From positions 310,001 through 374,000 of the forward strand of contig NZ_BMKD01000005.1 of the NCBI RefSeq assembly GCF_014643835.1: a DNA stretch of 64,000 bases, read 5' to 3'. Under the pieces are notes generated by a model that saw only the letters and a list, made by a program, of their open reading frames with translations, made no database searches and was not told the origin of the DNA. The translations under genes were made by a program, and so were the position numbers. Positions within the stretch are counted from its first letter, which is position 1; the number at the start of each line of letters is the position of its first letter. Origin of the DNA: Mucilaginibacter rubeus. GTDB taxonomy: Bacteria; Bacteroidota; Bacteroidia; Sphingobacteriales; Sphingobacteriaceae. Positions 1 to 64,000 of the stretch are shown piece after piece.

Positions 1-2
1 TC

Positions 3-641
3 TTTGGCTATCTCCACAAATAAGCCATCGATAGCCTTTTGGGTCACATAATCGCTGATATCAGGATTAAGCTTTGATACAAACGGAACCTTATTGTAGG
101 CCTGGGCGGCATCAGTATAGTATTTGGTAGCATTCACTTTATTTAAGCTTCCCTGGATAACGGGTTTGAATTGCAGGCTTAGCTTCGCGGTAGTGGTACG
201 TTTAAAATATTGTGTTGCCGCATCCTGGCTGCCCAATAAAATATTGGTAACATCCTGCAGGGTCATTTGTTTAATAGCATCAACAAAAATAGGTTTTGCC
301 TGTTTTGCGGCGTCTTCGGCTGCGCGGTTAAGCGAAAGGATCACATTATCACAAAGGCTGTTCAGGCCAAGCCCGCGTAAGGTTCTCTCAGCTTTTTGCG
401 CTTCGGGCGGAAAAAGGATCTTGATAGCGGCATTGCCAAAAAATCCGTTAACTGCCGATAGTTGATCCGAGCTTTTACCTGTGCCTATTTCAAGGGCCTG
501 TTTTAAACCGTTGCCTATTTCAAGCGACGTTGGTGTTCCCTGGTTTTGAATAGTGGCATTAGCTACCTGGTTTAGCGTATCACAGCTGGTAAATGTAAGT
601 AAAGCTATTAAGACGGGGATAATGAGTAGTCTTGTTTTCAT
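3..641 (-). CDS. DUF4197 family lipoprotein, 3' end outside the window
   Basis: The reading frame starts with ATG at 641 and is still open at the window edge, giving 213 codons. It begins with MKTRLLIIPVLIALLTFTSC, a lipoprotein signal with a lipobox ending at Cys20, so it is probably a lipid-anchored envelope protein. The body matches the DUF4197 family: a helical domain with the stretch around GFFGNAAIKILFPPEA and a later segment on DVTNILLGSQDAATQYFKRT (the family shows a similar helical core). DUF4197 has no assigned biochemical role. It is separated from pit by 34 bp. On the minus strand it is the gene downstream of the phosphate transporter, and may share its transcript. Family assignment is from recognised sequence features; function unknown. 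Confidence 0.8.
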   Translation of the reverse strand, partial: MKTRLLIIPVLIALLTFTSCDTLNQVANATIQNQGTPTSLEIGNGLKQALEIGTGKSSDQLSAVNGFFGNAAIKILFPPEAQKAERTLRGLGLNSLCDNVILSLNRAAEDAAKQAKPIFVDAIKQMTLQDVTNILLGSQDAATQYFKRTTTAKLSLQFKPVIQGSLNKVNATKYYTDAAQAYNKVPFVSKLNPDISDYVTQKAIDGLFVEIAK

Positions 642-675
642 AGTAGTAAAACTAACAAAATTACTACCGGTTTGT

Positions 676-1686
676 TTAGGCAAAGAAATGTAATAATGCA
701 AATACACCGGCGGCAATCAGTGCCGAAATAGGTATGGTAATGATCCAGGCCCAAACCAGGTTAATGGTTACGCCCCAGCGCACGGCCGATACTCGTTTAG
801 TTAAACCCACACCTATAATTGAGCCGGTGATAGTATGTGTTGTTGAAACCGGGATCCCAAAACGCTCGGTAATAAACAGGGTGATAGCACCAGCAGTTTC
901 GGCACTTACACCTTCAAGCGGGGTAACCTTGGTTATTTTTGAGCCCATGGTTTTAACGATCTTCCAACCACCCGACATGGTGCCTGCAGCAATAGCTGAG
1001 TAACAAGCTAAAGGGATCCACTCCGGCATTACTGAACCTGGCTTTATCACTTTTGAAGCAATAAGGCTTACGTACAGGATCCCCATTACTTTTTGAGCAT
1101 CGTTACCACCGTGAGCAAAACTCAGAGCTGCCGACGATACTAACTGCATGCGTTTAAACCAGCGCTCGGCAGTGGCTGGTCTGGCAGCTTTGCACAGGTG
1201 GAGTATTAAAATGGTTACAACATAAGCTATAATTAAACCAATAAACGGGGCAAGTACGATGTAGGCAACGATTTTAAGCACATATTGCATTTCAACAGCA
1301 TGCAGGGCGTTGGCGCCCATATAAAGTGCATTAGTCATACCTGCACCTGCAAAACCGCCTATAAGGGTGTGCGACGAGCTTGAAGGGATTCCGAACCACC
1401 ATGTAAAAAGGTTCCAGGTGATGGCGGCTACCAGGCCAGCCAGGATCACGTGCAGGGTAACGTAGTGCTCCAATACGATCTTAGATACGGTATTGGCAAC
1501 CTTATGATCTTTAATAAAAAAGTAAGCTGCAAAGTTGAATACCGCGGCCATTAACACAGCCTGAAACGGTGTTAATACTTTGGTAGATACAATGGTAGCT
1601 ATAGAGTTTGCGGCATCATGAAAGCCATTGGTGTAATCAAACAACAGGGCGAGTACAACAATAACTACAAGTAGGGAAGTAACCAT
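676..1686 (-). CDS. Inorganic phosphate transporter, PitA/PHO4 family
   Basis: A 336-residue inner-membrane protein with about ten hydrophobic segments. Two internally duplicated PHO4 signatures are visible: NGFHDAANSIAT at residues 20-31 and SFAHGGNDAQKVMG at about 189-202. Each is followed by a serine-rich motif (GIPSSSSHTLIGG at 99-111; GIPVSTTHTITGS near 278), the duplicated inverted halves of this carrier family. Pit carriers take up metal-phosphate complexes driven by the proton or sodium gradient. It lies 21 bp downstream of the DUF47 gene on the same strand, the usual bacterial pairing. Length is typical of the short Bacteroidota Pit proteins. The start ATG at 1686 is the only good one before the first membrane segment. 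Confidence 0.95.
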   Translation of the reverse strand: MVTSLLVVIVVLALLFDYTNGFHDAANSIATIVSTKVLTPFQAVLMAAVFNFAAYFFIKDHKVANTVSKIVLEHYVTLHVILAGLVAAITWNLFTWWFGIPSSSSHTLIGGFAGAGMTNALYMGANALHAVEMQYVLKIVAYIVLAPFIGLIIAYVVTILILHLCKAARPATAERWFKRMQLVSSAALSFAHGGNDAQKVMGILYVSLIASKVIKPGSVMPEWIPLACYSAIAAGTMSGGWKIVKTMGSKITKVTPLEGVSAETAGAITLFITERFGIPVSTTHTITGSIIGVGLTKRVSAVRWGVTINLVWAWIITIPISALIAAGVFALLHFFA

Positions 1687-1707
1687 TTAGCTGGGGATAA
1701 GATTTAC

Positions 1708-2358
1708 TTAAGCGTTTTTAACTAAGATTGACTCCATAACATTAGCTGCGTCTTCGCACATATCGGTAGCGGTTTCAAGAGCGGCTAATATTTCTTTGTA
1801 TTTGATAAGGCGGATAGCATCTTTTTCATACAGGAACAAGTCGGCTACAGCGCGGTCAAAAACATAATCGGCCTGGTTTTCAACACTGTTTATCCTGATG
1901 CATGAATCGGCGATATTACGCACATTCCTAAGGTCTTTCAGTTCTTTTACAGCTTTTTCCAAATCAACACTGGCCTGCAGTATCAGGTCAGATAGCTTAC
2001 GGATATGCTCATTCAAATCATCTATCCTGTACAGGCTCATGCGGTTGGCCGCACCCTGTATATAGTCGGCCACATCATCAATAGCTGTTGCAAGGGCATG
2101 GATATCTTCACGGTCAAAAGGCGTAATGAAGTTTTTGCCAAGCTCCAGGTAAATCTGGTGAGTATATTCGTCGCCTTTGTTTTCAAGCTTGTCAATCTGT
2201 TTATATAAATCCTCGCGGGTTGCAGGGTTGTTTGAGTTAACTGCTTCAACCAGTATGGTAGCCATAGCTACAACATTGGCCGCGGCTTGTTCAAACAGCG
2301 GGAAGAATATTTTTTTATCCTTGGGTACAAAATACTGGAATATACTGTTTAGCGACAT
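1708..2358 (-). CDS. DUF47 (PhoU-like) phosphate transport regulator
   Basis: A 216-residue all-helical soluble protein of the DUF47/PhoU_div family (TIGR00153-like). Conserved features include the N-terminal FFPLFEQAAANVVAMATIL helix, the acidic DKLENKGDEYTHQIYLEL stretch near residues 52-69, and TPFDREDIHALATAIDDVADYI around 78-99, which carries the metal-binding E/D-rich motif typical of PhoU relatives. Members sit beside pit genes and are thought to gate or regulate phosphate uptake. Here pit follows directly 21 bp downstream. A -7-like box (TACCTTTA, 2377-2384) lies 18 bp before the ATG, so this pair can be its own transcription unit, 48 bp after the kinase gene. Confidence 0.93.
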   Translation of the reverse strand: MSLNSIFQYFVPKDKKIFFPLFEQAAANVVAMATILVEAVNSNNPATREDLYKQIDKLENKGDEYTHQIYLELGKNFITPFDREDIHALATAIDDVADYIQGAANRMSLYRIDDLNEHIRKLSDLILQASVDLEKAVKELKDLRNVRNIADSCIRINSVENQADYVFDRAVADLFLYEKDAIRLIKYKEILAALETATDMCEDAANVMESILVKNA

Positions 2359-2376
2359 AGTGATTTGAAATTGGTG

Positions 2377-2384
2377 TAAAGGTA
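2377..2384 (-). promoter_or_regulatory. Candidate -7 box for the DUF47-pit pair
   Basis: On the minus strand the sequence reads TACCTTTA, matching the Bacteroidota -7 consensus TAnnTTTG in all but the last base, 18 bp upstream of the DUF47 start. No TTG was found 19-21 nt further upstream, so support is partial. Confidence 0.3.
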
Positions 2385-2406
2385 CAGTTAGTATGTTAAA
2401 TTATTG

Positions 2407-3471
2407 TTAACTTTTTAACACAGGTAAATTCGGGAAAGGAATGGTTTGCTTGGCCCTTGCCAAGGTAAAACCAAAGGTTGAACCAAGCCCTTCTGTACTG
2501 CGCACATTGATGGTTTGCTGATGGGCTTCAATAATATGCTTTACAATAGCAAGCCCCAGCCCGGAGCCACCAATTTGCCTTGAACGGCTGCTGTCTGTAC
2601 GAAAAAAACGCTCAAATAACCTTGGCAAAAACTTTTCTTCAATACCTATACCATCGTCGGTAACTTCAACCAAAACCTGGTCGTGCAGTACAAAAAGGCT
2701 TACCGAAGTGCTGCCTTCTTCTTTACCGTACTTAAACGAATTATCTATCAGGTTCACGAGCACCTGTCTTATTTTTTCCCTGTCGGCATTCACCACAATA
2801 GGCTCATCATACTTTTGCTTAAATATAAGTTTGATGTGGTACTGCTTGCCTTTGATCTCCAATGATTCAAAAACCTCTTTGATCAGGTCGTTGATCTTGA
2901 ATTTAGTATAATTGATAGGCATCTCGCCCGATTCAAGTTTGGAAATTTCATCAAGGTCTTTGATCAGGTAACTTAGCCGGTCAACATTTTTTGAAGCTTT
3001 TTCCAAAAACTGGCGGGCCATTTCCTTGTCGTCAAAATCATCATCCTGCAAGGCTTCAATGTAACCCTGGATAGCAAATAACGGGGTTTTAAACTCGTGC
3101 GAGATATTGGATAAAAAATCACGGCGAAATTTTTCCTGTTTGCGAAGTTCGTCTATCTCGGTCTTTTTCTGTTTGGCCCATTCCTTTACCTCCTGCTCTA
3201 CATCGGCAATGGGATTGGCGCTTACATGTTCGCCAAGGGCATCCCTGAGGTCGCGGCCTAATTTCAGGTTATGGATCAGTTTATAAATTAACTTGATACG
3301 GGAGTAGATGTATTTTTCGATGAGATAGTAAAAAACGAAGTAACTTACACCAAGGGCCACCGAGAAAGTAACCATTACATCGTACCATTTATGCTGAAAA
3401 TAAAAATTAACGGCCGAGAGCGTAATTGCCACGCCAAGCGAGGTTGTTAAAACCAGTACACGCAAATTCAT
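2407..3471 (-). CDS. Membrane sensor histidine kinase (PhoR-like architecture)
   Basis: A 354-residue kinase with two membrane segments (about residues 5-22 and 33-50) separated by a very short loop, then a linker and a complete kinase core. The H-box is at FLSNISHEFKTPLFAIQGY with phospho-acceptor His125. The N-box is NLIDNSFKYG (about 245), the G1 box DGIGIEE and the G2 box GGSGLGLAIVKHI. The short sensor resembles Gram-positive-type PhoR/WalK-like kinases lacking a periplasmic domain. No response regulator is adjacent, so it is an orphan in this window. It lies only 9 bp downstream of the methyltransferase gene and 48 bp upstream of the DUF47-pit pair, which suggests, without proving, a link to phosphate or envelope stress. 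Confidence 0.92.
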   Translation of the reverse strand: MNLRVLVLTTSLGVAITLSAVNFYFQHKWYDVMVTFSVALGVSYFVFYYLIEKYIYSRIKLIYKLIHNLKLGRDLRDALGEHVSANPIADVEQEVKEWAKQKKTEIDELRKQEKFRRDFLSNISHEFKTPLFAIQGYIEALQDDDFDDKEMARQFLEKASKNVDRLSYLIKDLDEISKLESGEMPINYTKFKINDLIKEVFESLEIKGKQYHIKLIFKQKYDEPIVVNADREKIRQVLVNLIDNSFKYGKEEGSTSVSLFVLHDQVLVEVTDDGIGIEEKFLPRLFERFFRTDSSRSRQIGGSGLGLAIVKHIIEAHQQTINVRSTEGLGSTFGFTLARAKQTIPFPNLPVLKS

Positions 3472-3480
3472 AGCGTAAAG

Positions 3481-4179
3481 CTACGATTTATAGATGATTA
3501 ACTCCCACCTGAAAGGCCAGCGCCATGTTAATTTAAAGTTATCAATTTGTGCTTTTTTCAATAATGCCAACAATTCGTGCCTTTTAAAACCGCGCTTAAC
3601 CGAAAGCGGACCATCGTTACGGGCCATGGCGTTACGGGTAAAAACACGGGTTATAAACACTATGGCATGGTATAAAAGCCAGTGACGGTGCAGGTCGGTA
3701 ATGATAATTCCTTTTTGTGCCGAGGCTTGCATGTTTTTAATGAGCTTAATCCAGCGCTCATCATCAAAATGGTGCGTGAACAAACTGCATATAATTATAT
3801 CGGCCGGTTTAATGAGGTATACCTCGTCAATAACATCGGCCCGGGTAAAGCTGATGTTTTTATATCCGGAGGCCTGTTGCCGTGCGTAATTTACTGCCGT
3901 TGGCGCTGCATCAATACCGTTTAGTTTAAGGTGTATTTTCTTTTCTTCAGCCCATTTTGCAATAGCTATCAAGGCATCGCCCCCGCCACACCCCCAATCG
4001 CTTACCGCATAATTATTACTTACCGCAAATTTTTTCAATGCGTTGATGATGCTTTTATGGCCACCGAATAGCGCGTTCATCTTCCCCAGGCCTTCAAGCA
4101 CAGGGGTTATTTCGGCTGATGGGAGATCAAAATCATCCATGATCTCCAGCATATCGGTACGGTAACTTAAATCGGGCAT
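3481..4179 (-). CDS. Class I SAM-dependent methyltransferase of the type III PKS locus
   Basis: A 232-residue methyltransferase. The SAM-binding motif I is DWGCGGGDALIAIAKWA starting at residue 61, followed by an acidic motif II region (LNGIDAAPTAVNYA) and a motif near IIICSLFTHHFDDE corresponding to the post-II/III strands. It lies 18 bp downstream of the FAD oxidoreductase and 9 bp upstream of the kinase, all on the minus strand. From context it probably O- or C-methylates the polyketide made by the type III PKS; the substrate cannot be read from sequence. This class of methyltransferase often neighbours type III PKS genes in Bacteroidota. Confidence 0.88.
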   Translation of the reverse strand: MPDLSYRTDMLEIMDDFDLPSAEITPVLEGLGKMNALFGGHKSIINALKKFAVSNNYAVSDWGCGGGDALIAIAKWAEEKKIHLKLNGIDAAPTAVNYARQQASGYKNISFTRADVIDEVYLIKPADIIICSLFTHHFDDERWIKLIKNMQASAQKGIIITDLHRHWLLYHAIVFITRVFTRNAMARNDGPLSVKRGFKRHELLALLKKAQIDNFKLTWRWPFRWELIIYKS

Positions 4180-4197
4180 ATAATATATACGCCTGAA

Positions 4198-5322
4198 CTA
4201 TACAAATGGTTGGCCGTGAGTTTTACTTATCAGGTATTGTGCAACAGAAGGCAGGTGATTGAGCGTATTTAAAGTAAGGGCCGTCATGTTATCGTTGCCA
4301 AACAAACGCTGTAACTGCCGGCCAACCCAAAGCCTTTGCGCAAACTGTTTGTTCCAGCTTTGGGCATAATCCTGCTCAAGGCTGGCGCGCTTTTCAGGAT
4401 TAAAGCTGCCCGGTTTATAGTGTGTAATGATCTTTTCGGAAAGGATTTTGGCCGAATGAATTGCCATGGTCATGCCGTTACCGCAAAGTGGGGCTATCAT
4501 CCCGGCGGTGTCTCCGCTCATCAGGATATGATTATCAACAGGCGCTTTTTTCTCAAAGGAGATTTCGTTGATCACTTCAGGTTTATCCAGTAAAAACCTG
4601 GCGTTACGAAAGATCTCATCGAGGTAAGGGTTTTTGCGGATCACGTTCTCTTCTAAAGCCTGTAAAGTACCATACTTGCGCAGGTCATCACGATGGGCCA
4701 TATAGCACATGCAATACCTGTCGCCATCGGTTTTGCTTACCCCACAATAGCCGTCTTTATAATTATTAAGCTGGATGAGGTCCTGTGGGAAATCCATCTG
4801 CAAATGGAATTTTACGGCCAGGTATGGGCTGCGTTTATAAAAGAACGGTCGTTTAAGTTTTTGATCGAGATTGGATCGTTTACCAAACGAGCCGATAGCC
4901 AACGGGGCTGTTAATGTTTCGCCGGGAGTTACCACTTCAAATTTTTCGCCAGCAAAACGAATATCCTCCACCCGTGTGCCTGTTAAAATATCAACTCCTT
5001 CGGCGAGGGCTTTTTGGTACAGAAAATTATCGAAAGTAAACCTGCTTAAACCAAAACCGCCCAGGTCAAGCTTTTGCGAAAGTTTGGTGCCGGATGCCGC
5101 TGTTACCTCCAGCCGGTTGATGCGGGCAACATTCAGTTCATCAAGATTGATATCCAGCGAAGACAAAAAGGGGATCACCTCGTTCGAGATATACTCGCCG
5201 CAAACGCGATGCATGGGGTAGGTTTTTTTTTCGATAACTGTAACTTTTAGCCCCGCGCGGTTTAATAATATGGCGTTAAACAATCCGGCCAGGCCCCCGC
5301 CAATTACAATTACATCGCTCAT
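4198..5322 (-). CDS. FAD-dependent oxidoreductase, geranylgeranyl reductase-like
   Basis: A 374-residue flavoprotein. It opens with a dinucleotide fold, GGGLAG at residues 8-13 followed by the glutamate of VIEKK that binds the FAD ribose. MHRVCGEYIS near residue 37 is characteristic of the geranylgeranyl reductase/group A hydroxylase branch, and the second FAD motif is MSGDTAGMIAPLCGNGMTMA around 268-287. The branch includes both prenyl reductases and aromatic monooxygenases. Since it sits 6 bp after the type III PKS and before the methyltransferase, the likely roles are ring hydroxylation to a quinone or hydroquinone, or reduction of a prenyl chain. Sequence alone does not choose between them. 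Confidence 0.88.
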   Translation of the reverse strand: MSDVIVIGGGLAGLFNAILLNRAGLKVTVIEKKTYPMHRVCGEYISNEVIPFLSSLDINLDELNVARINRLEVTAASGTKLSQKLDLGGFGLSRFTFDNFLYQKALAEGVDILTGTRVEDIRFAGEKFEVVTPGETLTAPLAIGSFGKRSNLDQKLKRPFFYKRSPYLAVKFHLQMDFPQDLIQLNNYKDGYCGVSKTDGDRYCMCYMAHRDDLRKYGTLQALEENVIRKNPYLDEIFRNARFLLDKPEVINEISFEKKAPVDNHILMSGDTAGMIAPLCGNGMTMAIHSAKILSEKIITHYKPGSFNPEKRASLEQDYAQSWNKQFAQRLWVGRQLQRLFGNDNMTALTLNTLNHLPSVAQYLISKTHGQPFV

Positions 5323-5328
5323 GATGGC

Positions 5329-6438
5329 TTAATGCATTTCAAGTATCATCCCTTCAACGGTTAAACCCGGACCGAAGGCAAAACTCAGGATCTTTTGATC
5401 GACCAGGTTACCTGCCTTCAGCATTTTATCCAGTACAAACAAAATTGTGGCCGACGACATATTACCGTACTCCTGCAAAACCTGGTAAGCAAAGGCGTTG
5501 CTTTCTTCAGGTAATTCCAGGGCGTCTTCCACTGCTTCTAAAATGGTACGCCCGCCGGGGTGAACAGCATAAGCAGTAATATCATCCATCTCAGTTTTGG
5601 CCTTTTGCAAAAAGCGCTGGGTAAGTGATTTGATATGTTTCTTAATTTGCTTGGATACCTTGGAGGTGAGTTTCATTTCAAAACCTGTGTTGCCCACATA
5701 CCAGCCCATCTCATTACGTGCTTCTGTAACAAATTCTGAATAGAAGTTTTTGAGTAAAAGGTAATTGCCACTGCCTAAACGATTGGCCGTATTTTCGACC
5801 AGTACAGCTGCAGCCCCATCCGAAAATAATGAATTGGCAACCCAGTTATCCAGCGTATTCACTTTTTGAAAATGGAGCGTACAAAGCTCTACACTAACAA
5901 CGAGCACTTTGGCACCGGCATCGGCGCGGCAGATATAGTCGGCCACCTTGAGGCCGTTTATAGCACCGTAGCAGCCCATAAAGTTGATGCAGGTACGTTC
6001 GGTATCGCGGTTTAGCTGCATCCGGTCGACAAGTTCGATATCAATCCCAGGTGCGTGCATACCCGTACAGCTAATGGTTACCAGGTGTGTAATGCTGCCG
6101 GTAATGTCATCTCCAAATTTTTGAAGGCAGTTTTTTGCGGCATTTACAGCTATGGCGATAGCTTCCTTTTCGTAAAGCTTCAACCTTTTCTGTGTGTCAG
6201 GGAATGGTTCGAGCCCTGCCGACTGTTCAAAAAAGGTGAAATCTGCCGCATCCCGATAGCCAAAATCAGGAATTACCGAATAGCGGTAATCAATTCCCGA
6301 ATGGTCATAAATCCCCTTTAATCTTGCTGCATTGGTTGCATCCAGCCCAAAGGCGTTAGCCATGAAATGGTAAATATCCTGCTGGGCAATCCGATTGGCG
6401 GGATTTGCTATCCCGATAGCACTAATGCAACTCTCCAT
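5329..6438 (-). CDS. Type III polyketide synthase (chalcone/stilbene synthase family)
   Basis: A 369-residue type III PKS of usual family length. The complete catalytic triad is present: Cys156 in INFMGCYGAINGL, His293 in YAVHPGGRTIL and Asn326 in GNMSSATILF. The C-terminal signature FAFGPGLTVEGM, equivalent to the GFGPG loop of plant chalcone synthase, is intact. The enzyme condenses a CoA- or ACP-bound starter with malonyl-CoA units to give pyrones, resorcinols or resorcylic acids. Starter specificity is not readable. It lies 18 bp after yceI and 6 bp before the FAD oxidoreductase on one strand. PKS, methyltransferase and flavoenzyme together match the gene content of phenolic-lipid operons such as srsABC of Streptomyces. 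Confidence 0.95.
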   Translation of the reverse strand: MESCISAIGIANPANRIAQQDIYHFMANAFGLDATNAARLKGIYDHSGIDYRYSVIPDFGYRDAADFTFFEQSAGLEPFPDTQKRLKLYEKEAIAIAVNAAKNCLQKFGDDITGSITHLVTISCTGMHAPGIDIELVDRMQLNRDTERTCINFMGCYGAINGLKVADYICRADAGAKVLVVSVELCTLHFQKVNTLDNWVANSLFSDGAAAVLVENTANRLGSGNYLLLKNFYSEFVTEARNEMGWYVGNTGFEMKLTSKVSKQIKKHIKSLTQRFLQKAKTEMDDITAYAVHPGGRTILEAVEDALELPEESNAFAYQVLQEYGNMSSATILFVLDKMLKAGNLVDQKILSFAFGPGLTVEGMILEMH

Positions 6439-6456
6439 TAAAAATGATTAAGCGTT

Positions 6457-6984
6457 TTATTTGCTGATCTCCGCCTCAACCGAAACATTGGCCTCATTTG
6501 AAAGGATCAGGTTTTTGCCGCCTATGCCAAAATCTGTCCTCAAAATCATAAAGTTTCCTTTCAGTTGTGCTGTATTACCTGATTCCGTATACGTAAAAGG
6601 TACTTCAATCAACTTTGTTTTATCTCTTATAGTTACGTTAAAATTGCCGGTATAGTTGCTCCCGCTTTTACGTTTAAAGGAAACTGACTTTAGCGTGATC
6701 TTTGGATATTTAATTACGTCAAAATAATCTTCGCTTTTAAGATGCTTATCACGGCTTTCGTTATCGGTATTAACAGTGTTGGATAACACTGACGCTTCAA
6801 TAGAGCTGCCCTCCAGGTCATTAGGCTTAAATTTAATATCAGCCTGCAAACCGCCGAAGGTGCCGCCAACATTAAAGCCAAGGTTTTTAATCTTAAAGCT
6901 GATATCTGATTTAGATACTGTTTGCGCGAAGCCCGCTGTCGTCGCGAAAATTAAAAGTACAACTATATAAATTTTCTTATTCAT
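6457..6984 (-). CDS. YceI-family secreted lipocalin-like protein
   Basis: A 175-residue protein with a clear signal peptide (MNKKIYIVVLLIFATTAGFAQ) followed by a YceI beta-barrel: SKSDISFKIKNLGFNVGGTFGGL, VLSNTVNTDNESRDKHLKSEDYFDV and YPKITLKSVSFK are the standard family blocks. YceI proteins are periplasmic and known members bind polyprenyl or other long hydrophobic chains. It is the first gene of the minus-strand operon yceI-PKS-FAD-methyltransferase and is divergent from ubiA. A role as carrier of the prenylated or lipid product is attractive but inferred. Confidence 0.93.
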   Translation of the reverse strand: MNKKIYIVVLLIFATTAGFAQTVSKSDISFKIKNLGFNVGGTFGGLQADIKFKPNDLEGSSIEASVLSNTVNTDNESRDKHLKSEDYFDVIKYPKITLKSVSFKRKSGSNYTGNFNVTIRDKTKLIEVPFTYTESGNTAQLKGNFMILRTDFGIGGKNLILSNEANVSVEAEISK

Positions 6985-7002
6985 GTTACATTAACGCTGT
7001 TT

Positions 7003-7010
7003 CAAACATA
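7003..7010 (-). promoter_or_regulatory. -7 box for the yceI-PKS operon
   Basis: TATGTTTG on the minus strand fits the TAnnTTTG -7 consensus exactly, 18 bp upstream of the yceI ATG, in the 130-bp divergent region shared with ubiA. A TTG at the expected -33 distance was not seen. Confidence 0.4.
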
Positions 7011-7114
7011 ATAATTTATACTGAAGGAATTTTGTACTTAAGGTTGTATGTTTATAACCATAATCAGGCAACCTGATGTTGCCTCCGGCAGTAATTATAA
7101 TGTAAAAACACGCC

Positions 7115-7999
7115 ATGAAGTTTAAACAATTTATCCCTACCCGGTCGGCATTTGCGCATTTAAGGTTTGTGTTTTCTGTTTTTTTGCTGCCGGTGTACCT
7201 GTTTGCCTTTAGCCAGGCCGATGTGGTGAAAGCTTCAACAGCCGTACTTGTATTTTTTATATGGCATTTCCTTGCTTTCCCGGCCAGCAATGGCTATAAC
7301 AGTTATTTTGATAAGGATGAAGATAGCATTGCCCTGTTAGCCAAACCGCCCGAAGTGGATCTCAGCCTGTATTATTTTTCCATTCTGCTGGAGGTTATTG
7401 CGTTTTTGCTTGGCTTTATCATTAGCTGGGAGTTTGCCTTTGCGGTGCTCATTTATGGCATTATGTCAAAATTATACAGCCATCCTGCTACCCGGTTAAA
7501 AAAATATCCGATTATCAGCTTTTTAACGGTGTTTATTTTCCAGGGATGTTTTATTTATTACACCACCTATACCGCTTTGACCGGTACGAGCCTGTTTGGT
7601 CATTGGGATTTAGACCTGATTATTCCGGGGGCTATCAGCTCCTGCCTCATTGGGGCATCATACCCCTTAACCCAGGTTTATCAGCATGAAGAAGACAGCA
7701 GGCGGGGCGATAAAACGCTTAGTATCGTTTTAGGCTACAAAGGCTCCTTTATTTTTTCGGGCGTATTGTTTGCCGCGGGGATAGCCCTTTCTTACTGGTA
7801 TTGGCACCTGGCTGGGATGATGCTTAACTTTTATTTCTTTATAGTATGCGCCGCGCCAATATTTTTCTTTTTTAATTATTGGTTTTATAAAGTAGGGCGA
7901 TCGACAGCCAACGCTAATTTTAAAAACGCCATGCGTATGAATTTCATCAGCTCGGGTTGTATGCTGGTTTATTTCGGAGTGCTGGCGGTGTTTAGTTGA
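7115..7999 (+). CDS. UbiA-superfamily prenyltransferase
   Basis: A 294-residue membrane protein with about eight to nine hydrophobic segments. The first prenyl-diphosphate/Mg motif is NSYFDKDED, that is Asn62, Asp66 and Asp70 (NxxxDxxxD), and the second is HEEDSRRGDKT, with Asp194 and Asp199. UbiA enzymes attach an isoprenoid chain to an aromatic acceptor in the membrane. It is transcribed away from the yceI-PKS operon, with only 130 bp between the two starts, so the locus looks like a divergent pair of co-regulated units. The aromatic acceptor could be the type III PKS product; menaquinone biosynthesis (MenA) is an alternative, but no men genes are nearby. Confidence 0.9.
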   Translation: MKFKQFIPTRSAFAHLRFVFSVFLLPVYLFAFSQADVVKASTAVLVFFIWHFLAFPASNGYNSYFDKDEDSIALLAKPPEVDLSLYYFSILLEVIAFLLGFIISWEFAFAVLIYGIMSKLYSHPATRLKKYPIISFLTVFIFQGCFIYYTTYTALTGTSLFGHWDLDLIIPGAISSCLIGASYPLTQVYQHEEDSRRGDKTLSIVLGYKGSFIFSGVLFAAGIALSYWYWHLAGMMLNFYFFIVCAAPIFFFFNYWFYKVGRSTANANFKNAMRMNFISSGCMLVYFGVLAVFS

Positions 8000-8023
8000 T
8001 AGATAGATCTAAAAACTAAACGC

Positions 8024-8335
8024 GTCATTGCGAGTACCCATCAGGGAAACCCTAAAAAAAAGCAATGACATGTAAAATATATTTTAACGGTGTTGCGCGT
8101 GGGCCGCGTTAGGGATTGCAGTGTAAAGCCCAGAGCGCGCAATGGGGTTGCGGGCGGGAAAGGCGAGGACTTGCAACGGAAAGCCCAGGCCGCAGGCAAC
8201 GCCCATGTTATAAAATCCATCAAGAAAAATATACTTAATAATCAATAACTTACAATCACGTCATTATAAGGCACGAAGCAATCCCAAACTATGCAGATTC
8301 GCTCTGTAGGTCGGGGATTCCTTCGTGCAATGACG
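8024..8335. repeat. Gene-free 360-bp gap with three palindromic repeat units
   Basis: The gap 8000-8359 contains no convincing gene. It holds GTCATTGC at 8024-8031 inverted at 8062-8069. Next is a 21-22 nt direct repeat, 8113-8133 and 8167-8188, both ending AAAGCCCAG. Last is a larger inverted repeat at 8259-8335, whose left arm starts CGTCATT and whose right arm ends AATGACG, with CACGAAG and GGATTC shared between arms. The CGTCATTGC words resemble palindromic repeats I associate with intergenic DNA in many Bacteroidota; copy number in this genome is not visible here. Transcripts of either strand would form hairpins between ubiA and the DUF885 gene, which converge. Confidence 0.6.
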
Positions 8336-8359
8336 CATTGTATTATAGCAATTTTCTTT

Positions 8360-10147
8360 TTACTTCTTCGCAGCCCAGGCATCCATTTTAGCCTCAAAAA
8401 CCGCCATTGGCATAGCGCCATCTTTTAACACCTGGTCATGAAATTCGGCGATATTGAACTTGCTGCCTAACTGTTTTTCATATTTGGTACGCAGTTCGCG
8501 GATTTTCAACGCGCCTATTTTGTAGCTCAATGCCTGGCCGGGGATAGCCATATAACGTTCAATTTCGGCAGTTGCACCTTGCTCACTGATAGCTTCGTTA
8601 TCCATCATATATTTAATAGCCTGCTCACGGGTCATTCCTTTGGTGTGGATGGCTACGTCAACCACCAAACGGATGGCACGGTGAATCTCATCGCCTAACG
8701 CGCCCATATACTGGTACGGATCGGTGTATAAGCCAAGCTCTTTACCTAATGATTCGCAATACAGCGCCCAGCCTTCTACATAGGCTGTTTCCCCGCCATC
8801 AAAGCGACGGAATTTTGGCAATGAAGCGTTTTCCTGGGTTAACGAAATCTGATAATGGTGACCAGGAATTGCTTCATGCAAAAACAACGATTCCATGCCC
8901 GATGTGGTGTTAAACTTAGTGGCATCTAATATCGGCACGTAAAAAATACCGGGACGGGTACCATCTGCCGAACCCTGGTTATATTCGGCACTGGCCGATG
9001 CCGCGCGGAAGGCTTCGGTTTGCCTGATCTCGAAAGGGGTTTTAGGCACATGGTTAAACATTTTTTTCAGGTTTGGCTCCATGCGTTTGTGAATGTTTTC
9101 AAAAGCATCAAGTACATCCTTCGGGGTTTTGTAAGGAGTAAACTTAGGGTCGGTTTTCATGTATTCAAAAAACGCCTTCAAATCGCCCTTAAAGCCAACA
9201 CTGGTTTTGATGCTATCCATTAAGCCACGGATCCGGGCAACTTCTTTCAAACCCAATTGGTAAATTTCTTCCGGAGTTTTATCGGTAGTAGTTTGTTGTT
9301 TAACTAAATAGGTGTATTTAGCAGTACCATCCGGCAGGGATGAAAAACCCGAGGTTGCACATGCGTGGGGCAGGTATTGATTTTTCAGGTAATCGGCCAG
9401 TTTTTGGTAGGTTGGGTTAACTATGGTAGTTATCGCTTTTTTATAAGCCTCCGTCAGCTGTTTTTTATCAGCGTCCGAAAAATCCTTCGGCATATTCTTA
9501 ACAGGTCCGTAGAACAGGCTTTTTTCTACATCTTTTGATACCAGGTCTTGCATTTCGGGAATCATTTTAACAACTAACGATTTTGGCAGCACTACGCCTG
9601 TTTTGATGCCTTTGTTAAAATTGGAGATGGCGGTATCCGCCCAGATCTGGAAAGCAGATAAACGTTTCAGCCAGTCGTTATAATCAACAACCGTTTTAAA
9701 GGGCTGCGCGCCAGAGCCCGAGCCCAGCTGCCCCATGGTAATTGGCAGGGCATAAAACTGGTTAAAGGGCATGTACTCAAAATGATACTTGAAATTATCA
9801 AGGGCCAGTTGCACCTCGTAGGTAAATATATCGTATGATAGCCTATCGTCTTCGTTCAGTTCTGCGCGGTCAAAGTTTTTCACTTTCGACAAGTAAACCG
9901 AGTTATAATCATGCGCCTTTTTCAAAAACTCAGCAGAGCCATCGTTAGGTAGCAAGTCATTATAGCGCCTGTCGCCAATGTAGGTTGCATTAAGCGGGTA
10001 AAGTTTTAAGCCGTCCTGAAAATAATCTTCAAAAACTTTGGCGAGATCCTTATTGGCTGGAATGCCGCTGGCGGTGTCTGTTGATTTAGGTTGATTACAG
10101 GCTGCAAACGAACCTGCTATGAATAGCATGAGTAGTATTTTTTTCAT
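8360..10147 (-). CDS. DUF885 family lipoprotein, putative zinc carboxypeptidase-like
   Basis: A 595-residue protein with a lipoprotein signal (MKKILLMLFIAGSFAAC, lipobox Cys17). The DUF885 hallmark HEAIPGHH is at residues 424-431; together with a downstream glutamate in GGETAYVEGWALYCE it looks like a metallopeptidase HExxH variant. The length and the long N-terminal helical part match family members, which are annotated as uncharacterised or dipeptidyl-carboxypeptidase-like. Likely located in the outer or inner membrane leaflet facing the periplasm. It is a single gene, converging on ubiA across a repeat-rich gap. Substrate unknown. Confidence 0.9.
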   Translation of the reverse strand: MKKILLMLFIAGSFAACNQPKSTDTASGIPANKDLAKVFEDYFQDGLKLYPLNATYIGDRRYNDLLPNDGSAEFLKKAHDYNSVYLSKVKNFDRAELNEDDRLSYDIFTYEVQLALDNFKYHFEYMPFNQFYALPITMGQLGSGSGAQPFKTVVDYNDWLKRLSAFQIWADTAISNFNKGIKTGVVLPKSLVVKMIPEMQDLVSKDVEKSLFYGPVKNMPKDFSDADKKQLTEAYKKAITTIVNPTYQKLADYLKNQYLPHACATSGFSSLPDGTAKYTYLVKQQTTTDKTPEEIYQLGLKEVARIRGLMDSIKTSVGFKGDLKAFFEYMKTDPKFTPYKTPKDVLDAFENIHKRMEPNLKKMFNHVPKTPFEIRQTEAFRAASASAEYNQGSADGTRPGIFYVPILDATKFNTTSGMESLFLHEAIPGHHYQISLTQENASLPKFRRFDGGETAYVEGWALYCESLGKELGLYTDPYQYMGALGDEIHRAIRLVVDVAIHTKGMTREQAIKYMMDNEAISEQGATAEIERYMAIPGQALSYKIGALKIRELRTKYEKQLGSKFNIAEFHDQVLKDGAMPMAVFEAKMDAWAAKK

Positions 10148-10192
10148 GAGGGTGTTGTTTAAACGATAAAGCTACGGAAAGGGAAAATATAA

Positions 10193-10447
10193 TCAATAAT
10201 GATATCTGCATTGCAGAATAAATATCGCGTCTGCTTCTACTCTGTAAATTAGCCGGTGTTCGAGATTTATCCGGCGCGACCACCAGCCAGCTAAATTATG
10301 TTTTAAAGGTTCGGGCTTTCCACTTCCTTCATATGGAGTTCGTTCTATTTCTTTGATAAGAGAGTTGATCTTCTTTAAAATAGATTTATCTGTCGTTTGC
10401 CAATAAAGGTAATCTTCCCATGCAGGGTTTTGGAAAATTATCTTCAC
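10193..10447 (-). CDS. yoeB: YoeB-family toxin (ribosome-dependent mRNA endonuclease)
   Basis: An 84-residue toxin, the same length as E. coli YoeB and alignable with it along its whole length. Blocks include DYLYWQTTDKSILKKIN, GSGKPEPLKHNLAGWWSRRI and the C-terminal CRYHY. The key residues of the RelE/YoeB fold are present: Glu46 in KPEPLKH, Arg in WSRRI, and the terminal His83-Tyr84. The start codon is GTG at 10447 and overlaps the antitoxin stop (GTGA), so the two are translationally coupled. YoeB cleaves mRNA at the ribosomal A site when freed from its antitoxin. Assignment is very secure; activity in this organism is inferred. Confidence 0.96.
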   Translation of the reverse strand: MKIIFQNPAWEDYLYWQTTDKSILKKINSLIKEIERTPYEGSGKPEPLKHNLAGWWSRRINLEHRLIYRVEADAIFILQCRYHY

Positions 10448-10698
10448 TCTTCAAGTAGCTTTCTTTCCTTGCCTAAACCTTTTTCATATTCCTGGATACC
10501 ATGAAGTAATCTTTCTGCATTTTTAGGGCTTTTTAAAAGATAGAAAGTTTCCTCCATGCTTTCGTAATCAGCTTTCGATATCACAACAATATCTTCGGCA
10601 TTGGCACTTGTCACTACCAAAGGCTTATGATCATTCCGCACCTTATCTAAAAAAGATTTTAGTTGCTGCCTGAAGGCAGTGTAAGTTGTGATCTCCAT
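10444..10698 (-). CDS. yefM: YefM/Phd-family antitoxin
   Basis: An 84-residue Phd/YefM antitoxin: TAFRQQLKSFLDKVRNDHKPLVVTS and the block EDIVVISKADYESMEETFYLLKSP are the standard DNA-binding N-terminal fold, followed by a short charged tail that wraps the toxin. It overlaps yoeB by 4 bp. Twenty-four bases upstream of its ATG lies a long palindrome with two TGTACA cores, the expected autoregulatory operator. It follows uvrA on the same strand, 109 bp downstream. Confidence 0.95.
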   Translation of the reverse strand: MEITTYTAFRQQLKSFLDKVRNDHKPLVVTSANAEDIVVISKADYESMEETFYLLKSPKNAERLLHGIQEYEKGLGKERKLLEE

Positions 10699-10713
10699 TC
10701 AAATTAGTTTTTA

Positions 10714-10744
10714 TAAAGGTATAAAACCAAAACAACATGTACAA
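10714..10744 (-). promoter_or_regulatory. yefM-yoeB promoter
   Basis: On the minus strand a TTG (complement of 10742-10744) is followed after 20 nt by TACCTTTA (complement of 10714-10721), one base off the -7 consensus TAnnTTTG. The -33 element lies inside the loop and edge of the operator palindrome, so a repressor bound there would block polymerase. The predicted transcript start is about 10 nt before the ATG. Confidence 0.55.
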
Positions 10745-10770
10745 GTTTCTGTACATGTTGTTTTGGTTTT
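10723..10770. promoter_or_regulatory. Operator palindrome with paired TGTACA cores upstream of yefM
   Basis: A perfect 21-bp inverted repeat (10723-10743 and 10750-10770) with a 6-nt loop. Each arm contains TGTACA (10738-10743 and 10750-10755), centre to centre 12 bp. TGTACA is the published core of the YefM-YoeB operator of E. coli, which also has two such sites. The same structure could serve as a terminator hairpin for uvrA, which ends at 10808, but lacks a clean T-run on that strand. Confidence 0.75.
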
Positions 10771-10807
10771 ACGTTAAGAGATAAACTTATGAAGTTTTGA
10801 TTAATGC

Positions 10808-13654
10808 TTATAACCCCATTTCTTTTTTCAAAAACTTGCCGGTAAAGCTGTTCTTCACTTTGCACAAACCTTCGGGCGTCCCCGAGAACAGGATATTACC
10901 ACCGCCCGAGCCGCCTTCGGGCCCAAGATCAATTACGTGGTCGGCCACTTTAATTACATCAAGGTTGTGTTCAATTACCAAAACAGTATTGCCTTTATCA
11001 ACCAATTGGTTAAGTACACCTAACAATACGTTGATATCTTCAAAGTGTAAACCTGTAGTAGGTTCATCCAGGATATAAAAAGTATTGCCTGTGTCTTTTT
11101 TAGATAGCTCGGTAGCCAGTTTAACACGTTGCGCCTCGCCGCCCGATAGTGTGGTTGAAGCCTGACCTAAAGTGATATAACCCAAACCTACGTCGTTCAG
11201 GGTTCTTACCTTACGATAAATAGATGGGATGTGCTCAAAAAATGGCGTAGCATCCTCAATGCTCATATCCAGTACATCGCTGATGGACTTGCCCCGGTAA
11301 CGCACTTCCAGCGTTTCGCGGTTGTAGCGCCTGCCGCCGCATTCTTCGCATGGTACCTGAACATCGGGTAAAAAGTTCATTTCAATTACCTTCATGCCGG
11401 CGCCCTGACAGGTTTCGCAGCGGCCGCCTTTTACATTGAAGGAGAAACGACCTGGTTTATACCCCCTGATCCTCGACTCAGGCAGCGCTACAAACAGGTT
11501 ACGGATATCTGAAAACACCCCGGTATAAGTAGCCGGGTTTGAACGCGGTGTACGGCCGATAGGCGTTTGATCTATCTCAATTACTTTATCAATATGCTCT
11601 AACCCCTCAATTTTTTCATAAGGCAGCGGTTGTTTCTTCGCCCTAAAAAAATGATGATTTAAAATAGGATATAAAGTTTCAGTGATCAGGCTTGATTTAC
11701 CGCTGCCCGATACACCGGTTATGCCGATTAGTTTACCCAAAGGGAAATCGACCGATACTTTTTTAAGATTGTGACCGGTAGCTTTTTTCAGGCTCAGGGT
11801 TTTGCCATTACCTTCGCGGCGTTTTTTAGGTACAGCTATTTCGCGCTCGCCATTGATATATGAAGTGGTAAGCGTATGCTTTTCCATTAATTGCGCCGGA
11901 GTGCCTTCGGCAACAACCTGGCCACCATGTACACCTGCCGCAGGGCCCATGTCAATTACGTGGTCGGCTTCCAGTATCATATCTTTATCGTGTTCAACAA
12001 CCAGTACCGTGTTTCCTAAATCACGCAGATTTTTAAGGGCGTTGATCAAACGTTCGTTATCGCGTTGGTGCAAACCGATACTTGGCTCATCCAAAATGTA
12101 CATCACATTCATCAACTGTGAACCAATTTGTGTAGCCAGCCTGATCCGTTGTGCTTCACCGCCCGATAGGGTTTTAGCAGTACGATCAAGCGTTAAATAA
12201 CTCAAACCCACATCCAGTAAAAACACTATACGTGCGCGGATCTCTTTCAGGATCTCTTTAGCAATCACATTCTGGCGCTCGTTAAGGCGGTCTTCCAGGC
12301 CATCAAACCATTCCTGCAGGTGATTGATATCCATACAGGCCAGCTCGAAAATATTTTTACCATCTACCTTAAAATGCAGCGACTCTTTTTTAAGCCTTGC
12401 GCCTTCGCAAACCGGGCAGGTACGGAGCACACGATAGTTCTCCATATCGTCCATCCCCTCATCGTTGCGGCGTTCCTGCTGCTCCTCCAACATACGGATG
12501 ATACCTTCAAAAGTGATCTGGTAGCTTTGAACATTCCACTTGTTATATTCTACAGCAACACTCAATGTTTCAGGGGCGCCGTTCAGGATCATATCCAACT
12601 GATCGCGGTTCAGCTTTTCGATAGGGGTTGAGAGCGAGAACTCATACTTTTTAGCCAGCGATTTCAACACCTGGAAAATCCATGTTTCGCGGTATTCACC
12701 AATAGGGGCTAAACCGCCGTTCATGATGCTCAGTTTCGGATTAGGGATTACCGAAGCTTCATCAACCTCAAAAATATAACCCAGTCCGTTACACTTTTCG
12801 CAGGCACCATAAGGCGAGTTGAACGAAAATGTATTGGGTTGAGGCTCATCATATGAGATGCCCGAAACCGGATCCATCAGGTATTTACTATAATAGGATA
12901 CATTATTATCCTTATCGGCAATACGGATAATGCCCTTGGCAATTTTTAAAGCCTGCTGAACGGATGTGTACAAACGTTTGCTGTCCTTCTCGCTTACCAC
13001 CAGGCGGTCAACCACAATATCAATATCGTGGATCTTGTAACGGTCAACCTGCATTTTGGGTTCAACATCGGCAATGGCGCCATCTACCCAAACTTTTAAA
13101 AATCCTTGCTTGCGGATGGACTCGAACAATTCGCGGTAGTGGCCTTTACGTGCCTTTACCACCGGAGCCAGGATATTAACTGGCTGCCCGTCAAATTTTT
13201 CGCTGATAGTTTTGAGGATCTGGTCTTCGCTCATGCGTTCCATCTTTTCGCCGGTGGTATACGAGTAAGCATCACCCGCACGGGCGAAGAGCAAACGCAT
13301 AAAATCATAGATTTCGGTAATAGTACCTACGGTGGAACGCGGGTTTTTGCTGGTGGTTTTTTGCTCTATAGCAATAACAGGGCTCAGGCCCGACACCTTA
13401 TCAACATCCGGCCGCTCCATCCCGCCCATAAACTGGCGTGAGTAGGCGGAAAATGTTTCCATATAACGGCGCTGGCCTTCGGCGTAAATAGTATCAAACG
13501 CCAGCGATGACTTGCCGCTGCCGCTTAAGCCGGTAATTACCACCAGTTGGTTGCGAGGAAAGGAAACATCTATATTTTTCAGGTTATGCACCCGGGCACC
13601 ATAAACTTCAACTTCACTTTGCTCGCCCAGGTCAACAAGAGGTTTTGTACTCAT
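10808..13654 (-). CDS. uvrA: Excinuclease ABC subunit A (UvrA)
   Basis: A 948-residue UvrA, normal length. It shows the duplicated ABC ATPase layout: the N-terminal Walker [10 protein letters not shown] at 42-50, the ABC signature [16 protein letters not shown] in the first half, a second Walker [18 protein letters not shown], and the second signature [17 protein letters not shown]. Zinc modules are visible as [18 protein letters not shown] and the CETCQGAGM...CEECGG pair. UvrA dimers scan DNA for bulky lesions and load UvrB in nucleotide excision repair. It is monocistronic here, with yefM-yoeB 109 bp downstream. Confidence 0.99.
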
Positions 13655-13779
13655 ACTTTATTAATATGGATTTATTGACATTGTTTGAAGCTAATTATTA
13701 TAGTTACCAGTTTTTTACAAAACCCTGCTTTCCTAAAATTTTTGGCTTAAACCATCAACAGTTTGCTACAAATATAAGC

Positions 13780-13814
13780 AAAAAAGGCCGGTTATCCACT
13801 GTGGATGACCGGCC
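13780..13814 (-). terminator. Intrinsic terminator of the lytic transglycosylase gene
   Basis: Read on the minus strand, a 14-bp stem with one mismatch (GGCCGGTCATCCAC pairing with GTGGATAACCGGCC) is followed directly by six T residues (13785-13780), 56 bp after the transglycosylase stop and well upstream of uvrA. Confidence 0.85.
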
Positions 13815-13869
13815 TCAAAGTGCTCCGTAATGTAATCTTTTAATTAATTTACAGTATGATTACCTGCTG

Positions 13870-14655
13870 TTAATTAATTGCCAGCAACTGTGATGCAGGC
13901 GGAATGATAAAGTAATTATCATACCCGTGCTCTTTTGGCTGCTCTATAACTGCTTTCATGGCAATTAGCTTGTAAACATATGAACCGGTTTCGCGGTTCA
14001 GCTTCATGCGGAAGTAGTTATCTTCTTTTTGCTTGTTAATGGCACGCGCTAATTTGATCGAGCCATTGTTGTAGGCAGCAGCAGCCAGTGTCCAGCTGTT
14101 AAATTCATCGTATAGTTCTTTGATATACTTGCAGGCTGCAATGGTTGACTTGCGAAGGTTTTTCCGCTCATCAACGCCATGGCCTACTCTAAGTCCGTAG
14201 GTACGTGCAGTACCCGGCATAAATTGCCAAAAACCCGACGCTCCTTTAGATGATGTACCTGATTTAAGGCCTGACTCGACCAGCGGTACATACTTAAAAT
14301 CTTCGGGGATACCATAAAACTTCAAAATTGGTTCGATAATGGGGAACCATAGCTCGGCTTTGCGGTGCAATATATTGCTTTGCACGCTTTTATAGTCATG
14401 CTGCCTGAGCGATTTGTTGAGTTTACGCGTAACCCTTGCGTCATTAACTGGTAAAGCCTCATTGGCAAAGTTGTAAGCAACCGCCTTTGAGCTTTTGAGA
14501 AAAATAAAATCTGAGGTTCGGGCGCTTAAAGTTGCCGCTTTTGCAGCCTTTTCGATGATCGTTGTACCGAAAATATTAAGCTCTGAAATGAGAACCAGCA
14601 CCAGTGTTACGGAGCACGTAAGTAAGTGTTTTTTAATCATTTCTTTTCCTATCAT
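13870..14655 (-). CDS. Lytic transglycosylase, MltD-like SLT domain
   Basis: A 261-residue exported protein. A hydrophobic signal covers about residues 7-30 (IKKHLLTCSVTLVLVLISEL). The SLT domain contains PLVESGLKSGTSSKGASG with catalytic Glu127, then FWQFMPGTARTYGL and the AAAAYNNG motif. Such enzymes cleave the MurNAc-GlcNAc bond to 1,6-anhydro products during cell-wall remodelling. No LysM repeats follow the domain, unlike full-length MltD. The ATG at 14655 and a second at 14640 are both possible starts. A near-perfect promoter (14684-14715) lies just upstream, and a terminator lies downstream. Confidence 0.92.
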   Translation of the reverse strand: MIGKEMIKKHLLTCSVTLVLVLISELNIFGTTIIEKAAKAATLSARTSDFIFLKSSKAVAYNFANEALPVNDARVTRKLNKSLRQHDYKSVQSNILHRKAELWFPIIEPILKFYGIPEDFKYVPLVESGLKSGTSSKGASGFWQFMPGTARTYGLRVGHGVDERKNLRKSTIAACKYIKELYDEFNSWTLAAAAYNNGSIKLARAINKQKEDNYFRMKLNRETGSYVYKLIAMKAVIEQPKEHGYDNYFIIPPASQLLAIN

Positions 14656-14683
14656 TTAACTATACATTTGGTAGAATGTGCTG

Positions 14684-14715
14684 CAAAGGTAGGCTATACA
14701 GATCACATAATCAAA
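14684..14715 (-). promoter_or_regulatory. Promoter of the lytic transglycosylase gene
   Basis: On the minus strand TTTG (complement of 14712-14715) is followed after 20 nt by TACCTTTG (complement of 14684-14691), a full match to the Bacteroidota -33/-7 pattern. The -7 box ends 28 bp before the ATG at 14655. Confidence 0.75.
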
Positions 14716-14775
14716 TACTTACCATTTTGCTAACTTTTTTAGAGTTGGTTTTTGGTTCAAAAACGGCGTTTAAAA

Positions 14776-14787
14776 CCGTTTAAACGG
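14776..14787. repeat. 12-bp perfect palindrome in a divergent promoter region
   Basis: CCGTTTAAACGG lies between the divergent transglycosylase and pseudouridine synthase genes, within a stretch where AAACGGCG also occurs twice nearby (14761 and 14782 region). It could be a regulator site; no regulator is known. Confidence 0.35.
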
Positions 14788-14844
14788 CGATTTTGCAAGA
14801 GGATATTTTTTTGATCTTTTTAGATGAAAATTGGCAAAAAAGCG

Positions 14845-14852
14845 TAACTTTG
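14845..14852 (+). promoter_or_regulatory. -7 box for the pseudouridine synthase gene
   Basis: TAACTTTG matches TAnnTTTG exactly, 34 bp before the ATG at 14887. No TTG lies at the optimal -33 distance. Confidence 0.4.
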
Positions 14853-14886
14853 ACCCTCACGCTGCGAAAGCGCTAAACAAAAAATT

Positions 14887-16308
14887 ATGGTATTTAAGAG
14901 ACCAGCAGGTAGTCGCGACGACAAACCCGGAAAGTCGTCATCAAGGAGTTCAAGATCCGACGACCGACCAAAAAAATCAGCATCAACCCCAAAAGGTAAA
15001 GCTACTCCAAACGGAGAAAAAAAAATACTTTCCAGACCGGAAAAAACATTCCAAAGCAACAGGTTCAGTGACGATAAGCCCAAAAGCAATTTTAGGGGTG
15101 GTGAATCATCTGGCGATAGAAGAGCAGGTGCTAAGTCAAGGCCCTATTCGGGAAGGCCAACAGGCGACGGCGAAAGCAGGCCAAAAAGGAGCTTTGGCGA
15201 CGATAGCACAGGCGAAAGGAAGTCATTTAGTGGCGGCCCGCGTAAACCTTACAGCGGCAGGCCAACAACCGGTGATAACGACAGGCCGAAAAGAAGTTTC
15301 GGCGGCGAAGCACAAGGCGAAAAAAAACCTTACTCATCTCCACGTACCCGTTCATCAGCAAGTTTTGAGGGCAAACCTAAAAGAAGCTTTGGCGGTGATG
15401 CAGGGGGCGAACGTAAATTTGCACCAAGAGGAACCGAGGGCAGCTTCAAAAAACGCGAAGGCGGTTTTAAAGAGAAATCACCATTTGGCGAAAGACCGGC
15501 ACACAGACCGCATGACAGGGAAAACCAACACGATGCCCCTAAAACCATGCGCGGGCGTAAAAATTCCTCAGCTAAAAAAACAGAAGACGATGGGCTGATC
15601 CGCCTGAACCGTTACATATCAAACGCGGGTATTTGCTCACGCCGTAAGGCCGATGAGCTGATTACCGCGGGCGTGGTATCCGTAAACGGCGAAGTGGTAA
15701 CAGAATTAGGTACCAAAGTTGATCCGTTTAAGGATACTATTAAATATAACGGCGAAACGCTGAAACGCGAGAAAATGGTTTATGTATTGTTAAATAAGCC
15801 AAAGGATTATATCACAACTACAGATGATCCGCAGGAGCGCCGTACGGTAATGCACCTGGTTGAAAAGGCAAGCCGCGAGCGTATTTACCCCGTTGGCCGT
15901 CTTGACCGTAACACCACCGGTTTGTTGTTAATGACCAACGATGGTGATTTGGCCGATAAGCTATCGCACCCGCGTAACAGCATTACTAAATTATACCAGG
16001 TTGAACTGAGCAAAAGCTTAACCCAGGGCGACCTGAATAAATTAACTTTCGGCCTTGAGCTGGAAGACGGCGTAATTAAGCCCGATTCGGTATCATATGT
16101 TACTGGCGGTTCAAAACGTGAGATCGGGATCCAGATCCACAGCGGCAAAAACCGTATTGTGCGCCGTATGTTTGAGCACCTGGGCTACGAAGTGGTAAAA
16201 CTGGACAGGGTGGTTTATGCAAACCTTACCAAAAAGGATCTTCCGCGTGGCCGCTGGCGTTACCTTGATGAAAAAGAGGTGATACAGTTAAAACACCTGA
16301 TGAAATAA
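14887..16308 (+). CDS. RsuA/RluB-family rRNA pseudouridine synthase with long basic repeat tail
   Basis: A 473-residue protein. The C-terminal half is a standard RluB/RsuA enzyme: an S4 RNA-binding domain (about 238-285, RLNRYISNAGICSRRKADEL) and a pseudouridine synthase domain with the motif GRLDRNTTGLLLMTNDG, catalytic Asp340. It converts uridines in rRNA to pseudouridine. The first 235 residues are an unusual low-complexity extension rich in R, K, G, S and D with near-repeats: PYSGRPTGDGESRPKRSFG (87-104 region), PYSGRPTTGDNDRPKRSFGG (121-140) and KPKRSFGGDAGGERK (163-177). It is probably disordered and RNA-binding. A terminator follows 7 bp after the stop. Confidence 0.95.
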   Translation: MVFKRPAGSRDDKPGKSSSRSSRSDDRPKKSASTPKGKATPNGEKKILSRPEKTFQSNRFSDDKPKSNFRGGESSGDRRAGAKSRPYSGRPTGDGESRPKRSFGDDSTGERKSFSGGPRKPYSGRPTTGDNDRPKRSFGGEAQGEKKPYSSPRTRSSASFEGKPKRSFGGDAGGERKFAPRGTEGSFKKREGGFKEKSPFGERPAHRPHDRENQHDAPKTMRGRKNSSAKKTEDDGLIRLNRYISNAGICSRRKADELITAGVVSVNGEVVTELGTKVDPFKDTIKYNGETLKREKMVYVLLNKPKDYITTTDDPQERRTVMHLVEKASRERIYPVGRLDRNTTGLLLMTNDGDLADKLSHPRNSITKLYQVELSKSLTQGDLNKLTFGLELEDGVIKPDSVSYVTGGSKREIGIQIHSGKNRIVRRMFEHLGYEVVKLDRVVYANLTKKDLPRGRWRYLDEKEVIQLKHLMK

Positions 16309-16314
16309 TAAAAC

Positions 16315-16343
16315 GCCCCGTTAAACAGCGGGGCATTTTTTTT
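16315..16343 (+). terminator. Intrinsic terminator of the pseudouridine synthase gene
   Basis: A 6-bp GC stem (GCCCCG/CGGGGC) with an 8-nt loop followed by A and eight T residues, starting 7 bp after the stop codon. Confidence 0.9.
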
Positions 16344-16376
16344 GTCTATTTTGTTATCTTGCACAGCAATAATTGT

Positions 16377-16411
16377 AAGGCTAAGCTGAATACATAAAGC
16401 TTAAAGCTATA
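16377..16411 (+). repeat. Single-arm heptad array
   Basis: Five consecutive 7-nt units, such as AAGGCTA, AGCTGAA and AGCTTAA, lie between the terminator and the lactonase gene. The units resemble those at 47858-47906. See the finding on heptad arrays. Confidence 0.5.
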
Positions 16412-16469
16412 TGATTGTCAGTATTTTTGCTATTTGTGAATTAATTAAATAGACCTTATATAATCACCC

Positions 16470-17603
16470 ATGAAGAAATTTCTTTTGATCATAGCTATGC
16501 TTTCACCGGCGCTAACATTTGCACAAAATAAAAAAACAGGGCCTAAAACTTTCGACCTGGTGGTTGGTACTTATACCACCGGCAAAAGTAAAGGTATTGT
16601 GGTATACCGTTTTTATGCCGAAACCGGCAAATTGGCTTATCTCAGTGAGATTGATGGCGTAAATAATCCGTCGTATTTAACGTTGAGCGCCAATAATAAA
16701 TTTATTTACGCGGTTAACGAACTGCCTAAAGGCGAGGTAAGCGCATTTTCGTTTGAGCCCAAAACGGGCAAAATGACTTTTATCAACAAGCAATCAACAC
16801 TGGGCGCCGACCCATGTCACATATCTGTTGACAAAGCACAAAAAAACCTGATCATAGCTAACTACTCAAGCGGCAACGTTGCGGTAATGCCTTTGAATAA
16901 AGATGGTTCAATAGCTAACGGAATTCAAACGGTACATGATGATGGCCATAGCATAAACAAGGAAAGGCAGGAATCTGCACACGCGCATATGGCGGTCCTG
17001 ACACCCGATGAAAAATATGTATTGTATAATGACCTTGGCACCGATAAAATGAATGTTTACCGCTACCGCCCTTCAAAAGAGCCCCGTATTGTACCCGCAA
17101 CACCGGCCTTTGTAAGTGTTACCGCAGGAGAAGGCCCGAGGCACCTGGAGTTTTCGGCTGATAAAAAAACTGTTTACCTGGTAACTGAAATGGGATCGAA
17201 CGTAATCGCGTTTGATTACAATAACGGCAAGCTGAAACAGAAACAATCCATTACCATGCTGCCAGATGGCTTTACCGGCCAAACTGCAGGTGCCGCTATT
17301 CATCTGTCGCCTGATGGCCGTTTTCTGTATGCTTCAAATCGTTTAGAAACCAACGAGATCAATATTTATGCTGTTAACCAGGAAACAGGCTTGCTTACTT
17401 TTGTAGCGCGCCAGTCCACCTATGGCAAAAACCCACGCGATTTTGCTATCGACCCAACAGGTAATTTCCTGATAGTAGCTAATCAGAACAGCGATAACAT
17501 GTGGGTGTTCAAAATAGATCAAAACACCGGCAAACTTGCCCAAACAGGTATCAGAGTTGATATCGGCAACCCGGTATGCTTAAAATTTGCACCAGCCGAG
17601 TAA
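16470..17603 (+). CDS. Secreted lactonase-family beta-propeller protein
   Basis: A 377-residue protein with a signal peptide (MKKFLLIIAMLSPALTFAQ). The rest is the seven-bladed propeller of the YkgB/6-phosphogluconolactonase (Lactonase) family: FDLVVGTYTTGKSKGIVVYRF at the start, PCHISVDKAQKNLIIANYSSGNVAV, GEGPRHLEFSADKKTVYLVTE, and NPRDFAIDPTGNFLIVANQNSDN towards the end. Cytosolic relatives hydrolyse 6-phosphogluconolactone. An exported version cannot act on that cytosolic intermediate, so a sugar-lactone or other periplasmic substrate is more likely. Single gene with a shared bidirectional terminator downstream. Confidence 0.92.
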   Translation: MKKFLLIIAMLSPALTFAQNKKTGPKTFDLVVGTYTTGKSKGIVVYRFYAETGKLAYLSEIDGVNNPSYLTLSANNKFIYAVNELPKGEVSAFSFEPKTGKMTFINKQSTLGADPCHISVDKAQKNLIIANYSSGNVAVMPLNKDGSIANGIQTVHDDGHSINKERQESAHAHMAVLTPDEKYVLYNDLGTDKMNVYRYRPSKEPRIVPATPAFVSVTAGEGPRHLEFSADKKTVYLVTEMGSNVIAFDYNNGKLKQKQSITMLPDGFTGQTAGAAIHLSPDGRFLYASNRLETNEINIYAVNQETGLLTFVARQSTYGKNPRDFAIDPTGNFLIVANQNSDNMWVFKIDQNTGKLAQTGIRVDIGNPVCLKFAPAE

Positions 17604-17604
17604 G

Positions 17605-17752
17605 AAGGTGAAAGGATAAAGGTAAAAGGTGAAAGGTTTGGCCTCGCGCTGAAAATGAAAAAGGCGAAGTTTGAGATATTCCGAACTTCGCCTTTTTCAT
17701 TTTATCAGCTGGAAAGGAAACCTTTAACCTTTCGCCTTTTAGCTTTAACCTC
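17605..17752. repeat. Convergent heptad array pair filling an intergenic gap
   Basis: Left arm 17605-17639 has five 7-nt units (AAGGTGA, AAGGATA and relatives) and right arm 17718-17752 has five units of the same family in opposite orientation. Both arms end with AAGGTTT towards the centre and begin within 2-3 nt of the flanking stop codons (lactonase 17603; lipoprotein 17755). A terminator hairpin occupies the centre. Confidence 0.8.
17652..17703. terminator. Bidirectional terminator hairpin
   Basis: A perfect 20-bp inverted repeat (17652-17671 and 17684-17703) with a 12-nt loop and A/T-rich outer ends, lying between two convergent genes. The outer A and T runs serve as T-tracts in both directions. 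Confidence 0.85.
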
Positions 17753-17754
17753 AA

Positions 17755-18237
17755 TTAAGGGTTTTTAGTAAACGAATATACAATGTATCCGGTGGTATTG
17801 CCTACGGTAACAGGCGATTTCAAGGTCATGGTTGAGCCATCGTTGCTGGCAATATCCAAACGATATCCTTCGGATACGTTTTTGGCTTTATCGCCTTCAA
17901 AAAGTTTTTTGAACTGGAATTGTGTACCGGTTGTACCACCGTTATAAACCGACCAGAAAATGGTTTGCGATGTTCCGTTGGTTAAAGTGTAGATACCGTT
18001 ACCACTGTTGGTGAGCTTCCATGTGCTGCCAACAAAGGCTTCGGGGGGAGCCTGATCAAATACGCTCTGTACTGCATTTTGTACAAGGCCGTCGTAACTT
18101 ACATTATTGCAGGTCCAGGTACCAACAAATTTACCGCGCGATACATTAGACGTAGTTGTGTTTTTGGTTGACGAACAGGCCGAAATGACCAAAACAAGTG
18201 AAAAGATTGCGATTGAGGTCTGAATTAACTTTTTCAT
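17755..18237 (-). CDS. Small lipocalin-like lipoprotein, function unknown
   Basis: A 160-residue protein with a lipoprotein signal (MKKLIQTSIAIFSLVLVISAC, lipobox Cys21) followed by a serine/threonine linker. The body starts GKFVGTWTCNNVSYDGL and is rich in beta strands, similar to small lipocalin-like lipoproteins of Bacteroidota (GxW motif at the first strand). No catalytic motif is visible. It converges with the lactonase across a heptad array pair. Confidence 0.75.
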   Translation of the reverse strand: MKKLIQTSIAIFSLVLVISACSSTKNTTTSNVSRGKFVGTWTCNNVSYDGLVQNAVQSVFDQAPPEAFVGSTWKLTNSGNGIYTLTNGTSQTIFWSVYNGGTTGTQFQFKKLFEGDKAKNVSEGYRLDIASNDGSTMTLKSPVTVGNTTGYIVYSFTKNP

Positions 18238-18286
18238 GACAGTATATTTTATGCATAAATAGCATAAATCCTGCCAAAGTGTGTAA

Positions 18287-18454
18287 TTATAAATTCACCG
18301 CTTGCTGACGGGTGCGTTTTTCTAATTCAGTTAACCTTTTATTGATTGATTCGGCAATCTGGTCGGCTTCCCGAACTTTTTTAAGGCTATTAATAAACTT
18401 AGGGTTGGTATCCCTTTCCGATAAAATTTTACCGATTTGCTTAATAATGTTCAT
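18287..18454 (-). CDS. Small 55-residue protein, unknown function
   Basis: An ATG-initiated frame of 55 codons (MNIIKQIGKILSERDTNPKF at the N terminus, ending RQQAVNL). The sequence is strongly charged and predicted helical, with a likely coiled coil over residues 22-48 (KVREADQIAESINKRLTELE). Codon use and amino-acid balance look coding rather than random. It lies between the lipoprotein gene (49 bp away) and rdgB, on the same strand. It is too short for family recognition. It might be a small regulatory or structural protein. Confidence 0.55.
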   Translation of the reverse strand: MNIIKQIGKILSERDTNPKFINSLKKVREADQIAESINKRLTELEKRTRQQAVNL

Positions 18455-18629
18455 AGGTTATTCCTTATAGCTCTATTTTACGGGGCTTACACCACTAAGG
18501 TTTCGTTTCTTCCTGCTAATATCGAATAAATTTAGTTAAACGTTTTACCATTAGAAAAAAAGCACCTTTATTATTTATAAATAACTGTTATTGTAACGCG
18601 CTAAGTTGAGGCTGAGTGTACTAAAATGA

Positions 18630-19211
18630 TTATTCACCAGCTTTATTTAAAAATGCGATCAACTTTTCCATTGCTTTTGCACGGTGGCTAATGCTATTTT
18701 TTTTGTCCATACTCATTTCGGCAAAAGTAATGTCGTAACCTTCCGGTTCAAAAATAGGATCATAGCCAAAACCGCCATTACCACTCGGCTCTTGCCGGAT
18801 GGTGCCTTCAACCGTTCCTTCAAAAAAGTACTCTTCGCCGTTCCAGATCAGGGAAATTACCGTGCGAAAGCGGGCGTTACGATTGGTTTCGCCTTTCAAA
18901 TTATCGAGCACTTTACTGATGTTGGCGGCATGATTGCCATGGGCACCCGCATACCTCGCCGAGTAAACACCCGGTTCTCCGTTCAGGGCGTCAATTTCCA
19001 GCCCGCTGTCATCGCCAAAGCAGTTAAGCTTATATTCGGCATACACATGGTGACTTTTGATAGAGGCATTAGCTTTAAAAGTTGTACCTGTTTCCTCAAT
19101 ATCATCATAACAACCAATGTCGTTCAGGGTTAGTAACTGGATGGCGCCATTAAGCTTGGCCGAAACCTCATCAAGCTTATGGCGGTTATTGGTAGCAAAA
19201 ACTAATTGCAT
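18630..19211 (-). CDS. rdgB: XTP/dITP diphosphatase (RdgB/HAM1 family)
   Basis: A 193-residue Ham1 pyrophosphatase of usual size. Visible motifs: the substrate-binding loop VFATNNRHKLDEV at 4-16, the acidic metal site FGDDSGLEIDAL at 65-76, GVYSARYAG at 81-89, GGFGYDPIF in the C-terminal half and ISHRAKAM at the end. It hydrolyses dITP, ITP and XTP to the monophosphates and so keeps deaminated purines out of DNA. It is 21 bp downstream of the unknown gene at 19233, the two probably forming an operon. Confidence 0.97.
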   Translation of the reverse strand: MQLVFATNNRHKLDEVSAKLNGAIQLLTLNDIGCYDDIEETGTTFKANASIKSHHVYAEYKLNCFGDDSGLEIDALNGEPGVYSARYAGAHGNHAANISKVLDNLKGETNRNARFRTVISLIWNGEEYFFEGTVEGTIRQEPSGNGGFGYDPIFEPEGYDITFAEMSMDKKNSISHRAKAMEKLIAFLNKAGE

Positions 19212-19232
19212 ATATCTTAGTGGCGTGTTTTA

Positions 19233-19865
19233 TTATAATGTTTTAACCAACTCCCAAAAGGTTTTTTTATACTCCACATTATCCATCATCTCATCAAATG
19301 AATAACTGTAAAGCACAGTGATCCCGTTTGAGGTTACCGGTTTATTTGGTTTAAGCACCTTTATATCCTGTGGCAGGGCGTCTCCTCCCAAAACCAGTAC
19401 CTTGGTTGGTTTAAAAAATGTTTTCAACTGGCTGAATTTGGTTTCACTGAAATTTGCCAGATTGAATATCGCCACGTCATCGGGGCTAAGTTCTTTACGC
19501 TTCAAGATGTTTTCAAGGGCGGTTAAATGTTCGGCCACTATAAACCCGGCATTTTTATACCATGTTAGTACTAAAAAGTTCTTTAAGTTTTTACCCAGAT
19601 ACTTAAAATCATCAACCGGCGTTTTTATTACTACCTGAGGTTCAGGAGTTAAAGATGGAATAATGGTTACTGGTGCCGGTTTGGCATTTTCAGTTACAGG
19701 AGATAGTGGTACTGCCGCAGGAGTTTCGAATTCAGTAATTTTATCATATAACAGCTTATCTGCATTGAGCAGGTAAAGTTCATCCTCTAACAAAAAACGA
19801 AACGCGGCAGGGTTCTCAACTTTCACTTTAACAAATTTTAACCAAAAGTAGTTAAACGGTTTCAA
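19233..19865 (-). CDS. Conserved hypothetical protein next to rdgB
   Basis: A 210-residue soluble protein that I do not recognise. The start is TTG at 19865, since an in-frame stop lies two codons upstream. It has an N-terminal region, a proline-rich linker (about residues 48-85) and a C-terminal alpha/beta domain with FLVLTWYKNAGFIVAEH, LSPDDVAIFNLANF and TKVLVLGGDALPQDI. That fold loosely recalls the small psi subunit of DNA polymerase III or a uracil-DNA glycosylase-like fold, but no catalytic motif supports this. It precedes rdgB by 21 bp, so a role in nucleotide or DNA metabolism is possible only by context. Confidence 0.7.
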   Translation of the reverse strand: MKPFNYFWLKFVKVKVENPAAFRFLLEDELYLLNADKLLYDKITEFETPAAVPLSPVTENAKPAPVTIIPSLTPEPQVVIKTPVDDFKYLGKNLKNFLVLTWYKNAGFIVAEHLTALENILKRKELSPDDVAIFNLANFSETKFSQLKTFFKPTKVLVLGGDALPQDIKVLKPNKPVTSNGITVLYSYSFDEMMDNVEYKKTFWELVKTL

Positions 19866-20004
19866 GCTTTATAGGCATATTAGCACAATTATAGCCGGTT
19901 GGTTTTGCAGAAAATATTTGTTCGGTTATAATTAATAAATTTTACCGAAATTCGTAGTTTTTAACGGGTTAACTATCCCGTTTTATTTAGTATAACAGCG
20001 TTAC

Positions 20005-21474
20005 ATGAGAAAGTTAGGAGTATTAGTACTAAGTTTTATTTTAACAATAACATTTGCAAAGGCACAGGTAGCATCAGATACAGCAGCAAAAAAACTGGTT
20101 AAGGCCGATTCGGTTATTGCCCCCACACCCGGCAAAACGCTTGATAAAATTGCAGCGGTAGTTGGTAACAGCCCGATACTGCTATCAGACATTGAACTGT
20201 CATACGCTAACTTCCTGGTACAGGGAAACCAACCTGACCCATCTGTTAAAGCCCGCATTTTACAAACTTTGTTAACCCAAAAACTGCTTGCCCAGCAAGC
20301 CGCAATTGATAGTATTGAAGTAAAGGAAGAAGATGTTGACGCCAACGTTGACCGCCGTATGCGCGAAATGACACAGCGCGCGGGCGGGCAGGAAAAACTG
20401 GAAGCATTTTTAGGGCGTTCGGTTATCCAGTACAAAGATGAGATCAGGCCCGACCTGAAAGAGCAGATGGTTGCTCAAAAAATGCAGCAGCACATTACCG
20501 AGAAGCTGAATGTTACCCCTCAGGATGTTAAAAAATATTACGATGGAATCCCTAAGGACAGCTTGCCTTCATTTAATAAAGAAGTTGAAGTTGGTGAGAT
20601 TGTTTTTCAGCCTAAGTTAACTAAAGAAGAAAAAGACCTTTACAAAGCTAAGGCCGAAGAGTTAAGGCAGCGTGTTAAAAAGGGCGAAGACTTTGGTACA
20701 CTGGCCAGGCTTTATTCGCAGGATCCGGGTTCGGCACCTGAAGGAGGCGACCTTGGGTTTGCCGACCGTACCACTTTTGTGAAGGAATTTACCGCAAACG
20801 CTTTCAAGTTAAAAGCAGGTGAAATTTCCCCGGTATTTGAAACGGATTTTGGTTTCCACTTTTTACAGGTGATTGAGCGTCGCGGCGAACAGGTTCACGT
20901 GAGGCATATCCTCATTACACCTGTTGTTACCCAGGCCAGTTTGGATAGGGCAAAAGCAAAAGCCGATAGTATTTATAACTTACTTATAAAAGATAAAAAT
21001 GTAGGTGTCGATTTTTCAAGCGCTGCAGCCTATTACTCAGACAATAAAGACACTAAATACAACGGTGGTATGATCCTTAATGCCGAAGACGTACAAAGCC
21101 GTTCAACATTTATCCCTACCGATAAACTTGATCCTAAAGTGGCGCTTATTACCGATACGATGAAAATCGGCAGCATTTCAAAACCTGATCTGTTTACCGG
21201 TGCCGATGGTAAAAAGAGCTACAAAATATTGATGCTTAAATCGGCCACAAATGCCCATAAAGCTAATTTAGAGCAGGATTTCCCTAAACTTAAGGAATAT
21301 GCCTATAATGATAAGGTTAACAGAACTGTATCTCAATGGTTCGAAAAACGCCGCAAGGAAACTTTCATTAAAATTGATAAAGAATATCAGGCATATGATG
21401 TGTTGAAGAAATGGGTAAATACCAATCCCTCGCCTGTAATACCCGAAACCAAAACCAAATCATCATCTAAATAA
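20005..21474 (+). CDS. SurA-like periplasmic peptidylprolyl isomerase
   Basis: A 489-residue exported protein with a signal peptide (MRKLGVLVLSFILTITFAKA). It has a SurA N-terminal chaperone region (DKIAAVVGNSPILLSDIEL at about 50-68) followed by two parvulin-type domains. The first spans about 190-290 (GEIVFQPK, FGTLARLYSQDPGSAPEGGDLGF), and the second begins at VHVRHILITP. The C terminus is K/S-rich. SurA proteins escort outer-membrane proteins through the periplasm. moxR follows after 3 bp, so both are transcribed together. Confidence 0.94.
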   Translation: MRKLGVLVLSFILTITFAKAQVASDTAAKKLVKADSVIAPTPGKTLDKIAAVVGNSPILLSDIELSYANFLVQGNQPDPSVKARILQTLLTQKLLAQQAAIDSIEVKEEDVDANVDRRMREMTQRAGGQEKLEAFLGRSVIQYKDEIRPDLKEQMVAQKMQQHITEKLNVTPQDVKKYYDGIPKDSLPSFNKEVEVGEIVFQPKLTKEEKDLYKAKAEELRQRVKKGEDFGTLARLYSQDPGSAPEGGDLGFADRTTFVKEFTANAFKLKAGEISPVFETDFGFHFLQVIERRGEQVHVRHILITPVVTQASLDRAKAKADSIYNLLIKDKNVGVDFSSAAAYYSDNKDTKYNGGMILNAEDVQSRSTFIPTDKLDPKVALITDTMKIGSISKPDLFTGADGKKSYKILMLKSATNAHKANLEQDFPKLKEYAYNDKVNRTVSQWFEKRRKETFIKIDKEYQAYDVLKKWVNTNPSPVIPETKTKSSSK

Positions 21475-21477
21475 TTT

Positions 21478-22440
21478 ATGCAACACAGCTCTGATGTAGA
21501 AGCCGCAAACGCTTTAAAACAGGCCTACCAGCAAATCCGCGCCGAAATAGGTAAGGTAATAGTAGGCCAGGATGAAGTGATAAAATTTGTGCTGATCTCT
21601 ATTTTCAGTAACGGGCATTGTTTATTGGTTGGTGTGCCCGGGCTTGCAAAAACCCTGCTGGTGCAAACGGTATCGCAGGTGCTTGACCTTGACTTTAAAA
21701 GGATTCAGTTTACGCCCGACCTGATGCCTTCAGACATCATTGGCTCTGAAATATTAGGTGAAGACCGCAATTTTAAATTTATCCACGGGCCGGTTTTTTC
21801 AAACATTATCCTGGCCGATGAGATAAACCGTACACCGCCAAAAACGCAGGCAGCCCTGCTTGAGGCCATGCAGGAAAAAGCGGTTACCGCAGCCGGCGTA
21901 ACACACAAACTTGCACAGCCTTTTTTTGTATTGGCTACCCAAAACCCTATTGAACAGGAAGGTACTTATCCATTGCCCGAAGCACAGCTGGACAGGTTTA
22001 TGTTTAATGTAGCCCTCAACTATCCTTCATTTAAAGAGGAGCTGCTGGTTGTTAAGAACACCACCAGTATTACTAAAGCAGAAGTAAATAAAATATTAAA
22101 CGCCCAGCAGATCATCTATTTTCAGCAACTGGTGCGCAATATCCCGGTTACCGATAATGTGATGGAGTACGCGGTGAAGCTGGTATCCAAAACCCGCCCA
22201 AACAGCGAGTTTGCCACACCACAAATTAACCGCTTGCTAAGCTGGGGCGCAGGACCACGAGCATCGCAGTTTTTAGTATTAGGTGCTAAATGCCACGCGG
22301 TACTTAACGGTAAATACTCGCCCGATATTGAAGATGTGCAGGCAGTGGCCAAACCTATTTTAAGCCACCGTATAGTGCGCAGTTATCATGCGGAAGCCGA
22401 AGGATTATCAGCAGCTGATATTATTGAGCAGTTGTTTTGA
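21478..22440 (+). CDS. MoxR-family AAA+ ATPase
   Basis: A 320-residue MoxR/RavA-type AAA+ ATPase: Walker A GVPGLAKTLL, Walker B IILADEINRTPPKTQAALLEAM, sensor 1 LATQNPIEQEGTYPLPEAQLDRF and a C-terminal lid domain. MoxR proteins act as chaperones that mature or insert partner proteins, usually with a DUF58/vWA gene next door. Here no DUF58 or von Willebrand gene follows; the gene is followed by a terminator and a convergent gene. It starts 3 bp after the SurA-like gene. Confidence 0.95.
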   Translation: MQHSSDVEAANALKQAYQQIRAEIGKVIVGQDEVIKFVLISIFSNGHCLLVGVPGLAKTLLVQTVSQVLDLDFKRIQFTPDLMPSDIIGSEILGEDRNFKFIHGPVFSNIILADEINRTPPKTQAALLEAMQEKAVTAAGVTHKLAQPFFVLATQNPIEQEGTYPLPEAQLDRFMFNVALNYPSFKEELLVVKNTTSITKAEVNKILNAQQIIYFQQLVRNIPVTDNVMEYAVKLVSKTRPNSEFATPQINRLLSWGAGPRASQFLVLGAKCHAVLNGKYSPDIEDVQAVAKPILSHRIVRSYHAEAEGLSAADIIEQLF

Positions 22441-22442
22441 TT

Positions 22443-22647
22443 TTAGTGATTAGAGGTTGGGGATCAGAGGTTTGGTTAGAAGTGGTTGAAGATTAGTTTT
22501 TAATAGTCGATAAAGTAAAAAGGCCTTGTAATTTATAGTTTACAAGGCCTTTCTATTACTTATTGCGCCCGCGTCCTTACGGGTAACCTGTTACCCTAAT
22601 CTCTGATCTCCAGTCTCTAATCTCTCACAACAAACCTCTAATCTCTA
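22443..22647. repeat. Convergent heptad array pair
   Basis: The left arm (22443 to about 22497) has units such as TTAGTGA, TTAGAGG and TCAGAGG. The right arm (22599-22647) has seven units such as TAGAGAT, TGGAGAT and CAGAGAT when read on the minus strand. The right arm abuts the stop codon at 22648-22650 and the left begins 3 nt after the moxR stop. A terminator hairpin lies between them. Confidence 0.75.
22519..22552. terminator. Bidirectional terminator between convergent genes
   Basis: A 12-bp perfect stem (AAAGGCCTTGTA and its complement) with a 10-nt loop; outer runs are A-rich on the left and T-rich on the right. Confidence 0.85.
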
Positions 22648-23511
22648 TTACTCATTCTCAATAGGTGAGAAAATCTCAAGAAGGATATTCCATTTTTTTG
22701 TTTTGTCAATTTCCCAAACCCTTACATAATTGTAGTTTCCAACAACATTGCCTTTGGTAATGCGGGCGTGACCATAGGTATAAGCAAGGTCATTACTCGC
22801 GGCGCGGCCGCCATCGGTAGTTTCGGCAGTGATGCTGATGGCTTCGTTATTGATAAACTTCATCACCACATCGGTACCGGTCATTGGCGGAAAGCCGGGG
22901 AAATAATAGCGGCCTTCGGGGCTTAAAAATTCCTTATAGCTGGCCATGGCTGATAATGTTAACCCATGATTAAATGTTTTATCGGTACCAATAATAACAT
23001 TTTTGGCGCCGAATGGATCCTTACTTGGGCCTGAACGGTGCGCCGGGTCGGGTTCTTTAAAATCGGTAACAACTTCTTCCTCAGCTTCAGGATGCTGGAT
23101 ACCAAGGTCGATGAGTAGCTTTAATTTACCGTCGGCGTTAGTACGCCAGATAGATACATAATCGCCAAACACTTTATCATCATCAGTTTTGCCGTTTTGA
23201 TATATATAAGGGCCCGCGGTGAAAGCCAGGTCCCCATTGGCCGAGATCCGGGCAAATTTGGGCTGCCAGCTAAGCTTGCCGGCCTGTTTATCAATCTTAC
23301 TATAAAAATCAACAATCTTTACTACATCGGGCTTAAATATGATGCCATCGGGATCGGCAACTGCCAGGAAACCATCTTTTATTCCTTTACGTTCAACTAA
23401 CTTATCAAAAGCTTGTTCAACACTAACTACCTTGTTTACATTAACAGCGTCCTGCGCCAGGGCAAAAGCACTATAACCAATAAATGTAGCAGCTAATATT
23501 ATTTTCTTCAT
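22648..23511 (-). CDS. Secreted NTF2-like (DUF4440/SnoaL-type) tandem-domain protein
   Basis: A 287-residue exported protein (signal MKKIILAATFIGYSAFALAQ). Two half-domains with the cone-shaped NTF2-like pattern are visible: VSVEQAFDKLVERKGIKDGFLAVADPDG at the N-terminal part and ASYKEFLSPEGRYYFPGFPPMTG in the second. Repeated motifs of the type FTAGPYIYQN/GDYVSIW and AYTYGHARI/GNYNYVRVWE lead each strand bundle. The family holds enzymes and ligand-binding proteins, and the substrate cannot be predicted. Single gene. Confidence 0.8.
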   Translation of the reverse strand: MKKIILAATFIGYSAFALAQDAVNVNKVVSVEQAFDKLVERKGIKDGFLAVADPDGIIFKPDVVKIVDFYSKIDKQAGKLSWQPKFARISANGDLAFTAGPYIYQNGKTDDDKVFGDYVSIWRTNADGKLKLLIDLGIQHPEAEEEVVTDFKEPDPAHRSGPSKDPFGAKNVIIGTDKTFNHGLTLSAMASYKEFLSPEGRYYFPGFPPMTGTDVVMKFINNEAISITAETTDGGRAASNDLAYTYGHARITKGNVVGNYNYVRVWEIDKTKKWNILLEIFSPIENE

Positions 23512-23788
23512 ATTTATATTCGGGTTTTAGGGAGCAATTTAGTAATAAATTTTAAGTCGGATACGCAATAGTCAAAATGCATTAAACAGCATAGCATAAT
23601 TTAACAATTGCATTATTTTTGTTTTATCCTGAAACGAAGATATGGGCAAATAATTGCAGAGCGCGGGTTTGATCATATAAAATATGCGTAAATATTTAAA
23701 TTTACTTAATAATGAAGTTGAATAAAAAAACACTTAACTTCATAACCCAATTAACCTGTTTTTGTTTAAATCAATATAAATTGCTTTC

Positions 23789-24463
23789 ATGAAAAAGTAT
23801 AAGCTATACTGCGTATTTGTACTTTTATTGCTGTGTGTAAAGGCAAAAGCGCAATATCTTTCTGATTATACCGGCCGCCCATATTATCTTAAAACCAATG
23901 ATGGCATACAAGGCAGCGCCCTACTTACCGATAACTGGCTGAATGGCACTGTTTATTTCGTTAACGGCAAAACAGCTAATGCAATATTGAACTATAATAT
24001 TTACGGGGATGAACTTTTGTTTAAGAGCCCCCGGGATTCATCGGTACAGGCCTTTGTTGAACCGGTGAAAGGTTTTTCAGTAAAAGGCATTGCGCTTGAT
24101 GAAAGTGACCAAACGGATATGAGCTTTAGCAGCGGCTTTCCGGCTGTGGATGATCAAACCCCAAAAACTTTTTACCAGGTAGTGGGAGACGGGAAGGTAA
24201 AACTGCTCCGTTATTACAAGAAAAAAGTACTTGAGTCAACGGGTTTTGCTTCGCAGGTGACCACCAAAACCTTCACGCTGGCCAACAGCTATTACATTTT
24301 TGCCAATAACCAAATGACAAAGATCAGGCCGTCGCAAAAAACCATCCTAGCAGCAATGAGCGACAAGGGCGATAAAATGCAGGAGTATATCAAAACCAAC
24401 AAAGTTAATTTTAAAAGCGATGCTGCCTTAGCTAAATTATTCAGCTACTACAACTCGCTTTAA
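23789..24463 (+). CDS. Secreted protein of unknown function
   Basis: A 224-residue protein with a signal peptide (MKKYKLYCVFVLLLLCVKAKA). The mature part has an N-terminal strand-rich region (KTANAILNYNIYGDELLFKSP) and a C-terminal helical tail (KIRPSQKTILAAMSDKGDKM). I recognise no family. Similar short secreted proteins with a lone N-terminal strand segment are frequent in Bacteroidota. It converges with cysS, the two stop codons being 15 bp apart. Confidence 0.75.
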   Translation: MKKYKLYCVFVLLLLCVKAKAQYLSDYTGRPYYLKTNDGIQGSALLTDNWLNGTVYFVNGKTANAILNYNIYGDELLFKSPRDSSVQAFVEPVKGFSVKGIALDESDQTDMSFSSGFPAVDDQTPKTFYQVVGDGKVKLLRYYKKKVLESTGFASQVTTKTFTLANSYYIFANNQMTKIRPSQKTILAAMSDKGDKMQEYIKTNKVNFKSDAALAKLFSYYNSL

Positions 24464-24478
24464 AATCATGTCCTGTTA

Positions 24479-25945
24479 TCAGGCTTTGCTCCAGGTGGTA
24501 CCTTCTTTACTATCTTTTAGCTGGAAACCTATCTGTGATAAACCATCACGGATCTTATCCGACGTGGCATAATCCTTATTTGCTTTAGCACCGCTGCGCA
24601 GATCGACGATAAAATTTAACACTTTTGGCAGATCGTCATTAGCTGCCTGCTCATTTTGTAAACCCAGTACTTCAACCACAAATAAATTCATAAGCGCGGT
24701 TAACTGTTCAAGGTTAGCGGCATCAATTTTCAATTTACCATCATATACCGAATTGATAATGCGCGATGCTTCAAAGAGCTCGGCAATTAAAACCGGGCTG
24801 TTAAAATCGTCGTTCATAGCGGCATAGCAACGCTCCATTAATGATGCTATTTCAACTTCGGTAGTGGCAGATGCTTTCAATCCGTCGGTTAGCAGGGTAA
24901 AGGCGTTCATAAGGCGTTTAAACCCTTTTTCGGATGCTTCCATAGCTTCATTGCCAAAATCAAGTGTACTACGGTAATGGGCCTGCAGCATGAAGAACCT
25001 TACCGTCATGGGGCTGTAGCCTTTGTTAAGTATCGAGTTTTCGCCGCTGAACAGTTCATGCGGTAAAAAGCTGTTGCCTAATGATTTAGACATTTTTTGG
25101 CCGTTTACCGTAAGCATATTGGTATGCACCCAGTAATTGGCCGGGTTGGTACCGCAGCAAGCTACGTTTTGGGCAATTTCATTGGTATGGTGCGTTGGCA
25201 CAAGATCAATCCCGCCGCCATGAATGTCAAAGTGGCTGCCCAGGTATTTCTGGCTCATGGCCGAGCATTCCAGGTGCCAACCCGGAAAGCCCACACCCCA
25301 TGGCGAAGGCCATTTCATCAGGTGTTCGGGCTTGGCTTTTATCCACAGGGCAAAATCAAGCTTGCCATGTTTTTCCTGCTGACCGCCAAGCGTACGGGTA
25401 TTATTTAAAAGGTCTTCGAGATTACGGCCGCTTAATATGCCATAATCCTGGCTTTTGTTATATTTTTCAACATCAAAATAAATGGTACCATCCACCTCAT
25501 AAGCATAGCCCCTGGCAAGTATTTCCTTCACCATTTCTATCTGCTCAATGATATGGCCGGTAGCTGTAGGTTCAATACTTGGGGGCAGGTTGTTCAGGAT
25601 CCTCATCACATCCCTGAAGCCAACGGTGTATTTTTGCACTATCTCCATTGGCTCAAGCTGTGCAAGCTTGGCCTTTTTTGCAATTTTGTCTTCACCCTCG
25701 TCGCCGGCATCACCTTCAAGATGGCCCGCATCGGTCACATTACGTACGTAGCGTACCTTGTAGCCAATAGCTGTAAGGTACCTGAACATAAGATCGAAAG
25801 ATATATAAGTACGGCAGTTGCCTAAGTGAACATCGCTATAAACAGTAGGCCCGCAAACATACATGCCAACATGCGGCGTGTTAATGGGCTTAAATAATTC
25901 TTTTTTACGGGTTAAAGTGTTGTAAACAAACAAATTTTGTTGCAT
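24479..25945 (-). CDS. cysS: Cysteinyl-tRNA synthetase
   Basis: A 488-residue class I aminoacyl-tRNA synthetase. The zinc-binding Cys31 and HIGH-like motif HLGN (40-43) lie in GMYVCGPTVYSDVHLGNCRT. The KMSKS loop is in NGQKMSKSLGN, and the second zinc region WHLECSAMSQKYLG and HHTNEIAQ is intact. It charges tRNA-Cys. The minus-strand -7 box TAAGTTTG ends only 5 nt before the ATG (complement of 25951-25958), suggesting a leaderless transcript. It is a stand-alone gene. Confidence 0.98.
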   Translation of the reverse strand: MQQNLFVYNTLTRKKELFKPINTPHVGMYVCGPTVYSDVHLGNCRTYISFDLMFRYLTAIGYKVRYVRNVTDAGHLEGDAGDEGEDKIAKKAKLAQLEPMEIVQKYTVGFRDVMRILNNLPPSIEPTATGHIIEQIEMVKEILARGYAYEVDGTIYFDVEKYNKSQDYGILSGRNLEDLLNNTRTLGGQQEKHGKLDFALWIKAKPEHLMKWPSPWGVGFPGWHLECSAMSQKYLGSHFDIHGGGIDLVPTHHTNEIAQNVACCGTNPANYWVHTNMLTVNGQKMSKSLGNSFLPHELFSGENSILNKGYSPMTVRFFMLQAHYRSTLDFGNEAMEASEKGFKRLMNAFTLLTDGLKASATTEVEIASLMERCYAAMNDDFNSPVLIAELFEASRIINSVYDGKLKIDAANLEQLTALMNLFVVEVLGLQNEQAANDDLPKVLNFIVDLRSGAKANKDYATSDKIRDGLSQIGFQLKDSKEGTTWSKA

Positions 25946-25950
25946 GAGCG

Positions 25951-25958
25951 CAAACTTA
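25951..25958 (-). promoter_or_regulatory. -7 box immediately before cysS
   Basis: TAAGTTTG on the minus strand fully matches TAnnTTTG and is separated from the ATG by 5 nt, placing the likely transcript start at or next to the start codon. No -33 TTG at the usual distance. Confidence 0.4.
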
Positions 25959-26032
25959 CGATTTTTTCAATTTTAAGTTACTGCCTGCCGGCTTTCAGGT
26001 TTATTTTTACAAACGAAGAGCAATGACCTATG

Positions 26033-27142
26033 TTAATTCAGTACGAGATCGCTGCGTAAAGGATAATGGTCTGAAAGTTTTTTCTCGATCACCTTGTAGT
26101 TGAAAACTGAGAATTGCGGGCTGCTCATAATGTAATCTATCTGGTAATTGGGAAAGTCGCCGTTATATGTGCGCCCTAAGCCTGAACCTTTTTCGCGGAA
26201 TGAGTTGTTTAAGCCTTTGGCCATTTGGTTAACCGCGAATGATGATGGGGTATCATTAAAATCACCGGCTATAATATAAGGATATGGACATTGGGCAGCA
26301 TGCGCCTTTACTTTAAAAACCTGCTCGGCCCTTTTCATAAAAGCTATTTTAAGCTTGCTCCCCAGGCGCTTGGTTGATTTAATGTCGGTTTTTCCTTTTT
26401 TTGATACGCTGTCGATATATTTATAATCGTCCGGGTTAAAATTGATGGATTGCAGGTGGATATTATAATACCTAAAAATTTTATCCCCCTTTTTTATATC
26501 AGCATATAAGCACTGGTTACCAGATGTTCTGTCGGCCGCAAGGCGGATCATCCCTCTTGATAGAATAGGGAATTTCGAAAAGATAGCCATGCCAATGGCT
26601 TCACGGCTGTTAAAACTAAAGGGTTCAAAGTAAAAGTTATTGCTGCCTAATATTTTGTTGATCGAATCACGTGTTTCATACTGCCCTTTATTGCGGGTAT
26701 AAAACTCCTGGAACCCTATCACATCCGGCTGCTCGCTATTGATGATCTCCAGGATTTCATGCTTGGTTGATATATCGTTATTGAAGCCAAAATGTTTAAA
26801 GTTATGCACGTTGTAGGTCATGACATGTACAACGTTGAGCCCGGGGGGCAGCGAAAAACTTGATTTAAATCTGAACCCGATATTGTTATTAAGTACTCCC
26901 CAGCCAATTAAAATACTGACCAGCGAAAATAAAAACTGCCAGCGCTTGCGCAGCAGCCAATACAGCATCATGATTATATTAACCAACAGTATAGGAGGAT
27001 AGGCAAGGCCGAAGAAAGCGAATAACCAATACTTGCGCGGATCAACCGAGGGGGCTAAATATCCTATTAGTAAAGCAAAACAGAAAAACAGGTTTATCCA
27101 TAACAACACCCTGCTAAAAATACTTTGCTTTTTTTTTATCAT
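26033..27142 (-). CDS. Membrane-anchored endonuclease/exonuclease/phosphatase family protein
   Basis: A 369-residue protein with three N-terminal membrane segments (about residues 12-95) and an EEP-fold domain. Catalytic motifs are visible: MTYNVHNF, DVIGFQEFYTRN (metal Glu), IIAGDFNDTPSS (Asp-Asn pair) and LSDHYPLRSDL (His). Members hydrolyse phosphodiester bonds in nucleic acids, lipids or nucleotides. It directly abuts the upstream rhomboid gene (0 bp) as the last gene of the mutL-rhomboid-rhomboid-EEP operon. Confidence 0.9.
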   Translation of the reverse strand: MIKKKQSIFSRVLLWINLFFCFALLIGYLAPSVDPRKYWLFAFFGLAYPPILLVNIIMMLYWLLRKRWQFLFSLVSILIGWGVLNNNIGFRFKSSFSLPPGLNVVHVMTYNVHNFKHFGFNNDISTKHEILEIINSEQPDVIGFQEFYTRNKGQYETRDSINKILGSNNFYFEPFSFNSREAIGMAIFSKFPILSRGMIRLAADRTSGNQCLYADIKKGDKIFRYYNIHLQSINFNPDDYKYIDSVSKKGKTDIKSTKRLGSKLKIAFMKRAEQVFKVKAHAAQCPYPYIIAGDFNDTPSSFAVNQMAKGLNNSFREKGSGLGRTYNGDFPNYQIDYIMSSPQFSVFNYKVIEKKLSDHYPLRSDLVLN

Positions 27143-28015
27143 TTATTCCTGTTTGCTTGCACGCGATAAAATTTCCCGCTCCTGTTTGCTTAAGCTATTA
27201 TAGCCCGATTGCGATATTTTGTCTAAAATACGGTCGACCTCTTCCTGCCGCGGGTAGTCGGATGCGTTTTTACCCATATTATTTGAAACCACTTTTAACC
27301 TGGGTTTCCGTTTAAACAGCCCGGCTATTCCGCCCACCCAATCATGGCCTTTTTGTAATTGCTTAATATACACAAATCCCATTAAAGCACCACCAAGGTG
27401 GGCTATTTCGCCGCCCGCGTTTGCACCAACTATACCCAAAAAATCAATAACCAGGATTACAAATACCAGCCATTTTAATTTTACCGGCCCAAATAAAATT
27501 AATGATATGGTGTAGTTGGGCAACAGGGTGGCCGTTGCCACAACAATGGCCATTACACTGGCCGATGCACCAACAATAGTACTGTTCTGTGCAGCGTTAG
27601 CACTGGTAAATGCAGGCAGCACGTTTAAGGCCAGCAGGTATAACAAAGCACCGGCCAGGCCGCCCATTAAGTATAAGCCTATAGTACGTTTATTACCAAG
27701 GTACTCTTCAAATATTTGTCCCATCCAATATAGCCAAAGCATATTGAACAGGATATGAAGTATACCTGCATGCATGAACATATAGGTTAAAGGCGTCCAA
27801 AAACGCTTCAGCAAATCGGGCAGGTATGCCGGCATGTTTAAATATTTATCGGCATAAAGTAAAATGATGCTTCCCCCAAAATGCGTTAGTAACTGTTCAA
27901 CTATTGCCGAAATGTTTATCGCCAGAAAAACAATCACATTAATGCCGATAAGCAGGTTCAGCCTATTGCCGGAGCGCAGCATTTTGTAGTGGATATTTTG
28001 CCAAAGGGTGCTCAT
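27143..28015 (-). CDS. Rhomboid family intramembrane serine protease with C-terminal DUF6576-like tail
   Basis: A 290-residue protein with six to seven membrane segments. The catalytic serine motif reads VGASASVMAIV (GxSx kept, but the second glycine of the usual GxSG is Ala), and the catalytic histidine is in EIAHLGGALMGFVYI. The tail EEVDRILDKISQSGYNSLSK resembles the small C-terminal domain often found on Bacteroidota rhomboids. Rhomboids cleave membrane-anchored substrates. It lies 33 bp downstream of a second rhomboid gene and directly abuts the EEP gene. Confidence 0.93.
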   Translation of the reverse strand: MSTLWQNIHYKMLRSGNRLNLLIGINVIVFLAINISAIVEQLLTHFGGSIILLYADKYLNMPAYLPDLLKRFWTPLTYMFMHAGILHILFNMLWLYWMGQIFEEYLGNKRTIGLYLMGGLAGALLYLLALNVLPAFTSANAAQNSTIVGASASVMAIVVATATLLPNYTISLILFGPVKLKWLVFVILVIDFLGIVGANAGGEIAHLGGALMGFVYIKQLQKGHDWVGGIAGLFKRKPRLKVVSNNMGKNASDYPRQEEVDRILDKISQSGYNSLSKQEREILSRASKQE

Positions 28016-28048
28016 AATAAAGCTGTATTACAAAGATAACTACTGTTA

Positions 28049-28774
28049 TTAATAAAAATTGTTTGGCCGTTGTAATCGCCAAATTTTAACCAGTAAAAAC
28101 CCGATAAGCGCGCCGCCAATGTGTGCAAAATGCGCCACCGAATCTCCGGAAAATTGCTTTACCCCTAAAAATAATTCTATCACTACATATACCGGTATAA
28201 TATATTTAGCCTTGATGGGTACGGGTATAAACAATATCATCAGTTCAAGATTTGGGAACAGCATGCCAAAGGCAATAAGCAATCCAAATATCGCTCCGGA
28301 AGCTCCAACTATAGGTGTAGTATAAATATCAAAAAGTTTTTGCGCATTTGCACCATAGTCTAAATAAGATGACTGAAGCAAGGGATGAGCAATGGTAAAA
28401 CCGCCAGTTATACCATGCACCTCTATAGCCTGTACCGCAATTTGAAACAGAATTGCCCCTATTCCGCATAAAAAATAGAGGTTAAGAAATCTTTTTGAAC
28501 CGATAGCATATTCCACAATAGGGCCAAAAGAAAACAAGGCAAACATGTTGAAGAAAATATGCTCCCAGCCACCATGTAAAAACATATAGGAAACGATCTG
28601 CCAAGGCTCGAAGTAAGGAGAGTTAAAGTAAAAGCCACCTAACCAATGTACTACGGTTGTTTCATAAAATTGCCTGAACAATACAAATGGCAAAAAGCAT
28701 ATTACATTTATGATCAACAGGTTTTTAACAACAGGTGTAAGATTAGCAAAAGGCGATTGATTGTATCCGTTCAT
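28049..28774 (-). CDS. Rhomboid family intramembrane serine protease
   Basis: A 241-residue protein with six membrane segments. The serine motif is canonical, PIVGASGAIFGLL (GASG), and the histidine motif is VAHFAHIGGALIGFLL. The first rhomboid loop features the short HGGWEHIFFNMFALFSFG stretch typical of active members. It follows mutL by 18 bp and precedes the other rhomboid by 33 bp, so the two proteases are co-expressed. Confidence 0.95.
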   Translation of the reverse strand: MNGYNQSPFANLTPVVKNLLIINVICFLPFVLFRQFYETTVVHWLGGFYFNSPYFEPWQIVSYMFLHGGWEHIFFNMFALFSFGPIVEYAIGSKRFLNLYFLCGIGAILFQIAVQAIEVHGITGGFTIAHPLLQSSYLDYGANAQKLFDIYTTPIVGASGAIFGLLIAFGMLFPNLELMILFIPVPIKAKYIIPVYVVIELFLGVKQFSGDSVAHFAHIGGALIGFLLVKIWRLQRPNNFY

Positions 28775-28792
28775 ATATAATTTAGCCTGGGG

Positions 28793-30652
28793 CTATTTTT
28801 CAAATCGTTCCATTAATTCGTTCATCGTAAAGGTACTGATTACGGGCTTACCATTCAATGCCTGGTTAGGTGACTCACAGGCAAAAAGCTGGTCGATAAG
28901 CTGGTTCATTTCCTCCAGGGATAGCTTGGTTCCTGATTTAATAGCGCCGTTACGGGCCAGTGACCTGGCCAGGTTATCCCGTTTATCTAATTTAAGGATG
29001 GCCATATTGTTTTTAAAACCTTCCAGTAAATGTTCTAAAAGCTCATGCTCGCCAACGTTGTTCAGTTCGGCCGGGATCCCCTCTACTACCACAGTGTTTT
29101 TTCCAAATTCGCGGATGTCAAAACCCAGCGACCGGATATCAGGCAAAAGCTCTTTCAATAACTCAAAATCGGCACCGTTTAGTGTTACCGATTGCGGAAA
29201 TAAGCTTTGCTGGCTCACCCCCGAATGATTTTGCAGCTGCTGCAAAAAGCGTTCGTACAAAATACGCTCATGCGCGGCCTGCTGGTTAATGAGCATAAAG
29301 CCCGATTTTATTTGCGACAGGATAAACCGGTTATGAATCTGGAACAGTTGCCGCTCGCTTGGTTTACTTACATCCTGCTCATCAACCGCTATGGTTTTTT
29401 CCTCGTGGATCTCGTGCTGAAAAAGGGTTTCCTTTTTACTGATCTCATACAAAGTATCCCAGTTTTGTGGAATAGGGGCTTTTTTATAACCTCCGCTCTC
29501 CCTTAAAAATGGGTGCTCCTGCCTGGGTTTTTCTGCTTTATCGGCAAAGGGATTAAAGTTTGGATTGAAAGAAATAGTAGGGGCGATGATCTCCTCAAAT
29601 GGTTTGGGGGTTATCAGGTGCTCGATACTGTTTTCCTGGTCAAAATCCAGGCTGGGCGTAATGTTATATCTGCCCAATGACCGCTTCACTGCCGACCGGA
29701 TTATGGCATAAATAGCCTTTTCATCCTGGTATTTGATCTCAGTTTTGGTAGGGTGTACGTTGATATCAATTTTTGAAGGGTCGATATCGATGAACAACAC
29801 ATAAAACGGAAAACAATCATCCGGCAATAGTTCTTCAAACGCTGTTGTTACAGCATGATTAAGGTACGAATCGCGGATGAAGCGGTTGTTTACAAAAAAG
29901 AACTGCTCGCCGCGGGTTTTACGTGCAAACTCAGGCTTACCTACAAAGCCGCGGAGCTTAATAATGGTTGTATCTTCTTCAACCGGTACAAGCCGCTGGT
30001 TATAATTATTGCCAAACAGGTGTACTATCCTTTGTTTAAGCGTTGTGCCCGGCAAATGATAAACTTCCTGGCTATCATGGTGAAGGGTGAAAAAGATTTC
30101 GGGATGTGCTAAGGCCACACGTTGAAACTCGTCAATAATATGCCGCATCTCTACCGGGTTGCTCTTTAAAAAATTACGGCGGGCAGGGGTATTATAAAAC
30201 AGGTTTTTTATAGAGATTGATGTGCCCGCGTTAGCAGCACATGGTTCCTGGCTTATCACTTCAGAGCCTTCAATAGTTATACAACTGCCCAGTTCGTCTT
30301 CATGGCGGCGGGTTTTCAGCTCTACCTGGGCAATAGCGGCGATAGACGCCATGGCTTCGCCCCTGAAACCCATGGTACGGATCGCGAACAGATCTTCGGC
30401 CTTGCGTATTTTTGAAGTTGCATGCCGCTCAAAGCACATGCGGGCGTCGGTAAGGCTCATCCCGCAGCCATTATCAATAACCTGGATCAGTGATTTACCC
30501 GCATCTTTAATAATAAGCTGGATCTTATCCGCACCTGCGTCAATAGCGTTCTCAACCAATTCCTTTACCGCAGAAGCCGGTCGCTGCACTACTTCGCCCG
30601 CGGCAATTTGGTTGGCAACGGCATCCGGTAAAAGCTGAATAATGTCTGACAT
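28793..30652 (-). CDS. mutL: DNA mismatch repair protein MutL
   Basis: A 619-residue MutL. The N-terminal GHKL ATPase is complete: ELVENAIDAGADKI, DNGCGMSLTDARMCFERHATSKI, and TMGFRGEAMASIAAIAQVEL. The C-terminal dimerisation domain is present, but the endonuclease-type motif normally starting DQHA reads NQQAAHERILYE, and the usual Cys/His of the zinc-site motifs (ACR, CPHGRP) are replaced (LARNGAIKSG; NQALNGKPV). MutL couples mismatch recognition by MutS to strand removal. First gene of an operon with two rhomboids and an EEP protein. Confidence 0.97.
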   Translation of the reverse strand: MSDIIQLLPDAVANQIAAGEVVQRPASAVKELVENAIDAGADKIQLIIKDAGKSLIQVIDNGCGMSLTDARMCFERHATSKIRKAEDLFAIRTMGFRGEAMASIAAIAQVELKTRRHEDELGSCITIEGSEVISQEPCAANAGTSISIKNLFYNTPARRNFLKSNPVEMRHIIDEFQRVALAHPEIFFTLHHDSQEVYHLPGTTLKQRIVHLFGNNYNQRLVPVEEDTTIIKLRGFVGKPEFARKTRGEQFFFVNNRFIRDSYLNHAVTTAFEELLPDDCFPFYVLFIDIDPSKIDINVHPTKTEIKYQDEKAIYAIIRSAVKRSLGRYNITPSLDFDQENSIEHLITPKPFEEIIAPTISFNPNFNPFADKAEKPRQEHPFLRESGGYKKAPIPQNWDTLYEISKKETLFQHEIHEEKTIAVDEQDVSKPSERQLFQIHNRFILSQIKSGFMLINQQAAHERILYERFLQQLQNHSGVSQQSLFPQSVTLNGADFELLKELLPDIRSLGFDIREFGKNTVVVEGIPAELNNVGEHELLEHLLEGFKNNMAILKLDKRDNLARSLARNGAIKSGTKLSLEEMNQLIDQLFACESPNQALNGKPVISTFTMNELMERFEK

Positions 30653-30734
30653 CTAAAAAAAACTCCCTCCAATTTCTATTTCGATGCTAAATTAAATATT
30701 TGAAGGCATAACTTTATGATTTGATAGTTGTATA

Positions 30735-30742
30735 TACTTTTG
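30735..30742 (+). promoter_or_regulatory. -7 box for the amidohydrolase gene
   Basis: TACTTTTG matches TAnnTTTG exactly, 37 bp before the ATG in the divergent mutL/amidohydrolase gap. Confidence 0.35.
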
Positions 30743-30779
30743 TGGTTTAATACAATTACAATAAACATACAATTACTTT

Positions 30780-32411
30780 ATGAAGAGACTATTGCCCGCG
30801 CTGCTATTATTGGCAGCGGCCTGCAAACAAAAGGAATACAATGCCGATATGCTGGTAAAAAACGCGGTTGTGTACACCGTAGATAGCAATTTTACAACAG
30901 CAGGCGCATTTGTAGTAAGCGGAGGAAAGATACTTGCAGTAGGCAATGCCGATTCCCTTGAACAAAAATACAACGCCCGCGAGGTAGTTGACGCGCAGGG
31001 TGCCGCGGTTTATCCCGGCTTTATTGACGCCCATGCCCACTTTTATGAATATGGTATGGGCCTGCAGGAAGTAAACCTGGTAGGCACCCATAGCTGGCCC
31101 GAAATTATTGACTCCGTAAAGGCTTATGCCGAACGTAATACCGATGGCTGGATCATTGGTAATGGCTGGGACCAAAACGACTGGACTAATAAACATTTCC
31201 CCGATAAGGCAAAGCTGGATTCGCTGTTCCCGATGAGGCCGGTGATCCTTAGCCGTGTAGACGGGCACGCCGCCATAGCCAATCAGGCCGCACTGAACAT
31301 TGCCGGTGTTAAACCGGGGCAAACCATTAACGGCGGCGAAATAGAAACCAGTAACGGGAAACTTACCGGTATTTTGGTTGATAACGCGGTAGGTATAGTT
31401 ACCCGTAAAATTCCGGAGCCTACAGCTGCTATTATAGATACAGCCTTGCTATCGGCACAGAAAAATTGTTTTGCCGCTGGGTTAACTACTGTTGATGATT
31501 GCGGGCTGCCTTATACCATGGTAAACACCATTGCCGAGCTGCAAAATAAAGGCGACCTGAAAATGCGCCTGTATGTGATGCTGGCCGACAGGCAGGAAAA
31601 TTATGATTACCTGTTTAAGAAGGGAGTTGTTAAAACACCCCGTTTAAATGTAAGGGCATTTAAAGTTTATGCCGATGGCGCACTCGGTTCAAGAGGGGCC
31701 TGCTTGCTGAAACCTTATGCCGACTCGGCCAAATGGAGCGGCTTTTTGTTGAGTAACCCAAAACATTTCGAAGAAATAGCTCCCAAAATAGCGGCCCGCG
31801 GTTTCCAGATGTGTACCCATGCCATTGGCGATTCGGCAGTGCGGGTAATGCTTAAGATTTATGCGGCTAATTTAAAAGGCAAAAACGACCTGAGGTGGCG
31901 CATCGAGCATGCGCAGATCGTATCGCCGCAAGACCTGGACATGTTTGGCCAATACAGTATTGTTCCATCAGTACAACCTACACACGCGACATCAGATATG
32001 TACTGGGCCGGTAAAAGACTGGGGCGCGAACGGCTTAAAACTGCTTATGCCTATAAACAATTGTTAAAGCAAAACGGGTGGATGCCTTTGGGTACCGATT
32101 TCCCGGTTGAGAACATTAATCCGCTTTATACGTTCTATGCAGCGGTTGAGCGCAAGGATTTGAAAGGTTTTCCGGAAGGTGGTTTTCAGCCTGAAAACGC
32201 CCTAAGCCGGATTGAAGCATTAAAGGGAATGACCATTTGGGCAGCCAAAGCCAATTTTGAAGAGAAAGAAAAAGGCAGCATTGAACCCGGTAAATACGCC
32301 GACTTCGTGATATTGAACAAAGATATTATGAAAGTAAAAGGCAGCGAGATCCCGGCAACCAAAGTGACCCAAACCTATATAAACGGAGTTAAAGTATATG
32401 ATAAAAAATAA
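30780..32411 (+). CDS. Exported amidohydrolase, YtcJ-like
   Basis: A 543-residue amidohydrolase-superfamily enzyme with a lipoprotein signal (MKRLLPALLLLAAAC, lipobox Cys15). The metal motif HxH is in GFIDAHAHFYEYG, and the later histidines and aspartate are in HAIGDSAVRVML, EHAQIV and GTDFPVENINP. The C-terminal barrel strands end in VTQTYINGVKVYDKK. YtcJ-like enzymes hydrolyse amides, formamides or similar bonds; the substrate is unknown. The 3' end overlaps the next gene by 14 bp, so the two are coupled. Confidence 0.93.
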   Translation: MKRLLPALLLLAAACKQKEYNADMLVKNAVVYTVDSNFTTAGAFVVSGGKILAVGNADSLEQKYNAREVVDAQGAAVYPGFIDAHAHFYEYGMGLQEVNLVGTHSWPEIIDSVKAYAERNTDGWIIGNGWDQNDWTNKHFPDKAKLDSLFPMRPVILSRVDGHAAIANQAALNIAGVKPGQTINGGEIETSNGKLTGILVDNAVGIVTRKIPEPTAAIIDTALLSAQKNCFAAGLTTVDDCGLPYTMVNTIAELQNKGDLKMRLYVMLADRQENYDYLFKKGVVKTPRLNVRAFKVYADGALGSRGACLLKPYADSAKWSGFLLSNPKHFEEIAPKIAARGFQMCTHAIGDSAVRVMLKIYAANLKGKNDLRWRIEHAQIVSPQDLDMFGQYSIVPSVQPTHATSDMYWAGKRLGRERLKTAYAYKQLLKQNGWMPLGTDFPVENINPLYTFYAAVERKDLKGFPEGGFQPENALSRIEALKGMTIWAAKANFEEKEKGSIEPGKYADFVILNKDIMKVKGSEIPATKVTQTYINGVKVYDKK

Positions 32412-34215
32412 ATGGGGGCGTGTTCCTTTAGTACTATTAGGGTTTGCATTATTTAATACCGCTTGTGCGCAAAATCCGCCGTTAACAGGGCAGGCCTTCA
32501 TTGCCGAAGAAAGGTTGGTTGGCAACTCTACCGTGTTGCTTAACAATGCCTCATACCTGGTTCCGCTGCAAAAGCTGGAGGATTTAAAAATTGCCAGTGT
32601 GCATTTTAATAACCAGTACGCCGCCGTTTTTGATAGCTTGCTTAATAAATATAACAATGTACAGCTGTTTGATGGTGCCGCTTATTCGGGTAATAAAACG
32701 CTGGCCAATCTTACTTCCGACCTGAAGTTTTACAACACCATTATAGTACAGGTAAATGATGCGGATTTAAGCAATCCGGATGTGATTGATTTTATCAGCA
32801 CCAATCAAAAAAACAAGAACATAGTTGTAGCGGCTTTCGGCAGCGGTTCGCTATTGAGCAAGCTTGATGTTATAACCGCCCCCGTGATCTGGACAGAACG
32901 AGTATCCGAGGTGTCGGCCATGTACAGTGCCGAAGCTATATTCGGCGGGGTAAGTATCTCTCAAAAATTAGCTAAAAACTACAGTGCGGTTTATAAAACC
33001 GGGATGGGCTTTACTACCGAGAAAACGAGACTGCAATATACTGTTCCTGAAGAAGCCGGCATAAATGCTGCTAACCTGCAGGGAATAGATAAAATAGCAC
33101 AGGAAGCCATCCGTGAGCATGCCACCCCCGGCTGCGTGGTATTGGTTGCTAAAGATGGTAAGGTGATATTTAATAAAGCTTACGGTTATCACACCTATGA
33201 TAATGTGATCCCAGACAAGCTGACCGATATTTTTGACCTTGCCTCCATGACCAAAGTATCGGCAACTACCATGGAAACCATGCAGCTTACCGACCAGGGT
33301 AAATTAAGCCTGGAGAAAACCCTTGGCGATTATATTCCCCTTGCCCGTAAAAGCAATAAAAACGACATCCGGATCCGCGAAGTGCTGCTGCACCAGGCAG
33401 GCCTGATCCCCGATATCCAGTCATTTGAAAAGGTAAAACCGACAGACCACAGTACCGATTCGTCTGCAGCTTACCCAACAAAAGTATCTGATCATTATTA
33501 CCTGCGTAAAGACTATTATAAAGATGTAATGCTGCCCGACATGCTGAATTCTCCGCTGAAAACACGGGGACAGTACGTGTATAGTGATGTAAGCATGCTT
33601 TTTATGCAGGAGGTTGTTGAAAACATTACCGCCGTACCGCTCAACGTTTATGTACAGCAGCATTTTTATACTCCGCTGGGGATGCAAACTGCAGGCTTCT
33701 TACCCTTATATCGCTTTACGCCCGACAGGATAATCCCTACCGAAAACGATAAGGAGTACCGCATGTCATTACTGGATGGATATGTACATGATCCAACTGC
33801 AGCGCTTTTAGGCGGTGTTGCCGGGCATGCCGGTCTGTTTGGCAGTGCCAATGATGTGGCTATATTATACCAGATGGTTTTAAACAAGGGGAGCTATGGC
33901 GGTGCCCAATATTTTAAGCCGGAGGTTGTTGACCTGTTCACCTCCAAACAATCGCCGGTGAGCCGCCGCGGACTGGGCTTTGACCGCTGGGACCCGATAG
34001 CCGAAAGACATTATCCTTCAAAACTGGCATCAGATCAGGCTTTTGGACATACCGGTTTTACAGGCACCTGTATCTGGGTTGATCCTAAATATAACCTGGT
34101 ATATGTATTCCTGTCAAACAGGGTGAACCCCTCGGTGTCCAGTAAATTGGGCAGCCTTAATATCAGGCCGAGGATTCAGGACGTGGTATATGAGGCTATA
34201 ACTAAAGGGTTGTAA
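32398..34215 (+). CDS. Serine hydrolase with GH3 C-terminal-like domain and beta-lactamase domain
   Basis: A 605-residue exported protein (hydrophobic N-terminus and likely lipobox ending at Cys23). Residues about 40-205 (ERLVGNSTVLLNNASYLVPL, NIVVAAFGSGSLLS) look like the C-terminal domain of glycoside hydrolase family 3. Residues about 225-605 are a class C-type serine hydrolase with Ser283-x-x-Lys286 (ASMTKVSATT), Tyr395-Ser-Asp397 and the HTG motif at 551-553. In many Bacteroidota the GH3 N-domain, GH3 C-domain and beta-lactamase domain form one ~970-residue protein. The catalytic GH3 N-domain is missing here. It overlaps the amidohydrolase by 14 bp. Confidence 0.88.
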   Translation: MIKNKWGRVPLVLLGFALFNTACAQNPPLTGQAFIAEERLVGNSTVLLNNASYLVPLQKLEDLKIASVHFNNQYAAVFDSLLNKYNNVQLFDGAAYSGNKTLANLTSDLKFYNTIIVQVNDADLSNPDVIDFISTNQKNKNIVVAAFGSGSLLSKLDVITAPVIWTERVSEVSAMYSAEAIFGGVSISQKLAKNYSAVYKTGMGFTTEKTRLQYTVPEEAGINAANLQGIDKIAQEAIREHATPGCVVLVAKDGKVIFNKAYGYHTYDNVIPDKLTDIFDLASMTKVSATTMETMQLTDQGKLSLEKTLGDYIPLARKSNKNDIRIREVLLHQAGLIPDIQSFEKVKPTDHSTDSSAAYPTKVSDHYYLRKDYYKDVMLPDMLNSPLKTRGQYVYSDVSMLFMQEVVENITAVPLNVYVQQHFYTPLGMQTAGFLPLYRFTPDRIIPTENDKEYRMSLLDGYVHDPTAALLGGVAGHAGLFGSANDVAILYQMVLNKGSYGGAQYFKPEVVDLFTSKQSPVSRRGLGFDRWDPIAERHYPSKLASDQAFGHTGFTGTCIWVDPKYNLVYVFLSNRVNPSVSSKLGSLNIRPRIQDVVYEAITKGL

Positions 34216-34296
34216 GGGAATTTCGAAATTAGGGATTTTGATTTCGGATTTGCCCCCTTATTTGCAGGGGCTGTATCGGGTTGTATTTTAGACAGA

Positions 34297-34328
34297 TTTG
34301 ACGGTTGAAATAAAAACGGGTATATTTG
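34297..34328 (+). promoter_or_regulatory. Promoter of the second toxin-antitoxin operon
   Basis: TTTG at 34297-34300, then exactly 20 nt, then TATATTTG at 34321-34328 (full match). Four bases separate the -7 box from the ATG at 34333, so the mRNA should begin at or near the start codon. Confidence 0.7.
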
Positions 34329-34332
34329 ATAT

Positions 34333-34554
34333 ATGACAACATTAACCATACATCCTGCAGATGCAGATCAGGAAACTGCTATCCGGATTTTTTTGGATGC
34401 CCTGCATGTTGATTATAAAACGAGTGAAATAACGGATGATACTGCTTACTTGCTTTCTTCAGAAGCAAATGCTCAGCATCTGCAAAAATCAATTGAGCAA
34501 GAGCATCAAGGTAAAGTCACCAAACTTAACCTTGATGACATATGGAAACTATAA
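34333..34554 (+). CDS. Putative antitoxin of a YoeB module (DUF2683-like)
   Basis: A 73-residue protein, not related to YefM by eye: a strand (TTLTIHPADADQETAIRIFL), a helix and a charged C-terminus (EHQGKVTKLNLDDIWKL). The layout, partner and size fit the short DUF2683-type antitoxins that neighbour YoeB toxins in Bacteroidota. It overlaps the toxin gene by 13 bp. Family name is tentative; role inferred from the partner. Confidence 0.75.
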   Translation: MTTLTIHPADADQETAIRIFLDALHVDYKTSEITDDTAYLLSSEANAQHLQKSIEQEHQGKVTKLNLDDIWKL

Positions 34555-34808
34555 ATTTTACTGACGAAGCGCTGGCTGATCTCGAATACTGGAAGAAGAG
34601 CGGAAATATCATTATTCTTAAACGGATTCGTCAATTGATGCAGGCAATACAAATTGATCCGTTCAAAGGTATCGGTAAACCTGAAGCACTAAAACACAAC
34701 CTTTCGGGTGCATGGTCAAGACGCATTAACCAGGAACATCGTATTGTTTACAAAGTAGAAGACCATATTATAACAGTTTACTCACTTAGATTTCATTATA
34801 CGAAATAA
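34542..34808 (+). CDS. YoeB-family toxin, second copy
   Basis: An 88-residue YoeB-like toxin. The pattern LADLEYWKKSGNIIILKRI, GIGKPEALKHNLSGAWSRRINQEHRIVYKV, and FHYTK at the end, matches YoeB with a few extra residues. The equivalents of Glu46, Arg65 and the C-terminal His-Tyr are present. It differs from the yoeB at 10193 (GKPEALKH for GKPEPLKH; C-terminal FHYTK). Its overlap with an unrelated antitoxin shows partner exchange. Confidence 0.93.
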   Translation: METINFTDEALADLEYWKKSGNIIILKRIRQLMQAIQIDPFKGIGKPEALKHNLSGAWSRRINQEHRIVYKVEDHIITVYSLRFHYTK

Positions 34809-34958
34809 TATCCCACATCTTGGGAGAGAAGTTATCCTGAAATAAAATACCTCTGGATTTTTATCATATAACTAAACTGGCTGATGGTCATCTTTTAAAT
34901 AAAAACCCTAAATTTATTTAATTCCGAAATCGAATATCCGCAATCCCAAATCAAAACG

Positions 34959-35765
34959 ATGCGCTATTTCACTATCCAGCCACCGGCCGAGCTGAAACCT
35001 TATGTAAGATTTTACTGGGTGTTGGAGCATGAGCTGGAGCCGGATCATTCGTCATATATTTATCGTTCTGTTGCTGATGCCTGTGCCGAATTGGTATTTC
35101 ACTACCATTCATCGTTTAATGAATTGAAGGAGAAGAATGAGCAAAGCCCAAGCTTATCAGGCATTCAATTTCAAACTACACAATACCGCAGGTTTATAAC
35201 AACCGAAAGCTTTGGCATTTTTGGCGCCTATATTTATCCTTTTGCCGTGCCTTATTTTTTTAATACCCCCAGCAGCCAAACCAGCAACCTCGCATTTGAT
35301 TTCGATACGTTTTTAAGCCGGCCCGGCCGGGAGCTGGAAGAGCAGATCATGTTAGCCGGAAATAACTATAAACGAGCAGAGATATTGTCTCGTTTTTTAA
35401 TTGTGCGCTTACGTCAAAATGTGTTAAAGGATGAACGGATGGCGATCGCTATCAGGGATGTGATCCACAATAAACAGTACAGAACAGTTGGCGAGCTGGC
35501 CGAGGCCTATAACTTGTCTTCACGGCAGTTCGACCGTAAATTTAAGGAGTCAGCGGGCTTTAGCCCTAAAACTTATATGCGGCTGGTGCGCCTTCAGGAT
35601 GTTCTGACTCAATATAATGCAGATAAAACATTAACGCAGATAGCACTGGAATGCGGGTATTATGACCAGTCGCACTTTATTCATGATGTGAAGGAGTTTA
35701 CAGGCTATCATCCGGGCTTTTATTTTTCAGGCAAGGCTGAGGGAACTGAATACCGGAACATATAA
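34959..35765 (+). CDS. AraC-family transcriptional regulator
   Basis: A 268-residue regulator with an N-terminal sensor domain (MRYFTIQPPAELKPYVRFYWV, DUF6597-like) and a C-terminal double helix-turn-helix (about 170-268: VGELAEAYNLSSRQFDRKFKESAGFSPKTYMRL, IALECGYYDQSHFIHDVKEF TGYHPG). The following VOC gene starts 60 bp downstream of its stop on the same strand. Likely regulates that gene or itself; the ligand is unknown. Confidence 0.92.
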   Translation: MRYFTIQPPAELKPYVRFYWVLEHELEPDHSSYIYRSVADACAELVFHYHSSFNELKEKNEQSPSLSGIQFQTTQYRRFITTESFGIFGAYIYPFAVPYFFNTPSSQTSNLAFDFDTFLSRPGRELEEQIMLAGNNYKRAEILSRFLIVRLRQNVLKDERMAIAIRDVIHNKQYRTVGELAEAYNLSSRQFDRKFKESAGFSPKTYMRLVRLQDVLTQYNADKTLTQIALECGYYDQSHFIHDVKEFTGYHPGFYFSGKAEGTEYRNI

Positions 35766-35825
35766 TGTCCGGTTTTTACAATTTTGAGAACAGAGGGACA
35801 GCTAATTTTGAGAAAAAAACAAATT

Positions 35826-36206
35826 ATGGCAACAATAAACATTCCCGAAAATTACCAGGCTGTAATGCCTTACCTCATTGTTAAAAATGGCGCTCAGTTT
35901 ATCGGGTTTACCCAAAAGGTTTTTGGTGCAACGGAACAGTTTAAAACCATGCGCGATGAACACACCATTATGCACGCCGAGGTTAACATCAATGGCAGCA
36001 CCATCATGTTTGCCGATTGTACCGATACTTATCAGCAGCAAAATGCAGGTATGTTTGTATATGTAGAAAACTGTGACGAAACTTACCAGAAGGCCATTGA
36101 TAGCGGGGCCGAAAGCATTATGCCGCCGGCCGATCAACCATACGGCAGGAGCGCAGGGGTAAAAGACCCGTTCGGAAATACATGGTGGATTACTAACCCG
36201 CTATAA
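35826..36206 (+). CDS. VOC (glyoxalase/bleomycin-resistance) family protein
   Basis: A 126-residue VOC protein starting at the ATG at 35826 (MATINIPENYQAVMPYLIVK). A longer in-frame reading from 35784 adds 14 residues unlike the family. The beta-alpha-beta-beta-beta half domain contains FIGFTQKVFGATEQFKT, IMHAEVNINGSTIMFAD and the C-terminal GRSAGVKDPFGNTWWITN. PhnB-like relatives bind or modify small molecules through a metal. It follows the AraC regulator. Confidence 0.9.
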   Translation: MATINIPENYQAVMPYLIVKNGAQFIGFTQKVFGATEQFKTMRDEHTIMHAEVNINGSTIMFADCTDTYQQQNAGMFVYVENCDETYQKAIDSGAESIMPPADQPYGRSAGVKDPFGNTWWITNPL

Positions 36207-36267
36207 ATAATTTGAATAATTTATGGAAATCAAACAGCGCCTGCATCTTATCCATAAAATTACAACC

Positions 36268-36969
36268 ATGAAAAATCTTTTAACTGTTTTAGTGTGTCTG
36301 TTTTATGGAACTACCGCTTTTGCTCAGGCAGCCCTACCTCAAACGCCGCCGCCGCAAAGTAAATCAGCTCAACCTTTGCAGGCAAAGTCAGATACCGGCA
36401 AAGCTTTGTTAAACCCCAATCAAAGCCCCTCGTTTAAAGACACAACTAATACATATAAAAGCTACCAGTCTAAGTCTCCCGCCGATTCATTATACCGCCA
36501 TTTACCTGATGCAAAGGAACGGCAGCCATTAATTATTGTTAACTCCAAAATCATTAGCGGTCTTGGCCATATAAATCCAAATGATGTTACCTGGTTGACA
36601 ATTTTTAAAGACAAAGATGTTCCGGCAAACGTCGCCAACCTAAGCAGGTTTGGTATAATAATGATAACCCTTAAAAAAGGAGTGAAAATTGAAACAAATA
36701 CTTTTGACGATATAAAAAGGAGGTTTGGAGTAAGTGGTAATGTAAGGTTTGCTGTTGACGGCTATTTTGTTGACGATGAAAGTATGCTCATTTCGGCGCA
36801 GGACATCAACGAAATAAACCTAACCTGGAAAAAGAATAAAGATGGGTCGCCGGATGTAACGATCAACATATGGATGCTGGCGCCTGAAGCCCGCAAAGGC
36901 CCTGTTGCCGGAAGGCACCCAACTGATAAACCCGGTGAAATTTATATAAGGGGATTGGTATCAAAATAA
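36268..36969 (+). CDS. Secreted TonB-plug-like domain protein without barrel
   Basis: A 233-residue protein starting at the ATG at 36268, since a signal peptide (MKNLLTVLVCLFYGTTAFA) begins there. After a P/Q/K-rich linker it has PLIIVNSKIISGLGHINPND followed by VTWLTIFKDKDVPANVANLSRFGIIMITLKKG. That is a good match to the plug domain of TonB-dependent receptors (..VDGKPI..ISPNDIESITVLKDA..GVIVITTKKG). No beta-barrel follows. A second, weaker copy appears near FAVDGYFVDDESMLISAQDI. It may be a soluble regulator-like plug, as seen in BlaR1/M56-type proteins in this phylum. Confidence 0.65.
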   Translation: MKNLLTVLVCLFYGTTAFAQAALPQTPPPQSKSAQPLQAKSDTGKALLNPNQSPSFKDTTNTYKSYQSKSPADSLYRHLPDAKERQPLIIVNSKIISGLGHINPNDVTWLTIFKDKDVPANVANLSRFGIIMITLKKGVKIETNTFDDIKRRFGVSGNVRFAVDGYFVDDESMLISAQDINEINLTWKKNKDGSPDVTINIWMLAPEARKGPVAGRHPTDKPGEIYIRGLVSK

Positions 36970-37020
36970 TTTTATTTCGGATAAAATCTTTTCCTTTGCC
37001 GGTCGTCATACATATAATAT

Positions 37021-37485
37021 ATGTACGCTTTTATTTTAGCATTACACTCTCTTACGCGCTGGTTTGTTTTGGCCAGCCTGCTTTTTGCCATTTATCGCGC
37101 TTACAGCGGATGGCTTACTAACAAAAGCTATTCAAAATTCGACGACCGCGTACGGGTTATTACCACCAACATTGCCCATATCCAGCTAACTATTGGGCTC
37201 TGGCTGTATTTCATCAGCCCGATAGCCAATTATTTCATCAGCCATTTTAAAGAGGCGGTGCACGAGCGGCAGATCAGGTTTTTTGGCATGGAGCACGTTA
37301 CCATGATGCTGATCGGCATTACGCTGATCACCATTGCCTCATCAAAAGCCAAACGAAAAACACTTGATAAGGACAAATTTAAAACCACGGCCATTTGGCT
37401 AACCATTGCCCTGCTGGTTATTTTAAGTTCCATCCCCTGGTCGTTTTCGCCGTTGATCAGCCGCCCGTTATTCAGGCCGTTTTAA
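37021..37485 (+). CDS. Small four-helix membrane protein, cytochrome b-like
   Basis: A 154-residue integral membrane protein with four hydrophobic helices. Histidines recur near the membrane in LHSLTRWFVL, IAHIQLTIGLWLYF and FFGMEHVTMMLIG, the spacing seen in proteins annotated as cytochrome B in Bacteroidota. Heme binding is inferred from these histidines only. It is a stand-alone gene, converging with the quinone oxidoreductase gene. Confidence 0.75.
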   Translation: MYAFILALHSLTRWFVLASLLFAIYRAYSGWLTNKSYSKFDDRVRVITTNIAHIQLTIGLWLYFISPIANYFISHFKEAVHERQIRFFGMEHVTMMLIGITLITIASSKAKRKTLDKDKFKTTAIWLTIALLVILSSIPWSFSPLISRPLFRPF

Positions 37486-37536
37486 AATCCTGGGCCTTGA
37501 AAACGGAGAGGTCAACTTATTTTAGGGCGAATCACC

Positions 37537-38544
37537 TTACTCAGCAACGTCAATCACCAATTTACCGCTTGCCTTACCATTCTCTAATATCTCGTGGGCT
37601 TGATTGGCGTTAGCCAATGTAAATGTACGCCCGTCCACCAGCGGAACAACTTTGCCGGCCTCGGCAAGTTTTGTAGCCTCCTGCATAATTTCACCATGAT
37701 GTTTGCGGCCTCTACCGGTGAGCATCGGCATCAAAGTAAACACTCCTGAGTATGTAGCTCCCCGGAATGATAAGGGAGCCAGCTTATGCTCTCCCCAGCC
37801 CAGGCAACTTACCACATGACCAGTATAATAACGCACCGCATTAAATGATGCATCTAAAGTGGCTCCGCCCAGGGTATCATATACAATGTCAAACCCTTCG
37901 CCGTTAGTATAATTGTTCACATATTCGTCAACGGTTGTGGCACGATAATCGATAAAAGTAGCGCCAATGCTTTCAATATATTGCTGCTGGGCCGCGCTGC
38001 CGGTAGCATATACATCCGCGCCAAAAGCTTTCGCTACCTGAACCGCTAAATGGCCAACGCCTCCGGCACCACCATGTACCAGCACTTTTTGTCCCTCATG
38101 TACATTTGCCCTGTCTACAAGGCCTTCCCAGGCAGTGATAAAGTTAAGCGGCATGGAAGCCGATTGGCGCATATTTAAATTAGATGGCTTTACAGCAAGC
38201 AACTCAGCGTCAAAAGCTGCGTATTGAGCGTAGGTACCCTGCAAACCGCCTATACCGCCTGCAAGTCCATACACTTCGTCGCCAGGTTTAAAAGTATTTA
38301 CATCTGCACCAACAGCTTCAACTATGCCGGCAAAGTCCATCCCTAAAATAGCGGGTAAGGGCTGCCTGGCATGCCCGCCTTTACCAGTACGGATCTTATT
38401 ATCCAATACGCTGACGCCGCTGGCTATAATACGCACCAGTACCTGGCCCCTGGAGGCAATTGGGCGGTCAACTACGGTTATTGTGAAAGGCGCATTTGCT
38501 TCAGGAGCGATAAGGGCCTGCATTGTTGTATTTTGAGTTTCCAT
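37537..38544 (-). CDS. Quinone oxidoreductase-like MDR enzyme (NADP-dependent, zinc-free)
   Basis: A 335-residue medium-chain dehydrogenase/reductase. The catalytic fold starts IVIRASGVSVLDNKIRTGKGG-like and the nucleotide-binding motif is VLVHGGAGGVGHLAVQVAKAFGADVYAT. No structural zinc cysteine cluster is present, so it belongs with the QOR/zeta-crystallin group. These reduce quinones or enones with NADPH. It is divergent from an AraC gene across 90 bp containing inverted repeats. Confidence 0.9.
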   Translation of the reverse strand: METQNTTMQALIAPEANAPFTITVVDRPIASRGQVLVRIIASGVSVLDNKIRTGKGGHARQPLPAILGMDFAGIVEAVGADVNTFKPGDEVYGLAGGIGGLQGTYAQYAAFDAELLAVKPSNLNMRQSASMPLNFITAWEGLVDRANVHEGQKVLVHGGAGGVGHLAVQVAKAFGADVYATGSAAQQQYIESIGATFIDYRATTVDEYVNNYTNGEGFDIVYDTLGGATLDASFNAVRYYTGHVVSCLGWGEHKLAPLSFRGATYSGVFTLMPMLTGRGRKHHGEIMQEATKLAEAGKVVPLVDGRTFTLANANQAHEILENGKASGKLVIDVAE

Positions 38545-38568
38545 TTGTGTTGTTGTTTAATTACAATA

Positions 38569-38603
38569 CAAAATTATACAAGGAGGCAGCCATATTCCTT
38601 GTA
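38569..38603. promoter_or_regulatory. Divergent control region between oxidoreductase and AraC gene
   Basis: A TAATTTTG -7 box for the oxidoreductase lies at 38569-38576 (minus strand). A perfect 8-bp inverted repeat, TACAAGGA (38577-38584) and TCCTTGTA (38596-38603), overlaps the region. Repeated TACAA words extend it on both sides. It is a candidate operator for the adjacent AraC protein. Confidence 0.35.
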
Positions 38604-38630
38604 CAATCCCTCGTAACATTTGTACATTTA
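38599..38630 (+). promoter_or_regulatory. Promoter of the second AraC gene
   Basis: TTG at 38599-38601, 21 nt, then TACATTTA at 38623-38630, one base off the -7 consensus, with 4 nt before the ATG at 38635. A leaderless start is predicted. Confidence 0.5.
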
Positions 38631-38634
38631 CACT

Positions 38635-39492
38635 ATGGTAAAAGATAATTTATACCAGCCTTTTGAAGTTGTTTTGCGCGAACCACTCAGCGCCTGTCCC
38701 CGCAGCGAACACTCACACAGCTTTTTCGAGTTTATTTATATCGTAAGCGGCACCGGAAGGCAGTGCATAAACAAAAGCAAGTTTACCTATAAACCCGGTC
38801 ACCTGTTTTTACTTACACCTGATGATTCACATTATTTTGAGATACTGACCGAAACACAGTTCCTGTTTATCCGCTTCAACCCACTTTACATTAAAGATCG
38901 CGGCCTTAGCGGCGAAACAGCCCAGCATCTCGATTTCCTGCTAAAAAACGCAGGCCAGGCACCGGGATGCATATTAAAGACCGATGAAGATAAGGCTGTT
39001 GTAAAACCCATTATGCAGGCCATCATCAGTGAAAAAGAAAAAAACGGGCTTTACAGTAAGGCACTCCTTCAACAATATATCAATACGGTTATAGTAATCG
39101 CCGCCCGTAATGTGGCTATGAGCATGCCCGATGATGTTGGTGAGAACACCGAAGAAAAAACACTTGATATCCTGCAATACATCCAGGCCAATATCTACTT
39201 CCCCGAAAAACTAAAAGCTAAAGTCATAGCCGATAAAGCCGGAATCTCTGAAAACTACCTTGGCCAGTATTTTAAAAAACATACCGGCGAAACTATGCAG
39301 CAGTATATCATCAATTACAAACTGAAGCTGATTGAGAACCGTTTACTGCACAGCAACATGCGTATGGTTGAAATTGCCAATGAGCTTGGTTTTAATGATG
39401 AAAGCCACCTGAACCGCATTTTTAAAAAATACAGAAGTATGAACCCTTCGGATTTTAGGAAAGCGGAAGGAGAATTGAATGCCCTTGTTTAA
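38635..39492 (+). CDS. AraC-family transcriptional regulator with cupin sensor
   Basis: A 285-residue regulator starting at ATG 38635; an alternative TTG at 38620 would add five residues. The N-terminal half has a cupin pattern (HSHSFFEFIYIVSGTGRQCI, YKPGHLFLLTPDDSHYFE), a small-ligand pocket. The C-terminal AraC helix-turn-helix is KVIADKAGISENYLGQYFKK and EIANELGFNDESHLNRIFKKYRSMNPSDFRK. Divergent from the oxidoreductase; likely controls it. Confidence 0.93.
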   Translation: MVKDNLYQPFEVVLREPLSACPRSEHSHSFFEFIYIVSGTGRQCINKSKFTYKPGHLFLLTPDDSHYFEILTETQFLFIRFNPLYIKDRGLSGETAQHLDFLLKNAGQAPGCILKTDEDKAVVKPIMQAIISEKEKNGLYSKALLQQYINTVIVIAARNVAMSMPDDVGENTEEKTLDILQYIQANIYFPEKLKAKVIADKAGISENYLGQYFKKHTGETMQQYIINYKLKLIENRLLHSNMRMVEIANELGFNDESHLNRIFKKYRSMNPSDFRKAEGELNALV

Positions 39493-39690
39493 TACGTTAA
39501 AGCCCGTCATTTTTATATTAACGCCCCAATAAACACAAGAATTATATTTTAAAAATCACCATGAATTGAAAATTTGATTAAAATATCTTCAAAAATTTCA
39601 AAATAATTTGCTTTTTTATCAAAAACACTTCATAAATTACAATTCTGAAAGATAACTGATTGTCAATTTTTAATTTATTGTAATTTTTTC

Positions 39691-41139
39691 ATGGAAGAAT
39701 CAGCTTATTTTGACAAATACAGCCCAATTGATAATGTTTGGGACGAAATGTATGGCTTGGACGCTAATGTTCGGGAACATTACCGTAAAGTTATTGACTA
39801 CATTTCGAAGGAATCGGCCGACGACCTGAACAAAAAGGAGGAGCTTGCCAAGCGCCTTTTCATGAGCCAGGGCATCACCTTTACCGTTTATAACAGCGGC
39901 GAAGGCATCGAAAAGATCTTTCCTTTTGATATTATCCCCCGTATCATCACTGCCGATGAATGGGCTTTTGTTGAGCGTGGCATCAAGCAGCGCCTTAACG
40001 CGCTTAATTTATTTCTGAAGGATATATACCACAATCAGTTTATTGTAAAGGACGGCATAGTACCTATTGATATTATTTATTCGTGTCCGCACTTTCTGCG
40101 CGAGATGTACCAGCTCCAGGTGCCTTATGATATTTATGTACATATTTCGGGCATCGACCTTATCCGTGATGAAGACGGCACTTTTTACGTGCTCGAAGAT
40201 AACCTGCGCACCCCATCGGGCGTAAGTTATATGCTCGAGAACAGGGAGATCACCAAACGCTTGTTTCCCGACCTGCTGCCGCAATGCAGTGTGCGCAGCG
40301 TTACTGAATATCCGTCAATACTATATAAAAACCTGCTGGCGCTTTCACCCCGGCAAATCCATAACCCAACTATTGTTTTACTTACGCCGGGTATTTATAA
40401 TTCGGCCTATTTTGAGCATACCACGCTGGCCCGCCTGATGGGGGTTGAATTGGTAGAAGGACGCGACCTGGTAGTGAACAACCATAAAGTGTACATGAAA
40501 ACCACCACCGGGCTGCAACAGGTTGATGTGATCTACCGCCGGGTGGACGATGAGTTTCTCGATCCCCTGGTATTTAACCCGGCAAGTATGCTTGGCGTAG
40601 CAGGCCTTATGGGAGCTTATCGCAAAGGCAATGTAGCCATAGTAAATGCAACAGGCACTGGCGTGGCCGACGATAAGGCGGTTTATGCCTATGTACCGGA
40701 TATGATCCGCTATTACCTGAACGAAGAGCCCATACTCAAAAACGTGCCAACACACCAGTTAGGCAATCCAGATGAACGCGAAATGGTATTTAAAAACCTC
40801 AATAAAATGGTGGTTAAAAAAACCAATGGCAGCGGTGGCTATGGTATGCTGATGGGGCATGCAGCAAGCGAGCAGGAAATAGATGAATATAAAAAGGAAA
40901 TCCTGAAAGATCCGCGTAACTTCATAGCACAGCCAACCATCAGTCTTTCGGCGGCGCCATGTTACATGCAGGGCGAACTAAAGCCACGCAGGGTTGATTT
41001 AAGGCCTTACGCGCTGTACGGCCCCGATGGCATTGAGATAGTCCCCGGTGGCCTAACCCGTGTGGCTTTAAAAGAAGGTTCACTGGTGGTAAACAGTTCG
41101 CAGGGCGGCGGCAGTAAGGACACGTGGGTGTTAGCCTGA
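39691..41139 (+). CDS. Circularly permuted ATP-grasp family protein
   Basis: A 482-residue protein of the CP_ATPgrasp family (DUF404/DUF407). Typical blocks are YGLDANVREHYRKVIDYI near the start, FPFDIIPRIITADEWAFVERG, REMYQLQVPYDIYVHISGIDLIRDEDG and FYVLEDNLRTPSGVSYMLENR, and the phosphate-binding loop TNGSGGYGMLMGHAA. It is predicted to ligate an amine or amino acid to a carboxylate. It heads a conserved three-gene operon with alpha-E and transglutaminase proteins; spacing to the next gene is 110 bp and holds repeat arrays. Confidence 0.93.
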   Translation: MEESAYFDKYSPIDNVWDEMYGLDANVREHYRKVIDYISKESADDLNKKEELAKRLFMSQGITFTVYNSGEGIEKIFPFDIIPRIITADEWAFVERGIKQRLNALNLFLKDIYHNQFIVKDGIVPIDIIYSCPHFLREMYQLQVPYDIYVHISGIDLIRDEDGTFYVLEDNLRTPSGVSYMLENREITKRLFPDLLPQCSVRSVTEYPSILYKNLLALSPRQIHNPTIVLLTPGIYNSAYFEHTTLARLMGVELVEGRDLVVNNHKVYMKTTTGLQQVDVIYRRVDDEFLDPLVFNPASMLGVAGLMGAYRKGNVAIVNATGTGVADDKAVYAYVPDMIRYYLNEEPILKNVPTHQLGNPDEREMVFKNLNKMVVKKTNGSGGYGMLMGHAASEQEIDEYKKEILKDPRNFIAQPTISLSAAPCYMQGELKPRRVDLRPYALYGPDGIEIVPGGLTRVALKEGSLVVNSSQGGGSKDTWVLA

Positions 41140-41140
41140 G

Positions 41141-41245
41141 AGGCAAAAGGACAAAGGCGAAAGATAAAAGGCTTTTAAATAAAAAACAAGAAGGATGCGG
41201 AGCTAAGTAAATCCGAAATTGAACATCCGAATTCCGAAATTTAGA
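41141..41245. repeat. Two unrelated heptad arms in one gap
   Basis: 41141-41175 has five AGGCAAA-like units, and 41211-41245 has five ATCCGAA-like units ending just before the ATG of the next gene. The two arms use different sequence families but both keep the 7-nt period. Confidence 0.6.
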
Positions 41246-41249
41246 TCAT

Positions 41250-42185
41250 ATGTTAAGCAGGGTTGCAGCAAGTTTTTATTGGTTAAGCCGTTACATTGAG
41301 CGCAGCGATGGTATGCTGCGGATGCTCAAAATTAATTATGCGTCATCGCAGGATACGGTGCAGGAATTTACCTGGGAACCCGTAATGCGGATCTTTGCCG
41401 GACTAAACGCCGGTGAAGCCGAAAAGCTGGACAACGACAGCCGGTCGGTTTTAAAGTATATGGTTACCGGGAAAAACAACCCTAATTCCATACTCAATAT
41501 CATCACACTGGCGCGTGAAAATGCACGCGGCGTACAGGAGCACATTACCAAAGACCTTTGGCAATGCCTGAATGAATATTACCACACCGTAAAAGATCCG
41601 CGACTGGAACGCGCCCTGCACCGGGAAGACCCGATAGGGGTACTGGACGTGCTGATAAAACAAGTAATGCTTTATTACGGCACAGTGGAGATTACTATGG
41701 AGCGCGGCGAAGGCCGTGCATTTATGAACATTGGCAAATACCTGGAACGGGCCATCCAGTCGGTTGATATTTTGGATACTAAATTCAGCTCGATAAGTGA
41801 CAACCCCGATCTGCTTACGGATACCACTTACTGGAAACACCTGCTGCTTTCATTGGGTGGGTACGAACTGTATTTAAAAACCTATCGTGAGGGGTTTGAG
41901 GCCGAAAATGTTTTGGAGCAGGTTGTTCTGAACAACGATTTTCCGCGCTCGGTTATTTATTCGGTAAATAATATTCAGCGTTATTTCGACAGATTGAAGA
42001 ATGACAGCAATGCCGATGACTACAGGGAAATGTCGTTTCAGATAGGCCGGTTGCAAAGCCGCATAAAGTATAGTTCGGTAAAAAGTATCAAGCAGGAGGG
42101 CTTGCACTTGTTCCTCACCCAGATCAGGAGTGAGCTATACGGCATAGGCAATTCATTAAACCAACATTACTTTGCTAATTCATGA
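41250..42185 (+). CDS. Alpha-E domain protein
   Basis: A 311-residue helical protein of the alpha-E family (DUF403). The conserved N-terminal MLSRVAASFYWLSRYIERSDGM is unmistakable, with later helices such as LARENARGVQEHITKDLWQCLNEYYH. It neighbours CP_ATPgrasp and transglutaminase proteins across bacteria. The role is not established; it is thought to work in peptide-like metabolite formation. Second gene of the operon. Confidence 0.95.
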   Translation: MLSRVAASFYWLSRYIERSDGMLRMLKINYASSQDTVQEFTWEPVMRIFAGLNAGEAEKLDNDSRSVLKYMVTGKNNPNSILNIITLARENARGVQEHITKDLWQCLNEYYHTVKDPRLERALHREDPIGVLDVLIKQVMLYYGTVEITMERGEGRAFMNIGKYLERAIQSVDILDTKFSSISDNPDLLTDTTYWKHLLLSLGGYELYLKTYREGFEAENVLEQVVLNNDFPRSVIYSVNNIQRYFDRLKNDSNADDYREMSFQIGRLQSRIKYSSVKSIKQEGLHLFLTQIRSELYGIGNSLNQHYFANS

Positions 42186-42190
42186 TAACA

Positions 42191-42266
42191 ATTTGAAGAT
42201 GTTTTGATTTGAAGATTTGAAAATGCCGGTCTATCTTTTCATTTTCAAATTTTCAAATCCTCAAAT
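42191..42266. repeat. Convergent octad array pair
   Basis: Left arm 42191-42222 has four 8-nt units such as ATTTGAAG and ATTTGAAA. Right arm 42243-42266 has three units of the same family in opposite orientation. Both arms end with ATG-adjacent A runs towards the centre. Confidence 0.7.
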
Positions 42267-42281
42267 TAAAAAATTAAAACA

Positions 42282-43250
42282 ATGCCTGAATTTAAGATCC
42301 AACATATCACCAAATACACTTATGAAGGCCCTGTTCGTGACAGCGCCAACCAAATCATCCTGTTCCCGATAAAAGATGAATACCAGGAAGTGGTAAAACA
42401 GGAGCTAAATATAACAGGCAGCCCGGTAGTTGATACTCATATCGATTACTATGGCAACGAGGTTGGCAGTTTCACCTACAGCAACCAGCATAACATGCTG
42501 GTTATAAACTCAAAGCTGGTTGTCATTACCCGACAGCGCCCCCTTCCGGTTAATGATATTTTTCCGGAGCAGCAATGGGAGGACCTTAAGCGGCTTCAAT
42601 ACATGGTGCCCTATATTGATTTTTTAAAGCAGGAATATTTTGAAGGCCTGCCCGAGCTACAGGAAATAGTTGAGCAGGAACGGCGTAAAGATGAAACGCC
42701 CTTTCAGATAGCACTTCGTTTTTGCGGCTGGGTTTATAAAAATTTTGAGTACATCAAAGGCGTTACCACTGTTGAAACTACACTGGATGAAGTATGGAAG
42801 CTTAAAGCCGGCGTTTGCCAGGATTTTGCCCATATATTAATGGTGATGCTCCGCCAGCTTAAAATACCATCCCGTTATGTAAGTGGCTATATCTGTACCC
42901 ATAGCAGCGCTATGCGCGGCGAGGGAGCAACCCATGCCTGGGCCGAAGTGTATGTGCCCGACTATGGCTGGCTTGGCATCGACCCTACAAATAACTGTAT
43001 TGCCAATGAAACCCACGTACGCCTGGCCGTGGGCCGCAATTTTTCAGATTGTTCGCCGGTTAAAGGTGTTTATAAAGGCGCCTACGGCCACAAGCTGGAA
43101 GTGTCAGTAATTGTTGACGATGCAGATACTATTGTTTTTGAGGATAAAACCCACGAATCGCCGGCTATGCACACGGTAGCCGAATTTCCTAAAAACAGCT
43201 ATCAGCGATATATGGAGATCATTCAGCAGCAACAACAACAGCAACAGTAG
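42282..43250 (+). CDS. Transglutaminase-like cysteine protease family protein with polyglutamine tail
   Basis: A 322-residue protein of the bacterial transglutaminase-like family. The catalytic triad is Cys179 (LKAGVCQDFAHI), His218 (EGATHAWAEVYV) and Asp234 (LGIDPTNNC). The N-terminal beta domain (FKIQHITKYTYEGPV) is the Bact_transglu_N type. The C-terminus ends in eight consecutive Gln codons, a mixed CAG/CAA run, so a polymorphic tail is likely. Third gene of the CP_ATPgrasp/alpha-E operon. Confidence 0.95.
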   Translation: MPEFKIQHITKYTYEGPVRDSANQIILFPIKDEYQEVVKQELNITGSPVVDTHIDYYGNEVGSFTYSNQHNMLVINSKLVVITRQRPLPVNDIFPEQQWEDLKRLQYMVPYIDFLKQEYFEGLPELQEIVEQERRKDETPFQIALRFCGWVYKNFEYIKGVTTVETTLDEVWKLKAGVCQDFAHILMVMLRQLKIPSRYVSGYICTHSSAMRGEGATHAWAEVYVPDYGWLGIDPTNNCIANETHVRLAVGRNFSDCSPVKGVYKGAYGHKLEVSVIVDDADTIVFEDKTHESPAMHTVAEFPKNSYQRYMEIIQQQQQQQQ

Positions 43251-43253
43251 ATT

Positions 43254-43288
43254 AGTTGGCAGTGGCAGTTTTCAGTGGCAGTTGGCAG
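43254..43288 (+). repeat. Single-arm heptad-like array
   Basis: Five consecutive TGGCAGT-related 7-nt units begin 3 nt after the transglutaminase stop. No matching inverted arm was seen. Confidence 0.5.
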
Positions 43289-43330
43289 CGGAGAAATTGT
43301 TGTCACACCAACAACGGTATAGGGAATCTC

Positions 43331-44545
43331 TTATTCAGGTAAATCAACGTTCAGGCTTTGATAAAAAGCAACAAGGCCCGGTGCTATTACATGTACATCG
43401 TGCTGTTCTTCAATTAAACGGCGGGCGTTGAGGCCAATATTACGGCAAAATTCTTCGTCGGTAATACAGCGTTCAATGGCATCATAAAACTCCTGCCGGT
43501 TATTAGCAATAAGGATATTAGTGCCATTGGTAAAATTGATGCCTTCGGCACCTAATGAGGTAGAGATAATGCATTTTTCCATCGCCATACCCTCTACTAT
43601 TTTAACCCGCATGCCACCACTTGAAAGCAAGGGCACTACCATAATAGCCTTACTATTCACAAACTCAGATGCATCGTCAACCTCACCCTGGATAAAGATC
43701 TTTCCCATCGCTTCATAATCATCAAAGCTATCGGGGATGTTATGTCCGGCAACATAAAATTTTACGCGCAGATCGCCCTCGGTAAGGTCTTTATAAAAAT
43801 TCTCAATAAACCATTCAATCCCTTCCCGGTTGGGCATCCAATCTAACGAACCTAAAAAAAACAAACTTGGAAACTCCGTTTTATTATAGTCCGGCTTATA
43901 ATCGGTCAGGGAAATACCTACCGGAAAAATATCAACCGGAATGGTAACACCGTAGGATAACAGCGTTTTTTTATCTTCATTGGTAAATACAGCAATGGCA
44001 TCAAATTTATTAAGCTGCTGCAGTTCATAATCTTTCACCCGGCGGGCCAGCAAATGCAGGTACCACTTCTTAAACAGGTCGCTTTTTCGTTGTGCCAGCC
44101 TCATCCATACCTGGTGTTCAATATTATGCGACCGGTAAATCAACCTGGCTTTGGTATGCTTACGCATAGCGGCCAGGTAAGGCGTTACAAACAGGCCTTC
44201 AAACTGGATAACATCGTATGATGTCTGGCGCAATTCGCGTAGCAGGAGTTTTTCAAATTCGGCATTGTAATAACGATCAACGTCGTTTGATTTTTTGCTG
44301 AACAGATTGGTTATGGAATCAAGTACAGATATATTAATGTTAATGTCATATGATGTGTACCTGATCTTCTGCATTAGCTCATCTTCGTCTGTTTGTACAC
44401 TACCATGATATCTTTTCCCGTTTAAAGCCACCAATGCAACTTCATGCCCAAGTGCAATCAGCCCTTTTATGGTATTGCAAACCACAATAGCGTAACCGCC
44501 ATTCTGCGGAAATGGGACACGATGTGTTAAAATTAGGATCTTCAA
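43331..44545 (-). CDS. Glycosyltransferase family 4-like protein
   Basis: A 404-residue GT-B fold glycosyltransferase. The N-terminal half begins KILILTHRVPFPQNGGYAIVV, and the C-terminal half contains FFLGSLDWMPNREGIEWF and VPLLSSGGMRVKIVEGMAMEKCIISTSLGAEG, the donor-binding E-x7-E-like region. Start is TTG at 44545; no better ATG is in frame. It transfers a sugar, probably to surface polysaccharide or lipid-linked oligosaccharide. A promoter (44566-44595) precedes it, just after rnhB. Confidence 0.9.
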   Translation of the reverse strand: MKILILTHRVPFPQNGGYAIVVCNTIKGLIALGHEVALVALNGKRYHGSVQTDEDELMQKIRYTSYDININISVLDSITNLFSKKSNDVDRYYNAEFEKLLLRELRQTSYDVIQFEGLFVTPYLAAMRKHTKARLIYRSHNIEHQVWMRLAQRKSDLFKKWYLHLLARRVKDYELQQLNKFDAIAVFTNEDKKTLLSYGVTIPVDIFPVGISLTDYKPDYNKTEFPSLFFLGSLDWMPNREGIEWFIENFYKDLTEGDLRVKFYVAGHNIPDSFDDYEAMGKIFIQGEVDDASEFVNSKAIMVVPLLSSGGMRVKIVEGMAMEKCIISTSLGAEGINFTNGTNILIANNRQEFYDAIERCITDEEFCRNIGLNARRLIEEQHDVHVIAPGLVAFYQSLNVDLPE

Positions 44546-44565
44546 ACGGTGGATTTGGTTTTTAA

Positions 44566-44595
44566 CAAAAATACCATCCTGAACGTGGTATTCAA
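44566..44595 (-). promoter_or_regulatory. Promoter of the glycosyltransferase gene
   Basis: TTG (complement of 44593-44595), 19 nt, TATTTTTG (complement of 44566-44573), a good match to the consensus, 20 bp before the TTG start codon and inside the rnhB-GT gap. Confidence 0.6.
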
Positions 44596-44602
44596 AACTT
44601 CA

Positions 44603-45199
44603 TTAAAAAATACTTAACTGCGGATCGGTAACCCTGAAAGTGCGGCGGTGATAGGGCGTAAAACCAATCTTCATTACGGTTTCGCGGTGCCTAATGGTTG
44701 GATAGCCTTTATTGGTATGCCATTCATATTCCGGGTGTTCGGCCGCTATTTGCATCATATAATCGTCGCGGTAGGTTTTGGCTAGGATAGATGCAGCCGC
44801 TATGCTGAAATATTTTCCATCGCCTTGTATAATACACTCATGTGGGATGTTCCGGTATTTTTTGAAGCGATTGCCGTCGATGATCAGAAACTGGGGTTCA
44901 AGATGTAATTTTTCGATGGCCCGGTGCATGGCCAGGAATGACGCGTTGAGAATATTGATCTCATCTATCTCCAGATTATCAACAGATGCTACGGCATAAG
45001 CCACCGCTTTTTCCTCAATTTCGGCCCGAAGCTGGTACCTTATCTCTTCAGTAACTTGCTTAGAATCGTTTAGCAGGTGATGATCAAAATCAGGCGGTAA
45101 AATAACTGCGGCGGCAAAAACAGGCCCGGCCAAACATCCGCGTCCCGCTTCATCGCATCCTGCTTCCAAAAATTCGTACTGGTACCTGGCTGATAACAT
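44603..45199 (-). CDS. rnhB: Ribonuclease HII
   Basis: A 198-residue RNase [23 protein letters not shown] with catalytic Asp16 and Glu17, [11 protein letters not shown], and [11 protein letters not shown]. It nicks RNA in DNA-RNA hybrids and single misincorporated ribonucleotides. The -7 box TATATTTG ends 4 nt before the ATG (complement of 45204-45211), so a leaderless message is likely. Confidence 0.97.
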
Positions 45200-45203
45200 C
45201 CGG

Positions 45204-45211
45204 CAAATATA
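45204..45211 (-). promoter_or_regulatory. -7 box next to the rnhB start
   Basis: TATATTTG on the minus strand, a full match to TAnnTTTG, is followed after 4 nt by the ATG. No -33 TTG at the usual distance. Confidence 0.4.
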
Positions 45212-45285
45212 ATAAGAGTTGTAAACGTGTTAGTAAAACAATTAGTATGATGAGTTTTTCAACATGTGGTTAACGCATCCTTTGC

Positions 45286-46524
45286 TTAAAAAATTTTTAG
45301 CGTAAGCAGGGTAATATCATCAATAGGCTTGCTTTTATAAACGTTGCTCAAATAATCCAACAGCGCCTGGTTAAAATTATCGGGCGATAGCTCGCCATGC
45401 GCAAGCACAAAATCAAGTAATTTATCCTCATTCCATATTTTGGTGCTGGGCGATTCAAAATCCATGAGCCCATCTGTATAGTTAAAGATCAGGCTGCCGG
45501 GCTCCACATCAACTTCGCCCTCGTTTAAAAAAGGCAGATCTTCAAAAACCCCAATCATGGTGGTACCCAGTTTAAGTGGAATGGCCCCGCCTTCTGAATA
45601 AAGTATAGTTGGGTTGTGCCCTGCATTGATATAATTAAGCCGCCGTTTTTTTTGATTATATCGCGCAAGGAACAGGGTGATAAACCGTTCGCCTTTGGTA
45701 TTGCTGAGCACGATCTTGTTTAAACGGTCAATAATATTGGTCAAATCATCCTCAACCGCCGCCCAGGCATGCAGGCTGGCCTGGAAATTGGCCATCAGCA
45801 AAGCAGCCGAAATACCCTTACCCGATACATCGGCAATACACCATAAAAACTCATGCTCATTAAGGCGGATAAAATCAAAATAATCACCGCCTATGTTTTG
45901 ATGCGGAAGATACTTAGCCCCGATCTCCACACTGTCGTCTTTATGCTCACGCATGGGGATCAGCATATTCTGCACTTCTACGGCAAGCTCCATCTCGCGC
46001 AAAAAACGTTCTGATTGCAGCCGTTCGCGGAAAAGTTTTTTATTTTCAAGTGCCACAATGATCACGTTCATCAGCGTTTGGATGAAATTGAGATCATTAT
46101 TAAGCATCTCGCCCGAGGTATTAAAATCGCCGATAAGGGCGTAGGCAAGTGCCTTGCTTTTGTGATATACCGGGATAAAGTAATTATATTTTTTAAGGAC
46201 AGGGTCGCGGTGCCCGGCAATAGCTATAGGTGCTTTAACCTTACTCAGCTTTTTACACGCACGGGCCAGCACTACCGACGATTCAACGTCGCCGCCATAC
46301 TTGGCTATACAGGCAAATTTATCATCTTTTTCAATCAAAAACCTGAGTTTACCTACCTGCAAATAGTTTTGCAGGATAACTTCCAGCATTTGAATGAGGA
46401 TAGGAGTAGCGGTGTTTTTGTTTATGGCCCGCGTAATTTCCAATAAAGAATTTAATTCCGACTGCCGTTTGAGCAAAAGCCTGATCAATTCGTCTTCGCC
46501 GGAACCGTCGTCTATATTCAGCAT
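45286..46524 (-). CDS. GAF-PP2C (SpoIIE/RsbU-type) serine phosphatase
   Basis: A 412-residue soluble protein: a helical N-terminus, a GAF-like sensor region (about 60-180), and a PP2C-type phosphatase domain (about 195-410). Motifs include IGGDYFDFIRLNEHEFLWCIADVSGKGISAALLM, GERFITLFLARYN and FNYTDGLMDFES. Such phosphatases switch partner-switching modules of anti-sigma factors. No anti-sigma gene is nearby. Single gene, between rnhB and the permease. Confidence 0.92.
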   Translation of the reverse strand: MLNIDDGSGEDELIRLLLKRQSELNSLLEITRAINKNTATPILIQMLEVILQNYLQVGKLRFLIEKDDKFACIAKYGGDVESSVVLARACKKLSKVKAPIAIAGHRDPVLKKYNYFIPVYHKSKALAYALIGDFNTSGEMLNNDLNFIQTLMNVIIVALENKKLFRERLQSERFLREMELAVEVQNMLIPMREHKDDSVEIGAKYLPHQNIGGDYFDFIRLNEHEFLWCIADVSGKGISAALLMANFQASLHAWAAVEDDLTNIIDRLNKIVLSNTKGERFITLFLARYNQKKRRLNYINAGHNPTILYSEGGAIPLKLGTTMIGVFEDLPFLNEGEVDVEPGSLIFNYTDGLMDFESPSTKIWNEDKLLDFVLAHGELSPDNFNQALLDYLSNVYKSKPIDDITLLTLKIF

Positions 46525-46564
46525 ATTGATATAAGTACGCTGACTAAAATAGAAGAAATAATTT

Positions 46565-47773
46565 TTAAATACGAGTACTTTGTGATTTTATATCAAAGGC
46601 ATCGCGCAAGCCAACAGTAACCAGGTTAAAAGCATAAACCAGCAGCATAATTGCCATACCAGGAATGATAGCCAAAAAAGCCGAATCCATAACAATATAA
46701 CCATAATGTTCCTTGATCATGCCGCCCCAGGTTGGCATAGGTGGTTGTGCACCAAAACCCAAAAAACTAAGGCCCGCCTCTAAAAGTATAGCTGAGGCAA
46801 AGTTTGAGGAGGCCAAAACCAGTATTGGCCCGGTTATGTTGGGCAAAATATGTTTAGCTATAATGCGCTTGTTGCTAAAACCCAATGCCCTTGCGGCCTC
46901 GATGTACTCCACCTGTTTAAGGCCCATTACCTGACCGCGCACCAGGCGCGCCACTTCAACCCACATGGAAAGGCCAACGGCTATAAATATTTGCCATAGT
47001 CCTTTACCCAACGCAAATGATATGGCTATCACCAGTAACAGGGCCGGCAGCGCCCATAAAATATTCATCAGCCAGCTTAATGAGGCATCAACCCATCCCC
47101 CCAAATAACCCGCTACCGCACCTACAGTTACGCCCAGCAGCATACTGATGATAACCGACATTAAACCAACAGCAAGCGAGATCCGTGTGCCCAGCAGCAG
47201 GCGGCTTAGCATATCCCGGCCATAACCATCAGTACCAAGTAAAAAGGTTTTAGCCCCGATATTCTCCTCCCGTAAGCGGGCTTCAAACTTTTGATAAACA
47301 GCCGGGATTGCAGGCAGGGCAACAATTTGGCCGTTATAATTAAAAGTAACCCTCCCGTTTTTATAAACCGGCTTTTGCCCGGTCATTACCTCAAAAATAT
47401 TGTAGGCTTTTTTCTCGGGCTTATCTTCATCGCCAATATATCCGTTAACGTAAATAGAATCTTTAACGAAATGATACCCGGTAACGGGAACTTCTTTATA
47501 AAACGACGGCTGCCCATACAGCATCCTGCTGAACAAATTTACGGTATCAACAGCCTCCGCTTTCCTGAGCTTTAACATCATATAGGTTGAGCCTGGCTTT
47601 TTTATACTGAGCTGTATGACCATATTATTGGCCAGGGGCGTATCATCGGGCATAATGAGGTAGCCCAGTATCGCAACAAGCAGCGTAAGCAGGATAAATG
47701 CAAGCCCGCCTAAAGCAATTTTATTACGCTTAAAAACACGCCAGGTGCGTTTTGCTGGTGTAATTTTGGCCAA
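46565..47773 (-). CDS. ABC transporter permease, OppC/DppC type, orphan
   Basis: A 402-residue permease. TM1 is about 27-48, followed by a long extracytoplasmic insert (about 50-190), then a BPD_transp_1 domain with GTDGYGRDMLSRLLLGTRISLAVG and the EAA loop EYIEAARALGFSNKRIIAKHILPN. The start is TTG at 47773. The usual partners (OppB permease, ATPases, binding protein) are not in this window. Probably peptide or nickel uptake. Confidence 0.92.
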   Translation of the reverse strand: MAKITPAKRTWRVFKRNKIALGGLAFILLTLLVAILGYLIMPDDTPLANNMVIQLSIKKPGSTYMMLKLRKAEAVDTVNLFSRMLYGQPSFYKEVPVTGYHFVKDSIYVNGYIGDEDKPEKKAYNIFEVMTGQKPVYKNGRVTFNYNGQIVALPAIPAVYQKFEARLREENIGAKTFLLGTDGYGRDMLSRLLLGTRISLAVGLMSVIISMLLGVTVGAVAGYLGGWVDASLSWLMNILWALPALLLVIAISFALGKGLWQIFIAVGLSMWVEVARLVRGQVMGLKQVEYIEAARALGFSNKRIIAKHILPNITGPILVLASSNFASAILLEAGLSFLGFGAQPPMPTWGGMIKEHYGYIVMDSAFLAIIPGMAIMLLVYAFNLVTVGLRDAFDIKSQSTRI

Positions 47774-47857
47774 TGTGTTAATAGTTCATGTGTACTGGCT
47801 AAATATCGCTTAAATAGGTGCAATTAGCAATAAGGACGGCTTTCTTTACATTTAGAT

Positions 47858-47995
47858 AGCTGAAAGCTCAAAGCAGAAAGCTGAAGGCCGAAAGCATAAA
47901 GCTTACGAGCCTGGCATGACTAAATCCAGTACATCTGGTCTGCTTTGGTTAAGCCCCAATTTCAGCTTTATGCTTTTAGCCTTGAGTTTTTAGCT
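47858..47995. repeat. Convergent heptad array pair
   Basis: Left arm 47858-47906 has seven exact 7-nt units (AGCTGAA, AGCTCAA, AGCAGAA and relatives). Right arm 47961-47995 has five units of the same family on the other strand and touches the glycosyltransferase stop codon. Both arms share the words AGCATAA and AGCT towards the centre. Confidence 0.8.
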
Positions 47996-49125
47996 CATTT
48001 AACGATTCTGCCTTTCCAGGCATACTTCTTATTTTTTCCTAAAAAACCGATAATGACGAAATAAAGGATATTAAGCGGCAAAACAAAGCTTACGTACAGC
48101 AGCAGTTCGCGTCGTTTTAAGAAGTTCATGATCGGTGTCATGTATAACAAGTCTATCGCATATTTAATTCCGATAGTAAGCAAAAACAATTTCAGGAAAC
48201 AGCTATCGAAAATACCCAGCACGGCGGTTAACAATAGCATAAAATTACACAGCCAGATACTAAGCGCAAAGGCAACCATTTTTTTATTTTTGTACTTGGT
48301 TGATTTTGATGCCCAGCGGCGCCGTTGTTGCATAAACTCTTTTAAATTAGGCTTTGCGTGGGTATATACAATTGCCTCGCGCCGTTTTAAAAAGGCTATC
48401 CTGCCGGGATAACGTTCTCCAACCTTGTGCAACAAAAGTTCATCATCGCCCGAGGCCAGGTCATCAATGCCGGTAAAACCGCCAACTTCATAAAATACAT
48501 CTTTACGATAGGCAAAATTTGCCCCGTTGCAGGTGGCGGCAAAACCATGGCCTAAAAACGCGCCCCCCATGCCAATAAGCGATGAAAAATCAAGCGTTTG
48601 CATGCGCTCAAATACCGATTGCTCCTGGAAATAAGTTACCGGCGAAGAAATCATAACCAGGTCATGCTGCTCATAAAATCCAACTATAGTACGCAGCCAT
48701 TGATTACCCATGCGGCAATCAGCATCTGTTGCTACCATTAAGTCGCCTGTTGAAAGCTTAATGGCTTCGGCTATCGCTTTCTTTTTATAGGAGTTAAGTG
48801 TTTCGCCAAGCCTAAGCTGCAACAGCTTTACGCCCTGTGCCGCATAGCTGCTGATGATAGCTGCGGTATTATCGGTTGAATGATCGTCAACAATAATGAC
48901 CTCCACCAGGTGTTTGGGATAATCCTGGGCCAAAATATCTTCAATGGTAAGGTGAATCTTCTCTTCCTCATTACGGGCCGCAATAAGCACAGTAACTTTG
49001 GTGCTAAATGTTTGGGCAATAACCGGAGGGGTGGTGACCTTTGCCCAGCCTATCCGGAGATAGATGAGCAACAGCACATAAAGGCCCATGGAAAATAATG
49101 AAATAATACTAATCAGCGCGGTCAA
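47995..49125 (-). CDS. Glycosyltransferase family 2 membrane protein
   Basis: A 376-residue GT2 enzyme with one N-terminal membrane helix, a catalytic domain, and three or more C-terminal helices. Motifs are VTVLIAARNEEEKIH, VIIVDDHSTDNTA, DLMVATDADCRMG, and QQRRRWASKSTKY (the QxxRW signature). It likely builds a processive polysaccharide or lipid-linked glycan. The TTG start overlaps the stop of the upstream gene (TTGA), so translation is coupled. Confidence 0.92.
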   Translation of the reverse strand: MTALISIISLFSMGLYVLLLIYLRIGWAKVTTPPVIAQTFSTKVTVLIAARNEEEKIHLTIEDILAQDYPKHLVEVIIVDDHSTDNTAAIISSYAAQGVKLLQLRLGETLNSYKKKAIAEAIKLSTGDLMVATDADCRMGNQWLRTIVGFYEQHDLVMISSPVTYFQEQSVFERMQTLDFSSLIGMGGAFLGHGFAATCNGANFAYRKDVFYEVGGFTGIDDLASGDDELLLHKVGERYPGRIAFLKRREAIVYTHAKPNLKEFMQQRRRWASKSTKYKNKKMVAFALSIWLCNFMLLLTAVLGIFDSCFLKLFLLTIGIKYAIDLLYMTPIMNFLKRRELLLYVSFVLPLNILYFVIIGFLGKNKKYAWKGRIVK

Positions 49126-50084
49126 AAGAATTTGAGTTTTAAAACAAAAAACGATCCTAAAATAGCAGGAATAAATAAATTAATAAGCCATATTGACGAT
49201 ACACCGGCTATTACGGCGATATTTTGATCGGTCACATACACAAACAGGTGCGAAGCAGTAAAGCCGCGTACACCAATATCAAAAAGATCAAGCGAAGGGA
49301 TAGCTGATGATACCACGAAAAACAGCATCAGCATCAGCATCATCGGTACAACAACCATATGCGGCATCAACAACTGAAAAACCAGAAAATACTGCATTGA
49401 AAACGTGATATACCGCGCAATGCTAAAACCCATGATCTTGATAAGCTCGTGGGTGTGATACCGGCCCATTACTTCAAAAAAGCGGTGATATTTTTTGATG
49501 AACGGAACCCTGTCAAGCAAAGTAACCGCCCACTTGATATGAAAATAAAATATCAGCTGCATAGCTGCAATTACAACGCCGATAGCAACTACCCCCCAGG
49601 CCAGCAATAAATTGGCATGAATAAAATTGACTACGAACCAGATCATGGCTATTACGCCCAAAACATTGGTTACCGAACCCTGGCTAAATGAACCTACGCC
49701 CATGGCAAAAATACCCGGAATACGTTTGCGGGGGGGTAAAAACATCACACGTCCGCCATATTCGCCCAGCCTGTTTGGTGTGGTTACTGCCCATGTAAGG
49801 CCGCAAAAAACCGCCTCAACAGCTTCCCATAAAGAAATATTGATTAATGTTTTGGTTACATAGCGCCATTTAAGCGCTTCCAGAAACCAGTTTAAAAACA
49901 TCAATATAACTACCAGTCCCATAACAATAACAACATGGGTAGTACTTATTTGCGATGCGAAATGTTCAAACTGCTTTAGGTCGTTATTCTTTTTGTTGAA
50001 CTGCCGGTAAATAAACCACCCTGCAATTATCAATATACCGGCCTTAAGAAGATACGAAACAACCTTTTTAGCAGAACGTGTCAA
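49122..50084 (-). CDS. Lysylphosphatidylglycerol synthase-like membrane protein
   Basis: A 320-residue protein with about eight membrane helices of the LPG_synthase_TM family (flippase-like). Characteristic blocks are KWRYVTKTLINISLWEAVEAVFCGL, TPNRLGEYGGRVMFLPP and ISLWEAVE. The start is TTG at 50084. It lacks the C-terminal lysyl-transfer domain. In context with a GT2 enzyme it probably serves glycolipid translocation or a similar step. Confidence 0.88.
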   Translation of the reverse strand: MTRSAKKVVSYLLKAGILIIAGWFIYRQFNKKNNDLKQFEHFASQISTTHVVIVMGLVVILMFLNWFLEALKWRYVTKTLINISLWEAVEAVFCGLTWAVTTPNRLGEYGGRVMFLPPRKRIPGIFAMGVGSFSQGSVTNVLGVIAMIWFVVNFIHANLLLAWGVVAIGVVIAAMQLIFYFHIKWAVTLLDRVPFIKKYHRFFEVMGRYHTHELIKIMGFSIARYITFSMQYFLVFQLLMPHMVVVPMMLMLMLFFVVSSAIPSLDLFDIGVRGFTASHLFVYVTDQNIAVIAGVSSIWLINLFIPAILGSFFVLKLKFF

Positions 50085-50110
50085 GTAGATAAATTTTTAT
50101 GCAATGTTAC

Positions 50111-50142
50111 AAAAAAATGGGGCATGCCAAAGCTTGCCCCAT
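50111..50142 (-). terminator. Terminator of the dienelactone hydrolase gene
   Basis: On the minus strand ATGGGGCA pairs with TGCCCCAT over a 10-nt loop and is followed by a run of seven T (complement of 50111-50117). It lies 25 bp after the hydrolase stop. Confidence 0.85.
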
Positions 50143-50166
50143 ACAACACGATACTGTTAATTTTGT

Positions 50167-51012
50167 TTACTTCAATCTTGCTTTTAAAAACACCAGCGTA
50201 TTTGCATAAGCGTCTTTGGTAGCATCGCTGTTATAAATAGGATTGCTCGGGTTTGCAAAACCATGGTCGGCATCATACTGGTGCAGATAAACCTTTTTTC
50301 CGGCGGCTTTCATATCAGCATCAAATTTGGCTACAACCTTAGGGTTAATCCACTGATCTTTATTGGCGAAGTTCCCCAGCACATCGGCGTTTAAGGTTTT
50401 TAGTTTATTTACATCCTGCTCGGGCATGCCATAATACATTACACAAGCTACCGCCTTTTTACCCGCAAGTAAGCTGGTTTGCAAACTCCACCCGCCGCCA
50501 AAGCACCAGCCAATAGTAGCGATATGTGCTTTGGGGCCGGCATATGCTATGGCTCCGTTTACTATAGCACGAGCCCTGTCGTCATTTACCGCCTGCATAA
50601 ATTTACCCGCGTCTTCGCGTGTGGTAGCTACCTTGCCGTCGTATAGGTCGAGGTCAATGATGTTGACGTTACCCAGGTCATTATATAGCTTTTCCGATTC
50701 TTTTTTTACATAGTCATTAAGGCCCCACCATTCATGTATCACCAATAAATAATTATTAGTAGGTTTTTTAGCTTTCATAAAAAATGCTGATGCCTGTTTC
50801 CCGTCGGATGTTTTGTAGGTGATGACCTCGCCTATACTGCTTTGAAAGCGGATTGGCAAAGGATTTTTGTGCGACATTTTGAACCGGGTATCAGAGGCCA
50901 ACATGGCAAACTGCTGTGTTGCCGATGGATTACTGCAGCAAACTATTTTGCGCTGCGCAGAAGTTATAGTGGCTATGCCGATAAATAATGTAAATAAGAG
51001 CAGTTTTTTCAT
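50167..51012 (-). CDS. Exported dienelactone hydrolase family protein
   Basis: A 281-residue protein starting at the ATG at 51012 (a TTG at 51021 would add three residues). The signal peptide is MKKLLLFTLFIGIATITSA. The alpha/beta hydrolase has the nucleophile motif IGWCFGGGW with Cys in place of Ser, DLDLYDGKVATTRED, and the histidine in QYDADHGFANP. Dienelactone hydrolases open lactone rings; an exported relative probably acts on other esters. Terminator present downstream. Confidence 0.93.
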   Translation of the reverse strand: MKKLLLFTLFIGIATITSAQRKIVCCSNPSATQQFAMLASDTRFKMSHKNPLPIRFQSSIGEVITYKTSDGKQASAFFMKAKKPTNNYLLVIHEWWGLNDYVKKESEKLYNDLGNVNIIDLDLYDGKVATTREDAGKFMQAVNDDRARAIVNGAIAYAGPKAHIATIGWCFGGGWSLQTSLLAGKKAVACVMYYGMPEQDVNKLKTLNADVLGNFANKDQWINPKVVAKFDADMKAAGKKVYLHQYDADHGFANPSNPIYNSDATKDAYANTLVFLKARLK

Positions 51013-51223
51013 AGGGTTCAATTTTATGTTAATTAACGCTGATGTGCGTTAAAACAATTACGTTGATAATATAGTTTTAGTTGCGGGGGTTAATGTGATT
51101 AACCGGCATAAATTTACGATAATGCATACACAATTACCTAAAATTTAATGCACGCCTGTTTATTATCCATTGAATCTTATGTGGGTAAAAGCACGTATAT
51201 AATAATCATCAATATATATTAAT

Positions 51224-52432
51224 ATGCCTGTCCCGCCAATTCCTGATAATGAAATGGAAAGGCTTTTAAGCCTGTCGGAGTTTGATCTTGATTATACCGA
51301 ACACAAAGACAGTTTTAAGGACCTGGCCAAGCTGGCAGCCAAGGTTGCCGGTACGGAGGTTTCGCTGGTTAACCTTATCGACTCCTATACCCAATGGAGC
51401 ATCAGTGTCCATGGTTTAGAAATCGAACAAATGCCGCGTGAGGATTCGGTTTGTCAGTATACTATTATAGACGGAGAGTATTTTGAGGTTGAAGACTTAC
51501 GGAATGACGAACGTTTCCGGGATAAATTTTATGTAACCGACGGACCCAAATTAAGATATTATTATGGCATACCGCTAAAGGTAGGCGACGATCATAATAT
51601 CGGGGCCTTATGTGTGCTTGATAAAAACGTTAAAGAACTCACTCCCGAAAAGGTTGAACTTTTAAAGATCATTGCTAATGAAATACTAAGCAGGTTAAAA
51701 GATCTGAAAGTAATTAACAAATTAAAAAGTAAGCTTGCTGAAGCCGGCGAAATTCAAAAAAAGGTGGCTCATGATATCCGCGGGCCGTTAAGCGGGATCA
51801 TCGGCCTCGCCCAGCTGATCAGCGAACAGGGAGAGGCAAACCAGATAGAAGAAGTGCTGGAGTTTACCAACCTGATCCATAAAAGCGGGCGGTCGATACT
51901 GGAGCTTGCAGATGAGATCCTGAGTGCTGATAAAAACGATCATAAACGCATATCCAATGGGGCGGAATTTAACCTGCTGGTATTTAAAGATAAAATTGAA
52001 CGGCTTTTTATTCCACAAGCCCGCAATAAAAACATTTTGCTTACGGTTACAACCTCATCCGAATCGGAGCGGGTTCCCTTTGCCCGGAATAAACTATTAC
52101 AAATAACGGGGAACCTCATCTCAAACGCCATAAAATTTACTCCGGCCGGCGGTTATGTTAATGCAGACCTGAGTCTCGAACTGAACGACCATACCCACAT
52201 ACTGCAAATCCAGGTGAAGGACAGTGGTGTTGGCATAGATGAAAAAGGTATCGAAAAAATACTGAAAGGCAATGCAGCGTCAACAGCAGGCACAACTGGC
52301 GAAGCCGGCTTTGGCTTTGGGCTGGCACTAGTAAAACATCTGATTGAAACCCTTAAAGGGACAATCAGTATCTACTCAAAACCTGGCGAAGGGACTGTAT
52401 TTGAGGTAAGGCTGCCGCAAAAAATGCAATAA
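51224..52432 (+). CDS. Soluble GAF sensor histidine kinase
   Basis: A 402-residue cytoplasmic protein without membrane segments: GAF domain (about 20-160), then a kinase core. The H-box is KKVAHDIRGPLSGIIGLAQL with His183, the N-box NKLLQITGNLISNAIKFTP, and G boxes DSGVGIDEKG and GFGFGLALVKHLI. The N-terminal part is related to cyanobacterial-type GAF kinases. No response regulator is next to it. Bidirectional terminator after the stop. Confidence 0.93.
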   Translation: MPVPPIPDNEMERLLSLSEFDLDYTEHKDSFKDLAKLAAKVAGTEVSLVNLIDSYTQWSISVHGLEIEQMPREDSVCQYTIIDGEYFEVEDLRNDERFRDKFYVTDGPKLRYYYGIPLKVGDDHNIGALCVLDKNVKELTPEKVELLKIIANEILSRLKDLKVINKLKSKLAEAGEIQKKVAHDIRGPLSGIIGLAQLISEQGEANQIEEVLEFTNLIHKSGRSILELADEILSADKNDHKRISNGAEFNLLVFKDKIERLFIPQARNKNILLTVTTSSESERVPFARNKLLQITGNLISNAIKFTPAGGYVNADLSLELNDHTHILQIQVKDSGVGIDEKGIEKILKGNAASTAGTTGEAGFGFGLALVKHLIETLKGTISIYSKPGEGTVFEVRLPQKMQ

Positions 52433-52536
52433 TAAAAGAACCTGTCCGGAGGATAATAGGGCATAAAGATTTGCGTAGGCAAAAAAAATCCCTAAATAAG
52501 TTATTTTCCTGAAGGTAGATTATAGATGCAATGCTT

Positions 52537-52575
52537 AAGGTAAAATACCGGCCTAAAAGCCCGGTATTTTACCTT
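52537..52575. terminator. Bidirectional terminator hairpin
   Basis: A perfect 15-bp stem (52537-52551 and 52561-52575) with a 9-nt loop, between the convergent kinase and RRM genes. Confidence 0.8.
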
Positions 52576-52586
52576 AGATTATATTT

Positions 52587-52967
52587 TTACCAGCTTTTGC
52601 CGCCGCCGCCACGGTTATCTCTTGAATAGCCGCCACCGCCACCGCGGTTGCCGCCACCGTAACCACCGCCGCCACGGTTACCACCACCGTAGCCACCGCC
52701 ACTGCTTCTGCGGTCACCGCCTGGTTTTTTCTCTTCTGCCTGGCTTACTGCAATTGATCTACCTTTAACTTCAGAACCGTTTAGGCCGCTTATAGCTTGT
52801 TGTGCTGCCTCATCATCTGCCATTTCAATGAATCCGAACCCTTTGCTTCTTCCTGATTCCCTGTCAATAATAATTTTTACGGAGTTAACTTCACCATAAG
52901 CTTCGAAAAGCTGCTTTAAATCGGCTTCCCCTAAAGAAAAAGGAAGACTTCCTACGAATATGTTCAT
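52587..52967 (-). CDS. RNA-binding RRM protein with glycine-rich tail
   Basis: A 126-residue RNA-binding protein: one RRM (RNP2 IFVGSL at 3-8, RNP1 KGFGFIEM at 42-49) and a glycine-rich tail from about residue 88 made of GGGGYGGGNRGG-type repeats. Similar proteins in cyanobacteria and Bacteroidota bind single-stranded RNA, often in cold response. It is preceded by a 311-bp leader/intergenic region. Confidence 0.93.
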   Translation of the reverse strand: MNIFVGSLPFSLGEADLKQLFEAYGEVNSVKIIIDRESGRSKGFGFIEMADDEAAQQAISGLNGSEVKGRSIAVSQAEEKKPGGDRRSSGGGYGGGNRGGGGYGGGNRGGGGGYSRDNRGGGGKSW

Positions 52968-53278
52968 TAATATTTAGTTTTTAATGGGCATGCTTTGTTA
53001 ATTACCCACGTTTTGTTAACATCAAATATAGTAATAGATATTTGATGATTACTGCATGTTTATGTGAATGAATGCTTTTATTTTAAAAAAAATTATTTTT
53101 TTGACCCTTTTGAGGAAATAAATGGTGAAAGCCAATCCATTAATACAAAGGCCAATCCGTTTTGTTTTGAAAATATAGTGTTTTCGTAAAATAAATATAG
53201 AAAGAATGGGCCGCCCGTATTTTTTTAATATTAAAGTAACATAAAGTTATTTTCCGAAGATAAATCGGTATTAAAAAC
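52968..53278. promoter_or_regulatory. 311-bp gap upstream of the RRM gene with inverted repeat over a -7 box
   Basis: CATCAAATA at 53020-53028 is inverted at 53039-53047, and TATATTTG (minus strand, 53023-53030), a full -7 match, overlaps the left arm. A transcript start near 53017 would give the RRM gene a 50-nt leader. The rest of the gap is AT-rich with no gene seen. Confidence 0.4.
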
Positions 53279-53731
53279 CTAAACAACCGACTCAATTTTA
53301 TAGCGTTTTCCATTTAGCGCAAACTCATCTCCGGCTTTTTTGCCGTTAAGTAAATTGCCTATTGGAGATGCGGGCGAAACCGCGAAAAATGTTTTGCCAT
53401 TGAGTGTCAAAACACCGGCGCTAATGGCCAGGTAAAAATTGCCGTTATTGGTAATTATCACACTGCCGGATTCGGCATGCATCGATACCCCGGTGGTATT
53501 GATGCGGTTTAAAGCCACCAATAGTTTGTTGGCTTCATTTAGCTGCGCCATATTGCGGTTGGTTTCCTGCTGCATCATTTCACGCCCGGTTTCATATTTA
53601 TCACCCGCGCTGCTTTTGGTATCATCGGTTGACGCCCTTTGGGCATCGGCTATGGCAAGTTCCGCGGCCTCCATGATTTTACGCACGTGATTAACACATA
53701 ATTGATGTAATTCTTTCTTCAGATCGCCCAT
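53279..53731 (-). CDS. GreA/GreB-like transcription factor family protein
   Basis: A 150-residue protein. An N-terminal helical region (about 1-75, LCVNHVRKIMEAAELAIADAQ) forms a probable coiled coil and the C-terminal part (from about 95) is the FKBP-like Gre fold, with SPASPIGNLLNGKKAGDEFAL, equivalent to the SP(I/L)GxALLGKxxGD motif. Proteins of this type in Bacteroidota are Gre-like, often misnamed 3-oxoacyl-ACP synthase. No strong acidic DxxD tip of GreA is visible, so classical cleavage activity is uncertain. Confidence 0.8.
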   Translation of the reverse strand: MGDLKKELHQLCVNHVRKIMEAAELAIADAQRASTDDTKSSAGDKYETGREMMQQETNRNMAQLNEANKLLVALNRINTTGVSMHAESGSVIITNNGNFYLAISAGVLTLNGKTFFAVSPASPIGNLLNGKKAGDEFALNGKRYKIESVV

Positions 53732-53805
53732 TTATGATATCAAACAAAAGACTAAAATAGGTGAAAAGATCAAATTTTATTGGCAAGAAAAACTGCTGTA
53801 AAATA

Positions 53806-53838
53806 AAAGCCCCCTTGCACTCGCTGCTTGGGGGCTTT
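53806..53838 (-). terminator. Terminator of the alcohol dehydrogenase-esterase operon
   Basis: On the minus strand AAAGCCCCC pairs with GGGGGCTTT over a 15-nt loop and continues into T-rich sequence (TTTTATTTT). It lies about 150 nt after the esterase stop. Confidence 0.75.
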
Positions 53839-53991
53839 AAACCTAAACCTTATCACTATTTGCAGGCGTTAACCTACAAAGTAGATAAACGTTACGAAGT
53901 GCAATAATGGTATGTATGCCTAATTAAAACTGACAAAATAATGATATTCGCACATTACAAGCCAGTCCTTAGTGTATATTAACAGCCTCAT

Positions 53992-54789
53992 CTACAGCTT
54001 ACCGGCAAAAAATTTAAGGGTTGAAATAATATGTTTTGCCCAGTATGACCACTCGTGTCCGCCCTGGTTTTCCTCATAAACATGAGGGATCTTTTCCTTA
54101 TCCAGCTTTTTATGCAGGTCACGATTGTAGTTAATCAGCAGATCATTAATACCGCAATCAAACCGAACAGGCGGCAGTTGGGCCCTGTATTTTTTAAATG
54201 TTGCAAACACATCTTCGTCGGCCACAATATCCTGGGCATAGGTTTTTAAGGGCTCGCCGGCAAAAAGTTTGATTTGCGGCAAGCTTGTTATAGATGAGAG
54301 GCCCGAGATAGCTTTAAATTTATGCCCGTATTTTGCGCCGATCCTCAAAGCGCCAAATCCTCCCATAGAGAGGCCAGCTATAAACAGCGGTGAATTTTCT
54401 TTTGCACCCGGAATATTCTCCATTACAGCCGTAGGCACATCCTCGGCTATCCACTGTTCAAAATTAAAGCCGCTATGCGGCAAATAACCTGAGCCATCGC
54501 CCCAAAGCCCGTCTGACGGCATGGCTAATATCATTTTTGGCAATTCGCCTTTTTCAATCAGCTCATTAGTTTTTAAATGAACGCCCCCGCTCATGGCCCA
54601 GCTCCAGGCGCTGCCATACACCCCGTGCAGCAATATTACAATAGGTAAAACCTCGTTTTTATTGGCTCCGGGCGGAACGTATACACAAATATCACCCCGG
54701 CCCTTTAAATTGGGCGTTTTTACAGTTATAAACCGTAGCTGATTACTTTCATATTGCGGATTGGAAATTTCTGTTGTTTTAAATGGCAT
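53992..54789 (-). CDS. Esterase D-like alpha/beta hydrolase
   Basis: A 265-residue alpha/beta hydrolase of the esterase D / antigen-85-like family: PIVILLHGVYGSAWSWAM, nucleophile Ser141 in FIAGLSMGGFGALRIG, acid Asp in RFDCGIND, and His in NQGGHEWSYWAKH. Esterase D relatives include S-formylglutathione hydrolase. It follows the alcohol dehydrogenase gene by 8 bp on the same strand, the arrangement seen in formaldehyde-detoxification operons. Confidence 0.88.
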   Translation of the reverse strand: MPFKTTEISNPQYESNQLRFITVKTPNLKGRGDICVYVPPGANKNEVLPIVILLHGVYGSAWSWAMSGGVHLKTNELIEKGELPKMILAMPSDGLWGDGSGYLPHSGFNFEQWIAEDVPTAVMENIPGAKENSPLFIAGLSMGGFGALRIGAKYGHKFKAISGLSSITSLPQIKLFAGEPLKTYAQDIVADEDVFATFKKYRAQLPPVRFDCGINDLLINYNRDLHKKLDKEKIPHVYEENQGGHEWSYWAKHIISTLKFFAGKL

Positions 54790-54797
54790 GAGCTTTT

Positions 54798-55916
54798 TTA
54801 GTCGAACACGATAACCCCTTTGGCATTCCTGCCTTTCAGCATGTCGTCAAAAGCTTTATCAAGTTCGTTTATAGAATATGTACGTGTAATCATTTCTTCA
54901 AGTAATAAGTGCCCGCTGATATAATGTTGTACTATATCCGGAAAATCAATTTGCGGGCGGCACTTACCATAAAGCGGGTTAATGTAAATCTTATCCCATT
55001 CAAAAAGGCGCATATCAATGGTGATTTCCTGTTCAATTCCGCTTACCTGTATGGCCGTACCGGCATTGCGCACCATTGCTAAGGGGGCTGCACCTAATTC
55101 GGGTATGGCAGTGCATTCAAAAGCGTAATCTGCCCCGCGGCCACCGGTAAGTTTTTTTACTTCTTCGGCGGCTTTAAGCAGGCCTATATCATCTTTCGTG
55201 GCTAAAACAGTGTGTGTTGCACCAAACTTAACAGCCATTTCAAGCCGGGTGGGGTTAATATCAATAGCTATGATCATACCCGCGCCGGCAATTTTTGCAC
55301 CTTGCATCACATTAAGGCCAACACCGCCGGTACCCAATACAACTGCTGATGAACCTGCTTTTAGCCTGGCTGCATTTACAACTGAGCCGTAGCCTGTCAT
55401 CACCCCGCAGCTGATGATACTTGCAGCAGGGAATGACATGGTTTCCGATGTGTTTTTTACCACCGCCGACTCTTTTACCAAAGTATATCCGGCTATGGTA
55501 CCAATATTAAACGACCTTAAAATGGGATCGCCATTAAGCGTTGTTCCGTCGAGACCGGCATGGCCCGGAGTGTAGCCATTGCCGCCGGCTGCAACCGGCG
55601 AAGCTACTTCACACAAATGCAGGTTACCCTCCAGGCATTGAAAGCATTTGCCGCAATGCATGGCCCAGTTTAAGATCACCTTATCCCCGGGTAATACACT
55701 GCTAATATTTTTCCCAACCGAAACCACAATACCAGCGCCTTCATGCCCTATAATGAGCTGCTTTCCCCAGCTTAACGAGTCATGATCGGTATGGCAAAGT
55801 CCCGCCGCTTTTATTTTAACCAGCACTTCATCTTCTTTCGGTTCGTTCACCACAATATCCTGTACCGAAAAACCACCCTTTCCATTGGCAATAGCCGCCT
55901 TGCATATTATAGCCAT
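54798..55916 (-). CDS. Zinc-dependent alcohol dehydrogenase, class III-like
   Basis: A 372-residue enzyme starting at the ATG at 55916 (MAIICKAAIANGKGG); a longer frame from 56018 adds a hydrophobic stretch not seen in the family. Catalytic zinc site GLCHTDHDSL...GHEGAGIV, structural zinc cysteines CGKCFQCLEGNLHLC, and NAD-binding GTGGVGLNVMQGAKIAGA are all there. Together with the esterase 8 bp downstream, the pair could detoxify aldehydes (class III type). Glutathione is not typical of this phylum, so another thiol may be the cofactor. Confidence 0.93.
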   Translation of the reverse strand: MAIICKAAIANGKGGFSVQDIVVNEPKEDEVLVKIKAAGLCHTDHDSLSWGKQLIIGHEGAGIVVSVGKNISSVLPGDKVILNWAMHCGKCFQCLEGNLHLCEVASPVAAGGNGYTPGHAGLDGTTLNGDPILRSFNIGTIAGYTLVKESAVVKNTSETMSFPAASIISCGVMTGYGSVVNAARLKAGSSAVVLGTGGVGLNVMQGAKIAGAGMIIAIDINPTRLEMAVKFGATHTVLATKDDIGLLKAAEEVKKLTGGRGADYAFECTAIPELGAAPLAMVRNAGTAIQVSGIEQEITIDMRLFEWDKIYINPLYGKCRPQIDFPDIVQHYISGHLLLEEMITRTYSINELDKAFDDMLKGRNAKGVIVFD

Positions 55917-56214
55917 AATTGGGGGATATGTTAAACGCTTTTCATACGCCGTTAAACCAGTTGAGCAAATAATAGCAATCACTATAGCTTGCCATATTAA
56001 CAGTGCTGAATGCAACAAAAATAGGTTAAGCTATGATTCTAAAACTTTAGCAAATTGTCCAAAAAGTAGCCTATATTATCCGCGCAGGCGCTTTTTATAG
56101 CATTTGACAATATTTTTAAAGGATCCCCGGATAAAATACACCAGTTTTTCACACCTGTAGTTATTGTTAATAATCAACCCTTTACGTTACTTTAAACTCC
56201 AATTATAACAAACC

Positions 56215-57786
56215 ATGAAATTAAATAAGCTTTTTATCCTGGGCTGTTTATCGTTTGGCTTTATCCCCGCCGGCGTTAAGGCCCAAACGGGAGCGCCGGG
56301 TAATAACGAAATTATTTACCATATATTCCAGCGAAGTTTTTACGATAGTAATGGCGATTATCACGGCGACCTCAATGGCATCCGCCAAAAACTTGATTAT
56401 TTGCAGGAACTTGGCGTAACATCCATACTGCTTACACCGCTTTACGAATCTGCTTTTTATCATAATTACTTTGCCATTGATTTTGAAAAGATCGACCCGA
56501 AATACGGCTCCCTTGCCGATTATCTCACGTTGATCAAAGATTTGCACCGTCGGGGCATGAAATTTTATATGGATATGGAAACCCAGTATGTAACCGAAGA
56601 TTCCCGCTGGTGGAAGGAGGCTTTCGGAAATCCAAAATCACCGTACAGCGATTATATTTTATGGGATGATAAGGACAACAAAAAGCCGTCAACCATAGTA
56701 TATAACCTTACCGGGTTGACAGGTTACGACAGCGTAACCCGCAAAATAACTACCGCAAATCTTAACAGCGAGGCTTCTAAGGCTTATAATCTAAAATTGT
56801 TCAGCTACTGGATAGACCCCAACGGCGATGGCAAATTTGATGATGGGGTAGATGGTTTCCGGCTTGACCATATGATGGACGACCTGGATAATAAAGGCCG
56901 TCTTCCACATTTATTTGATACTTTCTGGAACCCTTTACTAACCAAGCTAAGAGCCATCAACCCTAAAATTAAAATAGTAGCCGAACAAGCCAATTGGTTT
57001 AGCCTTGGCACCGAATACTTGGAACACGGCAGTGTTGACCGGGTATTTGGGTTACGGCTGTGTTTTGCTATCCGGTCGTTTGACAAAAAACTGCTGTTGG
57101 CCAATGCCGATTCAACACTGGCCATGCTGCCGCCCGGTAAACAACAGGTAGTTTTTATTGAGAACCACGATGTGCCGAGGTTTAGCTATGCGGTTAAAGG
57201 CGATCTGGCTAAACTAAAAGCTGGCTGTGCATTTAACCTGTTAATGGGCGGCATTCCATCCATTTACTACGGGCAGGAGTTGGGCATGACCGGCACTACG
57301 ACAAATTTTGGCGCTACCGATGCCAATGAAATTCCCGACAGGGAAGCTTTTGAATGGTACAGAAGCGATACAGGCAAAGGCATGGCCCTGTGGTATAAAC
57401 AAACCGGCCCCTGGAAAGATCAGTTTAATAACGATAAGCCTAATGATGGTATCTCCCTCGAAGAAGAAAAACAGGATCCAAACTCATTATGGCATTACTA
57501 TAAACAGATGATCGCCATCCGCAAAGCAAATCCCGCTTTTGCTGACGGCAGTTATAAAACCATCGGCAACGATAATGAGCATTTATTTAGCTTTATAAGG
57601 AAGGATGCCGGACAAACTATACTGGTGGCAATAAACCTATCGGATAAGGAAACCAGTGCCAACATTGATGCCAATGGAAATACGCTTAATATTATTGGGG
57701 ATGCAAAACCGGTAGCAAAGAGAGGAAAGTTGACGGTTAATTTGCCGGCGTTTGGGGTGGGGGCTTGGGAGATCAGCCCCCTCTAA
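56215..57786 (+). CDS. Secreted alpha-amylase family glycoside hydrolase (GH13)
   Basis: A 523-residue exported enzyme (signal MKLNKLFILGCLSFGFIPAGVKAQ). GH13 motifs are complete at the key positions: nucleophile Asp218 in GVDGFRLDHM, acid/base Glu257 in IKIVAEQANW and Asp319 in VFIENHDVPRF. A calcium-loop-like stretch DPNGDGKFDDG precedes the nucleophile. It cleaves alpha-1,4-glucans or related sugars in the periplasm. The stop codon TAA lies inside a repeat unit (57774-57811). The family is sucrose/maltogenic-type; substrate not resolved. Confidence 0.94.
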   Translation: MKLNKLFILGCLSFGFIPAGVKAQTGAPGNNEIIYHIFQRSFYDSNGDYHGDLNGIRQKLDYLQELGVTSILLTPLYESAFYHNYFAIDFEKIDPKYGSLADYLTLIKDLHRRGMKFYMDMETQYVTEDSRWWKEAFGNPKSPYSDYILWDDKDNKKPSTIVYNLTGLTGYDSVTRKITTANLNSEASKAYNLKLFSYWIDPNGDGKFDDGVDGFRLDHMMDDLDNKGRLPHLFDTFWNPLLTKLRAINPKIKIVAEQANWFSLGTEYLEHGSVDRVFGLRLCFAIRSFDKKLLLANADSTLAMLPPGKQQVVFIENHDVPRFSYAVKGDLAKLKAGCAFNLLMGGIPSIYYGQELGMTGTTTNFGATDANEIPDREAFEWYRSDTGKGMALWYKQTGPWKDQFNNDKPNDGISLEEEKQDPNSLWHYYKQMIAIRKANPAFADGSYKTIGNDNEHLFSFIRKDAGQTILVAINLSDKETSANIDANGNTLNIIGDAKPVAKRGKLTVNLPAFGVGAWEISPL

Positions 57787-57938
57787 ATCTCCCCCGGTAG
57801 GGGAGACTTTAAAACTTGAGCTCGTTGTATCGCAAGTTGCGTTTAAAACGCAAACCCAAGTTAAGCACTCGTTGCAAACGAGCGCAAGAATAGCTTTTTT
57901 TAAGCCCTCCCCATCCGGGGAGGGTTTGGGTGGGGCTG
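57774..57938. repeat. Inverted heptad repeat pair around a nested palindrome
   Basis: Left arm 57774-57811 (CAGCCCC, CTCTAAA, TCTCCCC, CGGTAGG, GGAGACT) and right arm 57901-57938 read on the minus strand (CAGCCCC, ACCCAAA, CCCTCCC, CGGATGG, GGAGGGC) agree in a strict 7-nt register. The centre holds a TTGCGTTT/AAACGCAA palindrome (57837-57853) and CTCGTT/AACGAG (57868-57882). The left arm includes the amylase stop codon; the right arm ends one base before the subunit-3 stop codon. Confidence 0.75.
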
Positions 57939-57939
57939 C

Positions 57940-58587
57940 TTACATCGAAGCCGAAGCTTTCACATTTTCCATGCCGTAATGTTTCAGGATATCTTCAGGT
58001 ACACCTGTCCACTTGCCGGGTTGGTTACCTGCGTAGCCAATATCTTTCACCCCGATTTCGCTGGTGAAAAAGCCTGAAGCGGTAAGATCACGCATGCGGT
58101 TGAAGAAAGCTACACCCTGGGCCATTTCTGGTTTGGCTTTTTTAGGGTAAGCGATCATATCAATTAGCTGGATCTGCTGATCTTTAGTGCAGTCGGTAAA
58201 TGGCTTGCCGAAACGGTTAAGGCATTGCAAATCGAGCCAGCGTAAACCACCGCGCATGGGAGTTTGATGATCGGGCATATCTTTTACAATAAACTCAATA
58301 AAATCCGGCACCTTGGCATCAGATGCGCTGCCCGATTTTTCATCTTTTGGGATAATGATATCGGCCAGTACAGTGATGGTAGCCATTTCGGCAGCGGTAA
58401 AAAATTTATCAGCATGCAGTTTTTTATCCCGCTCAACCTCAAACGGCTGGCGACCAACTTCGTCACCGGCAGCTGCGGTAGTTGTTTCTTCTGCACCTTT
58501 TTTAGTATCGGTTTTACAGGCCTCCAGTAATAATCCTGCCGAAAGTGTTCCTAAGCCCAGGGCTTTAAGGGAGTCACGTCTGTTCAT
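57940..58587 (-). CDS. Gluconate 2-dehydrogenase subunit 3 family protein, Tat lipoprotein
   Basis: A 215-residue protein with a twin-arginine signal (MNRRDSLKALGLGTLSAGLLLE) and lipobox Cys24. The core contains FFTAAEMATITVLADIIIPKDEKSG and DFIEFIVKDMPDH, characteristic of the gluconate 2-dehydrogenase subunit 3 domain. It is the small partner of the GMC oxidoreductase encoded 20 bp upstream, and its Tat signal may export that enzyme. Expected location is the periplasmic membrane face. Confidence 0.93.
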   Translation of the reverse strand: MNRRDSLKALGLGTLSAGLLLEACKTDTKKGAEETTTAAAGDEVGRQPFEVERDKKLHADKFFTAAEMATITVLADIIIPKDEKSGSASDAKVPDFIEFIVKDMPDHQTPMRGGLRWLDLQCLNRFGKPFTDCTKDQQIQLIDMIAYPKKAKPEMAQGVAFFNRMRDLTASGFFTSEIGVKDIGYAGNQPGKWTGVPEDILKHYGMENVKASASM

Positions 58588-58607
58588 AAAATTGTTATGT
58601 TAGCTTG

Positions 58608-60344
58608 TTAAACGTTTAATTTTTTTCTTTCCTGAATAATATATTCTGCAGTACGCATTGATAACGCAAGGATTGTCCATGTGGCGTTTTTATCACCCTG
58701 TTGCACAAATGGAGCAGCGTCAACCACAAACAGGTTTTTACAATCATGCGCCTGGCACCATTTATTTAAGGCCGATTTTTTAGGATCGTTACCCATACGG
58801 ATAGTACCTACTTCGTGAATGATCTTACCCGGAGCTTCCAAACCGTAGTTGGTTTCAGGGCCTTGCGGCGGACCGTATATTGCACCGCCCATATTGTGCA
58901 TAATTTCCTGGAAGGTTTCCTGCATGTGTTTGGCCTGTTTAATTTCATCAGGCGCCCATTTGTAATGGAAACGCAATACCGGGATCCCGTATTTATCAAC
59001 TACGTTAGGATCAATTTCGCAATAGTTATCATAACGGGCAATAGCAGTACCACGACCGGCCATGCCAAATTGGGTACCATAAAAACGACGGTAGTCATCT
59101 TTCAATGATGCTCCGTAACCACCGGCCTCTTTCATTTTACCATCGCGGCCCGGCACTACACCGTTCATATTCTGGATACCACCGCTAAAACCATATGACG
59201 GCATGTGTAAGCCACCGCCATACTCAATGTGATAACCACGCGGGAAATCCAGTTTTTTATTATCCAGCCACCATGGCGAGTAGATGTGCACACTGCCAAC
59301 GCCGTCTTCATTGTAACGCTTGCGGTCCATCAACTGTGGAAGGAAACCACCGGCGCTTGAGCCGGTTGAGTCATGCAGATAATGCCCTACAACACCGCTG
59401 CTGTTAGCCAAACCGCCCGGATGCTGGGCCGATTTTGAGTTAAGCAGGATCCTGGCCGATTCGCCTGCGCTTGCACCAAGGATAACTGTTTTGGCGTTAA
59501 CCTGGTATTCCTGCAAATCTTCTTTATTAATGTATGATACACCAACAGCCAGGCCTTCGGCGTTGGTAATCACTTCGCGCACCATAGCATTGGTAATAAC
59601 TTTTAAGTTACCGGTTTTAATAGCCGGGATTACCAAACATGACGATGCCGAGAAGTCACCATAAACTTTACAGCTGCGACCGCACTGCCCGCAGAAGAAA
59701 CAAGCGCCACGGTCTTTATTACCCGGTAAAGCTTCTGTTAATACCGAACCACGGCCCGGGATAATTTTAACGCCAGCTTTTTGAGCTCCTTTTACTATAT
59801 AAAGCTCATTAAGTCTTGGTTTTGGCGGAGGTAAGAAGATGCCATCCGGCTCATTCTCCAAACCTTCTTTGGTTCCGTAAACACCTATCATACGGTCAAC
59901 CTTATCATAGTATGGCTTAACATCATCATAGGTGATTGGCCAGTCGTCGGTAAGGCCGTCTTTGGCCTGGAAATCACGCGGGCCCATTCTTAAGGAGATC
60001 CGGCCCCAGTGATTGGTACGGCCACCCAGCATCCGCGAGCGGAACCAGAAAAACTCGGTTTTATCTTTGGTAGTGTAAGGTTCGCCGTCGATTTCCCAGC
60101 CGCCATAGGCCGCGTCAAAATCGCCGAAAGGACGGGTAGTACCGGCGCCGCGGCGTGGCGATTCCCACGGCCATTTCAACTGTTGTGAATCTTTAGCAGG
60201 GTCAAAGTAAGCACCGGCTTCAAGCATTAAAACTTTTATGCCGGCGTTGGCTAATACGTAACCGGCCATACCTCCGCCGGCACCCGAACCAACAATCACC
60301 ACATCATAGGTGGCTGATGATTTTTTAATTTGCAGATCGCTCAT
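58608..60344 (-). CDS. GMC family oxidoreductase
   Basis: A 578-residue FAD enzyme: DVVIVGSGAGGGMAGYVL (dinucleotide fold, 19-25), LGGRTNHWGRISLR, and the C-terminal GTIRMGNDPKKSALNKWCQAHDCKNLFVVDAAPF region with its catalytic His-Asn pair in QGDKNATWTILALSMRTAEYI. It has no signal peptide of its own and probably travels with the Tat-exported subunit 3. GMC enzymes of this type oxidise sugars or polyols at C3 of glucosides. 132 bp downstream of the DUF1080 gene. Confidence 0.95.
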   Translation of the reverse strand: MSDLQIKKSSATYDVVIVGSGAGGGMAGYVLANAGIKVLMLEAGAYFDPAKDSQQLKWPWESPRRGAGTTRPFGDFDAAYGGWEIDGEPYTTKDKTEFFWFRSRMLGGRTNHWGRISLRMGPRDFQAKDGLTDDWPITYDDVKPYYDKVDRMIGVYGTKEGLENEPDGIFLPPPKPRLNELYIVKGAQKAGVKIIPGRGSVLTEALPGNKDRGACFFCGQCGRSCKVYGDFSASSCLVIPAIKTGNLKVITNAMVREVITNAEGLAVGVSYINKEDLQEYQVNAKTVILGASAGESARILLNSKSAQHPGGLANSSGVVGHYLHDSTGSSAGGFLPQLMDRKRYNEDGVGSVHIYSPWWLDNKKLDFPRGYHIEYGGGLHMPSYGFSGGIQNMNGVVPGRDGKMKEAGGYGASLKDDYRRFYGTQFGMAGRGTAIARYDNYCEIDPNVVDKYGIPVLRFHYKWAPDEIKQAKHMQETFQEIMHNMGGAIYGPPQGPETNYGLEAPGKIIHEVGTIRMGNDPKKSALNKWCQAHDCKNLFVVDAAPFVQQGDKNATWTILALSMRTAEYIIQERKKLNV

Positions 60345-60434
60345 ATTATATTAAAGTATCCTTCTTTCTTATACGAAGAGAAATTACACATGCCAGGAGC
60401 ATGTTAAAACACAATTTAAGTTATGGTATAAAGA

Positions 60435-60469
60435 TATGAACAGGGCACTATATCCGTACCCTGTTCATA
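60435..60469 (-). terminator. Hairpin between DUF1080 and GMC genes
   Basis: An 11-bp perfect stem (TATGAACAGGG at 60435-60445, complement at 60459-60469) with a 13-nt loop just after the DUF1080 stop. Downstream on the minus strand it is A/T-rich but lacks a T-run, so it could be a weak terminator or an mRNA-stabilising stem. Confidence 0.45.
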
Positions 60470-60476
60470 AAAAATA

Positions 60477-61139
60477 TTAAAGCTCTTTCAGTTTAATGTT
60501 ACGGTAGCTAACCAGGTGACCGTGATCCTGCAAAGCAATGTGGCCTTTAGGATATTGGGCAAAACCTTTCCAGTTTTTAAACTTGCTATCAGCTAATACT
60601 TTGTTCCATTCGTCGCTGCCCATTTTTACATCAACAATTTGGGTACCATTAAGCCAGAAAGTAAGCTGACCATCTTTTTTGCGCAATTTTACTTTGTTCC
60701 ATTCGCCGGCCGGTTTGCATACATCTTTTGAAGGGGCAATCATATCATATAATGAGCCCGCAAGGTGGTTAGCTTTTTTGTTGTCGCTCGCATCTTTGTT
60801 ATCAAGCACCTGCATTTCCATGCCGGTTAAGTAAGTTGCGTCAAATTGAGGGTCTTCATGCACCCCGAAAATAATACCGCTGTTACCCTCTTTGCTGATA
60901 TTCCACTCTAAGGTAAGTTCGTAGTTTTCGTACTCGCCATCGGTAACCAGATCGCCATGACCTTCTGCTGCCTGCGGATCGAGTTGCAAAGCACCGTCAA
61001 CAACCTTCCAGCCCACAACTTCCTTTTTTAAGTAGGTGTGCCAGCCATTGGTGGTTTTCCCATCGAACAGTTTGGTTTGTGCCGATACCGACAGGCAAAA
61101 AGCCGGGATGGCCATCAGGCCAAGCATGATTTTTTTCAT
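60477..61139 (-). CDS. DUF1080 (3-keto-disaccharide hydrolase-like) protein
   Basis: A 220-residue secreted protein (signal MKKIMLGLMAIPAFCLSVSA). The jelly-roll domain matches DUF1080: LFDGKTTNGWHTYLKKE, GDLVTDGEYENYELTLEWNIS, NSGIIFGVHEDP and CKPAGEWNKVKLRKK. Family members are 3-keto-glycoside hydrolases or lyases in Bacteroidota. It is followed by GMC and subunit-3 genes, so the three can act in one pathway. Confidence 0.92.
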   Translation of the reverse strand: MKKIMLGLMAIPAFCLSVSAQTKLFDGKTTNGWHTYLKKEVVGWKVVDGALQLDPQAAEGHGDLVTDGEYENYELTLEWNISKEGNSGIIFGVHEDPQFDATYLTGMEMQVLDNKDASDNKKANHLAGSLYDMIAPSKDVCKPAGEWNKVKLRKKDGQLTFWLNGTQIVDVKMGSDEWNKVLADSKFKNWKGFAQYPKGHIALQDHGHLVSYRNIKLKEL

Positions 61140-62373
61140 AAAATTATAGTTGTTTTTATAGTATCAGAACCGCCATTAAAATAGCGTTGGTTGGTTGCGG
61201 CGGCTCCTGTTGGTTTCATTGTTTTGCTTTGTACAAGGTATCTGACTTAAAAAGTATAAAACTGTTTAAGGGCATATTTTGATAAAACGTTTTAATTGCA
61301 AATTAAGTGAACATTTTTTTAGGTCGGGTTAAATATATCGGCTTTTTTTTAATGCTAAAACGATTATCGCAAAAATAAAGTATAAGCCTGCGAAAACCGA
61401 GGTAAAAGCTTGGTTACAATGGATAATTTATGGTAGATGGATAACACAGAAAGGGTACCTGATTGTAACAAATGAGGTGTCCCAATTTTTTGATTCCCCA
61501 CAAAAAAGTGAAAAACCGACGGCCGGTATTTTTTAAAAAACAGTAATGTTCCATTTTTTGAGAGTGAAACAGCGAAACGCCTTTTTTATGAAACACATTG
61601 ATAATCAGCCACCTAAAAAACAAAGCGAAACAACATTAAACAATTGATTATCAATAAGTAAAACCTAAAGGAATAATCAAAGGTGTTTCAAATGCAGAAC
61701 AGGAGGCAGCGAATATTTCAGCGATTTTTTATCCGTTTTTTAAGTTTTTCCATATCAGCGGATTGAGCAATGCTAAGCACTGACAAAATAGCGCCACCAT
61801 ATTTTCAGATTGATATGTGTTGTTTTGCCCAAAGGGCAAAATAAGTCTGCGTTGAGCAAAACACGATTGATAATCTTCGTTGATCAAGAAGTCACGGGTA
61901 CCCGGCCTGCAAGCCAGCGCCATGTACTTGTGCCGGTTCGCGAAAAAAAAATCGCGGTTAGAAATTTTCACACGAATTATTTTTCTCACTTAACACAATT
62001 AATCGAATTACACGAATTTCAAATTTATGCAAGTAAAAAATTCGTGTAATTCGATTAATTTGAAAAAATTAGTGTAAAAATTTCTTATTCGTTCGCCTCC
62101 CGACAGCATATATTTTTTAATGCAATTTTTCTGTGGCACACCCGCGCCGATTTGATAAATCTACCACAAAACAGCCAACAAGTGCCCATAATTTCCGGTT
62201 AATGTCACAAGATGCCGATTACCGATACATTTACTTAATGCTGACATATGCCCAATTGCAAAAAAACTTATAATAGGTAATATTGCGCCGTTGTGGTTAA
62301 CCTTATCTTAACGCATAAGATTATCCATAAATAACTATAACCCAAGCATTATCGGTAATTAACACTTACTACA
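61140..62373. other. 1.2 kb gene-free region with palindromes
   Basis: No ORF here has codon use, start or family signal that supports a gene. It contains TTGATAATCA (61598-61607) inverted at 61645-61654, TTTTGCCC/GGGCAAAA at 61823-61841, CGGGTACCCG at 61895-61904, and a long inverted repeat at 61961-62083. It may be a decayed gene, a regulatory zone or host of an unrecognised small RNA. I see no transposase. Confidence 0.6.
61961..62083. repeat. Inverted repeat with 23-bp perfect core
   Basis: Core arms 61997-62019 and 62038-62060 are perfectly complementary over 23 bp (built from AATTCGTGT- and AATTCGATT-like 9-nt words) with an 18-nt loop. Similarity continues outward to 61961 and 62083 with a few mismatches. 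Confidence 0.8.
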
Positions 62374-63405
62374 TTGATCAATTTTTATTTTATAAAACCT
62401 GGTTTCAAGAAATCTGGTTTAACGTTTGCATTAAAAGCAATTTGCATACTTTTTATTTTTATTACTGTTGACAATTTAACAGCGGCCGCGAATACCCGCA
62501 CAGCTACTCCGACCGATTCGCTGGCCGATAGCGCACTAATGAAAAAGCGCCTCATCAACCAGGCTTTCGATCACATTTATGAGCAAAACCTGCGGGTATC
62601 AGAAGGAGGAAACGATTACTTTAACAAAATAAAAACCCAGCTCACTGCCGATCTGGCGCCGAACTTTGTTTTATTCAGCACGCCAAAGTCGCGTTTCTTT
62701 TTTGTGTTTACCCCACGGGTGAAGATCCGCCTGCTGGCATCACACGGGGCACCGGTAAAATCGCCGAGTTTTATGCCGGGCGGTACGGTGTATTTCAGGG
62801 TGAACGAGGACACTTACAATCCAAAGTTCTTTTCGTTCGGTTACTCACATCATTCCAACGGCGTACGCGGACCATCACTTAATCCCGACGGCAGCTTTAA
62901 CCGCGATAGCGGCAAGTTCACCACCAACTTTTATACTTTAACTTATTACAGCGGCAAACGCTTTGATAAAAAAGACCTGATCATCAACCGCTATGACAAC
63001 CTGGGTTTAGAGGTCCACGCCGGTTTGTTTAACCTTGGCTTGTCCGAAGGCTTGAAAGATCATTATGGCTTTATCCGCATTAATGGTAGTCGTATGTACA
63101 ACTTCGCCAAAGCCTATACCGACCCTATTGACAAGAACAAAAAAGTATACCAAAACTGGCAGCGCATCCGGTTCGACTTTACCTATATTGTCGATAAGTA
63201 CGATAATTACTCAACTTTTGATTTTAAGAAGCGTTTAAACGTCAGCCTGAAATACTATTACCAGTTTCCGTTTATGCCTGATGCTGCCCTTATGGTTGGC
63301 GGAGGTTACCGCGGGCAGGATGATTATAACCAGTTTTTCGAAGACAGCTACGGTTATGTTACCATTGGCTTTGCAACAAGCCTGAGTTTTCATACACATA
63401 AGTAA
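62374..63405 (+). CDS. Outer-membrane phospholipase A-like protein
   Basis: A 343-residue exported protein with TTG start at 62374 and a hydrophobic signal at about 17-33 (TFALKAICILFIFITV). From residue 105 it is strand-rich as in an outer-membrane barrel. The segment SFGYSHHSNGVRGPS carries His159-x-Ser161-Asn-Gly and KFTTNFYTL carries Asn185, resembling the His-Ser-Asn catalytic triad of OmpLA (HxSNG ... N). The serine-to-asparagine distance is longer than in E. coli PldA (24 versus 12 residues). Function is therefore tentative. The gene ends before a repeat region. Confidence 0.65.
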   Translation: MINFYFIKPGFKKSGLTFALKAICILFIFITVDNLTAAANTRTATPTDSLADSALMKKRLINQAFDHIYEQNLRVSEGGNDYFNKIKTQLTADLAPNFVLFSTPKSRFFFVFTPRVKIRLLASHGAPVKSPSFMPGGTVYFRVNEDTYNPKFFSFGYSHHSNGVRGPSLNPDGSFNRDSGKFTTNFYTLTYYSGKRFDKKDLIINRYDNLGLEVHAGLFNLGLSEGLKDHYGFIRINGSRMYNFAKAYTDPIDKNKKVYQNWQRIRFDFTYIVDKYDNYSTFDFKKRLNVSLKYYYQFPFMPDAALMVGGGYRGQDDYNQFFEDSYGYVTIGFATSLSFHTHK

Positions 63406-63424
63406 AAAAACTACGCCGGCGCTC

Positions 63425-63521
63425 GGCTCCAGCCGGGTGGCAACTATTTCCAGGCCTCTGGCCTGTATAACGGGGCTTCGGCGGCCAGAGGCCGTTTGAT
63501 AGTCAACACCCGGCAAGAGCC
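63425..63521. repeat. Inverted heptad pair between phospholipase-like gene and hisS
   Basis: Left arm 63425-63466 has six 7-nt units (GGCTCCA, GCCGGGT, GGCAACT, ATTTCCA, GGCCTCT, GGCCTGT). The right arm (63480-63521, minus strand) keeps the same register (GGCTCTT, GCCGGGT, GTTGACT, ATCAAAC, GGCCTCT). GC content is well above the surroundings. Confidence 0.75.
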
Positions 63522-63541
63522 GGGCGTTAGCAAAGGGGAAA

Positions 63542-63581
63542 AGAGAAGCGGTTTCGCAGGCGAAACCGCTTCTCTTTTTTT
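63542..63581 (+). terminator. Intrinsic terminator before hisS
   Basis: A perfect 15-bp stem (AGAGAAGCGGTTTCG and its complement) with a 4-nt loop followed by seven T. It ends transcription from the phospholipase-like gene. Confidence 0.9.
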
Positions 63582-63662
63582 ATCGCTGCCGCAAGCCTCC
63601 CGGCTTGTGGCCCGCATGCTTAGTAACAGACACGACAATCCATCGCATAACCCTCTTTTTTG

Positions 63663-63670
63663 TACATTTG
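63663..63670 (+). promoter_or_regulatory. -7 box next to hisS
   Basis: TACATTTG, full match, is 4 nt before the ATG at 63675, which implies a leaderless transcript. No TTG at -33 was seen. Confidence 0.4.
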
Positions 63671-63674
63671 CCGC

Positions 63675-64000
63675 ATGGCATCCATTAAACCATCCGTACC
63701 CAAGGGCACCCGCGATTTTTCACCTGCCGAAATGGTGAAACGCAATTATATTTTCGATACTATTAAATCCGTTTTCCGCAAATATGGCTATCAGCAGATA
63801 GAAACACCCACCATGGAAAACTCATCAACCTTAATGGGGAAATATGGCGAAGAAGGGGATAGACTGATATTTAAAGTATTAGACAGCGGAGAATATCTTG
63901 AAAAAACATTAACATATAAAAAGCTATTAGATCTTTCAGGTCAAACACTCCATCAAAGACAACTTCAGGACAAAGTTCTTGCATCGATGGATTCAAAAAC
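63675..64000 (+). CDS. hisS: Histidyl-tRNA synthetase, 5' part only
   Basis: The first 108 codons of HisS, cut by the window end. It starts [20 protein letters not shown] and includes class II motif 1 ([15 protein letters not shown]) and [18 protein letters not shown]. From residue about 80 onward ([16 protein letters not shown]) the segment seems longer and more AT-rich than in typical Bacteroidota HisS, but the downstream sequence needed to judge this is outside the window. The -7 box TACATTTG ends 4 nt before the ATG. Confidence 0.92.

Follow-up and report, generated by a model that had tools for sequence, protein, structure and literature searches.

Co-inheritance of a type III polyketide synthase gene and a UbiA-superfamily gene at a Mucilaginibacter rubeus locus and in related Bacteroidota

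We analysed a locus of M. rubeus in which a type III polyketide synthase (PKS), a UbiA-superfamily membrane protein, an FAD enzyme and a methyltransferase (MT) are encoded side by side, and show that these four genes form one biosynthetic unit. In 77 of the 77 class-level genomes that carry this PKS clade the UbiA subfamily is also retained, be the two genes linked or unlinked, which is strong evidence for a pathway. From the enzyme families involved, the product is most likely a prenylated, hydroxylated and methylated long-chain polyketide of the alkylresorcinol type. The PKS-UbiA set provides a defined, testable genetic basis for what may be a prenylated phenolic lipid or an additional quinone in a large bacterial group.

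Gene content and layout of the locus

The window, that is, the whole stretch of 64,000 nucleotides that was analysed (contig NZ_BMKD01000005.1, positions 310,001 to 374,000; the source organism is a soil bacterium), carries the features listed in Table 1. The original prediction described a five-gene set in which an intact PKS, UbiA and YceI lie within about 4.5 kb. All five are intact in the window ORF list (5/5), and both their coordinates and their Pfam names agree with the first labels. The divergent gap between the UbiA and YceI genes has the length claimed for it and holds a 7-bp inverted repeat (arms 7066-7072 and 7078-7084), both arms of which are present in three of the eight UbiA-YceI gaps compared. 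Where the prediction ended the locus, at position 3481, the operon in fact runs on: the order YceI-PKS-FAD-MT is followed, after a gap of only 9 bp, by a histidine kinase (HK) gene and then by two ORFs that we take to encode a DUF47 (PhoU-like) family protein and a PitA-type phosphate transporter.

Table 1. Features of the locus, in window coordinates
Feature	Position	Strand	Basis or remark
UbiA-superfamily membrane protein, 294 aa	7115..7999	+	PKS-linked subfamily, variant second motif (Q190 H191 xx D194)
Intergenic region between UbiA and YceI-PKS units, 130 bp	6985..7114	.	
YceI-domain protein	6457..6984	-	Pfam YceI; resident neighbour, probably outside pathway
Type III polyketide synthase, 369 aa (Cys156, His293, Asn326)	5329..6438	-	Pfam Chal_sti_synt N and C
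FAD enzyme	4198..5322	-	Group A monooxygenase / halogenase / geranylgeranyl-reductase fold
Class I SAM-dependent methyltransferase	3481..4179	-	Pfam Methyltransf_31/25
PhoR/PnpS-like histidine kinase	2407..3471	-	PnpS and PhoR as top NCBIfam models, each under its cut-off
DUF47 (PhoU-like) protein	1708..2358	-	ORF; match in 60/61 genus genomes
PitA-type phosphate transporter	676..1686	-	ORF, sequence reading; gene order conserved in relatives

The YceI gene was first assigned to the pathway, as a periplasmic carrier. This role was rejected, since the series YceI-HK-DUF47-PitA also exists in relatives without the PKS: among 20 such loci compared, YceI lies directly before the HK gene in 16, with one small ORF between them in three and two ORFs in one. 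Of 80 PKS loci, no more than 11 have YceI next to the PKS gene, ten of them labelled Mucilaginibacter and one from a Sphingobacteriaceae MAG. YceI is thus probably a resident neighbour that stands outside the pathway. Together with the HK-DUF47-PitA genes it would be a locus neighbour whose shared transcription may link expression of the unit to phosphate.

Co-inheritance of the PKS and UbiA genes

The link between PKS and UbiA was assessed by co-occurrence in samples of three taxonomic depths, and this central point of the original prediction came out stronger than the sequence alone could tell. Firstly, in the class sample (395 genomes), the PKS clade is found in the 77 genomes mentioned above, a count that includes a contig-end fragment (G777, 100 bits) and a partial match (G724, 238 bits). 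The UbiA gene lies within 1 kb of the PKS gene in 66 of them, 46 in tandem, 20 divergent and 0 convergent, while the two are far apart or on other contigs in eight. The divergent layout, taken in the original prediction as a hint of joint control, is the less common one in these relatives. Conversely, 8 of the 85 genomes with UbiA show no PKS of this clade, and incompleteness explains not all of these. Secondly, in the phylum sample (395 genomes), the 26 genomes with a PKS scoring at least 412 bits are the same 26 as those with a UbiA scoring at least 240 bits; the score limits between PKS clades, including the 412-bit line, were drawn by eye where the sorted scores showed gaps. Within the stretches fetched around these 26 PKS genes, UbiA is found in at least 20, the MT in at least 22 and the FAD enzyme in at least 20. 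A short stretch in which none of these genes was found (G206) was counted as a miss, the simple gene caller having probably picked other ORFs. The PKS, UbiA and MT genes are separated by short or negative gaps in several loci, with overlaps perhaps overstated as the caller takes the first start. Synteny and co-inheritance thus bear out the proposal of a single conserved unit made up of PKS and UbiA, usually together with the MT and the FAD enzyme. A further 83 genomes of the phylum sample carry a PKS that is more distant, at 285 to 388 bits. UbiA matches weakly in 35 of them, all in family f39, and not at all in the other 48, so that the pairing is confined to a part of the PKS family.

Closely related loci have inherited common neighbours, which the Fisher tests ignore, so that UbiA might stand beside the PKS only by chance or as a feature of the locus. 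We consider this very improbable: the co-occurrence persists in the eight genomes in which the two genes are unlinked, the pairing is found in both tandem and divergent layouts, and UbiA and PKS are absent together from loci in which the intervening YceI gene stays.

Thirdly, within the genus sample (61 Mucilaginibacter genomes), 17 genomes carry a PKS of clade A and 41 one of clade B, with both in a single genome. The 13 genomes with UbiA all fall inside the 17 PKS genomes; UbiA is absent from the other four (G003, G443, G444 and G455), indicating that prenylation is not indispensable there. The clade B PKS, about 33% identical to that of clade A and with PKS11 as its nearest solved structure, is found in most Mucilaginibacter as a PKS-ICMT pair like bpsAB. 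In the eight Mucilaginibacter clade B loci compared, it has an ICMT-type neighbour (ICMT family tested for one protein) and no UbiA; a ninth clade B-like scorer (L036 of family f2) has the MT and the FAD enzyme and lacks UbiA. A significant mutual exclusion of the two clades within the genus was dropped as a claim, the sign test giving a median p of 0.5; the tree, which covers 58 of these 61 genomes, holds only five changes of each clade and four independent pairs. It is conceivable, and we advance it only tentatively, that the type III PKS has an ancient, near-obligate partner throughout the class in a UbiA protein of non-canonical diphosphate site, that the two make a new class of prenylated polyketide, a lipid or quinone of the membrane, and that a functionally equivalent PKS-ICMT pair replaced them in other lineages of the genus.

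Active sites of the encoded enzymes

The PKS matches the Chal_sti_synt N and C models with 97.0 and 89.8 bits (cut-off 27), and its catalytic triad, correctly described as intact from the start, is held in 135 of 135 aligned PKS rows. Its nearest solved structures by profile are Steely1 (2h84), 4b0n, 7cb3 and PKS18 (1ted). Cys186 aligns with Cys205 of 1ted, the acyl tunnel cysteine of PKS18-type enzymes (PMC6274091), a position occupied by Phe in 1tee; Cys is found here in all 117 PKS rows outside clade B and in 17 of 18 clade B rows. Trp246 stands nine residues before Met255, the spacing of G284 and M293 in ArsC (compared by residue spacing), and Trp at ArsB position 281 is a marker of resorcinol synthases. 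We rejected Trp246 as proof of resorcinol formation, since it is also present in clade B (17 of 18 rows) and at the aligned place in the pyrone synthase PKS11. Identity with the 3,5-dihydroxyphenylacetyl-CoA synthase DpgA was likewise rejected (150.1 bits against an NCBIfam equivalog cut-off of 425).

The UbiA protein scores 75.5 bits against Pfam UbiA (cut-off 34.2), and structure comparison also recovers the UbiA fold, the best matches being structures with bound DMAPP and GPP; its sequence profile matched none of the solved structures up to E = 1. Both Asp-rich motifs had been read as present. Motif 1 is present (N62, D66, D68), so this half of the reading stands, but motif 2 departs from the canonical two-motif prenyltransferase signature: its first Asp, found in 34 of 36 rows from elsewhere in the UbiA family, is Gln190 in 57 of 57 rows of the subfamily. 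Also replaced is the Arg found after motif 1 in other UbiA proteins. Hence, the diphosphate chemistry could differ, and the PKS-linked subfamily offers an altered active site to study. The invariant change at Q190 H191, the four Mucilaginibacter PKS genomes without UbiA and the existence of a UbiA-fold phosphoribosyltransferase (8j8k, 8j8j), which performs other chemistry on the same fold, would all fit a product that is an unprenylated or otherwise modified phenolic lipid or alkylpyrone, the UbiA-fold protein then being a non-canonical transferase or cyclase. We judge this alternative unlikely.

The original prediction depended on the UbiA protein standing apart from MenA, a point set beforehand, and it does so: in a quick tree, the subfamily forms a clade separate from MenA, MqnP-like and CtaB rows. 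The three NCBIfam matches of the window protein include neither the MenA nor the MqnP model. The nearest genome (G001) encodes an MqnP-like UbiA (TIGR01475, over cut-off) and two futalosine-route family matches, with no MenA at E 0.1, while G039, G104 and G112 encode MenA in addition to the PKS-linked UbiA. An identity with MenA or MqnP was rejected on both grounds, the separate clade and the other menaquinone prenyltransferases of these genomes.

The FAD enzyme has TIGR02032 as its best NCBIfam match (98.8 bits, below the cut-off of 158.8). In a Foldseek search with its model, the reductase-like 3oz2 came at rank 35, behind a ring hydroxylase and halogenases; the E-values differ little. A clear geranylgeranyl reductase was therefore rejected. 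The MT matches class I SAM families only in Pfam and falls outside the ICMT family; its NCBIfam match to PRK06202 (144 bits) is below the cut-off of 243.

Proposed pathway and comparison with known systems

From these assignments, Cys156 of the PKS would be loaded with a long-chain fatty acyl starter, which the enzyme would extend with malonyl-CoA and cyclise; an alkylresorcinol-type phenol is the most likely outcome. The UbiA enzyme, as its family and fold suggest, would attach an isoprenoid chain to the ring in the membrane; the FAD enzyme may hydroxylate the ring or, less likely, reduce the prenyl chain, and the MT would methylate the ring. The product would be a prenylated phenolic lipid or quinone retained in the membrane. 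Taken as a whole, this scheme, in which phenol formation by the PKS, prenylation by UbiA and tailoring by the FAD enzyme and MT are one unit, with the YceI and HK-DUF47-PitA genes outside it, is the one that we favour, with moderate confidence. In plants, meroterpenoid routes combine a type III PKS for olivetolic or orsellinic acid with a subsequent UbiA-family prenyltransferase. The predicted order, a type III PKS phenol and then UbiA prenylation, would be alike; the plant routes differ in their unrelated lineages, the lack of an operon and their short side chains.

The polyketide quinone operon of mycobacteria and Streptomyces, pkqABC, shares PKS, methyltransferase and oxidoreductase with the present set (PMC9927152), and differs in that UbiA or prenyl does not occur in the text of that paper. 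The unit could, in like manner, be an alternative route to a respiratory quinone, with a prenyl tail added. Such a route would agree with this gene set, with the resemblance of the FAD enzyme model to ring hydroxylases such as 3-hydroxybenzoate 6-hydroxylase and with the single type III PKS match in 177 of the 181 PKS-positive phylum-sample genomes, as for a core function. Menaquinone-route genes in the same genomes argue against it, and we hold it to be rather improbable.

Returning to the favoured prenylated phenolic lipid or quinone, alkylresorcinol-type clusters with a UbiA gene are already reported in Actinomycetota, and the Bacteroidota set is a variant of such clusters; for Bacteroidota, our literature searches, judged from listings and passages, turned up no paper that describes the product of a PKS-UbiA set. 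At the losA (loseolamycin) locus of Micromonospora endolithica, UbiA, methyltransferase and type III PKS lie within four genes, with an acyl-CoA dehydrogenase in place of the FAD monooxygenase-like enzyme (PMC7587189). Activation of losA leads to the appearance of alkylresorcinols, and the available passages of that paper give no role for its UbiA (PMC7587189). In an alkylresorcinol cluster of Gephyromycinifex aptenodytis, resembling that of S. griseus and proposed on bioinformatic grounds for angucyclines, UbiA, type III PKS, methyltransferase and an FAD-dependent oxygenase are adjacent, as in M. rubeus (PMC8779670). That actinomycetotal cluster differs in its methyltransferase, which is of the ICMT family, whereas a class I SAM enzyme is found here (PMC8779670). 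The likeness to srsABC-type operons drawn in the original prediction consequently holds for the enzyme classes, PKS, methyltransferase and FAD enzyme being in one operon in both, and fails for the methyltransferase family.

Co-occurrence of the type III PKS and UbiA

Among 395 genomes sampled from the phylum, with lines set at 412 bits or more for the type III polyketide synthase (PKS) and 240 bits or more for UbiA, the PKS was found in 26 genomes and UbiA in the identical 26, the two genes being unlinked in six of them. A class sample of 395 genomes, partially overlapping the first, contained UbiA in all 77 genomes carrying the window's PKS clade (clade A), and in 85 altogether, eight of them without the PKS. 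Outside the first 26, 64 genomes have either gene and 56 of these have both; the class sample is thus largely a replication. Fisher p-values for this co-occurrence are tiny, computed as they were ignoring relatedness. The two genes lie at most 1 kb apart in 66 of the 77 genomes and at most 2 kb apart in a further three, and are distant or on separate contigs in eight; the 66 close pairs comprise 46 tandem, 20 divergent and no convergent arrangements. Within Mucilaginibacter (61 genomes), every one of the 13 genomes with UbiA is among the 17 with the PKS, and no UbiA was found in the 44 without it.

The remaining genes were assessed at 80 loci, all in named genomes; these are the best of 568 confirmed and are biased towards near kin and Hymenobacter. 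At a distance of no more than seven genes from the PKS, 70/80 loci have an FAD enzyme gene (FAD), 66/80 a methyltransferase gene (MT) and 31/80 UbiA; YceI adjoins the PKS in 11/80. Outside Mucilaginibacter, the usual layout in Sphingobacteriales is PKS-MT-FAD with divergent UbiA and without YceI. Several Cytophagales MAGs have UbiA-PKS-MT, most with FAD nearby, and Hymenobacter, Rufibacter and Pontibacter loci are mostly FAD-PKS-MT, with no UbiA beside the PKS at those read. Two of three genomes of family f24 have the FAD-PKS-MT layout without adjacent UbiA, and all three carry UbiA elsewhere in the genome. At two loci (L061 and L063) the FAD gene is broken into two ORFs, a frameshift or assembly error.

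The Mucilaginibacter locus and the position of YceI

ORF calling and family search bore out the five unbroken genes and the families of the original prediction. The operon runs on past MT, where it had been ended: after a 9-bp gap comes a PhoR/PnpS-like histidine kinase (HK), followed by two ORFs that we take to encode DUF47 and a transporter of PitA-like type.

Features of the locus in the window
Feature	Position	Strand
PitA-like transporter	676-1686	-
DUF47 protein	1708-2358	-
Histidine kinase	2407-3471	-
Methyltransferase	3481-4179	-
FAD enzyme	4198-5322	-
Type III PKS	5329-6438	-
YceI	6457-6984	-
Inverted repeat	7066-7084	
UbiA	7115-7999	+

Judged by sequence matches, the window belongs to a close relative of M. 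gossypii Gh-67 within Mucilaginibacter: its PKS is 99% identical to the Gh-67 enzyme, and the closest genome compared (G001) has 46% of sampled words in common with the window. In 20-kb stretches from nine Mucilaginibacter genomes, the order YceI-PKS-FAD-MT-HK-DUF47 is kept in all nine, PitA comes next in eight, and divergent UbiA is present in eight, G003 being without it.

YceI had been proposed as a carrier in a prenylated polyketide pathway. We read 20 loci from 20 of the 44 PKS-less Mucilaginibacter genomes: YceI immediately precedes HK-DUF47-PitA in 16, and is separated from HK by one small ORF in three and by two ORFs in one. Hence the PKS-FAD-MT block sits between YceI and HK, with UbiA on the far side of YceI. 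PKS-FAD-MT and UbiA are missing together from these loci, which speaks for a joint PKS-UbiA function, while YceI remains, which argues against its part in the pathway.

The genus carries YceI-HK-DUF47-PitA as a resident locus. By eye, no response regulator gene was seen among the window ORFs beside HK (676-3471). The UbiA-YceI intergenic region contains an inverted repeat of two perfect 7-bp arms, 5 bp apart; both arms occur in three of eight such gaps compared. A TATGTTTG box resembling the Bacteroidota -7 element lies on the minus strand upstream of YceI.

Limits of the pairing and a second PKS clade

More distant PKSs (285 to 388 bits) were found in 83 further genomes of the phylum sample, 45 of them in family f39, probably Flavobacteriaceae. 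A weaker sister UbiA (44 to 144 bits) occurs in 35 of these 45, unlinked to the PKS in G105, the sole genome with both loci read; f39 perhaps shares the pairing. The other 38 genomes, from twelve families, gave no UbiA match at E 1e-8; the pairing is therefore a trait of clade A and not of the whole PKS family. The distant PKS of G105 (L226) has as neighbours a methyltransferase and an FAD enzyme of another type, matching FAD_binding_3 at 162 bits. Exactly one type III PKS hit (E 1e-20) was obtained in 177 of the 181 phylum-sample genomes with a hit, and this single copy suggests a core role, not one in variable secondary metabolism.

A second Mucilaginibacter clade (clade B), about 33% identical to clade A, is present in 41 of the 61 genomes; clade A is in 17, both in G008 only and neither in four. 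The clades are thus nearly mutually exclusive (1/61 with both), a distribution suggestive of replacement, with few events on the tree. Of the class-sample genomes, 34 carry a PKS with clade-B-like scores; none of the 34 has clade A, and one has UbiA. Eight clade-B loci of the genus (L032-L035, L037-L040) have a neighbour of 162-165 aa, an ICMT-family protein in the one tested; at L036 (family f2), MT and FAD take its place. In G008 (L027, L301), DUF47 is present twice, next to the PKS and again elsewhere, which may be the sign of a transferred locus; a second, similar copy also occurs in G025, G438 and G457, where clade A is absent.

Enzyme type and known systems

By profile, the closest solved structures to the PKS are Steely1, the brown-algal PKS 4b0n, 7cb3 and PKS18. 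C186 aligns with C205, the cysteine of the PKS18 tunnel (F in 1tee), and is kept in all 117 rows outside clade B and in 17 of 18 clade-B rows. According to PMC6274091, long acyl chains bind in the tunnels of PKS18 and 4b0n, and ArsB Trp281 is a switch towards resorcinols. Trp246 matches Trp281 by spacing; pyrone synthase PKS11, aligned with clade B, also has Trp in this column, so that Trp246 does not settle resorcinol formation. The FAD enzyme model (pLDDT 89.4) best matches flavin monooxygenases and halogenases, including a 3-hydroxybenzoate 6-hydroxylase. A geranylgeranyl-reductase-like protein ranks 35th with an E-value close to the top matches, and that family is the best NCBIfam match by sequence, under cut-off; we prefer hydroxylation as the step.

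Type III PKS and UbiA clusters are already published for Actinomycetota, and the Bacteroidota set is a variant of this kind of cluster. The published examples are UbiA, STS, ICMT and an FAD oxygenase in one cluster (PMC8779670), UbiA, MT, an acyl-CoA dehydrogenase and losA together (PMC7587189), and type III PKS, lycopene cyclase, UbiA and an AurF-like protein (PMC4239341). Other papers report one cyanobacterial cluster with a prenyltransferase (PMC8086630) and type III PKS as 10.74% of Flavobacteriaceae clusters (PMC10734526). No product of the Bacteroidota gene set was found in the literature searched. Separately, L212 of G001 encodes an EboC equivalog (405.9 bits), with 3-dehydroquinate-synthase-like and TatD-like hydrolase ORFs beside it by eye, which suggests an ebo cluster in Mucilaginibacter.
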